Shown one piece after another: positions 1-41,597 of a DNA stretch of 41,597 nt. The notes below the pieces were generated by a model, which did no database searches, was not told the DNA's origin, and saw only the letters and a program-made list of their open reading frames with translations. Position numbers and translations under genes: made by a program. The DNA is from a virus. Numbering within the stretch: position 1 is the stretch's first letter; the number at the start of each line of letters is the position of its first letter. The stretch lies in the IMG/VR virus record IMGVR_UViG_3300050821_005497, positions 1 to 41,597 of that record; one strand, 5' to 3'.

Positions 1-861
1 GGCGGCGGCGGCGGCGGCTCGGGCAGCGGCTCGGGCGGCGGCAACACGTCGGGTGCGGGCGCTCCCGGCCTCATCGTCATCAAGTACACGCCGACAACCG
101 ACACGGCGATCTACATTTTCAATGCGAGCGGCACGCTCACCACGCCAACATCGGTTTCGGCGGCCAACTATCTTGTCCAAGCAGGCGGCGGTGGTGGTGG
201 TGGTGGCGCGGCTGGCGGCGGCGGTGGTGCTGGCGGCTTCCTAGTAGGGTCGGCACCTCTTGTTCCCACCACGTCGCTAACGATCACGGTTGGTGCGGGA
301 GGGGTCGGCGGCGGCTCGGGTGCGACGGGCACCAATGGCGGCAACTCATCAATCGGGGCTCTCGCCGTCGCACTTGGCGGCGGTGGCGGCGGTTCGGGCA
401 CCAACCCCGGCCTTGCAGGCGGTTCGGGCGGCGGTGCCGGATCAAATGGCAATACCGAAGCCGGTGGCGCGGGCACAGCGGGGCAAGGCAACAGTGGCGG
501 CAACAACGTCGCGTCTACTCCTTTCCCGGCAGGCGGCGGTGGTGGTGCGGGAGCGGTTGGCGGGAGCACGCCGGGCGCGACCAGCGGGGCGGGTGGCTCT
601 GGCTTGTCGTCAACCATTTCAGGCGCGTCGGTCACCTATGGCGGCGGCGGTGGTGGCGGAACTAGAAACGACACGGGCGGCCTAAGCCCCGGCGCGGGTG
701 GTGCCGGTGGTGGTGGTGCCGGTGGCGCGCTCGGCGCAGCCGGGACCGCAGGCACGCCTAACACGGGCGGCGGCGGCGGCGGTGGCAGCTATAACGGCTC
801 GACCATCACTAACGGTGGCGGCGGCGGCGCTGGCGTCGTGATCATCGCGATCACCCGATAG
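1..861 (+). CDS. Glycine-rich adhesin-like protein, C-terminal part (gene continues from the window end)
   Basis: The frame is open from base 1 to a TAG at 859-861 (286 residues) with no start codon, so the 5' part is missing here. It has the composition and punctuation of phage glycine-rich domains: poly-Gly runs, a YIFNASGTL motif near residue 37, a VTYGGGGGGG motif near residue 211 and a hydrophobic end (GVVIIAITR). The last codon at 41597 is in the same frame, so 40812-41597 plus 1-861 would give one protein of about 548 residues. Such domains can form polyglycine-II sandwiches in receptor-binding adhesins; that role is inferred from family and from the neighbouring tail genes. Confidence 0.8.
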   Translation, partial: GGGGGGSGSGSGGGNTSGAGAPGLIVIKYTPTTDTAIYIFNASGTLTTPTSVSAANYLVQAGGGGGGGGAAGGGGGAGGFLVGSAPLVPTTSLTITVGAGGVGGGSGATGTNGGNSSIGALAVALGGGGGGSGTNPGLAGGSGGGAGSNGNTEAGGAGTAGQGNSGGNNVASTPFPAGGGGGAGAVGGSTPGATSGAGGSGLSSTISGASVTYGGGGGGGTRNDTGGLSPGAGGAGGGGAGGALGAAGTAGTPNTGGGGGGGSYNGSTITNGGGGGAGVVIIAITR

Positions 862-888
862 AAAAAGGGGCGACCCAAAGGCCGCCCC
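862..888 (-). terminator. Intrinsic terminator of the leftward operon
   Basis: Nine-base stem with one mismatch (867-875 with 880-888) and a four-base loop. Read on the minus strand it is followed by five T (862-866). It lies just past the stop of the leftward gene at 900. On the plus strand no T-run follows, so it should act mainly leftward. Confidence 0.7.
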
Positions 889-899
889 ACAATCACACT

Positions 900-1322
900 C
901 TAGCGACTTTCTGCCCCGGCGTCACCCCGGATCGCGGCGAGCGCGGCTTTGCCGGTCAATGGCATCTTCCGCGTCTCACCGCTTTTCTTGGCCTTCATCG
1001 TCGCGATGCGGCCTTGTGCCTTGCGGCGCTTCAAGTCCTTTTGCTCGGCAACGATCTGTTCGGCCACCGGGTCAGGCTTCTTGCGTTGCAGGAACGCCGG
1101 AATTGACGTGTCGATCTCGCCGACCGGCTTGGGCGGGGCGATTGTCGCTTGCATGATCGTCTCGGCCAGCGATGGCTTTGTAACCTTCGGCAGGCTCGCC
1201 TTGGCGGCAAGCCGCTTGCGTTGCTTCTCAAGCTTCGCCAGCGCATTGGCCGCGCGCCGTAGCCGAGACTGCCATCGCAAGATAGACGCCTCTACTTGCT
1301 CAAGTGTATTGCGTTTGGACAT
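900..1322 (-). CDS. Basic coiled-coil conserved phage protein (140 aa)
   Basis: Function unknown. Residues 8-40 look like an amphipathic, Arg/Lys-rich helix (RWQSRLRRAANALAKLEKQ), then a Pro-rich middle and a basic tail with RIATMKAK and KMPLTGKAA. This architecture recurs in rhizobial phage proteins as I recall them. The start at 1322 was chosen over an upstream ATG at 1448 because AAAGGAG lies about 8 bases before it. It is the last gene of the leftward block, separated from 1460 by a hairpin that can terminate only rightward transcription. Confidence 0.75.
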   Translation of the reverse strand: MSKRNTLEQVEASILRWQSRLRRAANALAKLEKQRKRLAAKASLPKVTKPSLAETIMQATIAPPKPVGEIDTSIPAFLQRKKPDPVAEQIVAEQKDLKRRKAQGRIATMKAKKSGETRKMPLTGKAALAAIRGDAGAESR

Positions 1323-1344
1323 TGTAACTTCTCCTTTGGGGTAG

Positions 1345-1382
1345 GCTCGCACTCGGCTCATTGCCGGGTGCGAGCTTTTTTT
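1345..1382 (+). terminator. Strong intrinsic terminator facing rightward
   Basis: Thirteen-base stem with one G-T pair (1345-1357 with 1363-1375), a five-base loop, then seven T (1376-1382) on the plus strand. No plus-strand gene lies directly before it. It probably stops late transcripts that run past the glycine-rich gene at 861 and antisense through 900-1322. Confidence 0.75.
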
Positions 1383-1459
1383 ATTTTCAAACAGCCCACG
1401 CGAGATCGCCCGCGCGTGAGGCCATTCTAGCAAATCGACTTTTGCCAAATTCGGAGTTG

Positions 1460-1687
1460 TTACGATTTCGGGGTGTGAAGCGCTTGCGGCACAGCACTAA
1501 CTTTCATTTTTAAAAAATGCTTGTCACGGAAAACACAGCGCGAAAGCTCTCTGTCGAGCAGCATCACGCGCCACGAAGCCCTATAAAAACCGAAGTAACA
1601 ATTCGTGAGAGCGATGATTTCCAGAATGATTGCGAATGCGATGACGACCGCCATACAGATCACGGTTCGCATGCCGATCCGGTTCAT
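1460..1687 (-). CDS. Small single-pass membrane protein (75 aa)
   Basis: Not recognised. Residues 8-28 form one clear hydrophobic segment (VICMAVVIAFAIILEIIAL) after a short N-terminus with two Arg; the C-terminal 45 residues are basic and probably soluble. The start overlaps the stop of the gene at 1684 by four bases, so it is translated in a chain with it. A small one-helix protein here could be holin- or spanin-like, but nothing shows a lysis role. Confidence 0.6.
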   Translation of the reverse strand: MNRIGMRTVICMAVVIAFAIILEIIALTNCYFGFYRASWRVMLLDRELSRCVFRDKHFLKMKVSAVPQALHTPKS

Positions 1688-1941
1688 TTGAAATCGTCGT
1701 CAGTCGGCTTGCGAAAATTCGTGCGTTCGAAAATTTTCGAGAACGTTAGGCTCGGCGATACCCGCAGCATTCGGATCATGTCGGCGGCGGAAGCCTCGGG
1801 GCCGTCAATGCCGACCTCGAAATGACATTCAGGATTTGCGGTGTCGAAGTCGCGTAAGTGTTGCAGCCATTTTTGAACGAGGCTGTCGGGCAAGTGCGCG
1901 ACCGTGTAAATCTTAGTGGCTGACATAGAGATACCAGACAT
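1684..1941 (-). CDS. Hypothetical small protein (85 aa)
   Basis: No family recognised. Contains an amphipathic stretch (DSLVQKWLQHLRDF) and an acidic-basic C-terminus. Two starts are possible, ATG at 1941 and ATG at 1926 (beginning MSATKIYTV); neither has a good ribosome site, which fits coupling to the upstream gene that ends at 1913. Part of a run of overlapping leftward genes. Confidence 0.6.
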   Translation of the reverse strand: MSGISMSATKIYTVAHLPDSLVQKWLQHLRDFDTANPECHFEVGIDGPEASAADMIRMLRVSPSLTFSKIFERTNFRKPTDDDFK

Positions 1942-2038
1942 TGAGAACGATCACGACGCAGTTGAGCACTATCATGACGGCGTTGATCCGCATCATGCGC
2001 TTGGCGGCGCGGTTGAGATCGTTCAAATCCGGGGTCAT
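1913..2038 (-). CDS. Very small membrane protein (41 aa)
   Basis: Begins MTPDLNDLNRAAKRMM and continues into one hydrophobic helix (about residues 18-37, AVMIVLNCVVIVLNVWYLYV). The start at 2038 was preferred to 2140 because it makes an ATGA junction with the stop of the gene at 2035, the spacing seen across this operon. Topology suggests a cytoplasmic N-terminus and a single membrane anchor. Function unknown. Confidence 0.6.
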   Translation of the reverse strand: MTPDLNDLNRAAKRMMRINAVMIVLNCVVIVLNVWYLYVSH

Positions 2039-2364
2039 ACATCCTCGATGAGCTGCGGTGATACGCTGAATGCGGTAAGTGGGCGGTTGGGTCTGCCGTC
2101 GCTGCGGAACGGGCGAACACTGCTTTGCGCTTTCCAGCAATTCATTGCCTCGCTAAAGCTCGCGAAGCGTTTTGCCTTTTCTATGTCGTCGGTCCAACGT
2201 TCCGCGCCCATGCCGTTGTTCGCATCAGGATCGGACCATTCGAGATAGGGGCCTGTCACGATATCGCCAGCGGCGGCGGCCACGGCAAGCGCGGCGGCGG
2301 TTGCCTCATGGGCGAGGGCCGACTTGCCGGGAAGGCTGGCGGCACAAAGGACATAAAAACTCAT
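2035..2364 (-). CDS. Conserved hypothetical phage protein (109 aa)
   Basis: Starts MSFYVLCAASLPGK at 2364, an ATGA overlap with the stop of the zinc-ribbon gene at 2361; the longer reading up to 2652 is antisense-like and unlikely. The middle (GPYLEWSDPDANNGMGAERW) and the segment DDIEKAKRFASFSEAMNCW suggest a small soluble domain that aligns request/field-like repeats in other phage orphans. No enzyme motif is visible. Confidence 0.65.
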   Translation of the reverse strand: MSFYVLCAASLPGKSALAHEATAAALAVAAAAGDIVTGPYLEWSDPDANNGMGAERWTDDIEKAKRFASFSEAMNCWKAQSSVRPFRSDGRPNRPLTAFSVSPQLIEDV

Positions 2365-2570
2365 CGGGTTCGCTCCCTGATACGCTCGACGAAAACAAAA
2401 TCGTGCGGCGGCTGGTCGAAGCGCCACGGCGCGACGTTGAAGCCAGAGCCGCAACCCTTGCAAAAGACGTTGCGGGAAAGCCCGCCACGCGGCCCTAACT
2501 CCATTCCGAAAATGCCGCAGTCGGGGCACTGATCTTGATTGAGTGTGTCGAGGGTTTCGTTTGTCGTCAT
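2361..2570 (-). CDS. Small zinc-ribbon protein (69 aa)
   Basis: Two paired-cysteine knuckles, CPDC near residue 15 and CKGC near residue 37, about 20 residues apart, are typical of a treble-clef or zinc-ribbon fold. The rest is short and polar. Start at 2570 overlaps the stop of the next gene (2567) by ATGA. Such phage proteins often bind nucleic acid or RNA polymerase; that is inference only. Confidence 0.7.
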   Translation of the reverse strand: MTTNETLDTLNQDQCPDCGIFGMELGPRGGLSRNVFCKGCGSGFNVAPWRFDQPPHDFVFVERIRERTR

Positions 2571-2794
2571 GCGGTGCCGCCCTCAATGCCTTCCATCGCT
2601 TCAACGGTCTGACCGGCGTGCGCCAGCATCTTGAGCACGCGCGGCATGTCAATGTCGTTGCCGCCGATGAACTCCGGCTTGTCGCCGCAGTCGCACCACA
2701 CGATCAGGCAATAGCGGGTGTCCTTGCACTCGCCCTCACTGATGCGGTTCATGATGGTGACGCTGATCTCGCGGCACATTTGAGGATCGATCAT
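2567..2794 (-). CDS. Hypothetical cysteine-containing protein (75 aa)
   Basis: Has CREIS, CKDTRYCLIVWCDCGDKP and a C-terminal helix (PRVLKMLAHAGQTVEAM). The Cys pattern could bind a metal but is not a canonical ribbon. ATGA overlaps link it on both sides (2567-2570 and 2791-2794). No function can be assigned. Confidence 0.65.
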   Translation of the reverse strand: MIDPQMCREISVTIMNRISEGECKDTRYCLIVWCDCGDKPEFIGGNDIDMPRVLKMLAHAGQTVEAMEGIEGGTA

Positions 2795-3060
2795 GCGCTG
2801 CCCTTTATTTCCGGCTGGCCTTCGAAGCGCGCAAGTTGTTCCTTGAGCAGGGTCACAACATCGGCGCGGTCGGCGTTGGAAATGTAGTTAGCACGGCCAC
2901 TGTCGCCGAAGTTGAACACCATCAGCACGAAGCCGACTTTGCGCCTTTTTCCCCGCAAACCACCGTTGAAAAATTTATCGATCAGTTCGGCGAGGCGGTT
3001 CATTTCGACGCGATAGGCTTCCTCAATCGGCGCGTCGCCAAGGGTGTGCTGTGGCATCAT
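2791..3060 (-). CDS. Conserved phage protein (89 aa)
   Basis: Resembles a widely spread phage orphan family recognised by a FNFGDSGRANYISNADR-type core and a C-terminal helix ending LARFEGQPEIKG. The function of that family is unknown to me. A second ATG three bases in (3057) is an equally possible start. Its 3' end forms an ATGA junction with the gene at 2794. Confidence 0.75.
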   Translation of the reverse strand: MMPQHTLGDAPIEEAYRVEMNRLAELIDKFFNGGLRGKRRKVGFVLMVFNFGDSGRANYISNADRADVVTLLKEQLARFEGQPEIKGSA

Positions 3061-3290
3061 TGTCGCTCCCTGAATTTGATGGCATAGCCGGGGATCGGGA
3101 CCTCGGCCAATGTTTCGACGATGGGGACCTTCGCAAAATATTTGCTGACGACGTGAATTGAGTTTGAGCCGTTGTGGGTCGGGTAGATCGCCCCGACCAG
3201 CAAACCATCATCGCTGATGATCTCGACGATGATGTCACCCGACAGGCGATGAATACCCAACCGAAATTCCGTCATCTCCTGCATCTCCAA
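3057..3290 (-). CDS. Hypothetical protein (77 aa)
   Basis: A beta-rich small protein (FRLGIHRLSGDIIVEIISDD) with no known motif. Several in-frame starts exist (3290, 3284, 3275); GGAG and AGGAG sit immediately next to them, so the exact start is uncertain. It overlaps the 3' end of the secreted-protein gene at 3272 by 19 bases. Confidence 0.55.
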   Translation of the reverse strand: MEMQEMTEFRLGIHRLSGDIIVEIISDDGLLVGAIYPTHNGSNSIHVVSKYFAKVPIVETLAEVPIPGYAIKFRERQ

Positions 3291-3511
3291 TAGCGGTGAT
3301 GGTCATGCACGTAATTAATCCGATGGCAGACAAAACCGTGATGGTGCCGCGCGTGACGACGTTCACGGTGATGACGTGGTGGTGGCGGCTCTGGCGTCAT
3401 GATGGATCGCGTGACGACTGGCGGCGGCGGGTCGTTTTTGATGGCGTTCCAGCGTTCGGAAAAGTCCGCGTTGACGCTGGCGAGTAACAGCACTGCGACG
3501 GCGGACTTCAT
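3272..3511 (-). CDS. Secreted or periplasmic His/Pro-rich small protein (79 aa)
   Basis: Residues 1-15 (MKSAVAVLLLASVNA) look like a short signal peptide. After it comes a Pro-rich stretch (DPPPPVV, PEPPPP), a His/Arg cluster (HHRERRHARHHH) and the end YWRCRR. The WRCRR ending recurs in small exported proteins of rhizobial phages as I recall them. A periplasmic location is inferred. It overlaps both neighbours, ATGA with 3508. Confidence 0.65.
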   Translation of the reverse strand: MKSAVAVLLLASVNADFSERWNAIKNDPPPPVVTRSIMTPEPPPPRHHRERRHARHHHGFVCHRINYVHDHHRYWRCRR

Positions 3512-3777
3512 AGCCAGCTTTCCACGATCTGCGGTTCATCGCCCTCATTGCGCGTGAGGCACGTCAGGCCCGCCTGATGGAAACTTTTGCGAATGGCGTC
3601 TAGCTCTCCTTGGATCAGATCGCCTGTCGCGACGGGACCATCCGCATTGACCTCAAAGCGTCGTGCCACGTAGCTATTCGGAAAGTCCACCGGATGATCG
3701 TACACCGTCCACAAACTCAACTTGTTGCGCTGTTGGGCGCTGTGCTGGCCTTGGATAATGCGTTTGGTGTTTTCCAT
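3508..3777 (-). CDS. Hypothetical protein (89 aa)
   Basis: Starts MENTKRIIQGQHS at 3777, preferred over the ATG at 3795 because that one would overlap the preceding gene needlessly. Polar, no hydrophobic segment, no known motif; the C-terminus (CLTRNEGDEPQIVESWL) is acidic. Lies one base after the stop of the gene at 3779. Confidence 0.6.
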   Translation of the reverse strand: MENTKRIIQGQHSAQQRNKLSLWTVYDHPVDFPNSYVARRFEVNADGPVATGDLIQGELDAIRKSFHQAGLTCLTRNEGDEPQIVESWL

Positions 3778-3778
3778 G

Positions 3779-4414
3779 TCAGGCCACCGGGACAAGTTTC
3801 ATGGCGCGTTCAATGTGCTGGTCTAGTTCCCGTTCGCCGCCCTCGATGGAGGCGATCTCGCGCAAGTAGGGCAGGCCCTTGTCGATGGCGTCCAAGACCT
3901 CAGCGCGGGTGGCGATGCGGCCTTCGCGATAGAAGTGCGTTTCGCTCGGCGGCCCGACCTCGAATAGCGTACCGCCGACGACCTTCATCGGGTGGTAGCT
4001 GCGGCAAATCCAGACCAGCGAAACGCCGGGGTTGTGCTCTAGGTGAATGCCAGCGATGTCTTTGCCAATCGGCAAGTCCTTTTCGTTGCGCCGCATGTTC
4101 GGCTTTGAGAGGAACGGGCACGCCTTGACGGCGTAGACGGCGCACTCCCGATGCGAGGGCGGCTCGCTCGATACGCGGTTGATCGCGCACATCGGCCCGA
4201 TCACGAACGCCACATAGCGCCCTAGAGGCTCACCGCAGAGCCAGCAAAGCCGCTTCCTGTAGGCGTCAACCATTGCGCCCGGCGCAATCGCGCGAAAATC
4301 CCACTCGCCGTTGATGTTGGCGACAAACCACGGCACCGGGAAGCCGCGATCACTGACGGGCCGCCGCGCCATTCGGCTCGGCAGCGGAATATTCTTGATG
4401 GCTGCATTGAGCAT
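3779..4414 (-). CDS. Conserved phage protein with Cys-rich N-terminal half (211 aa)
   Basis: Looks like a widely distributed phage orphan with the motif RLCWLCGEPLGRYVAFVIGPMC near residue 55 and the block PPSHRECAVYAVKACPFLSKP near residue 85. Cysteines in pairs plus conserved His suggest a structural zinc or iron site. The second half (VWICRSYHPMKV, LFEVGPPSETHFYREGR) is also typical of that family. Function not known. It follows a 60-base gap after the XRE regulator gene. Confidence 0.75.
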   Translation of the reverse strand: MLNAAIKNIPLPSRMARRPVSDRGFPVPWFVANINGEWDFRAIAPGAMVDAYRKRLCWLCGEPLGRYVAFVIGPMCAINRVSSEPPSHRECAVYAVKACPFLSKPNMRRNEKDLPIGKDIAGIHLEHNPGVSLVWICRSYHPMKVVGGTLFEVGPPSETHFYREGRIATRAEVLDAIDKGLPYLREIASIEGGERELDQHIERAMKLVPVA

Positions 4415-4474
4415 GGTCCCGCACTCTTTAACATGACGTTTGATCCTCCCGATTTTCCGTCAGTGTTAGTCGTC

Positions 4475-4882
4475 TTAACCTCCATTTCTGGTTTCGTGAT
4501 CGCGGATCAGGACATCTATTAGCGACTTCATCGGTGCCAAGAGATTTTCCGGCAATGCGAGATAACGCTTTGAAAGCTTGTAGGCCGACAGATCGAACTC
4601 GGTGTCTGCCATTCGCGCGGTCGTCTCCCAACCGAGTAGATGATGCGGCGTGGTGTTGAGTGCGTTAGAAATCTGGATCAACCTCGCAGCCGAAATGCGG
4701 TTGACGCCTTTTTCGTATTTTTGGACTTGCTGAAACGAGACTTTCATCACCGTTCCAAGTTCCTCTTGGCTCATACCGATATCGGTACGCATCGCGCGAA
4801 TACGAAGGCCGATTTCCTTGTCTATCGGAGTGCTGGCGCGTGGCCTCTTATCTTGACGTTTTTTTGATGTGGGCATGGTCAT
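4475..4882 (-). CDS. XRE-family HTH transcriptional regulator (135 aa)
   Basis: Residues about 24-80 form a clear HTH_3 domain: LRIRAMRTDIGMSQEELGTVMKVSFQQVQKYEKG, with the typical turn GVNRISAARLIQISNALN and then HHLLG. The N-terminus is basic and flexible; the C-terminal third may dimerise. Start at 4882 makes an ATGA overlap with 4879 and has AAGG just before it. One of three DNA-binding proteins at the head of the leftward operon, probably a regulator of phage genes. Confidence 0.85.
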   Translation of the reverse strand: MTMPTSKKRQDKRPRASTPIDKEIGLRIRAMRTDIGMSQEELGTVMKVSFQQVQKYEKGVNRISAARLIQISNALNTTPHHLLGWETTARMADTEFDLSAYKLSKRYLALPENLLAPMKSLIDVLIRDHETRNGG

Positions 4883-5226
4883 TTTGCCTTGTTGCTGGCT
4901 TGCTCGATTTCCTTTTTGGCCTTGGCAATCTCGCGCTCGAAATTGATCTCTTTCGATTTCACGAACTCTTGCCGGTAGCCAAGCGAGCCCGTCACCGCCG
5001 CAACGGTCGCATATTGCGGGCGGCGTGTTTCGCCCTCAAACCAATTGTGCAGCGTCGTGGTCGAGACGCCGCTGATATGATGGATGTCGGAATAATTCAG
5101 ACCTTCATCGTTGACGATGGTGCGTACCTTGTCGATCACCGGGTCTTTATCGACGAACGAATAAGAGCGGTACAGGATTGAGCCTTTGCGCTTGCGGTCG
5201 TGGCCGTTCTTGGTTGCTTTACCCAT
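4879..5226 (-). CDS. HTH DNA-binding protein (115 aa)
   Basis: Residues about 38-70 (LNYSDIHHISGVSTTTLHNWFEGETRRP) read as a helix-turn-helix, followed by YATVAAVTGSLGY. The C-terminus is a charged helix rich in Lys and Glu. The family is common in proteobacterial phages, though its role is unknown to me. Overlaps the winged-helix gene upstream by eight bases and the XRE gene downstream by ATGA. Confidence 0.75.
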   Translation of the reverse strand: MGKATKNGHDRKRKGSILYRSYSFVDKDPVIDKVRTIVNDEGLNYSDIHHISGVSTTTLHNWFEGETRRPQYATVAAVTGSLGYRQEFVKSKEINFEREIAKAKKEIEQASNKAK

Positions 5227-5731
5227 TGTTGTTCTCCGCTACGTCAGCGGTGGCGACGACGGCGGCCTTCTTCTTTTTCTTGGGTGGCTTTCTCGTTACT
5301 CCAAAGCCTCGCTGGATGGCCTCACGCAAACCTTTGGCAGTGAGACGGTAGACGCCGGGCTCGGTGCGCGTCACCATTCCGTTCTCCTGCATCTTCGATA
5401 GTTGCGGGCTGACACTCTTCGCCGATAGGCCGTTGGCCTCAAGCACCCGTCCTAGATCGGTGGTTGACTTGGTATGCTCGGGGTTCTTGGCGAGCGCCTC
5501 AAGCATGGACACCCAACTCGGCTTTCCGTTCGCACTTCGGACGCGCGGAATGCGCGGTTGTTTGGGCGCTTCCAGAAGCTTGACGCCGTTGTGGTGGTTT
5601 AGTCGCTTCTGTGGCGCTGGCCTGTCGTCGCCAAGCACGTCGATTTTCAGACCACTATTCCCTGTCGCGATCAGCCCTAACAATTGGGTGATCGGGACCT
5701 CGAACGAGAACGTCAGCTTTTTGATTGCCAT
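5219..5731 (-). CDS. Winged-helix DNA-binding protein, first gene of the leftward operon (170 aa)
   Basis: Residues about 80-140 (PSWVSMLEALAKNPEHTKSTTDLGRVLEANGLSAKSVSPQLSKMQENGMVTR then YRLTAKG) form a MarR/ArsR-like winged helix. The tail is a Lys run followed by a flexible end. The start at 5731 (MAIKKLTFS) is set by AGGGGAAA about 6 bases upstream; an ATG at 5752 has no such site. First gene of the leftward block, so its promoter must lie in 5732-6042. Confidence 0.75.
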   Translation of the reverse strand: MAIKKLTFSFEVPITQLLGLIATGNSGLKIDVLGDDRPAPQKRLNHHNGVKLLEAPKQPRIPRVRSANGKPSWVSMLEALAKNPEHTKSTTDLGRVLEANGLSAKSVSPQLSKMQENGMVTRTEPGVYRLTAKGLREAIQRGFGVTRKPPKKKKKAAVVATADVAENNNG

Positions 5732-6042
5732 CAGCGTTTCCCCTAGCTGCAAATGTGGCGGCTTGCATGGATTTCATTTGTGACGCTTGGGTTGTGTCGC
5801 AATGATGGCGTATTTTTTCTGACTTGTGAACTGGCGCGCCTAAAATTTAAAAAGCGGCACATTCAAACCAATGTCGGCGATGCGGACGTAGCGCGCGGGG
5901 ACCGTTGTAATACGGCCTTTAGGACAATTGCCTTTCGTCGGAAAATTTACGACTTTTCCGTTGCGTCCGTCGGGGGACAGGCGTGGTGACCAATTTGGTC
6001 GAAAAAAAATCAAGAAAAACAAATCATGCAGGAGTTGTGGGG
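5732..6042. promoter_or_regulatory. Divergent regulatory region between the 5731 and 6043 genes
   Basis: About 310 bases without a convincing gene, between divergent DNA-binding protein genes. It holds an AT-rich stretch near 5840-5855, a perfect seven-base inverted repeat (CGGAAAA at 5939-5945, TTTTCCG at 5954-5960) and a palindrome at 5988-6000 (GACCAA-T-TTGGTC). Promoters for both directions must be here, but no clean -35/-10 pair stands out. Confidence 0.5.
5988..6000. promoter_or_regulatory. Palindromic operator candidate
   Basis: Perfect six-base arms around one central T (GACCAATTTGGTC), 43 bases before the start of the winged-helix gene at 6043. Position and symmetry suit autoregulation by that protein; this is inference. 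Confidence 0.4.
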
Positions 6043-6444
6043 ATGGGCAAAACTATTACAGCGGCGCTCGCAAAACGTCAGAAGCAGTCGGCTATCGTTT
6101 CGGAAATGATGCTCAACATCGTCGCGGCGGTGCGGCGGGCGGCCCACCGCAAAAAAAATTTTAGTGGACTATTTGAGGAATGGTTGGTGGCGATGGCGAT
6201 CCGGCAGAACGAGGGTCGGGGCGGCGAGCCGCTGACGGTGGCCTGCATCGCCCGAATTTTGGGCATCCCGCGCTCGAATGCCAAGCGGGCGGTGGACGCC
6301 CTGATCGTACAGGGCAGGCTCCGCAAGGAGGGGACAGGCTTTGCCGCCGACCTCGGGTTTCTGCAACGGCAGATCAACGCCGACTATTTCAAGGTGGTGG
6401 TCGTTGAAATCCTCAAGGCCGCCGACAGTCTCCGCACGACCTAG
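6043..6444 (+). CDS. Winged-helix regulatory protein (133 aa)
   Basis: Residues about 62-110 (GEPLTVACIARILGIPRSNAKRAVDALIVQGRLRKEG) form a winged helix of Lrp/MarR/IclR style. The N-terminus is a basic helix. Start at 6043 was chosen over 5983 because AGGAG lies before it and because the earlier start would cross the operator-like palindrome. It is convergent with the large serine recombinase; the two stop codons are adjacent (6442-6447). Likely a regulator of this left arm. Confidence 0.8.
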   Translation: MGKTITAALAKRQKQSAIVSEMMLNIVAAVRRAAHRKKNFSGLFEEWLVAMAIRQNEGRGGEPLTVACIARILGIPRSNAKRAVDALIVQGRLRKEGTGFAADLGFLQRQINADYFKVVVVEILKAADSLRTT

Positions 6445-8190
6445 CTAGGCGGTTTGCCGCCACCGGCCCAAACAGATTAAATCGCTCGTCCAGTTTCGGC
6501 GCGCTTGGGTGGGCACGCTTGCCAAATCTGTACCAGTAACCCGCTGTTCTTCCATGATTTCTTCGACCGTCCGAATTTTTGGAAACAGGTTCATCCCCAT
6601 AATCGCGGAAAGTCTTGCGTAGGGCGTTACTTCGTACTCCGCACGCGGCGGCGTCGGGTGAACCACGAAACGGTCGAACACATTGCGGAAAGCAAGCCGC
6701 GAACCTTCATCTTCGAGATCGTGCAACAGGGCGGCGTGGATTTGGCTAATGTCGGATCGGAATTTATCGAGCGAGGCGGGGTGAAGGCTCACAACATTTT
6801 CCTCCGCTTCGATACAGCGCAGTTGTTCAGCCGCACCAGCCCGCTCGATTTCGAGTTTTTTCAGTTTGGCTACGAGGGCCGGAATAGGCTCATCCAATTC
6901 CGTGATCGCTTCAACGGCACGCTCAATTCGATGATCCAAATTGTTGACCTTCGTTTGCAACTCGTTGCGCGTGATCCGATCTTCCTTTTGCTTTTCGGAC
7001 CATCGGGAATGATAGGCTTTGGTTGCCTCGATTAGTGCCTCCGGGTCGGTTAGGTATTCTTTCATCCCCTTGAGAACAACGCGCTCTAATTTCGCCAGAT
7101 CATAACTTTTGCGATGATCGCAGGCACTATGATAGTGCGCCGCGTTGCAGGCGGTGAACGGGCCACTCAACTTGCCACCCGATACGGTAAGCCGTCGTGA
7201 CGACGTGAGGATCATGCCGCCGCCGCACTTGCCACAAATCACCAGCCCCGACAGAAGGCTTCCTTTCAAAGTTGGCGATTTACGCTTTGGACGCTTGCCA
7301 CCGGGGCCGAACCTCCAAACGCCGCGCTCCTTGGAAAGTCCGTTAGCTCGATGCCAAAGGATATCATCCATGATCCGCAGATGCGGGACATCAACCGTAA
7401 TGATGTTGTCGGGATTGTTGGCGCGTCTGATAATCTTTCCATTGTCAGGATTACGCATGCCGCGCGTGGCGTTCCAGATCACCTTGCCAATATAAATTTG
7501 ATTGTTGAGGATGCCGCTGCGAGTGGTGGTAAAAACCTGATGGTTCCAGACTGCACCGCCGCTCGGGTTCCGAATGCCGTCGCGCGTCAATCCTTCCGCG
7601 ATCTCTCGCGTTGATTTACCGTTGCCATATTCGGAATAAATACGTCGGACGATCTCGGCCTTTTCTTGATCAATCTCTTTCTCGGATGGCTTGCCCGGAA
7701 CGCAACGATAGCCGTAGGCGGGCACGCCGGGAATTTTGCCCTCTCGCACCCGCGCGTCATGATGTCTACGGACCTTATCCGCGTTGTCCTTTACAGTTTG
7801 CGAGCCGATTAGGCCGCCGACCGTAATATGAAATTTTGTGATCTCGCCATTCGGCGTCCAAATCTTGATCTCGTTAAATTGAAGCCGCTTGAAGATATGC
7901 TGCAAATCTTCTTCGTCGCGCGAAATGCGGTCAATGTGTTCGCTGATAACAACTTGAAAGGCGCGTTGCTTGGCTGCCTTCATCATCGAATATAAGCCGT
8001 CGCGCTCAAACATAGTTGTCGCCGATTTCGCGCGGTCGGAAAAAATAAACTTATCGTTGATCGTGAAGCCGAAGCGCTTCGCCAATTCACGGCAATAGAT
8101 AATTTGATCCTCAACAGAGGCGTCATTCTGTAGGTCGGTTGAGTATCTTGCGTACACCGCTGCGATTGTCATTCCCCTTGGCCCTTTCAT
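6445..8190 (-). CDS. Large serine recombinase, probable phage integrase
   Basis: Domains in order: resolvase/invertase catalytic domain (residues about 8-155) with YARYSTDLQ, whose Ser is the nucleophile, and the Arg-containing HIDRISRD; a recombinase domain (about 165-290, GVPAYGYR to IYIGKVIWN); a zinc ribbon (about 315-370, CGKCGGG and later Cys pair ACNAAH/ACDHRK); and a coiled coil (about 390-470, NELQTKVNNLDHRIERAVEAI). The total of 581 residues fits the family. These enzymes integrate phage DNA between attP and attB. Translation may start at 8190 or at 8172 (MTIAAVYARYS). No attP core could be identified. Confidence 0.93.
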   Translation of the reverse strand: MKGPRGMTIAAVYARYSTDLQNDASVEDQIIYCRELAKRFGFTINDKFIFSDRAKSATTMFERDGLYSMMKAAKQRAFQVVISEHIDRISRDEEDLQHIFKRLQFNEIKIWTPNGEITKFHITVGGLIGSQTVKDNADKVRRHHDARVREGKIPGVPAYGYRCVPGKPSEKEIDQEKAEIVRRIYSEYGNGKSTREIAEGLTRDGIRNPSGGAVWNHQVFTTTRSGILNNQIYIGKVIWNATRGMRNPDNGKIIRRANNPDNIITVDVPHLRIMDDILWHRANGLSKERGVWRFGPGGKRPKRKSPTLKGSLLSGLVICGKCGGGMILTSSRRLTVSGGKLSGPFTACNAAHYHSACDHRKSYDLAKLERVVLKGMKEYLTDPEALIEATKAYHSRWSEKQKEDRITRNELQTKVNNLDHRIERAVEAITELDEPIPALVAKLKKLEIERAGAAEQLRCIEAEENVVSLHPASLDKFRSDISQIHAALLHDLEDEGSRLAFRNVFDRFVVHPTPPRAEYEVTPYARLSAIMGMNLFPKIRTVEEIMEEQRVTGTDLASVPTQARRNWTSDLICLGRWRQTA

Positions 8191-8398
8191 AATCCTGTTC
8201 GGCGAGTGCGCGGCCGATGGCTCTGGCTACTTCAAGCCATTGCTCGCGGTGAGAGGCGTGCCCCGGATTTTGGGGGTCATCGGCCGGTAAATCTCGGATG
8301 TGACCTTCCGGTTTTTCCCGCACGCAAATCACCGTAGGAGTATAGGGGAGGTTCCTTAACGATCCAATCGTAATTTTTACGAACTGTCGGGCAGCCAT
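8123..8398 (-). CDS. Small conserved protein upstream of the integrase (91 aa)
   Basis: The C-terminal half (HASHREQWLEVARAIGRALAEQDYERAK and then VRKILNRP) resembles short proteins placed just before serine recombinases in rhizobial prophages, as far as I recall. It overlaps the integrase start by about 65 bases and the gene before it by 22. The overlap suggests coupled expression, perhaps a helper or directionality role, but that is speculation. The start is weakly supported because its GAGGG is adjacent to the ATG. Confidence 0.65.
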   Translation of the reverse strand: MAARQFVKITIGSLRNLPYTPTVICVREKPEGHIRDLPADDPQNPGHASHREQWLEVARAIGRALAEQDYERAKGNDNRSGVRKILNRPTE

Positions 8399-8949
8399 CC
8401 CTCGGCAACCCCGATCTGGAAATGGTTGTGAATGAATAGGCGGCGGCTGGCATCCTCGACGATGTAGCGAACCGCGCCCGACCTCTTGAGCGCAACCCCG
8501 GCCAAGCGGCCTTCATAGTTGTAGTCGGCCGCCTTGACCGTGATCGGGATGTCCTCGCCCGCTTGGTAGGCGCGAACGCTTTCCGCAGGGTTGCCGAAAC
8601 TGTTGTCGCCGGGCGTGCGCCCGATGCGGACGTTAAGGCCGGTCATCAACGTGCCAAGGTGACAGCCCTTGCGGATCACGGTCGCGGGCGGCAGCATCAC
8701 GTCACACGGCAGGATATAGCCGTGTTCCAGCGGCGGTTGCGTGACCATCATCGAATGCGCCCAATTCTGCCGGTAGTCGCAATGCGGGCATAGCCAACCG
8801 TCCTTGGTCGCTAGCAAGGTCCGGTCTGCGCCGTCGTGATGCTCGGGACAGGTAAATTCGTGAAAGTCGCCGCGCCGCTGGAAATAGTTGAGAGCGTCAA
8901 CCTGTGCCGATGACCAAGGCGCTTGCAATAATTCAGGCTCGCTGTTCAT
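8377..8949 (-). CDS. Multidomain conserved phage protein with zinc knuckle (190 aa)
   Basis: Three blocks seen in order. Residues about 10-65: FTCPEHHDGADRTLLATKDGWLCPHCDYRQNWAH, a Cys/His metal-binding module. Residues about 78-105: CDVMLPPATVIRKGCHLGTLM. Residues about 135-190: ADYNYEGRLAGVALKRSGAVRYIVED and RLFIHNHFQIG. Each resembles a small phage orphan family that I know mostly as separate proteins, so this may be a fusion. Start at 8949 chosen because it overlaps the stop of 8933 modestly; 9003 is a weak alternative. Function unknown. Confidence 0.75.
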   Translation of the reverse strand: MNSEPELLQAPWSSAQVDALNYFQRRGDFHEFTCPEHHDGADRTLLATKDGWLCPHCDYRQNWAHSMMVTQPPLEHGYILPCDVMLPPATVIRKGCHLGTLMTGLNVRIGRTPGDNSFGNPAESVRAYQAGEDIPITVKAADYNYEGRLAGVALKRSGAVRYIVEDASRRLFIHNHFQIGVAEGWLPDSS

Positions 8950-9154
8950 CGCTCGCCAACGCTTTCTCGCCCTGTTCCGACAGGGTGAAGCTGATGGGGT
9001 CAAAGCGGCGGCGGGCCGCCGAAAAGCGGATCAGCCCGGCCTGCATCAGGGAAACCCTGATGCGCCGGGGCGGGGCGTCGGTTTCAGACCAGTCAGTCGG
9101 TTGATGCTGACGGACCCACAACAGCGCCTTGTACTGGTCGAAGCTGACGGGCAT
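8933..9154 (-). CDS. Small winged-helix-like protein (73 aa)
   Basis: The pattern IRVSLMQAGLIRFSAARRRFDPISFTLSEQGEKAL looks like the recognition helix and wing of a small winged helix. The start at 9154 (MPVSFDQYKALLWV) is preferred to 9199, which would overlap the gene at 9159. Part of the leftward integrase operon. Function unknown. Confidence 0.6.
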   Translation of the reverse strand: MPVSFDQYKALLWVRQHQPTDWSETDAPPRRIRVSLMQAGLIRFSAARRRFDPISFTLSEQGEKALASDEQRA

Positions 9155-9158
9155 CGGC

Positions 9159-9515
9159 TCACACCAGCAACGTCTTGCCGCGCTCCTGAATGTCGGCAAC
9201 GACGCGGTTCATGTGCGTGATTTCGTCCTTCACCGAGACGCAAATCTGCACTTGGTCATTGAGGCGTTGCTTGGCATGGGCCGCGCCCTCAAGCACCTGT
9301 TGCTCGACTTCATCAAGGGTGATGCGAAGCTTGCCGATGTCGGCGCAGATTTCCGAAACGAGGCCGTCAACGACCGAATTGATGGCGTCGCGCTGCGGGC
9401 CGCCAAAGGTCGGACGTTGTATTTCGGTAGCGGGAGCGCGCTCGCTCGCAAGTTTTTCGAGGGCTTCCTGCATCTCGGGGTGGACGCGGGAAGAAGCTAG
9501 GCCGATTTTCGTCAT
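9159..9515 (-). CDS. Helical protein, first gene of the integrase operon (118 aa)
   Basis: Mostly helical and charged, with heptad-like spacing over residues 50-110 (IGKLRITLDEVEQQVLEGAAHAKQRLNDQV), so a coiled coil is likely. A strong GGAGGT lies 8 bases before the start at 9515. No family recognised. As the promoter-proximal gene it sets the level for the downstream zinc-knuckle protein and integrase. Confidence 0.7.
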   Translation of the reverse strand: MTKIGLASSRVHPEMQEALEKLASERAPATEIQRPTFGGPQRDAINSVVDGLVSEICADIGKLRITLDEVEQQVLEGAAHAKQRLNDQVQICVSVKDEITHMNRVVADIQERGKTLLV

Positions 9516-9709
9516 AGCGGGACCTCCGATTTTTTAGGAAGTTGTCCACTATATCGTATTAGTTACGATTTACTAGGTGCGATGCCGGTGAATTACGAGG
9601 ATAGCGCCATCCGCCAAATATATTTTTAATTCACATAAAAAGTTTGATATGGTGAAAGTTTCCGACCGGGGAAGGGGGCCGGAACCAGTCGCGTACCAGT
9701 GAGGCAGTC
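9516..9709. promoter_or_regulatory. Divergent control region before the integrase operon
   Basis: AT-rich region between divergent genes. It contains an inverted repeat TCGTA-TTAGT-TACGA (9554-9568) next to the leftward gene, a T/A-rich stretch with TGATAT around 9644-9649 that could be a rightward -10, and a stem TTCCGACC (9660-9667) with GGCCGGAA (9677-9684) in the leader of the gene at 9710. The CGTA/TACG half-sites recur at the switch region near 10425-10457. Confidence 0.5.
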
Positions 9710-9895
9710 ATGTCAGACCGGCAATGTGAACAAAATCATGAGTATGACAGGGAGCGGCAGGCGCTCTACATGATAGGGCTGCTTCCCCTTCACGACTATC
9801 AGGCATGCAAAGACACACTCGCGCTCTGCGGTCGGCTGTTGCCGCTGGTTTGCAGTCCGCCCTCTATCGGCGACGAGGCGCAGACGACCGAATAG
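9710..9895 (+). CDS. Small hypothetical protein (61 aa)
   Basis: Polar N-terminus (MSDRQCEQNHEYDRERQ) and a helix with two Cys (ACKDTLALCGRLL). GAGG lies about 7 bases before the ATG. Its last 32 bases overlap the 3' end of the repressor gene, convergently. Not recognised; it could be an orphan expressed from the leader hairpin region. Confidence 0.5.
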   Translation: MSDRQCEQNHEYDRERQALYMIGLLPLHDYQACKDTLALCGRLLPLVCSPPSIGDEAQTTE

Positions 9896-10256
9896 CCTTT
9901 TTCCGCTTGGCCGCGACCAGCCGTAATTTTTCCGCCGCCTGATCGACGGCGCGTTGCGCTGCGGCGATTTCCTCTTGGTGCGCCTCGGCGGTGGCAATCT
10001 TGGCCTTGAACTCTTTGGAAAGGTTGCCGTCCCACCCCCACCAAATCCACTCGACCGACATGCCGGGGAAGGCGCTGACGATCAGGAACGCGGTTTCCCG
10101 TGGTACGGGATAACCGCGCTCATAATTACTCCACCGCTTGAACGGTATCCCGAGACGCTTTGCGAAATCGCTCTGATTTTCGCCCGCGATGATCTCGCGC
10201 AAGAGGCGAAGGCGTTCTTGATAGGCAGCGGTATCGAAGCCATCCACCTTTCGCAT
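9864..10256 (-). CDS. XRE-type phage repressor (CI-like, 130 aa)
   Basis: Residues about 14-75 form an HTH_3 domain: RLRLLREIIAGENQSDFAKRLGIPFKRWSNYERG, then the typical VEWIWWGWDG after the last helix. The C-terminus is a long Ala/Lys-rich helix with no peptidase domain, so SOS self-cleavage is not expected. Start at 10256 has GAGAGGA five bases before it. Its place opposite a small Cro-like gene, with operator-like repeats between them, makes a lysogeny repressor the best reading. Confidence 0.8.
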   Translation of the reverse strand: MRKVDGFDTAAYQERLRLLREIIAGENQSDFAKRLGIPFKRWSNYERGYPVPRETAFLIVSAFPGMSVEWIWWGWDGNLSKEFKAKIATAEAHQEEIAAAQRAVDQAAEKLRLVAAKRKKAIRSSAPRRR

Positions 10257-10360
10257 TTTTTCCTCTCGCAAAAACGATTTTAGAAAGTTTCTTAACAGTA
10301 GCTCTAACAATTTAATACAACCTTTTGGAGGTGAGGTACAGGCATAAAAAGAGTTACTAA

Positions 10361-10381
10361 GTGGCAACATACGAATGCCAC
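10361..10381. promoter_or_regulatory. Operator-like inverted repeat upstream of the repressor gene
   Basis: Perfect arms GTGGCA (10361-10366) and TGCCAC (10376-10381) with a nine-base spacer that includes ATACGAA. It lies in the repressor leader, about 105 bases from its start. It may bind the repressor or the Cro-like protein. Confidence 0.45.
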
Positions 10382-10411
10382 CTTTTCCCCCCTTTCAACA
10401 GGACCTCCTGA

Positions 10412-10457
10412 TTGCCAATCGTACTCATTACGCATAACGTGCCGCCGTTCGTAATGA
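10412..10457 (+). promoter_or_regulatory. Rightward early promoter with overlapping operator
   Basis: TTGCCA (10412-10417), a 17-base spacer and TAACGT (10435-10440) make a sigma70-like promoter aimed at the gene at 10470. Perfect eight-base inverted repeats, TCATTACG (10425-10432) and CGTAATGA (10450-10457), flank the -10 and start region, so a bound dimer would block initiation. This is the expected layout for a repressed early promoter. Confidence 0.6.
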
Positions 10458-10469
10458 ATAGGTGGCGTG

Positions 10470-10694
10470 ATGAAGCGATTGCGAACCGTTCAAGAAGTGG
10501 TTGAAGCGCTAGGCGGCCTCAATGGCGTCTGCGAGCTTACCGAAGCAAATCTCAAACAGGCTTGGCATTGGGTTGGGCGTGCGGGGCAATTCCCGGCGAA
10601 CACCTACGTCATCATGCAACGCTCTCTAAAGGCGAGGGGCTTTGAAGCTCCGGCGCGGCTTTGGAATATGAAGGGCGTGGACAAGGCAGCCTGA
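10470..10694 (+). CDS. Cro-like / YdaS-like small HTH protein (74 aa)
   Basis: Residues 8-45 (QEVVEALGGLNGVCELTEANLKQAWHWVGRAGQFP) read as a short HTH of the YdaS/Cro type, followed by YVIMQRSLKARG, as in proteins that oppose a CI-like repressor. ATG at 10470 follows AGGTGG; a GTG three bases earlier is also possible. First gene of the rightward early operon and divergent from the repressor gene. Confidence 0.75.
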   Translation: MKRLRTVQEVVEALGGLNGVCELTEANLKQAWHWVGRAGQFPANTYVIMQRSLKARGFEAPARLWNMKGVDKAA

Positions 10695-10707
10695 ATGGAG
10701 CGCGGTG

Positions 10708-10935
10708 ATGCACCTGACCTTGGCGGAATGGGATGAACAGGTCGGCCATCATCTGCAAATGATCGAGGCGGGCGCGGAAATCTGCGAACGCCACGCCACG
10801 CGCTTGCTTGGAACTCCCGACTTTGAGACGCGGGCCGCCGATGATCTGGCCCGCGCTACCGCGACGTTGGCGCGGGCCTTGGCGCGCGTCGTTGCCGCCC
10901 GCCGCCTGATGGAGGGCAAACCACATGTCGGTTGA
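10708..10935 (+). CDS. Hypothetical helical protein (75 aa)
   Basis: All-helical, Ala/Arg-rich (DDLARATATLARALARVVAARRLMEG). No family recognised. GAGCGCGG lies before the ATG; a GTG at 10705 directly before it is an alternative start. Overlaps the next gene by 11 bases, so it belongs to the early operon. Confidence 0.6.
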   Translation: MHLTLAEWDEQVGHHLQMIEAGAEICERHATRLLGTPDFETRAADDLARATATLARALARVVAARRLMEGKPHVG

Positions 10936-11113
10936 GCTTGCCGTCAGCGAACCGGACGAAGCGATGCGAAAGCGCGTGTTTCGGATTGTGGGCGACGCGC
11001 TGACTTTATCGCGCCTGTCCGCGCCAGAAATCCGCGCCGTCTATGAAGAGATCGAACGGGCTCGCGATGCTCTCTCACAGCTATTGGATCGAGCGGACGG
11101 CAAACATGCTTGA
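10925..11113 (+). CDS. Hypothetical small protein (62 aa)
   Basis: Short helical protein with VFRIVGDALTLSRLSAPEIRAVYEEIERARDALS. Not recognised. Overlaps the gene before it by 11 bases and the Gp157-like gene after it by eight, so it is translated as part of the early operon leading to the recombination genes. Confidence 0.6.
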   Translation: MSVELAVSEPDEAMRKRVFRIVGDALTLSRLSAPEIRAVYEEIERARDALSQLLDRADGKHA

Positions 11114-11606
11114 ACAGCAAGCCACAGTAGTACGCCAGCAAATCGAAGCCTTGATGCGGGAATACCCCGACCTCGCCGAAGATGAAATCTTGCGCGCCGA
11201 CATGCTTGAGGGCGAAACCGATCTCGCCGAAATCGTCACCGCGATCCACCGCATGACAGAGGATGCCAAGGCGCTACGCGACGGAACGCAGGAGCGGCTT
11301 GACGATCTGACCGCGCGCCGCAACCGCTTCAAACAGCGGGTCGAGTTTGGCCGCGAACTGATCCTGAAAATTCTAAACGCGGCGGACATCAAGAAACTCG
11401 AATTGCCGGAAGTCACGGTTTCGCTCCGCAACAACAAGCCGCATTTGCTCGGCGACGTTGACCCCAACCTCTTGCCTGACGAACTGGTCAAGATCACGCG
11501 CGCCATCGACCGCGCCAAGGTCCGCGAAGCCATCGAGGCCGGGCAGGAAGTCGAGGGCTTCGTGCTGTCGAACGCGCCACCCTCACTGTTGGTGAAAGTG
11601 AAATGA
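11106..11606 (+). CDS. Siphovirus Gp157-like protein (166 aa)
   Basis: Matches the Gp157 family pattern: an N-terminal coiled coil (LEQQATVVRQQIEALMREYPDLAEDEI), DTEGETDL-like MLEGETDLAEIVTAI, a central helix with ERLDDLTARRNRFKQRVE, then the C-terminal LPEVTVSLRNNKPHLL and DELVK. These proteins sit beside annealing proteins in phages and have been linked to phage-resistance phenotypes; the exact role is unclear. Start at 11106 preferred over 11043 because the family begins near there. ATGA junction with the Rad52-like gene. Confidence 0.85.
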   Translation: MLEQQATVVRQQIEALMREYPDLAEDEILRADMLEGETDLAEIVTAIHRMTEDAKALRDGTQERLDDLTARRNRFKQRVEFGRELILKILNAADIKKLELPEVTVSLRNNKPHLLGDVDPNLLPDELVKITRAIDRAKVREAIEAGQEVEGFVLSNAPPSLLVKVK

Positions 11607-12286
11607 GTGAACCGCAGGAAATTTTCGATCTGCTCGCCGCGCCGTTCCCGGTTGATGACATCAGTTGGCGGGTCGGCCCGACCAACGAACGATCCCGGCA
11701 GCAAGATCAACCGTTGCGCGGCCAAGCGCTCGCCTACATTGACGCGCGGGTGGTGATGGATCGGCTCGACAGTGTTGTCGGTTTCGACGGCTGGCAATGC
11801 ACCTATACGCCGGGCGTCGCAACCTCGATTGTCTGCAACATCGGCATAAAATTTCCGCTTATTATCGGCGGCCAAAACGTCGGCCACGAATGGATTTGGA
11901 AAGCGGACGGCGCTGGCCCTTCCGACATGGAAGCCGACAAGGGCGCGCTGTCGGATGCGTTCAAGCGCGCGGGCGTGCGATGGGGCATCGGTCGGTATCT
12001 GTACGATCTGAAAGCGCCGTGGATCGAACTCGAAAAGCGCGGCAACACCGCGATCATCAAGGCCGACGACTATGCGAAATTGAATGCGCTGCATGACGAC
12101 TTCGCCAAGCGTTCGGGATGGGGCGAGGGCGTCGGCATTGCGGCCTATCGCATCCTGATCGCCGAAGTCGAGGCGCTTGCGATCCCCGCACGGCAGGATT
12201 TCGCCCGTGAACACCAAGGCAAGATTGCACAGCTTCCGCCCGCGATGCGGCGTCACCTAATGACCAAACTTGAAAGGGCGGCATGA
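11603..12286 (+). CDS. Rad52/Rad22-family single-strand annealing protein (227 aa)
   Basis: Residues about 20-160 follow the Rad52_Rad22 domain: VGPTNERSRQQDQPLRGQALAYIDARVVMDRLDSVVGFDGWQ, IGIKF-type strands, then DMEADKGALSDAFKRAGVRWGIGRYLYDL. Such proteins form rings on ssDNA and pair complementary strands in phage recombination and concatemer or circle formation. A C-terminal helical extension follows. Translationally coupled to the Gp157-like gene before it and to the small gene after it (ATGA on both sides). Confidence 0.9.
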   Translation: MSEPQEIFDLLAAPFPVDDISWRVGPTNERSRQQDQPLRGQALAYIDARVVMDRLDSVVGFDGWQCTYTPGVATSIVCNIGIKFPLIIGGQNVGHEWIWKADGAGPSDMEADKGALSDAFKRAGVRWGIGRYLYDLKAPWIELEKRGNTAIIKADDYAKLNALHDDFAKRSGWGEGVGIAAYRILIAEVEALAIPARQDFAREHQGKIAQLPPAMRRHLMTKLERAA

Positions 12287-12489
12287 GCGAACCGCAGGGC
12301 GCAATTTTCTTCTGGAAGGATGAACCGCATATCACCGGCTATCTGGTTATCGGCGACGAACACTTTGAACTAGTCGGGGTGCGGCGTTCGGCCATCAAGA
12401 CCGAGTTTCGAGGTCGGCAAAACAAAAAGCTACCCCACGAACAGCAAGGGGATTTGTTCAATGAACGAGGCGCAGACAGCCGTAAATAA
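12283..12489 (+). CDS. Small hypothetical protein of the recombination operon (68 aa)
   Basis: Short beta-rich protein (GAIFFWKDEPHITGYLVIGDEHFELVGVRRS) with a basic tail ending before QQGDLF. No known family. Starts inside the stop of the Rad52-like gene (ATGA) and overlaps the next gene by 29 bases. Its place suggests an accessory role in recombination, unproven. Confidence 0.7.
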   Translation: MSEPQGAIFFWKDEPHITGYLVIGDEHFELVGVRRSAIKTEFRGRQNKKLPHEQQGDLFNERGADSRK

Positions 12490-12937
12490 TGCGATCTCAT
12501 TCGAAGTCAAAAAGGATGGATTGCAGCAACGCCAATCCGGCGATTGGAAGTTGGGCTTTACGGTCGCCTCGGTCGATATGGATCAACGGTTGTCGGCCGC
12601 GCCGATGGGGACGCGCTACGCTTGCGTGCTGGTTGAAGTTGGCGACGATGAACAGCCGGTCAATCACAAGGCGCAGGAGCGCGACAAGTGGCGCGAACTC
12701 GGCCCGACAAGACAAGCGGGCATCCGCTGCAAGGAACCACTGTTCTGGACGTTCCTGATCGAGGAACTGCATTTCGACAATATCCACAGCGAGGAGATGG
12801 CAGCGGAAGCGGTGCGGCGGCATTGTCAGATCGGCTCGCGCCGCGAGTTGGAAATCGTCGGCAACCATCGTCAGCGGATGCTCTGGTACGGGCTCGATAA
12901 CGGTTTCCAAGCTTGGAAGGTGAGGGAGCATGCCTAG
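12461..12937 (+). CDS. Conserved phage protein beside the annealing gene (158 aa)
   Basis: Resembles a phage family with the pattern FEVKKDGLQQRQSGDWKLGFTV, then MDQRLSAAPMGTRYACVLVEV and LWYGLDNGFQAW at the C-terminus. The beta-rich N-terminal half could be an OB-like fold, and the gene sits where phages often keep a ssDNA-binding protein, but this is inference. GGGG lies ahead of the ATG. Confidence 0.7.
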   Translation: MNEAQTAVNNAISFEVKKDGLQQRQSGDWKLGFTVASVDMDQRLSAAPMGTRYACVLVEVGDDEQPVNHKAQERDKWRELGPTRQAGIRCKEPLFWTFLIEELHFDNIHSEEMAAEAVRRHCQIGSRRELEIVGNHRQRMLWYGLDNGFQAWKVREHA

Positions 12938-13268
12938 GCTCAAACCAGAAAGTCATGCCCACGGTCGTCAACTTGGCAAATTTCGCCCCGGCCATTCCGG
13001 TAATCCCAACGGGCGACCACAGGGAGCAAAGAACCGCGTCACAACAGAACTGATCGAAAAGCTCATGTCATCGGGGCTGACGCCGGTTGAATTTATGACC
13101 GCTGTTTATCGTGACGACGCTCAACCGATGGAATTGAGGCTTGAAGCTGCGGCTCGGGCCGCCCCGTACTTCCATCCAAAAATGTCTGTGATGGTTTCCG
13201 TCTCTGCGGCCAATATTCGCGATGCGGGCACCCTCTTACAGATAGAGCAGGGGCAACCAAATGCCTGA
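12930..13268 (+). CDS. DUF5681-like protein (112 aa)
   Basis: The N-terminal motif KFRPGHSGNPNGRPQGAKNR (residues about 17-36) is the hallmark of DUF5681 proteins in phages and prophages. The later block LRLEAAARAAPYFHPK also occurs in terminase-small-subunit-like proteins. Role unknown; it could bind DNA. Overlaps both neighbours by eight bases. Confidence 0.75.
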   Translation: MPRLKPESHAHGRQLGKFRPGHSGNPNGRPQGAKNRVTTELIEKLMSSGLTPVEFMTAVYRDDAQPMELRLEAAARAAPYFHPKMSVMVSVSAANIRDAGTLLQIEQGQPNA

Positions 13269-13563
13269 TCCGCACTTTCGCGACCCGCGCCAGCTTGACC
13301 CCGGATATCTCGATTTCATTCGGTCGCTGCCGTGTTGCCTATGCGGTGAAAACACGTCCGTTGAAGCCGCACACTTGCGGGTTGGTTCGATCAACGACGG
13401 CAAACGCGACACCGGCATGGCGGAAAAATCTTCCGACAAATGGGCGCTCCCGCTCTGCGGTCGGCACCACAAAGAACAGCACTCAATGAACGAAGCCGAG
13501 TTTTGGGCGAGCTACGGAATTAATCCGTTCGCGCTCGCGATGACCTACCGGGTGAAGCGATGA
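13261..13563 (+). CDS. HNH/DUF968-like nuclease-fold protein (100 aa)
   Basis: Has a CCLCG knuckle (residue about 25), AAHLR with the conserved His (about 37), then LCGRHHKEQH (about 68-77), which together make a beta-beta-metal HNH centre as in DUF968/Ref-type phage proteins. These are usually placed in recombination operons and may cut branched or damaged DNA. The end ALAMTYRVKR is normal for the family. Activity not shown by sequence alone. Confidence 0.8.
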   Translation: MPDPHFRDPRQLDPGYLDFIRSLPCCLCGENTSVEAAHLRVGSINDGKRDTGMAEKSSDKWALPLCGRHHKEQHSMNEAEFWASYGINPFALAMTYRVKR

Positions 13564-13775
13564 CAGCCAGGTATTCGATCATGGTCCGTGAGTACGGCTC
13601 GGATCACAACGTTGAACTGATGCAAGTCAACAGCAACCCGCAAGCCATCGTTGATGGCCTTCGCAAGAAAACGCTGACGATGAAAACGTCGATCTATCAG
13701 CCCGGCAAGCGCGTCGTAAAAATTCCGAAGTACAGCTTTATTCAGGTTGTTGATCATGGCCGGGATGAAAGATAG
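13560..13775 (+). CDS. Small hypothetical phage protein (71 aa)
   Basis: Beta-rich, basic (IMVREYGSDHNVELMQV, KTSIYQPGKRVVKIPKYSFIQVVDH). Looks like other small orphans that follow HNH genes in phage early operons. ATGA junction with the HNH gene and a 20-base overlap with the next gene. Function unknown. Confidence 0.65.
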   Translation: MTARYSIMVREYGSDHNVELMQVNSNPQAIVDGLRKKTLTMKTSIYQPGKRVVKIPKYSFIQVVDHGRDER

Positions 13776-14070
13776 GCTAGGTGACACTCCTTACAATTAC
13801 CCCGATCAGCCGGGCTGGAAAGAAGGTCAGACCTCGCGCGAAGCGGCAGAGGATATCAAGGAGCGCGCCCGCACTTTACGCGGGCGCTGTTTCGGATTTA
13901 TTCGCCAGTATCCCGGCCACACCGCCGACGAAATTGCCGCCGCGCTCGGCGAAAGCGTTCTGACCATCCGCCCGCGAATTTCCGAATTGCGCCAGAAAAG
14001 CCTGATCGTCAATGAAGGCCGGGGCCATAACCGATCCGGCAAAGCCGCGCATCGATGGAAGGCCGCATGA
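13756..14070 (+). CDS. Winged-helix protein of the replication region (104 aa)
   Basis: Family pattern: DTPYNYPDQPGWKEGQTSREAAEDI, then a winged helix (GHTADEIAAALGESVLTIRPRISELRQKSLIV). This type precedes DUF1376 or replication genes in many phages. ATG at 13756 used; a TTG at 13747 is less likely. Followed directly by the DUF1376 gene. It probably binds DNA; the target is unknown. Confidence 0.8.
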   Translation: MAGMKDRLGDTPYNYPDQPGWKEGQTSREAAEDIKERARTLRGRCFGFIRQYPGHTADEIAAALGESVLTIRPRISELRQKSLIVNEGRGHNRSGKAAHRWKAA

Positions 14071-14409
14071 ATGTCACGCGCTTGGATGCCGTTCTATGTC
14101 GGCGATTATCTCCGCGACACGATGCACCTAAGCACCGCCGAACACGGGGCCTATTGCCTGTTGCTGTTCTATTATTGGAACACGGGGGCGCTTCCCGACG
14201 ACGACAGGCACCTTGCCCGGATCGCCCGCATGTCGCTGCGACAATGGCGACGGCACCGGCCCACCCTGCAAACATTTTTCTATGACGGCTGGAAACACAA
14301 GCGCGTCGAAAGCGAATTGAACCGTGCCGAAATAGTTCGCCTAAAACGCATTTCGTCGGGGCAGAAGGGCGGAATTATTGCGTCCATCAACAGGTTCAAA
14401 AAACGCTGA
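14071..14409 (+). CDS. DUF1376 (YdaU-like) replication-associated protein, short (112 aa)
   Basis: Residues 4-85 match DUF1376: WMPFYVGDYLRDTMHLSTAEHGAYCLLLFYYW, then GALPDDDRHLARIARMS and FFYDGWKHKRV. Family members often carry a longer C-terminal part; here the protein stops soon after the domain at a six-A run (FKKR then TGA). One extra A would read on for about 20 codons. Role in replication initiation is inferred from family context. Confidence 0.8.
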   Translation: MSRAWMPFYVGDYLRDTMHLSTAEHGAYCLLLFYYWNTGALPDDDRHLARIARMSLRQWRRHRPTLQTFFYDGWKHKRVESELNRAEIVRLKRISSGQKGGIIASINRFKKR

Positions 14410-14616
14410 AAGATCAACGAAACGACGGTAGCAAGTGCTGCTCGTTTGCTAATCGTTTGCTGTAGCACTTGCTACTCGTTTGCTATAGCCGGGCTATACC
14501 AATCACAATCACATATTCTTTTCCCTTACTTCTTTCGGAGTATGCAGCCGCGCGCGAGGGCTTGCCGATGCGAGCGTTGAGGGGTATTCGTAAAAAACGG
14601 GCGTCGGAGTTCCTTG
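14410..14616. other. Noncoding gap with a long inverted repeat
   Basis: About 200 bases between the DUF1376 gene and 14617. Holds a perfect 12-base inverted repeat (GTAGCAAGTGCT at 14428-14439, AGCACTTGCTAC at 14464-14475), three CGTTTGCT repeats and a palindrome TATAGCC-G-GGCTATA (14484-14498). It may be a regulatory hairpin, an origin element or a decayed 3' end of the DUF1376 gene. Confidence 0.45.
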
Positions 14617-15138
14617 ATGCCGCAAATTTACGAGGACAGCGCCGGGCCAACTCCCGAAAGACTTCGCCACGCTGGCGAGTTTTTCACAGTCGCCGGTCGC
14701 GCCCGATCTTCCCGCAAGATCACGATGCAAGACGACGCGCTAGGAAAGGCGCTGATGCGTCGGAACGTCAGCCCGGCCGAATACTCGGCGCTTCGGAAAT
14801 ACGCGCTGCACTGGCTCGCTGGCGGCTTACAGGGTCATTTGAACTCGATAGACCTCAATCGGGTCTTGGCATTCGATCCGGGGGCGATGACGGGGTTAGC
14901 CAAGACCGAACGGCAGGCGGATCACCGCCGCCTCTACCACCTTTCTAGGGCTTGCATCGGGCACCGGCCCGCGTTCGTCGCCGATCACATTGCCTGCTTT
15001 GACTTTTCGCTGGCAGCGGTCGGCGTCATGCTCGGCTACCGCTCGCGCTGGCACGGCCGGGCCAAAGCGGTCGAAATTTTGTCGGATGCGGGATACCGGC
15101 TCGGCAAATTGTGGGATGAACTCGCAAGAGCATCTTGA
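14617..15138 (+). CDS. Conserved rhizobial phage protein (173 aa)
   Basis: Follows a pattern seen in rhizobial phages: RLRHAGEFFTV near the N-terminus, ALGKALMRRNVSPAEYSALRKYALHWLAGGL in the middle, and a C-terminal half VGVMLGYRSRWHGRAKAVEILSDAGYRLGKLW. The function of the family is unknown to me. ATG at 14617 has GGAG about 10 bases upstream. Last gene of the early rightward operon, before two hairpins. Confidence 0.75.
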   Translation: MPQIYEDSAGPTPERLRHAGEFFTVAGRARSSRKITMQDDALGKALMRRNVSPAEYSALRKYALHWLAGGLQGHLNSIDLNRVLAFDPGAMTGLAKTERQADHRRLYHLSRACIGHRPAFVADHIACFDFSLAAVGVMLGYRSRWHGRAKAVEILSDAGYRLGKLWDELARAS

Positions 15139-15222
15139 CAGCGGGGCATTTTTCGCCATCGTTCGGCTAGTCTCGATTTCTGCGCCGCTTGGTTTCCCCT
15201 TGCCGGTTTTGGGAGAGGGACA

Positions 15223-15256
15223 GAAAAGCCGCAACGGTCACCCGTCGCGGCTTTTC
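15223..15256. terminator. Bidirectional hairpin between convergent operons
   Basis: Perfect ten-base stem GAAAAGCCGC (15223-15232) with GCGGCTTTTC (15247-15256), extended by an inner stem. The arms carry A and T runs, so it can stop transcripts from both sides. It separates the early operon (to 15138) from the leftward island (to 15321). Confidence 0.65.
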
Positions 15257-15284
15257 GCATTTCCGAACAGCGTCCCCCGCTGAT

Positions 15285-15321
15285 TGCCCGGCGTGATCCT
15301 CACAAGCGCGCCGGGCATTTT
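15285..15321 (+). terminator. Second intrinsic terminator, rightward
   Basis: Nine-base perfect stem TGCCCGGCG (15285-15293) with CGCCGGGCA (15309-15317), followed on the plus strand by TTTTC. It backs up the hairpin at 15223 and prevents early transcripts from running antisense into the island. Confidence 0.6.
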
Positions 15322-15494
15322 CATTTCCGCAATTCGTCGCGGACGATCTCGCGGATTTTTTCGTCGCGCTTCAGCAGGCATGCGCCGACAACAAAATAAA
15401 CAGCGCCCGCTGCCAAGCCGAGATAGAGCGCGGGCGGGTAACACCACAGCGCAAACGCAGCGGCGACGCCGCACCAAAACAATTCGTATTTCAT
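15321..15494 (-). CDS. Small membrane protein (57 aa)
   Basis: Starts [17 protein letters not shown] and has two hydrophobic segments (about residues 4-18 and 20-38) then a charged C-terminus (KRDEKIREIVRDELRK). The start at 15494 is fixed by an ATGA overlap with 15491. Last gene of the four-gene leftward unit run from the promoter near 16700. Function unknown. Confidence 0.65.
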   Translation of the reverse strand: MKYELFWCGVAAAFALWCYPPALYLGLAAGAVYFVVGACLLKRDEKIREIVRDELRK

Positions 15495-15736
15495 ACCTTC
15501 AAATCCTCTGCCGTGGCTTTGGTCTTGAGCATCAGGTTGATGAGCATTGCGATTACGGTCGGCACCGGATAGCGCTCGCCGATCCACGCGCGGACGGTGC
15601 GGTCGGAGACGTTGATCTTTTCAGCAAAGCCGACTTGCGAGAAGCCAAGCTTTTGCAGACAGGTCCAAAAATATTGCCCGGTCCATCCGCTATCATCGAT
15701 CCGCTTGACGCGGGTTTTCTTCACTGGCTTTTTCAT
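15491..15736 (-). CDS. HTH DNA-binding protein (81 aa)
   Basis: Residues about 30-70 ([41 protein letters not shown]) form a plain XRE-like HTH. A basic tail precedes it ([12 protein letters not shown]). Start at 15736 overlaps the stop of the serine recombinase gene (15733) by ATGA. It is a candidate regulator of the shared promoters in this island. Confidence 0.75.
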
Positions 15737-16389
15737 GCTGCCGATTTCTCCGTTAGTCGTTTGCAAAGACGCAGCGCGGTTTCGGATTTCCACGCTTTGC
15801 CGGTCGGGGTCTTGATGCCTTGCGCGTTGAGATACGCCGCGAGGCGGCGCGACGACAGGTTGATGACGGGCATCACAATGGCCCGCAAACCCTCTGCGAA
15901 GGCGTCGGCGTCGTCGGAATTTTGGCGAGCTTGATCCGGGTTGCCGAGTTTGACGCCGCGCGCCTTGGCCGCTGCAAGCGCGTCCGTGGTGCGTTGCGCG
16001 ATCATGCGGCGCTCTTTCTCGGCCACGGCGGCATAGATATGCAGCATGAACGGATCGACGTTAGCGCCTAGCTCGCAGACGATGAACGGCACGCGGGCCG
16101 ACATCAATCCCGCGATGAAAGCGACATCACGCGACAGCCGGTCAAGCTTGGCGATGATAACGGGCGCTTTCAGTTTCTTGGCGGCTTTCAAGGCCGCGTC
16201 CAATTGAGGGCGACGCTCTAGCGCGTCGTGGCCTTTGCCGGTTTCGATCTCGGCGAAGTCGGCCGCGATCTCATAGCCTTCATTCGCACAAAATGCGGCG
16301 ATGGTGGTTTGTTGCGCGTCAAGCCCGAACACGGGCTTGCCTTTGCGCTCTTTCGACAGGCGACGATAGGAAACGGCGGGTTTCATCAT
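15733..16389 (-). CDS. Small serine recombinase (resolvase/invertase family, 218 aa)
   Basis: Catalytic domain with SYRRLS near residue 12 (the Ser is the nucleophile), AKLDRLSRD near residue 100 and the E-helix [23 protein letters not shown]-terminal HTH ([30 protein letters not shown]) binds DNA. A short insertion ([10 protein letters not shown]) lies between the Ser and GLDAQ. Lacks the zinc ribbon and coiled coil of the integrase at 6445, so it probably acts as a resolvase or invertase. Overlaps the gene upstream by four bases. Confidence 0.88.
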
Positions 16390-16667
16390 TCGGCCCTTAT
16401 GATTGGTAACGCGGCGGCCATTGTGTCGGCCCATTGCTTCACATCGTCGGCGGCCGTCAAATACTGTCCGCGCTTGTAAGCGTTGCCCGTGATGTCGGTT
16501 GCGGCTTTGAGCATGGCGCTAGGCGTCCAAGCCCGGTTCGGTTTCATTCCGGTTTTGGCATAAAGCCGCAACGCGGCAGAGATAGCCCTAGCTTGGTACA
16601 GTCTTACGGCGTCCGGCCCGGCAAACGTAGTGCCACCCGGCCCGGTCTTGATCTCGCTGTTGTTCAT
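16386..16667 (-). CDS. Hypothetical protein found with ArdC modules (93 aa)
   Basis: Pattern [58 protein letters not shown] is one I associate with small proteins on rhizobial plasmids and phages. Function unknown. Start at 16667 is fixed by AAGGGGA about seven bases upstream. First gene of the unit 16667-15321, reading from the promoter at 16691-16720. Confidence 0.75.
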
Positions 16668-16690
16668 TTGGTTCCCCTTGTTGGTCCGCT

Positions 16691-16720
16691 TTGATAGGGC
16701 TTTAATTCCTAGCGTGTCAA
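16691..16720 (-). promoter_or_regulatory. Island promoter A (leftward)
   Basis: On the minus strand TTGACA (16715-16720), a 17-base spacer and CTATCA (16692-16697; or TATCAA with 18). The CGCTAGG just inside the spacer is shared with the promoters at 17694 and 18642. It reads into the gene at 16667. Confidence 0.7.
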
Positions 16721-16731
16721 GCCCTTGACGC

Positions 16732-16759
16732 AAAAAAGCCCGGCATGTTGGCCGGGCTT
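16732..16759 (-). terminator. Intrinsic terminator after ardC
   Basis: Nine-base perfect stem AAGCCCGGC (16736-16744) with GCCGGGCTT (16751-16759). On the minus strand it ends in a run of six T. It lies 20 bases after the ArdC stop and before promoter A, so each transcription unit of the island is insulated. Confidence 0.8.
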
Positions 16760-16778
16760 CTTTCGTTAGGTCCGAATT

Positions 16779-17654
16779 TTACGCGGCGATGGCTTGCGGT
16801 TCGGCATTGGCGAGCGTCCGCAGATAGTCCGCTGCGGCTTGCGCCTTACTTGCCGCCGTCATGAATGCTTTCGGCTCATCCTTTAGAAGCTTGATCCACG
16901 ACGCGATATAAGCGGCATGGCGCAACTCGCCGTCGATTGAAAATTCCGCGCACAAAAACGCGCTGGTCAATTCAGCAACTAATTCCTCGGCCGCATAAGC
17001 TTGCGTTCCGAAGCGACCGGAAAAATCGCGGTCAAGGCGCGACTTGTGGCCAGTCCAATGCGCCAACTCATGAAACGTGACGCCGTAGAACGTCGCGGCG
17101 GATTTGAACGCGGCAAACGCTGGCATTGAAATGAAGTCTTGACCGGGTGCGAAGTAAGCCTCGCCGAAACCTTCGCGGATAGTCGCACCGCTCGCCGCCA
17201 AAAATTCATCAATGGTGGCGTCGCGTTCATCGTTGTGGCGCGGCTTGATCTCGCCGGGCGACGTGATGCGCTCTGGCAGGTTTTCGCACTGGTCAACATT
17301 GAACACGGTATAGGCTTTGAGCATGGTGAAGGCGCGCGGATCAGCGTCGCTGTCATCCTTTGGCTTGCCGACCATTTGCTTGACGAAATAGACGGTAAAG
17401 CCGTGTTCACCTTTCTTGACGTTGCCGCCCAAATCCTTGGCTTGCTTGAACGTCAAGAAACGCGGCGACGCGAAGCGGCCATGCGACAGCCAAAGCAACA
17501 TGACGTTGCAGCCCGAATACGGACGGCCGGTTGCGGCATTGTGCGGAACGTTCTGACCGGGTGTTGCCGACCACGGCTTAACCCAAGGCGCAAAGCCGTT
17601 TTCCAATTCGGACAGGATGCGAGCGGTGATATCGGAGTAAGGATTGCTTGCCAT
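16779..17654 (-). CDS. ardC: ArdC-type antirestriction protein (291 aa)
   Basis: N-terminal ArdC ssDNA-binding domain (residues about 5-125): DITARILSELENGFAPWVKPW, then GRPYSGCNVMLLW and KGEHGFTVYFVK. C-terminal zincin metallopeptidase domain with HELAHWTGH at about 195-203 and EELVAELTSAFL supplying the third ligand. ArdC proteins protect incoming DNA against type I restriction on plasmids; here it would help the phage at entry or establishment (inference). ATG at 17654 follows AAGGGGAAA. It is the only gene of its unit, with its own promoter and terminator. Confidence 0.92.
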   Translation of the reverse strand: MASNPYSDITARILSELENGFAPWVKPWSATPGQNVPHNAATGRPYSGCNVMLLWLSHGRFASPRFLTFKQAKDLGGNVKKGEHGFTVYFVKQMVGKPKDDSDADPRAFTMLKAYTVFNVDQCENLPERITSPGEIKPRHNDERDATIDEFLAASGATIREGFGEAYFAPGQDFISMPAFAAFKSAATFYGVTFHELAHWTGHKSRLDRDFSGRFGTQAYAAEELVAELTSAFLCAEFSIDGELRHAAYIASWIKLLKDEPKAFMTAASKAQAAADYLRTLANAEPQAIAA

Positions 17655-17693
17655 CAATGTTTCCCCTTGCTGGCGGTTTCGATCAACAAGGCG

Positions 17694-17723
17694 AATATAG
17701 GAAGTGAAGCCCTAGCGCGTCAA
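17694..17723 (-). promoter_or_regulatory. Island promoter B (ardC promoter)
   Basis: On the minus strand TTGACG (17718-17723), a 17-base spacer starting CGCTAGGG, and CTATAT (17695-17700; or TATATT with 18). The -35 and CGCTAGGG are the same as in the promoter at 18642-18671. Confidence 0.75.
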
Positions 17724-17879
17724 TAGCTAGGCGTAATAAATACGAATTTATTTTTCCGTTCGTTCCTGTTCTGACCTATTGACACGATAGGAAGCCCGCA
17801 CGGCGGCGTGTTTTTCGGCCATATCGACATAGCGGGCACTCGAAAATAACGCATGGGTGAGCTTCTAATTGAACCGCAA

Positions 17880-17900
17880 CATTCGTAATAATTACGAATG
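17880..17900. promoter_or_regulatory. Perfect 21-base palindrome
   Basis: Ten-base arms CATTCGTAAT and ATTACGAATG around one central A. The half-site ATTCGTAAT resembles the operator arms near the repressor gene (CGTAATGA at 10450-10457, TCATTACG at 10425-10432). Likely a dimer binding site. Confidence 0.55.
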
Positions 17901-17940
17901 CGCCGCGCAACAATGTTGCAAATCGCTGCGGGCCGGATCA

Positions 17941-17960
17941 CTAGCGCGTCAAGCCCTAGT
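17941..17960. promoter_or_regulatory. Extra copy of the island promoter element
   Basis: CTAGCGCGTCAA, then GCCCTAG, with the flanks forming CACTAG/CTAGTG symmetry. No -10 is present at the right distance on either strand, so this looks like a protein-binding site rather than a promoter. Confidence 0.5.
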
Positions 17961-17978
17961 GTGATTATTCCCAAGAAT

Positions 17979-17995
17979 AATTTTTGCGAATTGGG
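17979..17995. repeat. 17-base direct repeat, copy 1
   Basis: AATTTTTGCGAATTGGG, identical to the copy at 18107-18123, 128 bases away. Function unknown; iteron, operator or recombination arm site are all possible. Confidence 0.6.
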
Positions 17996-18106
17996 ATTGA
18001 CACGATTAGAGCGTCGCTGGCGCGCGTCCAATGAGAACGAACATTGCATCAAGGTCGCAAAAATAACGAATGAGCGGCCTTCCTATTAGGTAGTATTTCC
18101 GTACCG

Positions 18107-18123
18107 AATTTTTGCGAATTGGG
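18107..18123. repeat. 17-base direct repeat, copy 2
   Basis: Exact second copy of AATTTTTGCGAATTGGG. It ends just before the terminator at 18127, which marks the end of the leftward gene pair 18606-18168. Confidence 0.6.
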
Positions 18124-18126
18124 CAC

Positions 18127-18154
18127 AAAAAAAACCCGCCACAAGGGCGGGTTT
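18127..18154 (-). terminator. Strong intrinsic terminator of the 18606-18168 unit
   Basis: Stem AAACCCGCC (18132-18140) with GGCGGGTTT (18146-18154) and a five-base loop. On the minus strand it is followed by an uninterrupted T-run (eight T counting the stem end). Lies 14 bases after the stop at 18168. Confidence 0.85.
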
Positions 18155-18167
18155 GCTTGGTTTCCAT

Positions 18168-18338
18168 TTAGAACATTTCCCCTTGCTTATGAGCGTCGCC
18201 GAATAGGCCGCTGTCGCATGGTGTTTGAGGCTTCGAAGGTTTCAGCGGTGCATTTGCGTGCCGCTGTAGGGTTTCGCCGATCCGCGCTTGCGTATCGGGT
18301 AAGTCGATTTGACTAGAACGGGATTGACCGGATTGCAT
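18168..18338 (-). CDS. Small hypothetical protein (56 aa)
   Basis: Polar, with the motif RIGETLQRHANAPLKPSKPQTPCDSGLFGD, which I associate with short proteins on phages and plasmids of alphaproteobacteria. GAGAGG lies nine bases before the ATG at 18338, inside the end of the upstream gene. No function known. Confidence 0.65.
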   Translation of the reverse strand: MQSGQSRSSQIDLPDTQARIGETLQRHANAPLKPSKPQTPCDSGLFGDAHKQGEMF

Positions 18339-18606
18339 TTTTGATTGCCTCTCGTTTTTCTTCCTTTGCCAGATCAAACGCGACAGGGGCGAAAGCAAAA
18401 TCGCCGCGCGCCTTGTCGCACGTCACCTTGAATTGCATGCGAGCGCGATAGATCGCTTGCCGGAAAGGCGTCATTTCCGCATAGCCGCGCGCCTTGTCGA
18501 AAGCGGTAGCGGTCGCGTGCACTTTTTGCGCACCGCCGCAACCGTTGCGCTGATAGCGGTCGGCGGCAACGTGCTTTAGTTCGTTCATCGCATTGGTATC
18601 AAACAT
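18313..18606 (-). CDS. Hypothetical island protein (97 aa)
   Basis: Helical and basic (FDKARGYAEMTPFRQAIYRARMQFKVTCDKARGDFAFAPVAFDLAKEEKREAIKNAIRSI). Not recognised with confidence. ATG at 18606 follows AAGGGGAAAA, the leader shared with ardC, and its promoter at 18642-18671 is nearly identical to that of ardC. It may be a cofactor in the same antirestriction response (inference). Confidence 0.75.
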   Translation of the reverse strand: MFDTNAMNELKHVAADRYQRNGCGGAQKVHATATAFDKARGYAEMTPFRQAIYRARMQFKVTCDKARGDFAFAPVAFDLAKEEKREAIKNAIRSIPF

Positions 18607-18641
18607 TCGTTTTCCCCTTGCGCTCTCGATTGAGCAAAACG

Positions 18642-18681
18642 AATATAGGTATTGACACCCTAGCGCGTCAAGCCCTATCAA
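18642..18681. promoter_or_regulatory. Bidirectional island promoters D
   Basis: Leftward: TTGACG (18666-18671 on minus), 17 bases, CTATAT (18643-18648). Rightward: TTGACA (18652-18657), 17 bases, CTATCA (18675-18680). The two overlap so that each -35 lies within the other's spacer and both share the CTAGCGCGTCAA element. One bound protein could control both genes. Confidence 0.75.
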
Positions 18682-18722
18682 TGAGGGGACGCGATCAAGC
18701 GTTATGCAAGGGGAAACGGCAT

Positions 18723-19055
18723 ATGAAAAAGCAAGCAAGGTTCTGGATTTATCACAACGGCGCGGTGCGGATTAAGCTTGGCACCGATCAGACCTTTCAC
18801 CATGTCAGCGGTGGCGCGACCGATGAAGGCTATTCTTGGGAAGCGGCGCGCTACACTTTCGACGGCAAGCTAGTGACGTGCGAATGGTCAACGGACGCGC
18901 GCGATTGCGATGGGCGGATGACACGCGGCGGTGTGACGGTCTGCCGGGTTGGCGATCTCGCGGCGGGCATCTGTGAAGATGGCATAGCGTTCCCGGCTTG
19001 GCAGCAAATCGACGAAAGCCAACGCGACTTTGCAGCCGAGGCGATGGGTTATTAG
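18723..19055 (+). CDS. Conserved plasmid-type hypothetical protein (110 aa)
   Basis: Strongly patterned: RFWIYHNGAVRIKL, DEGYSWEAARYTFDGKLVTCEWSTDARDCDGRM, GVTVCRVGDLAAG and QRDFAAEAMGY. I recall similar proteins on alphaproteobacterial plasmids near ardC, but no function. ATG at 18723 follows GCAAGGGGAAAC. It is the only rightward gene in the island, with its own promoter (18652) and terminator (19080). Confidence 0.8.
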   Translation: MKKQARFWIYHNGAVRIKLGTDQTFHHVSGGATDEGYSWEAARYTFDGKLVTCEWSTDARDCDGRMTRGGVTVCRVGDLAAGICEDGIAFPAWQQIDESQRDFAAEAMGY

Positions 19056-19079
19056 TGCCAAGCCGAAATAGTGCCAATC

Positions 19080-19107
19080 AAGCCCGCCTCAACTGGCGGG
19101 CTTTTTT
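19080..19107 (+). terminator. Intrinsic terminator after the 18723 gene
   Basis: Nine-base perfect stem AAGCCCGCC (19080-19088) with GGCGGGCTT (19095-19103), then TTTT on the plus strand. It ends the island's rightward unit before the packaging genes. Confidence 0.85.
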
Positions 19108-19119
19108 GTGGGAGCGGAA

Positions 19120-19305
19120 ATGGCAAAGATCGTTACCCAATCGAAACGGAACCGACGACGCGGCCAGCATTTCAAGGACATAGCGCATCGCCGTGACCGG
19201 GATGCGCTGCGACGCCGCGAATATCAGCGGCGCATGATCGAACGCGCGCAAGCCGCGTTTGCCTCATTGGCAAGCCAACCCATGCGACCACAGGCAAGAG
19301 GCTAG
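19120..19305 (+). CDS. Small very basic protein (61 aa)
   Basis: Arg/Lys-rich throughout (KRNRRRGQHFKDIAHRRDRDALRRREYQRRMIERA), so nucleic-acid binding is likely. GGAG lies a few bases before the ATG at 19120. Ends five bases before the start of the small terminase gene. Not recognised. Confidence 0.6.
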   Translation: MAKIVTQSKRNRRRGQHFKDIAHRRDRDALRRREYQRRMIERAQAAFASLASQPMRPQARG

Positions 19306-19309
19306 ACGA

Positions 19310-19786
19310 ATGCCAGAAGCGACAGCCAGCGCGTTGCCGGTCATCGCTAAGCACGCTGGCGGGCGACCGAGTGACTATCGCCCGGAATACTGCGAAGCGG
19401 TGGAAGCGTTCATGGCACAAGGCTACAGCCTGACAGCCTTTGCCGGATCGATCAGTCAAGCGCGTGACACGATTTACGAATGGATGAGGGCGCACCGAGA
19501 GTTTTCCGACGCCGTTAACCGCGCGCGACCGAAACGAGTTGCCGCGCTGGAAACCAAGCTGTTGACGGCGCGACGCGGTGGCGAGGTTGCCGCGTCTATC
19601 TTTGCTCTCAAGAATGCAGACCCGACAGAGTGGCGCGAAGTCCGAACCACACAACACGTTCACGCCATTGCCGAACGAATGACCGATGCAGAGCTATTCG
19701 CCATTGCGAGCGGCCGACATCCGGGCGAAGGCAGCACGATTGAGGGCGATTTCACGCGCGTTTCGCCACACTCAAACGAGCGTTAG
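19310..19786 (+). CDS. terS: Terminase small subunit (158 aa)
   Basis: N-terminal HTH-type DNA-recognition region: GGRPSDYRPEYCEAVEAFMAQGYSLTAFAGSISQARDTIYEWMRAHREFSDAVNRAR (about residues 13-70), followed by AALETKLL and KNADPTEWREV, as in phage small terminase proteins. These find the pac or cos site and feed DNA to the large subunit. Start at 19310 chosen because 19259 would overlap the preceding gene. G-rich repeats lie just after the gene. The large subunit is 4.3 kb away, which is unusual. Confidence 0.82.
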   Translation: MPEATASALPVIAKHAGGRPSDYRPEYCEAVEAFMAQGYSLTAFAGSISQARDTIYEWMRAHREFSDAVNRARPKRVAALETKLLTARRGGEVAASIFALKNADPTEWREVRTTQHVHAIAERMTDAELFAIASGRHPGEGSTIEGDFTRVSPHSNER

Positions 19787-19932
19787 CATGTGGCACCCTG
19801 CCCGGATGGGGTGGGGGAGGGGTACGCGGCCCGGTTAGGGGTGGGGGAGGGGAAAATTTTCGCGGGGAAGCATGCTTTTATTTTCAATCACCCCTACATT
19901 CCCGCCGCCCTCCAAAACCTCACGGGCTGCAC
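19787..19932. other. Noncoding gap after terS
   Basis: About 145 bases with no convincing gene. It is dominated by two G-rich repeats, then an AT-rich patch (AAAATTTTC at about 19853). Candidate packaging initiation region. Confidence 0.4.
19808..19852 (+). repeat. Tandem G-rich direct repeat, quadruplex-capable
   Basis: GGGGTGGGGGAGGGG occurs at 19808-19822 and again at 19838-19852, a 30-base period. Four or more G-runs in close order could fold as a G-quadruplex. Position right after the small terminase gene suits a pac or cos recognition site, but this is inference. Confidence 0.65.
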
Positions 19933-20139
19933 ATGGATCGGGAAACGCTCATTCACGTTGATGCGCCGCATTTCTGCGCTGGCTTCGTCAGCCGCGACGG
20001 CGTTGTGATCTCGGCCGCGCCGATCCTGAAATATCTTATCGGTAAACGCTTCGTTGAGGCGATGGCGTATCTCGAACGCAAGGGCTGGAGGGCGTCGGTG
20101 TTTGAGTTTCAACCGTATGACCCTTCGCGGCGCATTTGA
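19933..20139 (+). CDS. Conserved small phage protein (68 aa)
   Basis: The pattern IHVDAPHFCAGFVSRDGVVISAAPILKYLIGK, then YLERKGWRASV, matches a common phage orphan family that I recognise by its VDAPHF...AAPI core. Function unknown. The ribosome site is weak. Standing alone between two regulatory-looking gaps. Confidence 0.7.
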   Translation: MDRETLIHVDAPHFCAGFVSRDGVVISAAPILKYLIGKRFVEAMAYLERKGWRASVFEFQPYDPSRRI

Positions 20140-20228
20140 CCCGTACATTTTCAGGGGCCAGTCCTAATAGAATTACCGGGGCCGCCGCGAGCCACCTTTA
20201 AAAGCCACCCCCCCCCTGTTTCAGGTTT

Positions 20229-20285
20229 ACCTCCCCTAGATCGTCGGATTTAATACGAACCGGGCAGGGGCCTCACAGGGGAGGT
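20229..20285 (+). promoter_or_regulatory. Inverted repeat masking a ribosome binding site
   Basis: Perfect nine-base arms ACCTCCCCT (20229-20237) and AGGGGAGGT (20277-20285). The right arm is the ribosome site of the gene at 20291, so the RNA could pair and hide it, if the promoter lies upstream of 20229. A nine-C run sits just before (20207-20216 area). Confidence 0.5.
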
Positions 20286-20290
20286 TCCAG

Positions 20291-20527
20291 ATGAAGCGCT
20301 TTATTAGGATGAACGTCTATGTTGACGGTGCGGCCAAGGCCCGTCGTACAGCGGCGATGCTGCGTCGTCTTAAGGGTGTGCGTGACGTGAAGATGCTGCC
20401 GATAGAGGACGATGTGATGCAGGAGGGCGCGCGGGACGAAGCACGGGCGGTGCTTGAGGCGGCGGGCATTACAGGCGGGATGATTTTTTTTAATCTCGGG
20501 AAACGTCGCCAACCGCATCCACGATAA
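20291..20527 (+). CDS. Small hypothetical protein (78 aa)
   Basis: Reads as a short ferredoxin-like alpha-beta unit (MNVYVDGAAKARRTAAMLRRLKGVRDVKML). GGGGAGG is at an ideal distance from the ATG. Its last 38 bases overlap the convergent gene at 20490. The C-terminal part follows an eight-T run, so the end may differ if that run is miscounted. Confidence 0.55.
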   Translation: MKRFIRMNVYVDGAAKARRTAAMLRRLKGVRDVKMLPIEDDVMQEGARDEARAVLEAAGITGGMIFFNLGKRRQPHPR

Positions 20528-20780
20528 CTTTTGCGATCCGTTCAGATGAGGCGAGCAGCCAAAGCTCCATTCGCTCGGCGGTCTCAAAAACGTGGTCAAG
20601 ATGGAACGGGTTCATGTTCTTTCCTTCCAGCTTGTATTGCTGGTAGAGCGCGCCATCCTGCACCGTGTTGATGTCGTGGTATTTCAGGGCCAGCGTCAGC
20701 GCGACCGCAGCAATGCCGTGCGCGGGCGCAATCGGGGCGTCCTTGATCGGCTCGATGTCCTTGAGAATGTCATCGTTCAT
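20490..20780 (-). CDS. Conserved phage protein (96 aa)
   Basis: Pattern ALTLALKYHDINTVQDGALYQQYKLEGKNM, then LDHVFETAERMELWLLASSERIAKVIVDAV, which I recognise as a common phage orphan. All-helical. It is the last of a three-gene leftward operon (21117-20490) linked by ATGA junctions. Function unknown. Confidence 0.75.
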   Translation of the reverse strand: MNDDILKDIEPIKDAPIAPAHGIAAVALTLALKYHDINTVQDGALYQQYKLEGKNMNPFHLDHVFETAERMELWLLASSERIAKVIVDAVGDVSRD

Positions 20781-20986
20781 CCCGCAACGCCCCTTCGGAT
20801 TTGTCGCGCCACCGCTTCCAGAATATCGGGTAACGCCAGCGTAGCCTCGAAACTGGCTTGCACCGAAAATCCTGGCCCCAATCGGCCACCGATGATGATG
20901 ACGACCGCGCCGCCTTCATCGGTGACACCCGCCCGCTCGCGAACGAGGGTGCAGAGATCGTCATACTTGCCGGGGCCTTCGGTCAT
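20777..20986 (-). CDS. Conserved phage protein (69 aa)
   Basis: Begins MTEGPGKYDDLCTLVRE and continues GGAVVIIIGGRLGPGFSVQ, LPDILEAVARQIRR: a phage orphan found together with the protein at 20490. Start at 20986 overlaps the stop of the small gene at 20983 (ATGA), preferred over 21019. Confidence 0.75.
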   Translation of the reverse strand: MTEGPGKYDDLCTLVRERAGVTDEGGAVVIIIGGRLGPGFSVQASFEATLALPDILEAVARQIRRGVAG

Positions 20987-21117
20987 GGCTTGTCCAACTG
21001 ATCGCGGACCTCGCGCCACGGCGGCAACGGCTTCTTTTTCGGCGGTTTTAGACCTCGCGGCGTGCGCTTGACCTTCATGTGTTGGCTGGCATCAGGGCCG
21101 CCACGCTTCTTCTTCAT
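20983..21117 (-). CDS. Small basic protein (44 aa), first gene of the leftward trio
   Basis: Found by reading the strand directly: starts MKKKRGGPDASQHMK and ends LPPWREVRDQLDKP. Lys/Pro-rich. GGGAGCGG lies six bases before the ATG and the stop makes an ATGA with the next gene, which supports real translation. Function unknown. Confidence 0.6.
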   Translation of the reverse strand: MKKKRGGPDASQHMKVKRTPRGLKPPKKKPLPPWREVRDQLDKP

Positions 21118-21169
21118 GATCCCGCTCCCAAACAATTCGGAACTTTTACACCCGGCTAGGGGAAAACGC

Positions 21170-21225
21170 TACGGCGTAAAAAATTCGGTGCGTGGCGTAG
21201 AAGTCGCAACAATTACGCCGTAATT
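21170..21225. promoter_or_regulatory. Operator-like repeats in a divergent promoter region
   Basis: AATTAC-GCC-GTAATT (21211-21225) is a perfect palindrome with a three-base centre. Its core TTACGCCGTA (21213-21222) recurs inverted as TACGGCGTAA at 21170-21179. The pair lies between the leftward gene at 21117 and the rightward gene at 21237. Confidence 0.5.
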
Positions 21226-21236
21226 CAGGATGCGAA

Positions 21237-21644
21237 ATGGTGCCATCAAACGAGTTGGCCGACTGGCGCAGAAAAATGGGCGTCAAGGAGGCCCGGTTAA
21301 GAGAGCTACGCGAGGCGGCAGCAGATCGGACACCGGACCAGCGTACTGATGTCGTCGAGTGTGGGGCCGGGAGAGGCGGGGCACAAACCGCTGCAACCCA
21401 AACAGCGGCTCCCGGTCCTTTAGTTTCGGGAAACCGAAAGGCGGGTGGTGACGCAGCACCCGTCATCACGGCTCCCCGCGAGATGTACCCTCCCGTCGTC
21501 TCGCGGGGGCGACCGTCGAAAGAGAGAGTTGAGCGCACCTTGAAGGCGCTCGCACCGTGGGAAAAATGCGATCCGCCGATTTCGCGGCGGACGTGGTTTC
21601 GACGCAAGGGGAAACCCGATGTTGAGCCGTCAGGAACGCTATGA
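21237..21644 (+). CDS. Hypothetical HTH-like protein (135 aa)
   Basis: N-terminal charged helix (ELADWRRKMGVKEARLRELREAAADR), a low-complexity Gly/Ala/Thr middle, then RGRPSKERVERTLKALAPWEKCDPPISRRTWFRRK, a C-terminal piece like the HTH of transposase-type or terminase-like proteins. Its start has a weak ribosome site. Overlaps the next gene by 26 bases. Not recognised. Confidence 0.55.
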   Translation: MVPSNELADWRRKMGVKEARLRELREAAADRTPDQRTDVVECGAGRGGAQTAATQTAAPGPLVSGNRKAGGDAAPVITAPREMYPPVVSRGRPSKERVERTLKALAPWEKCDPPISRRTWFRRKGKPDVEPSGTL

Positions 21645-21834
21645 GCAAGCCTTGGAACAGATCGCCGCTTGGAGCGACGCCTATCCCCCGGCGATTTTCC
21701 CCTCGCCGGATTTGGCAAAGGCTCGCGAATTGCTTGAAGCGGGCGGCCTCACGCTGGATGCGATCTCGGCACACGCCATGCGCCACGTCATCGAAGGCGT
21801 CGGCAAAATAGCTAAAGCGGCGTTGGAGGCGTGA
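21619..21834 (+). CDS. Conserved small phage protein (71 aa)
   Basis: Helical, with PSPDLAKARELLEAGGLTLDAISAHAMRHVIEGVGKIAKAAL; I recognise this as a phage orphan family. GCAAGGGGAAA, the leader motif shared with the ardC island, sits before the ATG at 21619. Linked by a GTGA overlap to the next gene. Confidence 0.7.
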   Translation: MLSRQERYEQALEQIAAWSDAYPPAIFPSPDLAKARELLEAGGLTLDAISAHAMRHVIEGVGKIAKAALEA

Positions 21835-22094
21835 ATGTTGATCTCGCTGACTTTGACCTCCATTGCCCGTTCTGTTTCGGAAAAGTTATCCGCGCCCACC
21901 ATCCAACTGAAACCCCGCACAAGGGCGATTACGCGCTTTGTCAGGGCTGCGGCAATGTCGGCGTCTTCACGGATCGAACGATGGATCAACGCGCTTGGGC
22001 AGTGCGAAAGCCAACTGCCGCCGAACGCGCGGCCATCAGCCAGCATCCCACGGTCAATGCGTTTCGGAAAGCATGGGCGAGGGCACTGCATTGA
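21831..22094 (+). CDS. Zinc-ribbon protein with GTG start (87 aa)
   Basis: Cys knuckles CPFC (residue about 12) and CQGCGN (about 38) mark a zinc ribbon. GTG at 21831 was chosen: it overlaps the preceding stop (GTGA), has GGAGG just before it, and the alternative ATG at 21835 is in another frame without Cys pairs. A C-terminal helix (AAERAAISQHPTVNAFRKAW) follows. Possibly nucleic-acid binding. Confidence 0.7.
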   Translation: MNVDLADFDLHCPFCFGKVIRAHHPTETPHKGDYALCQGCGNVGVFTDRTMDQRAWAVRKPTAAERAAISQHPTVNAFRKAWARALH

Positions 22095-22288
22095 CCAGTG
22101 ATTACGAAAAAACCGTGATCGATGTCATTACCGCGTCGTTGTCGCGGCTCGATGTCAAGCATCGCCTCGCTGTGCTCACCGGCATCATGGTTATGATCTG
22201 CAAGGATCACGACGTCACGCCGCAAGCCTTGCATCGCTTTATCGACGCTCGGATCGGCGAGTACGAGGATACGTTCAATGGCGGCTAA
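22073..22288 (+). CDS. Hypothetical helical protein (71 aa)
   Basis: Mostly helical: DYEKTVIDVITASLSRLDVKHRLAVLTGIMVMICKDHDV. Not recognised. ATG at 22073 has GGAAAG upstream; a TTG at 22091 that overlaps the previous stop is equally plausible and would give 65 residues. Overlaps the next gene by 11 bases. Confidence 0.6.
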   Translation: MGEGTALTSDYEKTVIDVITASLSRLDVKHRLAVLTGIMVMICKDHDVTPQALHRFIDARIGEYEDTFNGG

Positions 22289-22568
22289 ACTTGAGAGCCG
22301 CGTCGCTATCGATCTCGGCAAGCTCGCCGTTACGCGCTGCGATCAGAGCTTTCAATCGGTCGCGCAACTATTGAGCGGCCCGGATAGCTACGGGCTGGCG
22401 GTGGTGCTGATCTGTCATTTTATCGAGCGCGCCACCGTCAACATGCAAGACGGCATGGAAAAACAGAACGGCAAGCGCCCGCGTTATAGCCAGTGCCTAA
22501 GTCACACGATTTCCGAAGTGCTGGACGCCTTGGAAATCCCTTATGAAATTTCCGAGAAGAAAAAATGA
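22278..22568 (+). CDS. Hypothetical protein (96 aa)
   Basis: No known motif. Central hydrophobic stretch (YGLAVVLICHFIERATV) is not long enough to call a membrane span with confidence. Basic end EKKK. Overlaps the gene before it and joins the next by ATGA, so it is one link in the rightward chain that leads to the large terminase. Confidence 0.65.
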   Translation: MAAKLESRVAIDLGKLAVTRCDQSFQSVAQLLSGPDSYGLAVVLICHFIERATVNMQDGMEKQNGKRPRYSQCLSHTISEVLDALEIPYEISEKKK

Positions 22569-22948
22569 ACCTCGCCACCGAAATGTATATCCGCTCGATG
22601 ATGCACCTGTCCCGCGAAGAAATCGGGCAGCGCATGGTGACGGCGGAATTGGCGCAGGGCTTCAAGATCGTAGTCAGCGCCGATTGGCTCGATTGGGATG
22701 ACTGGACCCACTACACCATCATTTCACTGGACGAGGATCGGGTGCGCTTGGTGGCGATTGAGGCCAAGACGCCGGGCCAAGGCGCGTTCACCCGCCTGAT
22801 CGCAAAAATTATCGACGCCGGATTGGTCCCGGTCTTGGTTGAGCCGAACAGAAGCCTTGTCGATTGGTGTGCGCGGCATGATTTCCGCTCGCGACGGATC
22901 GGCAAGGGCTCTTTCAGTCATGAGGTTTGGTATCCGCGACGGTTCTGA
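22565..22948 (+). CDS. GNAT-like acetyltransferase-fold protein (127 aa)
   Basis: Residues about 55-127 fit a small GNAT-like domain as seen in phage proteins: LVAIEAKTPGQGAFTRLIAKIIDAGLVPVLVEPNRSLVDWCARHDFRSR, with the C-terminal EVWYPRR. The usual acetyl-CoA loop (Q/RxxGxG/A) is only partly present (TPGQGAF), so activity is doubtful. Function in phage unknown. The gene after it starts at its stop codon. Confidence 0.6.
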   Translation: MNLATEMYIRSMMHLSREEIGQRMVTAELAQGFKIVVSADWLDWDDWTHYTIISLDEDRVRLVAIEAKTPGQGAFTRLIAKIIDAGLVPVLVEPNRSLVDWCARHDFRSRRIGKGSFSHEVWYPRRF

Positions 22949-23355
22949 TGCGTGTTCTGGTTTGTGGCGGCAGAGCTTTCAACAATCCGACGTTGCTGTT
23001 CGCAACGCTGGACAGGCTGCACCGCGAGCGAAATTTTTCCGTGGTGATCCACGGCGCTTCACGCGGCGCAGACCGTCTCGCGGGCGATTGGGCGCTACAC
23101 CACCATATCCCGATCATCAGTTTTCCGGCCCGTTGGAGCGATCTCGGCAATCGCGCCGGGCCGGTTCGCAATCTGTTGATGCTCAAGGAAGGCAGGCCCG
23201 AACTGGTGGTCGCCTTCCGGGGCGGTCACGGCACCTTTCACATGACAGAGATCGCAGAGCGGGCGGATGTCGAAGTGATGCGGATCGGGTGGGACCTCAA
23301 AACCTTGCAGAGAGCCGATGAAGCCCGACAAGCCGGTCAAGCAGCGCGATCTTGA
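22948..23355 (+). CDS. SLOG/DUF2493-family protein (135 aa)
   Basis: N-terminal MRVLVCGGRAFNN and then VIHGASRGADRLAGDWA, RNLLMLKEGRPELVVAFRGGHGTFHM form a Rossmann-like SLOG domain of the DUF2493/YspA type, which binds nucleotides or nucleotide-derived ligands. Common in phages; role unknown, though some SLOG proteins sense defence signals. The start at 22948 (not 22927) begins at the family's first strand. Confidence 0.82.
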   Translation: MRVLVCGGRAFNNPTLLFATLDRLHRERNFSVVIHGASRGADRLAGDWALHHHIPIISFPARWSDLGNRAGPVRNLLMLKEGRPELVVAFRGGHGTFHMTEIAERADVEVMRIGWDLKTLQRADEARQAGQAARS

Positions 23356-23539
23356 TCCACTGATCTCGCACCTTCGCGCCTATGCGCGTTCAAACAAGCT
23401 CACCGACAAGCCCAAGATCATCGTCAGGGACCGTGCGTTTTGCGTGAAATGGAAAACCAAGGCCCGCACCTTCAAAGCTGGTCCGAATTTTTCCGATGAG
23501 GATTTCACGAAGCTAATTAAAGCCCTCAAGCGTTGGTAG
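23318..23539 (+). CDS. Small basic hypothetical protein (73 aa)
   Basis: Lys-rich (KPDKPVKQRDLDPL, VKWKTKARTFKAG), with a C-terminal helix. Not recognised. Overlaps the SLOG gene by 38 bases in another frame. Confidence 0.6.
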   Translation: MKPDKPVKQRDLDPLISHLRAYARSNKLTDKPKIIVRDRAFCVKWKTKARTFKAGPNFSDEDFTKLIKALKRW

Positions 23540-23549
23540 GAGAGCCAGC

Positions 23550-23795
23550 ATGTGTTTTTCACTTGCATGGATCGAACAGCTATGCGTGTGGCTGATCGTT
23601 GTCGCCGCGTTGGTCGCGATCATCAACCTGTTGGTGCCGTATCTCACCGGCCTGATCGGCATCCCCATCGTGGCGCAGATCATCAAGATCGTGCTGTGGG
23701 CAGTCGTCGCCATCATGTGCGTCTACATCATCTTCGGATTGATTGCGTGCTTGCTCGGCTCGGGCGGTGGCCTTCTGCACTTTCCCGCAAGATGA
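23550..23795 (+). CDS. Small two-helix membrane protein (81 aa)
   Basis: Two hydrophobic segments (about residues 11-34 and 42-70) with a short loop, a Cys pair in the second and a Gly-rich end (GSGGGLLHFPAR). It resembles short inner-membrane proteins that I recall from Bradyrhizobium phages and prophages. AGGAG lies well placed before the ATG. Such a protein could be holin-like, though that is only a guess. Confidence 0.65.
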   Translation: MCFSLAWIEQLCVWLIVVAALVAIINLLVPYLTGLIGIPIVAQIIKIVLWAVVAIMCVYIIFGLIACLLGSGGGLLHFPAR

Positions 23796-23849
23796 CATCC
23801 AAGACTTGCCGCCTGTCCCTCCCGCGCCGTCGATCTGCAAGGGGTGTTG

Positions 23850-24050
23850 ATGACGAAAAAGGAAATCGCCGACGACATCCGCGCGAAGTTTCCCGGCGTC
23901 AAAGTCCACTTTTATGAGGGGCTATTTAATTATGGGCTTGGCGTTGATCTGAACGGCAAACGCAACGCCTGCATCCTGCACGACGACATGCCGGAAAACT
24001 GGCGTGCCGCCGCCGACAAGCTCATCGAATGGCTGGCAAGGGTTGACTGA
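23850..24050 (+). CDS. Hypothetical small protein before terL (66 aa)
   Basis: Starts MTKKEIADDIRAKFPGVKVHFYEG; alpha-beta and polar, no motif recognised. ATG at 23850 preferred to a TTG at 23844. Its stop overlaps the terL start (TGATG), so the two are coupled. Confidence 0.65.
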   Translation: MTKKEIADDIRAKFPGVKVHFYEGLFNYGLGVDLNGKRNACILHDDMPENWRAAADKLIEWLARVD

Positions 24051-25495
24051 TGATTTCAGCGGAAGTTGCTGCGACCGAAATTATTCGGCGCAAGCAAATC
24101 CGCTCGCGGTTGCAACTGTGGTGTGAAGCGCAAGGCTTTCATCCGGCGCGACATCATCGGCTTTTGATCGACAAGCTTGAAGCTCTCGCAGCCGGTGACA
24201 TCCTCAACCTGGCTGTGTTCATGCCGCCCGGCTCGGCCAAATCCACCTACGCAAGCGTTCTGTTTCCGCCGTGGTTGATGGCGCAAGACGACAAGGCGCT
24301 GATCTTGGCGGCTTCGCACACCTCCGAACTGGCGGAACGGTGGGGCAGGCGGGTTCGCAACCTGATCGCCGAAAACGGCCTGATCTTGGGCCTTACTTTA
24401 AGCGAGGATAATCAGGCGGCCAATCGCTGGTCATTGACCTCGGGCGCGGAATACTACGCTGCCGGTGCCAATGTCGGTATCGCCGGTTTCAGAGCCAAAT
24501 ATGGTTTGATCGACGATCCAATCCGCTCCCGGCAGGACGCCGACAGCCTGATTATTCGCAATCGATTGTGGGATTGGTATCTCAATGATTTCCGTCCCCG
24601 ATTAATTCCGAACGCGCGCAAACTTCTCATTCAGACCCGCTGGCATGAAGATGATCTGGCCGGGCGGGCCTTAAATCACGAAAAATGGGAAGTGATCGAC
24701 TTGCCAGCGATGGCAAAGCCCGGCGATGCGTTGGGCAGAGAGATCGATGAGCCGCTGTGGTGCGACGACGATTACGGTTATGGCGCGCAGTTACTTTCAT
24801 TGCGCGACACCATGCCGATCCGGGTTTGGAGCGCTCTGTATCAGCAAAGCCCGGCACCCGACGAAGGCGACTTCTTCCGCGAGCAATGGCTAAGACCGCT
24901 CGACATCATGCCGCATCCGTCAACGCTTCGCGTCTATGGCGGAAGCGACTACGCGGTGACGGCGGACGGCGGCGATTTCACCGTGCATGCGGTGTTCGGA
25001 GTGGATCATGAGGCCAAGCTTTACTTGCTTGATATCTGGCGACGGCAAGCCACCTCCGATGTGTGGGTTGAGGCGTTTTGTGACTTGGTTCAAAAATATC
25101 GCCCGCTGGAATGGGCGGAAGAACAAGGGCAGATTAAGAGTGGTGTCGGGCCGTGGCTCGAAAAGCGCATGCGGGAACGCCGGGTCTACGTCAACCGATC
25201 TCAATTCCCAACGCGCGGCGACAAGAGTGTCAGAGCAAGGTCAATCCAAGGCCGAATAGCGCTCGACGGTCTGTACTATCCGAAGCACGCCAATTGGGCT
25301 CCCGACTGGCTGGCGGAAGTGCTGCAATTTCCGGCCTCGAAACACGATGACCAGTGCGACGCAATGGGCCTGACAGGTCAGTTGCTCGACAAGATGGTGA
25401 TCGGAAAGCTTGCGAAAGAGCGGCCTCCGAAAAAGCCCGACGACGGTTACGGCGCGTCGCGCAAACCAAAAACAGTGGATCACATGACACTATGA
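24050..25495 (+). CDS. terL: Terminase large subunit (481 aa)
   Basis: ATPase domain: Walker A MPPGSAKST (about residues 58-66), Walker B GLIDDPI (about 152-158), and the coupling region LIQTRWHEDDLAGR. Nuclease RNase H fold: GGSDYAVTADGGDFTV with the acidic residues at about 300 and 310, and the final HDDQCDA near 437. It cuts concatemers and pumps DNA into the prohead through the portal. Length is normal. Starts inside the stop of the preceding gene and joins portal by ATGA. Confidence 0.95.
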   Translation: MISAEVAATEIIRRKQIRSRLQLWCEAQGFHPARHHRLLIDKLEALAAGDILNLAVFMPPGSAKSTYASVLFPPWLMAQDDKALILAASHTSELAERWGRRVRNLIAENGLILGLTLSEDNQAANRWSLTSGAEYYAAGANVGIAGFRAKYGLIDDPIRSRQDADSLIIRNRLWDWYLNDFRPRLIPNARKLLIQTRWHEDDLAGRALNHEKWEVIDLPAMAKPGDALGREIDEPLWCDDDYGYGAQLLSLRDTMPIRVWSALYQQSPAPDEGDFFREQWLRPLDIMPHPSTLRVYGGSDYAVTADGGDFTVHAVFGVDHEAKLYLLDIWRRQATSDVWVEAFCDLVQKYRPLEWAEEQGQIKSGVGPWLEKRMRERRVYVNRSQFPTRGDKSVRARSIQGRIALDGLYYPKHANWAPDWLAEVLQFPASKHDDQCDAMGLTGQLLDKMVIGKLAKERPPKKPDDGYGASRKPKTVDHMTL

Positions 25496-27531
25496 TCTCG
25501 CTTGAAGATGTCGGGGTACAGGGCAGCTACGCCGATCCCGGCATGAATAAATACGATGGATGGGATGCGAACGGCAACCAATTCCCCTCGACCGTCAAAC
25601 GCAGGCGAGAGTTTGAGAATTACGCCTTCGCCAAAGGCAGAGAGATCGACGAACAGCGACTTTCTTGGCGCTACTATCACATCGATCAATGGACCAGTGA
25701 TCAGCTTCGCGTTTTGAAGCGGCGCGGCCAGCCGAAAATCACCTTTGATCGCACCGGGAGAAAGATCGACAGCCTTGCTGGCACCATTCGCCGCTTGCGT
25801 ACCGATCCGAAAGCCTATCCCAACACGCCAAACGGCGAACAGGGCGCGGAAGTCGCCACCCAAGTCATTCGCACTATTTGCGACGCCTCGATGGCGGAAG
25901 ATCTGGAAGTCGAATGCTGTAGGGACGCATTGATCCACGGCATCGGCGTTTCGGAAATGAAGTTGGGCAAGGGCGACAAGGGCGATCCCGATTTAAGATT
26001 TGGCTACTGCGATCCGCGCACATGGTTTTATGACCCGCGTTCGACCAAGTACGATTTTCACGACACCCGGTTTCACGGCATCTACAAATGGGCGGATGCC
26101 GATGAGCTTGAGGCGGTGTTTCAGGACAAGGGCGATCTGATCCGGCAGTCCGTCAACAATGACGGCGGCTACTGGACCGCGTTCGACGCCGACCGCGAGC
26201 CGATGTGGATCGATATCTATCACCGCGTCCGCGTCATCGATCATTGGTATCGCGAAGGCAATATGTGGAAATGGTGCCTGCACACGGGCGTCGTTGAACT
26301 GATGAGCGGCGACAGCCCGTTCGTCAACGAACTCGGTCAGTCGATTTCCAAATTCAGTGCGTTCGCGGCCTATATCGACATTCACGGTGACCACTACGGA
26401 TTAATTCGGAGATTGCAGGGACCGCAGGACGCGATCAACCAGCACCGCTCCAAAGCCATCCACATCATGAACACCCGGCAAGTGAAGCTCAAGGAGGGCG
26501 CGGTTGACGATGTGGAAGTGACCCGCCGCGAAGTGGCGCGACCGGACGGCACCATCGTTTATCGTGGCGACAGCAAGGATGTTGAGATCATCCAGCCCGA
26601 TCAGGAGTTTTTGCAGCAAACCAATTACTACAACGATGCCAAAGCCGAAATCGATACCTTCGGCCCCAATCAGCAACTCATTCAGCAATTCGGCCAGAAC
26701 GTTTCCGGGCGTGCCGCCAACATGCTGCAACAGGCTGGCCTCGCCGAGTTGGGGCCGTTCCTGAAAAATTTCCGAATGTGGAAACTGGAACGCTATCGTT
26801 CTTGCTGGCTGGCGGCGCAGAAATTCTGGACCGCGGATCGGATGCTTAGGGTTTCTGGCGATCAGCAAGTCGCTCAATTCATGCAGATCAACGGCGTCAC
26901 TCTGAATGAATACGGTTTGCCCACTCTTGTTAACGCGCTCGGCAATATCGATGTCGAGATCAAGATCGATGAAGGCGCGGACAACGAAACCGTGATGGGC
27001 GACATCTTCGATCTGTTGATGGCGCTGGCGCAGAACAACGTCCCCGTGCCACCGGCCGCGATCATCGAGGCGTCCAACCTTCCGCTGTCGGAAAAGAAGA
27101 AGCTGCAACAGATGATCTCGACGCCGGACCCGATGCAGCAACAAGCCAAGACGCTGGCGTTGCAGGGCGAGCAAGCCAAGGTTGGCAAGACGCAGGCCGA
27201 TATCGAGAACGTCCATTCCAAGACCATGCTCAACATCGCGAAGGCAAGGAGCGAGGGTATTCCAGATGCACCGGCCCCGCCGAAGTCGCCGCTCGACATC
27301 GCGCAACAGTTGGCCGACATCAACGAAACCAATGCGACCGCGATGCACAAGCGCGCCAGTGCCACCGGCATCTATCACAAGGCGCTGATAAGCCCGCTGC
27401 AACTGCTCGCCGATCACGCGCAACGCAACGCGGATCGGTTCACCAGCAACGTGCATCAGAATGCAGACCGGCTGGTCGATCACTTCCACCGCAACGCGGA
27501 TCGGCAAGCCAGTCAGCGCATGCCGGAATAA
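25492..27531 (+). CDS. Portal protein, P22 type (679 aa)
   Basis: Pattern of the P22-like portal family: LSWRYYHIDQWTSDQL early, GNMWKWCLH in the middle, GPQDAINQHRSKAIHIMNTRQVKL near residue 305 and the later VSGRAANMLQQAGLAELGPF. The C-terminus is a long Gln/Asn and Arg-rich helix, like the P22 barrel region. It forms the ring through which DNA enters and leaves. Start at 25492 is set by the ATGA overlap with terL. Confidence 0.92.
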   Translation: MISLEDVGVQGSYADPGMNKYDGWDANGNQFPSTVKRRREFENYAFAKGREIDEQRLSWRYYHIDQWTSDQLRVLKRRGQPKITFDRTGRKIDSLAGTIRRLRTDPKAYPNTPNGEQGAEVATQVIRTICDASMAEDLEVECCRDALIHGIGVSEMKLGKGDKGDPDLRFGYCDPRTWFYDPRSTKYDFHDTRFHGIYKWADADELEAVFQDKGDLIRQSVNNDGGYWTAFDADREPMWIDIYHRVRVIDHWYREGNMWKWCLHTGVVELMSGDSPFVNELGQSISKFSAFAAYIDIHGDHYGLIRRLQGPQDAINQHRSKAIHIMNTRQVKLKEGAVDDVEVTRREVARPDGTIVYRGDSKDVEIIQPDQEFLQQTNYYNDAKAEIDTFGPNQQLIQQFGQNVSGRAANMLQQAGLAELGPFLKNFRMWKLERYRSCWLAAQKFWTADRMLRVSGDQQVAQFMQINGVTLNEYGLPTLVNALGNIDVEIKIDEGADNETVMGDIFDLLMALAQNNVPVPPAAIIEASNLPLSEKKKLQQMISTPDPMQQQAKTLALQGEQAKVGKTQADIENVHSKTMLNIAKARSEGIPDAPAPPKSPLDIAQQLADINETNATAMHKRASATGIYHKALISPLQLLADHAQRNADRFTSNVHQNADRLVDHFHRNADRQASQRMPE

Positions 27532-27678
27532 TTACGTCCGCTGCGAACGAAATCGCAGCACCACGTCCCGCACCAACGAAATGATGCGCCCCTGTGATCG
27601 GGGAACGGATCACCACGCCTGTCTTGAGCGAAATCGGGACCACGTAGCCGGATCACGAAAATTCCGGGGAGACTGACA
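27532..27678. other. Gap between portal and scaffold genes, possible gene remnant
   Basis: 147 bases. One frame (27531-27647) reads MTSAANEIAAPRPAPTK-like codons, a TGA at 27582-27584, then VIGERITTPVLSEIGTT and a TAG. It has no standard start. That looks like a small decayed gene, or chance. No promoter stands out. Confidence 0.35.
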
Positions 27679-28539
27679 TTGACTGACGTAACCCAAGGCC
27701 AAGACGTACCGCAAAACGACGGTACGTTGTTTCGAGAGGCGCTGGACGCGCCGACACTCGAAAAATTCGAGAACCCGCCGCTGCCGGAAGCCAAGCCGGA
27801 AATCAAAACCCCGGAACAGCAGAGGCAGCCCGAACGCCAGCAGCCAGAGCAACCCGACGCGGCCGTCCCCTCGGGACGGTTTCGGGAGGAAAGCGAAGGG
27901 CGACGGCGAGCGGAACGTGAGCGTGACGAACTGCGAGCAAGGTTAGCCGCTTTTGAGGTGCAACCCCGTCAACAGCAGCAACCGCAACCAAAGCCGGATG
28001 TGTTCGACAACCCATCGGCTTTCGTGAAGTCAGAAGTCGCGCCGCTGATCGACCAATTCCGCAACGAAATCCAGATGACCCGCGAACTCATATCAAGAGA
28101 CAACGCGGTCAGGAATTTCGGCGAGGAAAAAGTCAACGCAGCCCATCAGGCTCTCTCGGAGGGCATGAACCGGCACGATCCGAACGCTCATGCGACATGG
28201 CAGCGTGCGATGAACTCGCACGATCCCTATGGCGTCATCACCAAATGGCATCAGGACCGCGAAGTCTTGACGCAGATCGGTGGCGACCTCACGGCGTACA
28301 AGGCGAAACTTCTCGAAGAAGCGATGAAGGACCCGGAGTTTCAAAAGCGGGTCATTCAGGCCGCCAAGGGCACAGCACAGGCGAATGGATCGCAGATCAA
28401 TCGCCCCGTCACTCAATCGACCGTCCCCGTTCTTCCATCGCTCGCGGATATTGGAGCGGCAGGACCGGACGAACAAATGCAAGAGCCGTCCGACGATGCG
28501 CTTTTCCGTGCAGCCGTTTCAGCCAAGCGGCGCTCGTAA
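27679..28539 (+). CDS. Scaffolding protein (286 aa)
   Basis: Placed between portal and capsid genes with the expected composition: acidic-basic, Gln/Pro-rich, helical, low hydrophobicity. Segments: EKFENPPLPEAKPEIK, a charged helix EGRRRAERERDELRARLAAF, and a conserved core KSEVAPLIDQFRNEIQM with WHQDREVL. It guides prohead assembly and is later lost. TTG start at 27679 with GGGGAG seven bases upstream. Confidence 0.8.
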   Translation: MTDVTQGQDVPQNDGTLFREALDAPTLEKFENPPLPEAKPEIKTPEQQRQPERQQPEQPDAAVPSGRFREESEGRRRAERERDELRARLAAFEVQPRQQQQPQPKPDVFDNPSAFVKSEVAPLIDQFRNEIQMTRELISRDNAVRNFGEEKVNAAHQALSEGMNRHDPNAHATWQRAMNSHDPYGVITKWHQDREVLTQIGGDLTAYKAKLLEEAMKDPEFQKRVIQAAKGTAQANGSQINRPVTQSTVPVLPSLADIGAAGPDEQMQEPSDDALFRAAVSAKRRS

Positions 28540-28576
28540 AGGAGACAGCGCCGCTTAACCCTATGGGGTTGCGGCA

Positions 28577-29770
28577 ATGCTTACGTCTAACCACGTCAAC
28601 AACGAACTCATCAAATTCCGCCGTCAGGTCATTTCGGATTTTCTGCGACGCTCCCGTTTCGATCCTTTTATGGGAGATACCAGCACGTCCGTCATCGTCC
28701 GCATGGCCGACCTTGAAGCGAACGGCAAGGAAATCAATGTCCCGCTGGTCAATCAGTTGACCGGCATGGGTGTCGGCGTCGGCACGCTGCGGGGCAATGA
28801 AGAAATGATGGACAGCTACGGCTTTCCATTGTGGGCCGATTGGGGCCGCAACGCGGTCGCCAACAATCGTGCGGTGAACAAGGAAAGCTCGTTTGATGTC
28901 CGCTCGACCGCCCGCAATCTGTTGCGCGGCTGGTCGCGCCGCATCGTGCGTGACGACCTCACCGACGCGCTGTTGTCGATCCCGACCGCATCGGTACAGC
29001 CGGGCCGGTTCACGGTCCCCGGCAACCGCGTTAACGGCATCAAGTTTGCGTCGGCAACGGCGGCACAAAGGAACGCTTGGACCGCCGCAAACTATGATCG
29101 CGTGCTGTTCGGCAAAGACCTCGGCAACTATGCCTCGGTGTTTGCGACCGCACTCTTGAACGTCGATAGCCCGACCGACGTGATGACGGCGGCGGTTGGC
29201 TCTCTTGCCAAGCAACTGGCCAAGCAGAGCGGTGTCGATCCGACCAACCCCGGCGTCTACAACGGGCGGCCCAAGATCACGCCTTGGGAAATCGAGGAAC
29301 TCGATCAGGAAATGTTCGTCTGTTTCCTCGGTGATCGCGCCTTCACGGCCTTGCAGAATGATCCCGCGATGCAGGGTGCGAACCGCGACGCTCGCGCGCG
29401 CGAAAACAATGCGACCACCACCAACCCGATCTTTACGGGTGGCGCGTTGCTCTATGACGGCATCCTCTACAAGAACATCCCCGAAATCACTTCGCGGCTG
29501 TTGTTGTCGGGACAAGGCGCGGCTGGCGTTGATGTCGAGCCTTACTTCATGTGCGGTCAAGCGGCGATGGCCTATGCGATGGGCCAGCTTCCGCGCCCGA
29601 CCACGTTGGAAGATGGCGACTATGAGTTCGTGTTCGGCATCGGCATTGAGACGCAGTATGGCGTCGGAAAAATTGCGAAAGCACCGCAGGCCGTACAGGG
29701 CGCGACCACTGGCGATCTGGTCGATTGGGGCATGGTGACGGGCTTCGTCGCAGCCCCGCCGCACACCTAA
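28577..29770 (+). CDS. Major capsid protein, N4-gp56/DUF4043 type (397 aa)
   Basis: The block EANGKEINVPLVNQLTGMGVGVGTLRGNEEMMDSYGFPLWADWGRNAV (about residues 50-97) is characteristic of DUF4043/N4-gp56 capsid proteins. Length is normal for the family, and the gene follows the scaffold. The combination with a P22-type portal is a mosaic seen in some podoviruses. An intrinsic terminator follows directly, which would limit reading into the next gene and give excess capsid transcript. Confidence 0.88.
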   Translation: MLTSNHVNNELIKFRRQVISDFLRRSRFDPFMGDTSTSVIVRMADLEANGKEINVPLVNQLTGMGVGVGTLRGNEEMMDSYGFPLWADWGRNAVANNRAVNKESSFDVRSTARNLLRGWSRRIVRDDLTDALLSIPTASVQPGRFTVPGNRVNGIKFASATAAQRNAWTAANYDRVLFGKDLGNYASVFATALLNVDSPTDVMTAAVGSLAKQLAKQSGVDPTNPGVYNGRPKITPWEIEELDQEMFVCFLGDRAFTALQNDPAMQGANRDARARENNATTTNPIFTGGALLYDGILYKNIPEITSRLLLSGQGAAGVDVEPYFMCGQAAMAYAMGQLPRPTTLEDGDYEFVFGIGIETQYGVGKIAKAPQAVQGATTGDLVDWGMVTGFVAAPPHT

Positions 29771-29776
29771 AAATCA

Positions 29777-29806
29777 GAGCGTCGGAATAATTCCGACGCT
29801 CGTTTT
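29777..29806 (+). terminator. Intrinsic terminator after the capsid gene
   Basis: Perfect twelve-base stem (29777-29788 with 29790-29801; arms GAGCGTCGGAAT), then GTTTT. It probably acts as an attenuator inside the late operon, since late genes continue beyond it. Confidence 0.8.
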
Positions 29807-29830
29807 CCCCTCTCATCAAGGATCACGATC

Positions 29831-30277
29831 ATGGCCCCTCGAAAGGCATATGCACAGCCGCAGGCTGGCAGCGAAGGTTTTGCCCGCACCAAGAAAGTCT
29901 ATGGCGCGGCGTCCGTCCCCATTCTGGCCACCGATGTCGGCACCATCAACAACCAAGTCGCGTGTTTCATGGTGCCGAAAGACTTCGTTGTCACCGGCAT
30001 CAACGCCGTCATTCCCGCGCTCGCGGCGTCGGGCTTGACGCTCTCGATTGGCGACAACGGCAATGCCGCGCTCGGCATCGCGGCCAACCCCGCACGTTTG
30101 GTGTCGGCCTCGGCGGTGGGTGTCGGCGGCGGCACCGTCAACGCCTTCGCGGCGGGTGGCCAGTATTACCGCTATCCGACCGACACCGAAATCCTCCTGA
30201 CGGCCACGGCGGCAGGCGTCACCCCCGCCGCTGGTGCCATCACCAATTTCTATTTGGAGGGCTTCATCGGGCCGTAA
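29831..30277 (+). CDS. Probable capsid decoration or head structural protein (148 aa)
   Basis: Small beta-rich protein, Ala/Gly-rich: IPALAASGLTLSIGDNGNAALGIAANP and YYRYPTDTEILLTATAAG. This resembles small proteins next to phage capsid genes that I know as structural; no specific fold is certain. AAGGATC precedes the ATG. A weak hairpin (30283-30300) follows. Confidence 0.65.
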   Translation: MAPRKAYAQPQAGSEGFARTKKVYGAASVPILATDVGTINNQVACFMVPKDFVVTGINAVIPALAASGLTLSIGDNGNAALGIAANPARLVSASAVGVGGGTVNAFAAGGQYYRYPTDTEILLTATAAGVTPAAGAITNFYLEGFIGP

Positions 30278-30338
30278 AAAACCCGTTTCACATGAAACGG
30301 TTCCTAACCATTACGCCAGCAATTCAAGGGGTTAAACC

Positions 30339-30623
30339 ATGCAGAGAGCGCCAAAAATGGCCACCGTCACCTACCACGCGCCGGAAGGTGACAGCAAAGT
30401 CGTCGAAGCGTTCGGGCTCACCTTCTATGACGGCAAGCCCGAACAGGTCGAAGTCGAAGGCGGGTTGCTCCGCAAGATCATGGGCAACGCTCACTTTGAA
30501 GTGGTCGAGGGGGAAGCCCCACCGCCCGTTGAGGAAGGCTCTGGCGAGCCCGCCAGTGCGTCGAAAGCGGGCGAGCCGCATCCCAAGGACCACAAAGATC
30601 ACAAGGACCACAAGGGCCGCTAA
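30339..30623 (+). CDS. Small hypothetical structural-region protein (94 aa)
   Basis: N-terminal half is a small alpha-beta domain (VTYHAPEGDSKVVEAFGLTFYDGK). C-terminal half is low complexity: acidic-Pro (EGEAPPPVEEGSGEP) then three DHK repeats (KDHKDHKDHKGR). AAGGGG precedes the ATG at 30339; ATG at 30357 is a second option. Probably a minor virion or assembly protein (inference). Confidence 0.65.
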   Translation: MQRAPKMATVTYHAPEGDSKVVEAFGLTFYDGKPEQVEVEGGLLRKIMGNAHFEVVEGEAPPPVEEGSGEPASASKAGEPHPKDHKDHKDHKGR

Positions 30624-30653
30624 CGCGGCCCTTCGTCGTTTCAGGAGGGGCGC

Positions 30654-30998
30654 ATGTCAATCCAGTTGGTAATCGGCCCGTTCATTCAAGCCGGTGAAAG
30701 TTTGTCGGACGCGGCCGATTGCCGGGCTGGCCAGCCGGTGCGGATCACGATGCCCGCAAAATGGGATGGTGATGCACCGCTGACGTTCCAAGTCTCGACC
30801 GACAACAAGATGTTCAACGATCTCTACAACCACCTCGGCGAGGAAGTGACGGTCAAGGTGGTTCCCTATTCGGGGGTGATTGTGCCCCCGGACTACCTTC
30901 GCTCGGTCAATTTTCTCAAGGTCCGATCCGGCACGCATGACGCGCCGGTTGAACAGACCGAACTCCGCGAATTTGCCATCGCAATCGAGTACGGCTGA
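30654..30998 (+). CDS. Conserved phage structural-region protein (114 aa)
   Basis: Beta-rich, with IGPFIQAGESLSDAADCRAGQPVRITMPAKWDGDAPLTFQVSTD, a pattern I recognise from phage head-tail regions. Function unknown. GGAGGGG precedes the ATG. Coupled to the next gene (TGATG at 30996-31000). Confidence 0.7.
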   Translation: MSIQLVIGPFIQAGESLSDAADCRAGQPVRITMPAKWDGDAPLTFQVSTDNKMFNDLYNHLGEEVTVKVVPYSGVIVPPDYLRSVNFLKVRSGTHDAPVEQTELREFAIAIEYG

Positions 30999-31339
30999 TG
31001 CCGGTCTCCTTCACCTCCGAACAGGTCATCAACAAAGCGGCTGGCGATCTCGGCAAGTATGTGCCGGGCGAAGCGCTCGGCTCGGTCGAGCATGACGTGA
31101 TCTCGAATGCGCTCGACAATGTGATCTCGGAAATTGCCAAGATCATCGTCATTCCAGATCGCGACGACGTGCCAGCGATTGCTTTTGAAAGCGTGGCGAT
31201 CCTGACCGCGATGTTCGCGGCCAGCGTGTTCGGCAACGCCAACATTGACTACGGCGCGGTGGAAAAGGTCGAGCAACGCTTGCGCTATCTGATCGCACAG
31301 ACCCCGACCTATGAACCTGTCGAGGCGCGCTTCTTCTAA
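30998..31339 (+). CDS. Head-completion protein, P22 gp4-like (113 aa)
   Basis: Small helical protein with FTSEQVINKAAGDLGKYVPGEALGS and a C-terminal VEKVEQRLRYLIAQTPTYEP; it holds the place of P22 gp4/tail accessory factor just before a gp10-like gene. These seal the portal after packaging and bind the tail. Assigned mostly by position and helical make-up. Starts and ends in overlaps with its neighbours. Confidence 0.7.
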   Translation: MPVSFTSEQVINKAAGDLGKYVPGEALGSVEHDVISNALDNVISEIAKIIVIPDRDDVPAIAFESVAILTAMFAASVFGNANIDYGAVEKVEQRLRYLIAQTPTYEPVEARFF

Positions 31340-32757
31340 TGACCGACGTACCGTTTCCGATGCTCACCACACCGGGCCAGCACCCGCATGTGAGCGGGGG
31401 GCGGCTGATTAATTGCTACCCGGAAACCTTGGCGCAGACCGCAGGCAAGGCCAATGCCTATTGGCGCGTGCCCGGCCTCAATGTGTGGGGCACCACGCCA
31501 ACGGGCCTTTATCGCGGCGGCATACTGGTTCGCGGCACCTTCTATGCGCTGTTCGGCAATACCGTTTACACCTTCACCGCATTGGGCGGTGCTGGCGTTG
31601 CTCTGCCGGGTGTGATCCCCGGCACGCAGTTTTGCTGGTTCGCAACCAATCAGAACAACCCGCCTGACATCGTCTGTGTGTCGCCCGGTATCGGCGCGTT
31701 CATCATCGTCAATCCGAGTGGCGTTGCGAACTATCCCGATCCCAATATCGGCTCGCCGAATTGCGTGGTGTTTCTGCAAAGCTACTTCGTATTCACCTAT
31801 GGCAGCGGCGAAAGCCTTGTTTCCAATCCCAACACCACCGCCATCAACGCGCTCAATTTCGCCTTCGCGCAGACCAAACCCGACGCGCTGTTTCGACCGT
31901 TACCGCTCGGCTACGGCCAACTTCTGTTGTGCGGATCGAACACGATGGAAGTGTGGGGCGGCGGCTCAAACCCGACCGGCTACCCGTTTTCCTACTCGAC
32001 CACGATCTATCGCGGCATACCTGGCCCTCAAGCCATCGCGGGCAACGAGGATGGTTGGGGGTACGGGATTTTCTTTGTCGGTGATGACAACCGCGTCTCG
32101 ACGCTGACGACCTACACGCCGACGCCGATCTCGGTCCCCGATCTGGATCAGTTGATCGAAAAAGAACCGGACAAGACCAAGATCATCGTCGGGGTCTATG
32201 TCGCGCGTGGCCACGGCTTCGTGCTGGTGCAGGGGCCGACGTGGTGTTGGGAATACGACATCACCTTGGGCTCTTGGCATGAGCGGCAATCTTATTTGCA
32301 AAGCTACTGGCGCGGTTTCCAGCCGATCAACGTGTTCAATAACTGGCTTTGCGGCGACTTGCTGTCGCCATCGCTCCTGCAAATCGGCGGCTTGCTTCGC
32401 AATGAATGCGGCAACCCGCTGCGGATGCGAGTTGAAACCGGGCCGTTCGGAGCGTTCCCGCAAACCATCCGAGTGAACGGCATTGAACTTTACATGACCA
32501 AGGGCGCGAGCACCGCGCTCGGTCATGACCCCGACGAAACCAATGCGATGGTCGAAATCTCGATGTCGCGCGACGGCGGCCTGACATGGGGCAACGCGCG
32601 ACAAGTGCCGATTGGCGTGCAGGGCAAGAGCCCGCGAGCGCGAGCGTCGATTTGGGGGCAGGCCGACATTCAAGGCGTGCGTTGGCGCTTCGACGAAAGC
32701 GCGGGCCTCAACTTCGCATTCATGGGGGCCGACATGACATCGGACACGCTGCGATGA
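31339..32757 (+). CDS. P22 gp10-like packaged DNA stabilisation / tail hub protein (472 aa)
   Basis: Beta-propeller-like throughout: starts FPMLTTPGQHPHVSGGRLINCYPET, then repeated beta blades with DLDQLIEKEP and GHGFVLVQGPTWCWEYDITLGSW, and the C-terminal VEISMSRDGGLTWGNAR. This is the P22 gp10 (Phage_stabilise) pattern and the length matches the P22 protein. It sits under gp4 to close the channel. Overlaps neighbours by one base and four bases. Confidence 0.9.
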   Translation: MTDVPFPMLTTPGQHPHVSGGRLINCYPETLAQTAGKANAYWRVPGLNVWGTTPTGLYRGGILVRGTFYALFGNTVYTFTALGGAGVALPGVIPGTQFCWFATNQNNPPDIVCVSPGIGAFIIVNPSGVANYPDPNIGSPNCVVFLQSYFVFTYGSGESLVSNPNTTAINALNFAFAQTKPDALFRPLPLGYGQLLLCGSNTMEVWGGGSNPTGYPFSYSTTIYRGIPGPQAIAGNEDGWGYGIFFVGDDNRVSTLTTYTPTPISVPDLDQLIEKEPDKTKIIVGVYVARGHGFVLVQGPTWCWEYDITLGSWHERQSYLQSYWRGFQPINVFNNWLCGDLLSPSLLQIGGLLRNECGNPLRMRVETGPFGAFPQTIRVNGIELYMTKGASTALGHDPDETNAMVEISMSRDGGLTWGNARQVPIGVQGKSPRARASIWGQADIQGVRWRFDESAGLNFAFMGADMTSDTLR

Positions 32758-32948
32758 AGATCGTTATCCCCGCGCAGAACGTCGATATCCAGACGCCGAC
32801 CGGAATTGATCCGAATTGGTATCAGCAACTCAAAACGCTTGAAGCGTTCGCGAACCTGTTTTCGCAGGTCGATCCCAACGCGCTGGTCAACGGCCAAGTG
32901 CTGATCTGGAACGCCGCACAGAAAAAATTCCTTCCCGGCGCGAACTAA
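32754..32948 (+). CDS. Small tail-region protein (64 aa)
   Basis: Reads VIPAQNVDIQTPTGIDPNWYQQLKTLEAFANLF and ends VLIWNAAQKKFLPGAN, a tail motif also found in fibre proteins. It may be an adaptor or a small tail piece. Starts in an ATGA with the gp10-like gene. Confidence 0.7.
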   Translation: MKIVIPAQNVDIQTPTGIDPNWYQQLKTLEAFANLFSQVDPNALVNGQVLIWNAAQKKFLPGAN

Positions 32949-32959
32949 AGGCAATCGTC

Positions 32960-33757
32960 ATGGCTGACTTTTTTAGCACGCTGTTCGGCGGCGGTGCGCA
33001 GCAAGATGCTGCCAACGCGAACGCGGCTGCGTTGTCGCAATATGCGGGCCAAGCCAACACCGCGCTAGGGCAGGGCTATTCGACCGGCTCGCAGGCGCTC
33101 AACTCGGCAGTCGGTGCCTACACGCCTCTCGCCAATCTCGGCGCGACCTATTCGAGTGGCGCACCGACGTTGATGAACGCGCTCGGCGTCAACGGCCCGC
33201 AAGGCAATGCGGCGGCGACGGCGGCCTATCAAAGCTCGCCCGGCTACAGCTTCCAGATGGATCAGGGCTTGCAGGCGTTGCAGCGCCAAGCGGCGGCCAG
33301 CGGCATGCCGCAAACCGGCAACGCCAACATCGCGGCAGAGACGTATGGGCAGGGCCTCGCCAATCAGGACTACCAGCAATGGCTCACCAACTTGCAAACC
33401 GCAGGCAATACGGGTGTTAACGCAACCAACGCGGCGGCGCAGGGACAGGCGGCCGGTTACGGCTCAATCGCAAATCTTGCGACCCAATATGGTGAAGATC
33501 AAAGCGGGGTTTCCGGCAATGTCGCGAGCGGCACGATGGCCGATAACAACATGGTGGCAGCGGGACAGGCGGCGGGCGCAAAAAATCTGCTCGGTGCGGG
33601 TCTTTCTCTGGCGACGCTTGGTCTCGGCGGCAATCCGTTCGGCGGTTCGCTGACGGGTGGCAGTGGCACGTCGCTGGCGAGTTCGGCCGGAAGCGCGTTG
33701 AAAAATCTCAATCTCGGTCAAAGCCTGTTCGGCGGCGGCACGCCAACCGGCTTGTGA
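32960..33757 (+). CDS. Probable ejection/DNA transfer protein 1 (265 aa)
   Basis: Gly/Ala/Asn/Gln-rich with a diagnostic core YQSSPGYSFQMDQGLQALQRQAAASGMPQTGNANIAAETYGQGLANQDYQQWL (about residues 88-142), as in phage internal virion or DNA transfer proteins placed where P22 has gp7/gp20. These leave the capsid with the DNA and span the envelope. The C-terminus is Gly-rich and hydrophobic, fitting membrane contact. Confidence 0.8.
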   Translation: MADFFSTLFGGGAQQDAANANAAALSQYAGQANTALGQGYSTGSQALNSAVGAYTPLANLGATYSSGAPTLMNALGVNGPQGNAAATAAYQSSPGYSFQMDQGLQALQRQAAASGMPQTGNANIAAETYGQGLANQDYQQWLTNLQTAGNTGVNATNAAAQGQAAGYGSIANLATQYGEDQSGVSGNVASGTMADNNMVAAGQAAGAKNLLGAGLSLATLGLGGNPFGGSLTGGSGTSLASSAGSALKNLNLGQSLFGGGTPTGL

Positions 33758-33769
33758 GGGGTGTGATCG

Positions 33770-35383
33770 ATGGCGATTGGATCGCTGCAAATCCCGCAAT
33801 CCAACATCAATAATTTGGTCGATCAATCGACGTGGGCCGGTCTTTCCAATCTCGGCAACGTCTATCAGAAAGGGCAGGAGCAAGCGCGGCAACAGTCGGC
33901 GCTCGCCCAATTAGGCAACGATCCGAAAGCCAACGCGCAAATACTTGTGTCGTCGGGCGTGCCGTCACTGATGCAACTCGGCTTGTCCTATCAGGAAAAG
34001 GACGTTGACCGGGCTCGCGAGGATGCGCGCAACGCGGTTTCCGATACTCATTGGTCGAAGGAGTACGGCATTCGTGCCGCCGCTGCGAGCCGCGCGCAAA
34101 AGGATTGGGAGGAAGCGGAAGCGGATCGAACCAAGGGTGCCGAAATTTTTGCGAAATACTTCGGCACTCAACCACCGGCACAGCAACCGACACAGGCACC
34201 ACAAACGCCATTCCCGGCACCGTTGCCCGGCCAGCAACCGCCGCAAGCTCCGCCCCAAGCCGCGCCGCAAGCTGCACCGTCCGTTCAACCGTCCGCATTC
34301 GGCGCAACGCCGCCCGTGCCTGCCGCGCTTCAACCCCCGCCAGTGAAAGCGGAAGGCGACGACCCAAGCCAACTTCCGAGTTGGGTACAATCGGCGCAAG
34401 CGCAGCCGCCCGACACGTCCACCGTTGGCAAGATCACGACCAACCTTGTGTCCGATCATCCCGCCGCCGCAGCGGATGTCAGCCGCGACGAAATGCAAGC
34501 GTTGTTCTCAAATCCGCTGACACGACCGCTCGCGGTGGCCTACGCGCAAAAGAGGCTGTCTCCCGGCGAATGGAAATATGAAAAGACCGAAGATGGTCGG
34601 ATCATCGCCACCAACAGCACCGACCCGAATAAGACCAAGGATGTCACCCCGCCGACCTCAAGCGGCGAAGCTCCGATGAGCAAGCAGGAGCGCGAAATTC
34701 AGGGTTACTTCCAAGCGGGTAAAAAGCTTGGGATGACTGACGAACAGGCGAACGCTTTCGCCGCCAACAAGGGCAAGACGCCAAGTCAGGATTTGCGGCC
34801 CGGCGAGGAAACCCGCGTCAACAAGTTGACCGATGAGGCAAGGACCGCGCAGCGAACGCTGGATAACGTGGCCCAACTCCGAAACCTGTCAAAGTCCGCA
34901 TGGGGCTTCCCCGGCGCGGATACCGCGTCATCGTATATGTCGGCGCTTCCGGGTTTTGTGCCGGGAGTGAGCGGCGCGGTCGATACGCAAGACCTGATTA
35001 ACGCGGCTCACAACAACGTCGTCAACGTCGCACGCACCTACTTTCCGCAGCGCGTCACCAATATGGACGTTCACTTGCTGCAAGACTTGGAAGGTTCGGC
35101 GAATAAATCCGATGCGGTACGTCAGAGGATTTACGACCGCGTTGAAAAGGTGATGTCGAAAATCGTCGAGGAAAATAATTCGGATGCGGAAGCTATCCGC
35201 AGCAAGACGTTTTACAAGCCGGGCGGCGGCCCGCAGACCACGCCAGCCGCAGCCGCACCGCCCGCGACCACATCAGCCGCGATGCCTTCCTTGAAAGATT
35301 TCATGGACAAGGCTCGCGCTGCAAATCCTGGCACTCCCGACAGCGAACTCGCAAAATTCTGGAAACAGAAATACGGCGGCTAG
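33770..35383 (+). CDS. Probable ejection protein 2 (537 aa)
   Basis: Long helical protein: N-terminal LVDQSTWAGLSNLGNVYQKGQEQARQQSAL, a Pro/Gln/Ala-rich linker (about residues 127-200), then a charged helical C-terminal half (VNKLTDEARTAQRTLDNVAQL). It ends in ANPGTPDSELAKFWKQKYG. It lies between two other ejection-like genes, so an internal virion role is likely. No enzyme motif seen. Confidence 0.75.
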   Translation: MAIGSLQIPQSNINNLVDQSTWAGLSNLGNVYQKGQEQARQQSALAQLGNDPKANAQILVSSGVPSLMQLGLSYQEKDVDRAREDARNAVSDTHWSKEYGIRAAAASRAQKDWEEAEADRTKGAEIFAKYFGTQPPAQQPTQAPQTPFPAPLPGQQPPQAPPQAAPQAAPSVQPSAFGATPPVPAALQPPPVKAEGDDPSQLPSWVQSAQAQPPDTSTVGKITTNLVSDHPAAAADVSRDEMQALFSNPLTRPLAVAYAQKRLSPGEWKYEKTEDGRIIATNSTDPNKTKDVTPPTSSGEAPMSKQEREIQGYFQAGKKLGMTDEQANAFAANKGKTPSQDLRPGEETRVNKLTDEARTAQRTLDNVAQLRNLSKSAWGFPGADTASSYMSALPGFVPGVSGAVDTQDLINAAHNNVVNVARTYFPQRVTNMDVHLLQDLEGSANKSDAVRQRIYDRVEKVMSKIVEENNSDAEAIRSKTFYKPGGGPQTTPAAAAPPATTSAAMPSLKDFMDKARAANPGTPDSELAKFWKQKYGG

Positions 35384-35386
35384 ATC

Positions 35387-38035
35387 ATGGCAATCGTTGA
35401 CCCGTTCGATGCGCCAGCCGCACCGAATAAGGGCATTGTTGATCCATTCGAAAAGCAGGACGCAACCGAACACCCGCGCGCATGGTCTGACGTTCCGGGC
35501 GAGGCGGCAAAAAATCTGTTGCCGAGTGCCTATCGGGACATAGTTGAGCCGCTGGCTAATATTTACAGCAAGAACCAGAGTTACGGGGCGCTCAATCCGT
35601 TCAAGATGGCTTATCACGTCGGCAGCGCAATTTATAATGATCCGTCGCTTATCAAAAAAATTCCGACCGAGATTTTGAACGGCCTTGTTGAGAGCTACGG
35701 CAGCGAGGAGGGCTTAAAGAAAAAGATCGCAACCGATCCGACTGGCTTCGCGCTCGATCTTTCAATGCTGGTCGGCGGGGGCGAAGCTGTTGCTAGCCGG
35801 GTAGGCCGTGGCGTCGGCGAGATCGCAAGAGCGGCGGATGTGTCGAAACCTTTCTATGATCTCCCGCGTGAACCGCCGCCACCGCCGTCGTCACCGCCGC
35901 CGATACCTTCCGAGATCGAGCAGGCACAGCAGCGGCTCGATCAGCGCGGCATGCGGGTAGACATCCCGCGCGCTCTCACCTTTGAAAACCCCGCTCTTAG
36001 GGCCGGTAGCGTCGCACTTTCGAAAGCGCCGATTGTCGGCACACCACTGGATGAGGCGGTGCGCGCCGTGCCCGCGCAAATGGGTGCGGGCGTCGAAGCG
36101 CTGGCACAAGAGCATAGCCCGGCGCTGCCTGAAAACATCGTTGGCGGCGGCATCGAGCAAACCTTGAGCGGGACGGCAAAACGCGAGGCCGCCGATGCGC
36201 AGGCGGCGGCGGAAGCGGATCACGCCACTCGTGTTGATGCTTGGGAAAAGGAAAATCAGGCACGCGAGCAAGCCATCACGGCGCGACAGGCGCAGGCCAA
36301 CAATGCCGCGACGCGCGCCTTCGGTGACGTGGCTCCGATGGAAATGGCGCAGGACACCATTTCTGATGTGCAGGACGCGGCACGGCGGTCGCGAGAGCGC
36401 AAGGACCGGCTTTATTCCGATGTGAACGATCTCGACGCACGGGTTCACACGTCGGCCTTTTCGGATTTGCGCCCGCGTGCAGAACAGGCGTTGAGTGAGG
36501 CTGGCGTCGATATTGACGACCCCGGATCGAACGCATCCAGAATGTTGCGCGAGTTGGACCGTCTTTCCGGCAGGCCGGGCGACGTGCCGCCGAACGTGCC
36601 GCCGCGAATGTTGCAGGCGCTACAAAAAGAGTACGGCGAAAATATTCCGGCCAGTGTTCTTGAGCAATTAGGGTTTCCGGGCGGCACCGATGCTGTACCT
36701 CCCGACTTTCGCATGTTGGGCCGCCACGCTCCCGCGCCCGGCGCTAACGCCGTCGCTGTTCAAGGTCTTGAGCATTTGAACAAGCGTATCGGGCGCATGG
36801 GGATGGAGGCGGAAAGCAACGAGGATCGTTTCGCATCAAGGATCGTCAAGGGCGCGTTTGACGATTGGCGCAATGATGCGCTCGGCAGTCATTTGACACC
36901 GGATAGCGAACCAAACGCGCGTCCCGTGATCGATGCAGCAAGGGCCGCACACCGCGATTTGATGGAAAGGTTTGGTTATAATTATCGCAGGCTGCCAGAG
37001 GGAGAGCCGCGCAACGCCGCGAAAACCCTCAACCAGATCGTGACTGGCGGCATTGGCCCGGAAGGACTTCGCGACAATCTGATCGGTGCCAAGCCCGGCA
37101 ATCGCCGGGTTTCCGCTCCACTCTATGAGGCGATCAGAAACGCGGTCCCGAACGGCGATGAATTTCGCAATCGATTGCGCGGCGCTTACTGGAATACGAT
37201 GAGCGAGGGCGGTCCAAACGCCGTTGCGCGCAACGTCGGTGGTTTTACGCCGACGCGCATGGGTTCGCATTTATTCGAACCGCATGAACATGATTTGATG
37301 CGCGGCTATGCTCAACTCTCCCAACAGACGCCGGAACATTTGAGGGAAGCGGCGAGAATTGCCAAGCAGAGCGAACCAAAGCTGGCCAAGGTTGAGCCGG
37401 GCCGCGCAGAGCAATTGGCGAGCAAGGTCCTTGGCCGCAATCGCAGCGACGAACAGGTGCTTGGCACGCTTGACCGGACGATGCGCCGGGGCGGCGATAT
37501 CAAGACATTCGCAAAGACATGGGGCCGGATGACGGATGCCAATCGCGATGAACTTCGCGGCGCATGGCTTCGTAACATGGGCGGCGGCGGCGAGCATTTC
37601 AGTGTCGATAAATTCGTAAAAAATTGGGATGACTATTCGCCGCAAGCCAAGGCCGTGATGCTCGACAGAGAGCATCGGCAATCGATGCAAGACTTTTACA
37701 CGCTCGCAAAGCAGTACGGCGACAATCTGAAAAAATACGGCAACCCATCGGGGACGGCGCAAGTCTCGGCTTGGCACAATCTCTTGAAAGGCACGCTCAA
37801 GACCGGGCTGGCTGTCGCCGCAGGCACCGCAAGCGTTGCCCATCCCATCGGCGTTGCAATCGCCGGGCTTGGTTTGCGCGGGATTTCAAAAGTCCTCGCT
37901 ACACCGCAAGGCGCGCGGCAACTCTCGCGGTGGGGCCGCATTGCACAGGCTTATGACCGCGCTCCAAGCGCGACGAAGCTGATCGCGTTGCAGAGCACGA
38001 CGCGCCTCTTAGAAAATTCGTCGCAGGACAAATAG
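35387..38035 (+). CDS. Probable large ejection protein (882 aa)
   Basis: Largest gene. N-terminal repeat VDPFDAP / VDPFEKQ, then a hydrophobic-amphipathic region (AYRDIVEPLANIY, FALDLSMLVGGGEAVASRVG), a Pro-rich linker near residue 167, long charged coiled coils (ADAQAAAEADHATRVDAWEKEN), and a C-terminal hydrophobic segment (LAVAAGTASVAHPIGVAIAGLGL, about 805-830). Position matches P22 gp16/N4-type large injected proteins that form the trans-envelope channel. No lysozyme motif found. Confidence 0.78.
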   Translation: MAIVDPFDAPAAPNKGIVDPFEKQDATEHPRAWSDVPGEAAKNLLPSAYRDIVEPLANIYSKNQSYGALNPFKMAYHVGSAIYNDPSLIKKIPTEILNGLVESYGSEEGLKKKIATDPTGFALDLSMLVGGGEAVASRVGRGVGEIARAADVSKPFYDLPREPPPPPSSPPPIPSEIEQAQQRLDQRGMRVDIPRALTFENPALRAGSVALSKAPIVGTPLDEAVRAVPAQMGAGVEALAQEHSPALPENIVGGGIEQTLSGTAKREAADAQAAAEADHATRVDAWEKENQAREQAITARQAQANNAATRAFGDVAPMEMAQDTISDVQDAARRSRERKDRLYSDVNDLDARVHTSAFSDLRPRAEQALSEAGVDIDDPGSNASRMLRELDRLSGRPGDVPPNVPPRMLQALQKEYGENIPASVLEQLGFPGGTDAVPPDFRMLGRHAPAPGANAVAVQGLEHLNKRIGRMGMEAESNEDRFASRIVKGAFDDWRNDALGSHLTPDSEPNARPVIDAARAAHRDLMERFGYNYRRLPEGEPRNAAKTLNQIVTGGIGPEGLRDNLIGAKPGNRRVSAPLYEAIRNAVPNGDEFRNRLRGAYWNTMSEGGPNAVARNVGGFTPTRMGSHLFEPHEHDLMRGYAQLSQQTPEHLREAARIAKQSEPKLAKVEPGRAEQLASKVLGRNRSDEQVLGTLDRTMRRGGDIKTFAKTWGRMTDANRDELRGAWLRNMGGGGEHFSVDKFVKNWDDYSPQAKAVMLDREHRQSMQDFYTLAKQYGDNLKKYGNPSGTAQVSAWHNLLKGTLKTGLAVAAGTASVAHPIGVAIAGLGLRGISKVLATPQGARQLSRWGRIAQAYDRAPSATKLIALQSTTRLLENSSQDK

Positions 38036-38056
38036 TCCGACAAAAATCCGAACAGC

Positions 38057-38084
38057 AAAGCCCGCCTCGCGCGGGCTTTTTTAT
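38057..38084 (+). terminator. Intrinsic terminator between injection and fibre genes
   Basis: Perfect nine-base stem AAAGCCCGC (38057-38065) with GCGGGCTTT (38071-38079), then TTTATT. It splits the late region: the fibre genes after it either rely on read-through or have a promoter in 38036-38094. Confidence 0.85.
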
Positions 38085-38094
38085 TGGGGCCATC

Positions 38095-39090
38095 ATGGCA
38101 GGCACCATCCCGCTTTCGATGACGCAACAGCTAGACGAATTTGGGCAACCGCTTTCGGGCGGCCAGTTGTTCATCATTCAGGCGGGCACGGTCAACACGC
38201 CGCAAAACCCGTTTCAGGACACGGGCCTGACGCTGACACTGCCGAACCCGATGACGCTGGATGCGGCCGGGCGCATTCCGCAATTTTTCCTCGCGGACGG
38301 CCAGATCAAGGTGCGGCTGCAAGATGTAAACGGCGTCGTCAAATTCGTTCAAGACAACATCCTTGTCATCGGGCCTTCCGCTGGCGGCGGTGGTGGCGGC
38401 GGCGGCACGGTTGATCCAACGACGGTGCTGCAAACCGGCGATATGAAGTTTCGCTATGACACGTCGATCCTCTCAGGTTTTGTCAGGTCGAACGGCAACA
38501 CGATTGGATCGTCGTCGTCGGGCGCAACCGAACTCGCCGACCCTTCCGCGCAAGCATTGTTTAGTCATCTTTGGTTGAAAGACCCCTTGCTTGTGGTGTC
38601 GCCCGGTGGCCGGGGCGTGAGCGCCGCTGCGGATTGGACCGCAAACAAGCAGATCGCGACGCCTGATTTTCGCGGCTACGCGGTCGGTGGTCTCGATACG
38701 ATGGGTGCGGCTCCGGCCGGTCGATTGTCGGCGGCCTATTTCGGCTCCGACCCGACCGTGTTGGGCGCGGTTGGCGGCGGCGAAAGTCTCACGCTTGGGC
38801 CGACACAAATTCCGGCGCACCAGCACCCGGTGTTTCTCCGCGATCCCGGCCACGCGCACGGCGTCTCGGGAGGGACATCAGGCACGGCATCGGGGCCGGT
38901 CGGCGTCGGCACGGGTGCCGTGATCGGCATGTGTAACGCAACCGGCATCAATATCAATCCCAACACCACCGGCATCACCATCGGCTCGTCGAGCGGTGCC
39001 AACGACAATCAGACCGCGATCATCGGCGGCGGTCAGGCCCATCGCACGGTCGGCCCGCGCAAACTCATCACCTTCTATTTGAAGCTGTAG
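38095..39090 (+). CDS. Tail fibre or receptor-binding protein with collar-like domain (331 aa)
   Basis: N-terminal head- or tail-binding-type domain (about residues 1-92): DEFGQPLSGGQLFIIQAGTVNTPQNPF, then LDAAGRIPQFFLADGQIKVRLQDVNG. A Gly hinge (SAGGGGGGGGTVD), then a collar-like domain with GDMKFRYDTSILSGFVRSNG, FRGYAVGGLDTMG, IPAHQHP and RKLITFYLKL. Such proteins attach to the virion and bind receptors. SD GGGG before the ATG. Confidence 0.8.
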   Translation: MAGTIPLSMTQQLDEFGQPLSGGQLFIIQAGTVNTPQNPFQDTGLTLTLPNPMTLDAAGRIPQFFLADGQIKVRLQDVNGVVKFVQDNILVIGPSAGGGGGGGGTVDPTTVLQTGDMKFRYDTSILSGFVRSNGNTIGSSSSGATELADPSAQALFSHLWLKDPLLVVSPGGRGVSAAADWTANKQIATPDFRGYAVGGLDTMGAAPAGRLSAAYFGSDPTVLGAVGGGESLTLGPTQIPAHQHPVFLRDPGHAHGVSGGTSGTASGPVGVGTGAVIGMCNATGININPNTTGITIGSSSGANDNQTAIIGGGQAHRTVGPRKLITFYLKL

Positions 39091-39094
39091 CGCC

Positions 39095-39472
39095 ATGTAT
39101 CATGTCGCGTTTGCCCAACAATCCAACCGCGCAAGTTGGGTGTTCAACGGGCTTGTCACCGATCTCGACAATAACCCCATCGATCTCACCGGATGTTCAT
39201 TGGAGTTCGTCGCCCGCATGAAGCGGCGCGGCGGCTTCTACGGTGACGGTTTCAACAGCGATTACGGTGGCGGGTGTCTCGCGGCCTCAACAGACATCGG
39301 CAACCTCACCATCATCGGCTTGGGAATGTTCCAGTGGTTCTTCACGCGAGACCAAATGCGCTCGTTGTGTCCCGGCACCTATGACACCGGACTGACACTG
39401 ACGAGCAGCGACGGCACGGAAACCGTGCAACTCGCCATCGGGCCGCTCGCCATCGTTGACGGAGTGGTGTGA
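39095..39472 (+). CDS. Virion-associated beta-sandwich protein (125 aa)
   Basis: Pattern SWVFNGLVTDLDNNPIDLTGCSLEFVARMK, then GTYDTGLTLTSSDGTETVQLAIGPLAIVDG, reads as an Ig-like or BppU-like beta sandwich common in small tail proteins. It sits between two fibre genes and probably joins them to the tail. Function inferred. Confidence 0.7.
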   Translation: MYHVAFAQQSNRASWVFNGLVTDLDNNPIDLTGCSLEFVARMKRRGGFYGDGFNSDYGGGCLAASTDIGNLTIIGLGMFQWFFTRDQMRSLCPGTYDTGLTLTSSDGTETVQLAIGPLAIVDGVV

Positions 39473-40224
39473 TGACCAATTTCCCGGCGCTCAAACTCAA
39501 GACACTCGTAAATTTTCCGGCGAACGCTTTCGGCGGCCTCGGCATTGAGATCGACAAGAGTAACGGCAGCTACACCGTCAACCTGGATTACGAACAGTTT
39601 TTGCCGCCGATCATTGCGTTGCCGCCCGACACGACGACGCTCTACGCGCTGATTTGGAATAGCGCGACCGACGTTTACGAACTCTGCCCACTCTCGTTGT
39701 CGGCAGGCACCGCGCCAAGCAACGCCATCCCGTTGATGGACGGCGTTGGCAATGCGGGCGCGTCGATTTTTTTCTCGCGCGGCGATCACGTCCACCCGAC
39801 CGATGTTTCGCGCGCCCCGGTCAACAACCCGCAATTCACGGGCGACCCGCAAGTCCCGACAGCGGCACCGGGCGACAACGATAATTCCGCAGCGTCCACC
39901 GCGTTCGTCACGGCGGCGATTACCGCGCAGGCGGGTATTACCCGCGTGTGGTCATCCGCAGGAACGCTAGTGATCGCGGCCAATGATCGCGTGGTGGCGG
40001 TCAACAAAGCTAGCGGCTCGCCGACCCCTGTTACGTTGCCGCAAGCCTCGACCAAAAACGGCTCGGTCCTTGTCGCCGATTTCAAGCGAGACGCAGGCAC
40101 CAACAACATCACGCTCACGCCGTTTGGGGGCGAACTCATTATGGGGTTGGCGTCGTACACGATTGCCGCCAACGGCGGCTCACTGGAATTGAGGCCAGTC
40201 TCCGGCCTTGGGTGGGTAGCATGA
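39472..40224 (+). CDS. Tail fibre-like protein (250 aa)
   Basis: Characteristic fibre motifs: GVGNAGASIFFSRGDHVHPTD, NNPQFTGDPQVPT and AASTAFVTAAI (about residues 90-145), with a beta-rich C-terminal part (SVLVADFKRDAGTNNITLTPFGGELI). ATG at 39472; a GTG three bases before is less likely. Likely part of a host-recognition fibre. Overlaps the following gene by ATGA. Confidence 0.8.
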   Translation: MTNFPALKLKTLVNFPANAFGGLGIEIDKSNGSYTVNLDYEQFLPPIIALPPDTTTLYALIWNSATDVYELCPLSLSAGTAPSNAIPLMDGVGNAGASIFFSRGDHVHPTDVSRAPVNNPQFTGDPQVPTAAPGDNDNSAASTAFVTAAITAQAGITRVWSSAGTLVIAANDRVVAVNKASGSPTPVTLPQASTKNGSVLVADFKRDAGTNNITLTPFGGELIMGLASYTIAANGGSLELRPVSGLGWVA

Positions 40225-40807
40225 TGAAAAAAATCCTTCTTGCGGCTGCGATCCTGTTCGCGGCATCGAGCGCGCTTGCCCAACAGTCGGGCGAGGTTGC
40301 CAATCACGCGGTCCCCATCGGCAAGGGGCCGGGCGTTCAAGGCTTCGGTGCCGCCGCTCCCGGCGCGGCCGGGACATTTCTCGGATCGACGGCACTACCA
40401 CCGATCCGTCGTTTCAGTCCTTGGTGTTCGCGAGCGTCGCGCAATATTACGCGGGCGTTGCAACAGCGGTGCCGATTGCGCCAAGCATCATCTATCCCGG
40501 CGAAGTCGTGGTGCCCTATGCCGCGTCGATTAATTACGATTTTTCGACGTTCATCAATGCCGTCACGGTTCTAGGCGGCAACATCACAAGCATGACGGTG
40601 AGCAACGTCACGGTTGGAAAATCGGGCATCATCCGATTGCAGCAGGACGCAACCGGCAACCGGACTGCCGTTTTCAGTGGCGCGTTCAAATTCTCTGGTG
40701 GTGTGGTCCCGACGCTTTCCACCGCTGCGAACTCAAACGACTTGCTCTTTTATACGTGCCCGGTCGCTGGCTTTTGTCCGGCGTCTCTAATCAAAGACGT
40801 TCGCTGA
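40221..40807 (+). pseudogene. Signal-peptide-bearing tail-region protein with a one-base frameshift
   Basis: Frame 1 starts MMKKILLAAAILFAASSALAQQ (a clear signal peptide) and reads VANHAVPIGKGPGVQGFGAAAPGAAGTFLGS up to about 40388. There the sense frame is lost; it resumes one base off at GTTTDPSFQSLVFASVAQYYAG and runs to a TGA at 40805. Restoring one A near 40389 would give GSNGTTTDPSF and one protein of about 195 residues. A read error, a true inactivating change or a slippery site are all possible. Product unknown. Confidence 0.75.
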
Positions 40808-40811
40808 TCCC

Positions 40812-41597
40812 ATGAACAGACTGACGTTGATCCGCAGCCTTCGGCGCGGATGGGAAAGCCGCGCGCATTTTTTAACACCCCTCATCGCTTCGCTGTTGAT
40901 CGTCGGCACCACGCCAACGTTTGCGAACATGCCGGGCACCTTCCCGATGCCGTTCGCGCAAGCGGCGGGCAATGTTTTCACTTGCACGGGCGGCACGATC
41001 AGCACGAACGGCACGAACCGCGTCCACACCTTCAATGCGAGCGGCACGCTGACATGCACGGGCTTAGGCCCCGTTGCGATCAACTATCTCGTTGTCGGCG
41101 ATGGCGGCGGCGGCGGCGTCGGGGTTTCCACCCAAGGACAAGGCGCTGGCGGCGGTGGTGCGGGACAAATCGTTGCCGGATCAACCACGCTTGCGGCGGG
41201 GGCATATTCGATCACGGTTGGCGCTGGTGGCGCTGGTGGGGTTGCTTGTTCGGCGACGCCTTGCACGAACGGAAGCAACGGCACTGGATCGGTCTTCCCG
41301 ACAGTCACGTCCGCGCTCGGCGGCGGTGGCGGCGCGAGCCTTGGCACCACGACCAACGCCAGCAACACCGGGGGCAGCGGCGGCGGCGGTCAGGGCTTTA
41401 CCGGGACGGGAAATGCCGGGGGCCTCGGTGCAGCCGGTAACAGCGGCGGCGCGGGTTCTGGAACGGGCAACGGCGGCGGCGGCGGTGGCGGCGCGGGCGG
41501 CGTCGGTCAAGCGGGCGCGACCGCTGCGGCGGGCAGCGGCGGCAACGGCATCACGAATAGCATCACCGGCTCTGCCGTCACCTATGGCGGCGGCGGC
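40812..41597 (+). CDS. Glycine-rich adhesin-like protein, N-terminal part (runs off the window)
   Basis: ATG at 40812, four bases after the preceding stop, without a clear ribosome site, so coupling is likely. Residues about 18-39 (LTPLIASLLIVGTTPTFA) look like a signal peptide or anchor after a basic N-terminus. From about residue 75 (VHTFNASGTLTC) it is a Gly-rich domain with the same punctuation as the piece at 1-861, ending at VTYGGGGG. The frame stays open to the last base and matches the frame at base 1. Confidence 0.8.
   Translation, partial: MNRLTLIRSLRRGWESRAHFLTPLIASLLIVGTTPTFANMPGTFPMPFAQAAGNVFTCTGGTISTNGTNRVHTFNASGTLTCTGLGPVAINYLVVGDGGGGGVGVSTQGQGAGGGGAGQIVAGSTTLAAGAYSITVGAGGAGGVACSATPCTNGSNGTGSVFPTVTSALGGGGGASLGTTTNASNTGGSGGGGQGFTGTGNAGGLGAAGNSGGAGSGTGNGGGGGGGAGGVGQAGATAAAGSGGNGITNSITGSAVTYGGGG

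Follow-up and report, generated by a model that had tools for sequence, protein, structure and literature searches.

The window analysed here, 41,597 bases long, is a complete IMG/VR viral record in which a gene for an ArdC anti-restriction protein lies among small genes headed by closely similar promoters. This locus raises the question of whether these promoters form one regulon, which protein would control it, and what its genes would do for the virus.

Judged by gene content, namely a large serine integrase, CI-like and Cro-like genes, Gam-like and Erf-like genes and then terminase and portal, the virus is a temperate tailed phage. The island around ardC (15238-19055) follows the early genes and precedes the small terminase. 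A search of the phage collection gave no DNA-level relatives and a protein scan of genome contigs found no relatives; a pattern scan of genome contigs returned a single match, on a Hyphomicrobiales MAG contig. Glycine-coding repeats of one type (GGCGGCGGC) abound at both ends of the record (1-840 and 41090-41597), as though the contig had been broken inside a single repetitive gene, the genome being circular or permuted.

Promoters and operators around ardC

The sequence-only reading had described four promoters with 17-bp spacing (A, B and the divergent pair D- and D+), together with AAGGGGA leaders for the genes at 16667, 17654, 18606 and 18723, and all of these are present in the sequence (Table 1). 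The predicted promoters are of the sigma-70 type, with weak -10 boxes (CTATCA) in A and D+. The CSCTAGG element described as shared inside the spacer needs one correction, as D+ reads CCCTAGC there.

Five exact copies of TTGACRCSCTAG occur in the 41,597-base record (minus strand: 16709-16720, 17712-17723, 17941-17952 and 18660-18671; plus strand: 18652-18663), compared with none of the reversed control pattern. Allowing up to two mismatches, CTAGCGCGTCAA gave 19 matches against 4.8 expected, and 0/100 shuffles reached 19. An operator scan replaced the 12-mer, previously taken as the shared unit, with a 17-bp inverted repeat, TAGG-N9-CCTA, whose best form is TAGGGC-N5-GCCCTA. Every -35/-10 spacer holds this repeat, either exactly or with one mismatch, in the form known from Aca1, and the last bases of the spacer operator run into the -10. 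A second copy, usually degenerate, has its centre at the -35 TTGAC and shares two bases with the spacer copy. At the divergent pair, each operator is the spacer operator for one promoter and the -35 operator for the other. The further copy at 17941 does lack a -10, as had been observed, and reads as one good stand-alone operator rather than a promoter copy.

Approximately 400 bases upstream of promoter B (17720-18130) contain no evident gene. This stretch carries a repeated AATTTTTGCGAATTGGG (17979 and 18107) and two extra TTGACACGAT (17779 and 17998).

Table 1. Positions of promoters, operators and genes in the window
Feature	Position	Strand	Details
Promoter A	16692-16726	-	-35 TTGACA 16720-16715, -10 CTATCA 16697-16692; ahead of 16389-16667, the resolvase and the HTH gene
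Promoter A operators	16695-16711; 16710-16726	-	Spacer inverted repeat TAGGAATTAAAGCCCTA; degenerate -35 copy
Promoter B	17695-17729	-	-35 TTGACG 17723-17718, -10 CTATAT 17700-17695; drives ArdC
Promoter B operators	17698-17714; 17713-17729	-	Spacer inverted repeat TAGGGCTTCACTTCCTA; degenerate -35 copy
Divergent overlapping promoters D- and D+	18643-18680		D- TTGACG/CTATAT, D+ TTGACA/CTATCA; operators 18646-18662 (degenerate) and 18661-18677 (inverted repeat)
Orphan operator	17942-17958		Inverted repeat TAGCGCGTCAAGCCCTA; upstream of promoter B, no -10
81-aa HTH protein (HTH-15491)	15494-15736	-	Within promoter A operon
Small serine resolvase/invertase	15733-16386	-	Promoter A operon; PF00239 E=6e-21
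93-aa protein	16389-16667	-	No assigned function; first gene after promoter A
Terminator-like hairpin	16736-16759		Between ArdC end and promoter A
ArdC anti-restriction protein	16782-17654	-	PF08401 E=4e-35, PF18818 E=7e-47; promoter B gene
CI/Cro-type palindrome	17732-17744		CGTAATAAATACG; 9 bp upstream of promoter B -35
Second CI/Cro-type palindrome	17884-17896
Terminator-like hairpin	18132-18154		End of D- transcript
Overlapping 76-aa ORF	18168-18398	-	Kept in relatives L006 and L029; D- transcript
97-aa protein	18316-18606	-	No assigned function; gene of promoter D-
110-aa protein	18723-19055	+	No assigned function; gene of promoter D+; homologue in L031
Large serine integrase	6445-8190
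CI-like HTH protein	9864-10370
Cro-like gene	10467-10694		Read as such from position and sequence

Identity of the regulator

Two HTH proteins had been proposed to bind the element. The 81-residue protein of the promoter A operon fits; the CI-like protein does not, as the control region of its gene lacks a TAGG operator and has another palindrome, CGTACTCATTACG, instead. When a profile of 40 members of the HTH family was compared with PDB sequences, the best match was Aca1 (E=4e-8), followed by Aca2 (0.0098) and Aca10 (0.012). The window protein alone has low pairwise similarity to Aca1, which is not significant (phmmer E about 0.5). Its structural model (pLDDT 89) matched HigA2 (top), Aca1, Aca2 and Aca10 in Foldseek.

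Published Aca1 binding DNA includes TAGGCACAATGTGCCTA, which has the same 17-bp form (PMC9410881), and in reporters the representatives of all ten Aca families tested repress promoters by way of core-promoter inverted repeats (PMC9410906). The HTH gene also sits downstream in the operon of promoter A, the place that aca genes take in their own operons, and its product is predicted to repress that promoter. The 81-residue HTH protein (15494-15736) is the likely regulator of the TAGG operators.

By homology and operator, the predicted system is Aca-like. It shares with the acr-aca operons of Pseudomonas phage JBD30 a small HTH protein, here a putative autorepressor, whose gene lies downstream in an accessory operon, and an inverted repeat of the same form in the core promoter. 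Unlike in those operons, a single repressor appears to control four promoters, including a divergent pair, with the anti-restriction protein ArdC, rather than an anti-CRISPR, as its known target. Because no known anti-CRISPR family was found among the window genes, or by Pfam among the first genes behind such promoters in other contigs (see below), it is not a strict acr-aca operon. The antitoxins HigA2 and MqsA, also HTH autorepressors, have the same HTH fold, and the MqsA C-terminal domain is a weak family match. However, no toxin gene was identified beside the HTH gene, and the family scored below the cut-off of curated HigA/MqsA antitoxin models.

Operators and HTH genes in other phages

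We gathered 31 relatives through a neighbouring 174-aa protein, without reference to promoters, and sought palindromes at the promoter position without fixing their sequence. The relatives split into two operator classes, TAG and ATCCAA. L006, the relative found first, matches the window in its genes (ArdC, the resolvase and a 97-aa protein that is 82% identical) and has similar leaders, but its spacers each carry ATCCAA-N5-TTGGAT or a close variant. A homologue of the window HTH protein was found at every TAG-class locus and at no locus with the ATCCAA palindrome alone; L061 and L062 have the HTH gene together with palindromes of both classes. The HTH gene was present with a TAG operator at 20/22 loci having at least 2 kb of region and absent with an ATCCAA operator at 5/5 loci (Fisher p=2.6e-4, which overstates independence as the relatives share descent), and the group lacking the HTH gene looks like one lineage. 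The expectation that the element is conserved upstream of homologues thus held except in these sisters, where ATCCAA-N5-TTGGAT takes the exact place of the TAGG operator. Because the HTH gene tracks the TAG class and the sisters lacking it have ATCCAA, the sister phages seem, by sequence, to have changed regulator and operator together. Covariation of the HTH sequence with operator position 5 was not found (Mantel r=0.04, p=0.24).

Homologues of the 97-aa protein lie behind such promoters at 4 other loci. In L031 (1960-4360) and L029 (3360-4760), promoterless leftward island genes have a common intercistronic leader containing TTAGAAGCG and then AAGGGGA, after hairpin-like sequence.

To look beyond these relatives, we searched a set of 2.9 million viral contigs with two patterns, TTGAC-N4-TAGGC-N7-GCCTA and TTGAC-N4-TAGGG-N7-CCCTA, making no use of the protein, and counted 121 unique promoters, each with at least 1.2 kb downstream. 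A gene of the HTH family lay within 2.5 kb downstream on the same strand of 61/121 promoters, while the other placements were rare (3 upstream on the same strand, 0 downstream on the opposite strand and 4 upstream on the opposite strand), an asymmetry that autoregulation predicts. None of 12 ATCCAA control promoters had a family HTH gene. The proposal of a single regulator on a single element is therefore backed by co-occurrence, by the published Aca1 site and by the downstream same-operon direction. Roughly one in two of the promoters found by pattern had no family HTH gene within 2.5 kb; some lie further away or on a fragment, and others may be chance matches or answer to other regulators. 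At the -35 operator position, TAG occurred at -6 in 34 of about 143 promoters, compared with 0-3 at any other offset.

The first genes behind these promoters clustered into ArdC (largest, 10 members), resolvase (6), the 18316 family (5) and a CxxCxG protein (5), and the rest were mostly small orphans. Few of 85 first-gene representatives matched Pfam, the matches including ArdcN, DUF932, DUF2958, Nmad5 and LPD29. PADLOC defence models matched 1/85, so the first genes do not look like defence genes. One 17,048-base contig, IMGVR_UViG_3300023063_000005 (L133 and L158), has eight TAGGGC-N5-GCCCTA promoters, some with a common GTCTTCACTTGTCG after the operator, and would be a larger regulon of this kind. 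A family member at L099 (12004-12198), behind a TAGGCGCGCAGCGCCTA promoter, resembles Aca1 itself by eye (SSRVMRQYL).

Could the lysogeny repressor control the island instead, with the TAGG sites as dispersed operators of one immunity repressor, either CI-like or Cro-like? In sister phages L070 (5396-5416) and L067 (5203-5219), the ATCCAA-N5-TTGGAT island operator is also found in the CI/Cro intergenic region, in the promoter of the Cro gene. An immunity regulator could therefore run such an island, and in ATCCAA-class phages the lysogeny regulator may do so. In the window and other TAG-class phages, however, the CI/Cro region has CGTAMTNATTACG-like sites and no TAGG palindrome, and the CI homologue occurs in both operator classes while the HTH family occurs only with TAG operators. 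On the CI/Cro-region sites we rejected CI/Cro as the regulator in the window phage, and consider this explanation improbable. It is harder still to credit a recombination role, in which the HTH protein would be a VC1465/XafT-like accessory factor for the adjacent resolvase and the palindromes recombination or accessory sites. The resolvase gene does adjoin the HTH gene in this phage group, and the family has weak NCBIfam matches to the VC1465 Xer activation factor, but these fall far below the curated cut-off, the palindromes keep fixed promoter registers before many genes of unrelated kinds, and most unrelated contigs have first genes other than resolvases.

Sequence alone would also be compatible with a binder that the phage does not encode. 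A host-encoded regulator is nevertheless just as hard to credit as the recombination role, since operator identity shifts with the phage's own HTH gene and the operator-HTH link recurs in many unrelated viral contigs. Least probable of all is that the promoters arose by recent duplication of a single early promoter, with no regulatory role for the palindrome: B and D- are 84% alike over 37 bases, but the flanks of A and D+ differ, and in distant phages both palindrome arms are conserved around a variable 5-base centre.

The window also contains 32 matches (both strands counted) to the CGTAMTNATTACG palindrome, where 2.85 would be expected. The CI/Cro control region (10420-10432) and the sequence upstream of promoter B have exact or near-exact copies, and it is possible that CGTAMTNATTACG sites are CI/Cro operators acting on the island. 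As dispersed 'stoperators' they were convincing only at 10420, 17732, 17884 and perhaps 9555 (9555-9567); most others are intragenic. A similar site adjoins island promoters in L029 (5082) and L055 (12738).

A predicted establishment regulon

With the Aca1-like HTH protein as the likely regulator, we consider it quite probable that the island is an autorepressed, multi-promoter, Aca1-type anti-defence ('establishment') regulon in a temperate phage. A cell that the phage has just entered has no repressor, and a burst of ArdC, resolvase and small proteins would be made. As the HTH protein then accumulated, it would bind the operators in dimeric form, like Aca1, and block RNA polymerase, shutting all four promoters, including its own; expression would be low in the lysogen. 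The operator pair at D would switch both divergent genes together, and the CI/Cro-type sites by promoter B might conceivably add a second, immunity-linked control.

The ArdC assignment is supported by its ArdcN and MPTase-PolyVal domains and by the HELAH zinc motif in FHELAHWTGH. ArdC of plasmid R388 is described as protecting incoming DNA against host restriction (PMC7213743). That the genes without assigned function are anti-defence candidates, as had been suggested, is supported by association: no first gene behind such promoters is more common than ArdC, and others match ArdcN, DUF932, DUF2958 and Nmad5.

The regulon had also been called previously undescribed. It was not found in the literature searched, but its logic is known from acr-aca operons and from ardC/Reg of the Bacillus plasmid p576. 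In p576, ardC and genes of unknown function are driven by several promoters with a common operator, and are expressed transiently on entry until the autoregulated repressor, Reg, accumulates (PMC8708921). Reg, however, is a predicted ribbon-helix-helix protein and paired TTATCCC direct repeats flank the promoter (PMC8708921), whereas the phage island has a predicted HTH protein and a palindrome inside the promoter; it has neither a ribbon-helix-helix Reg nor dual TTATCCC.

Anti-defence genes are small and have no common sequence signature, and they are often found through guilt by association with aca genes. The operator can be read from the DNA and occurs before single scattered genes, which extends the search beyond the aca operon. 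We put at about even the chance of a wider reading, in which TAGG-N9-CCTA promoters with an Aca1-like gene would be a very widespread phage module reaching beyond anti-CRISPRs. One repressor would govern dispersed, mosaic anti-defence regulons (anti-restriction, nucleotide-modification-associated and many small proteins without assigned function), and the operator alone would find new anti-defence genes. The island would place phage anti-restriction, through ArdC, under a switch of the type that governs anti-CRISPRs, and it gives a testable reason for the different palindromes at one position in sister phages.
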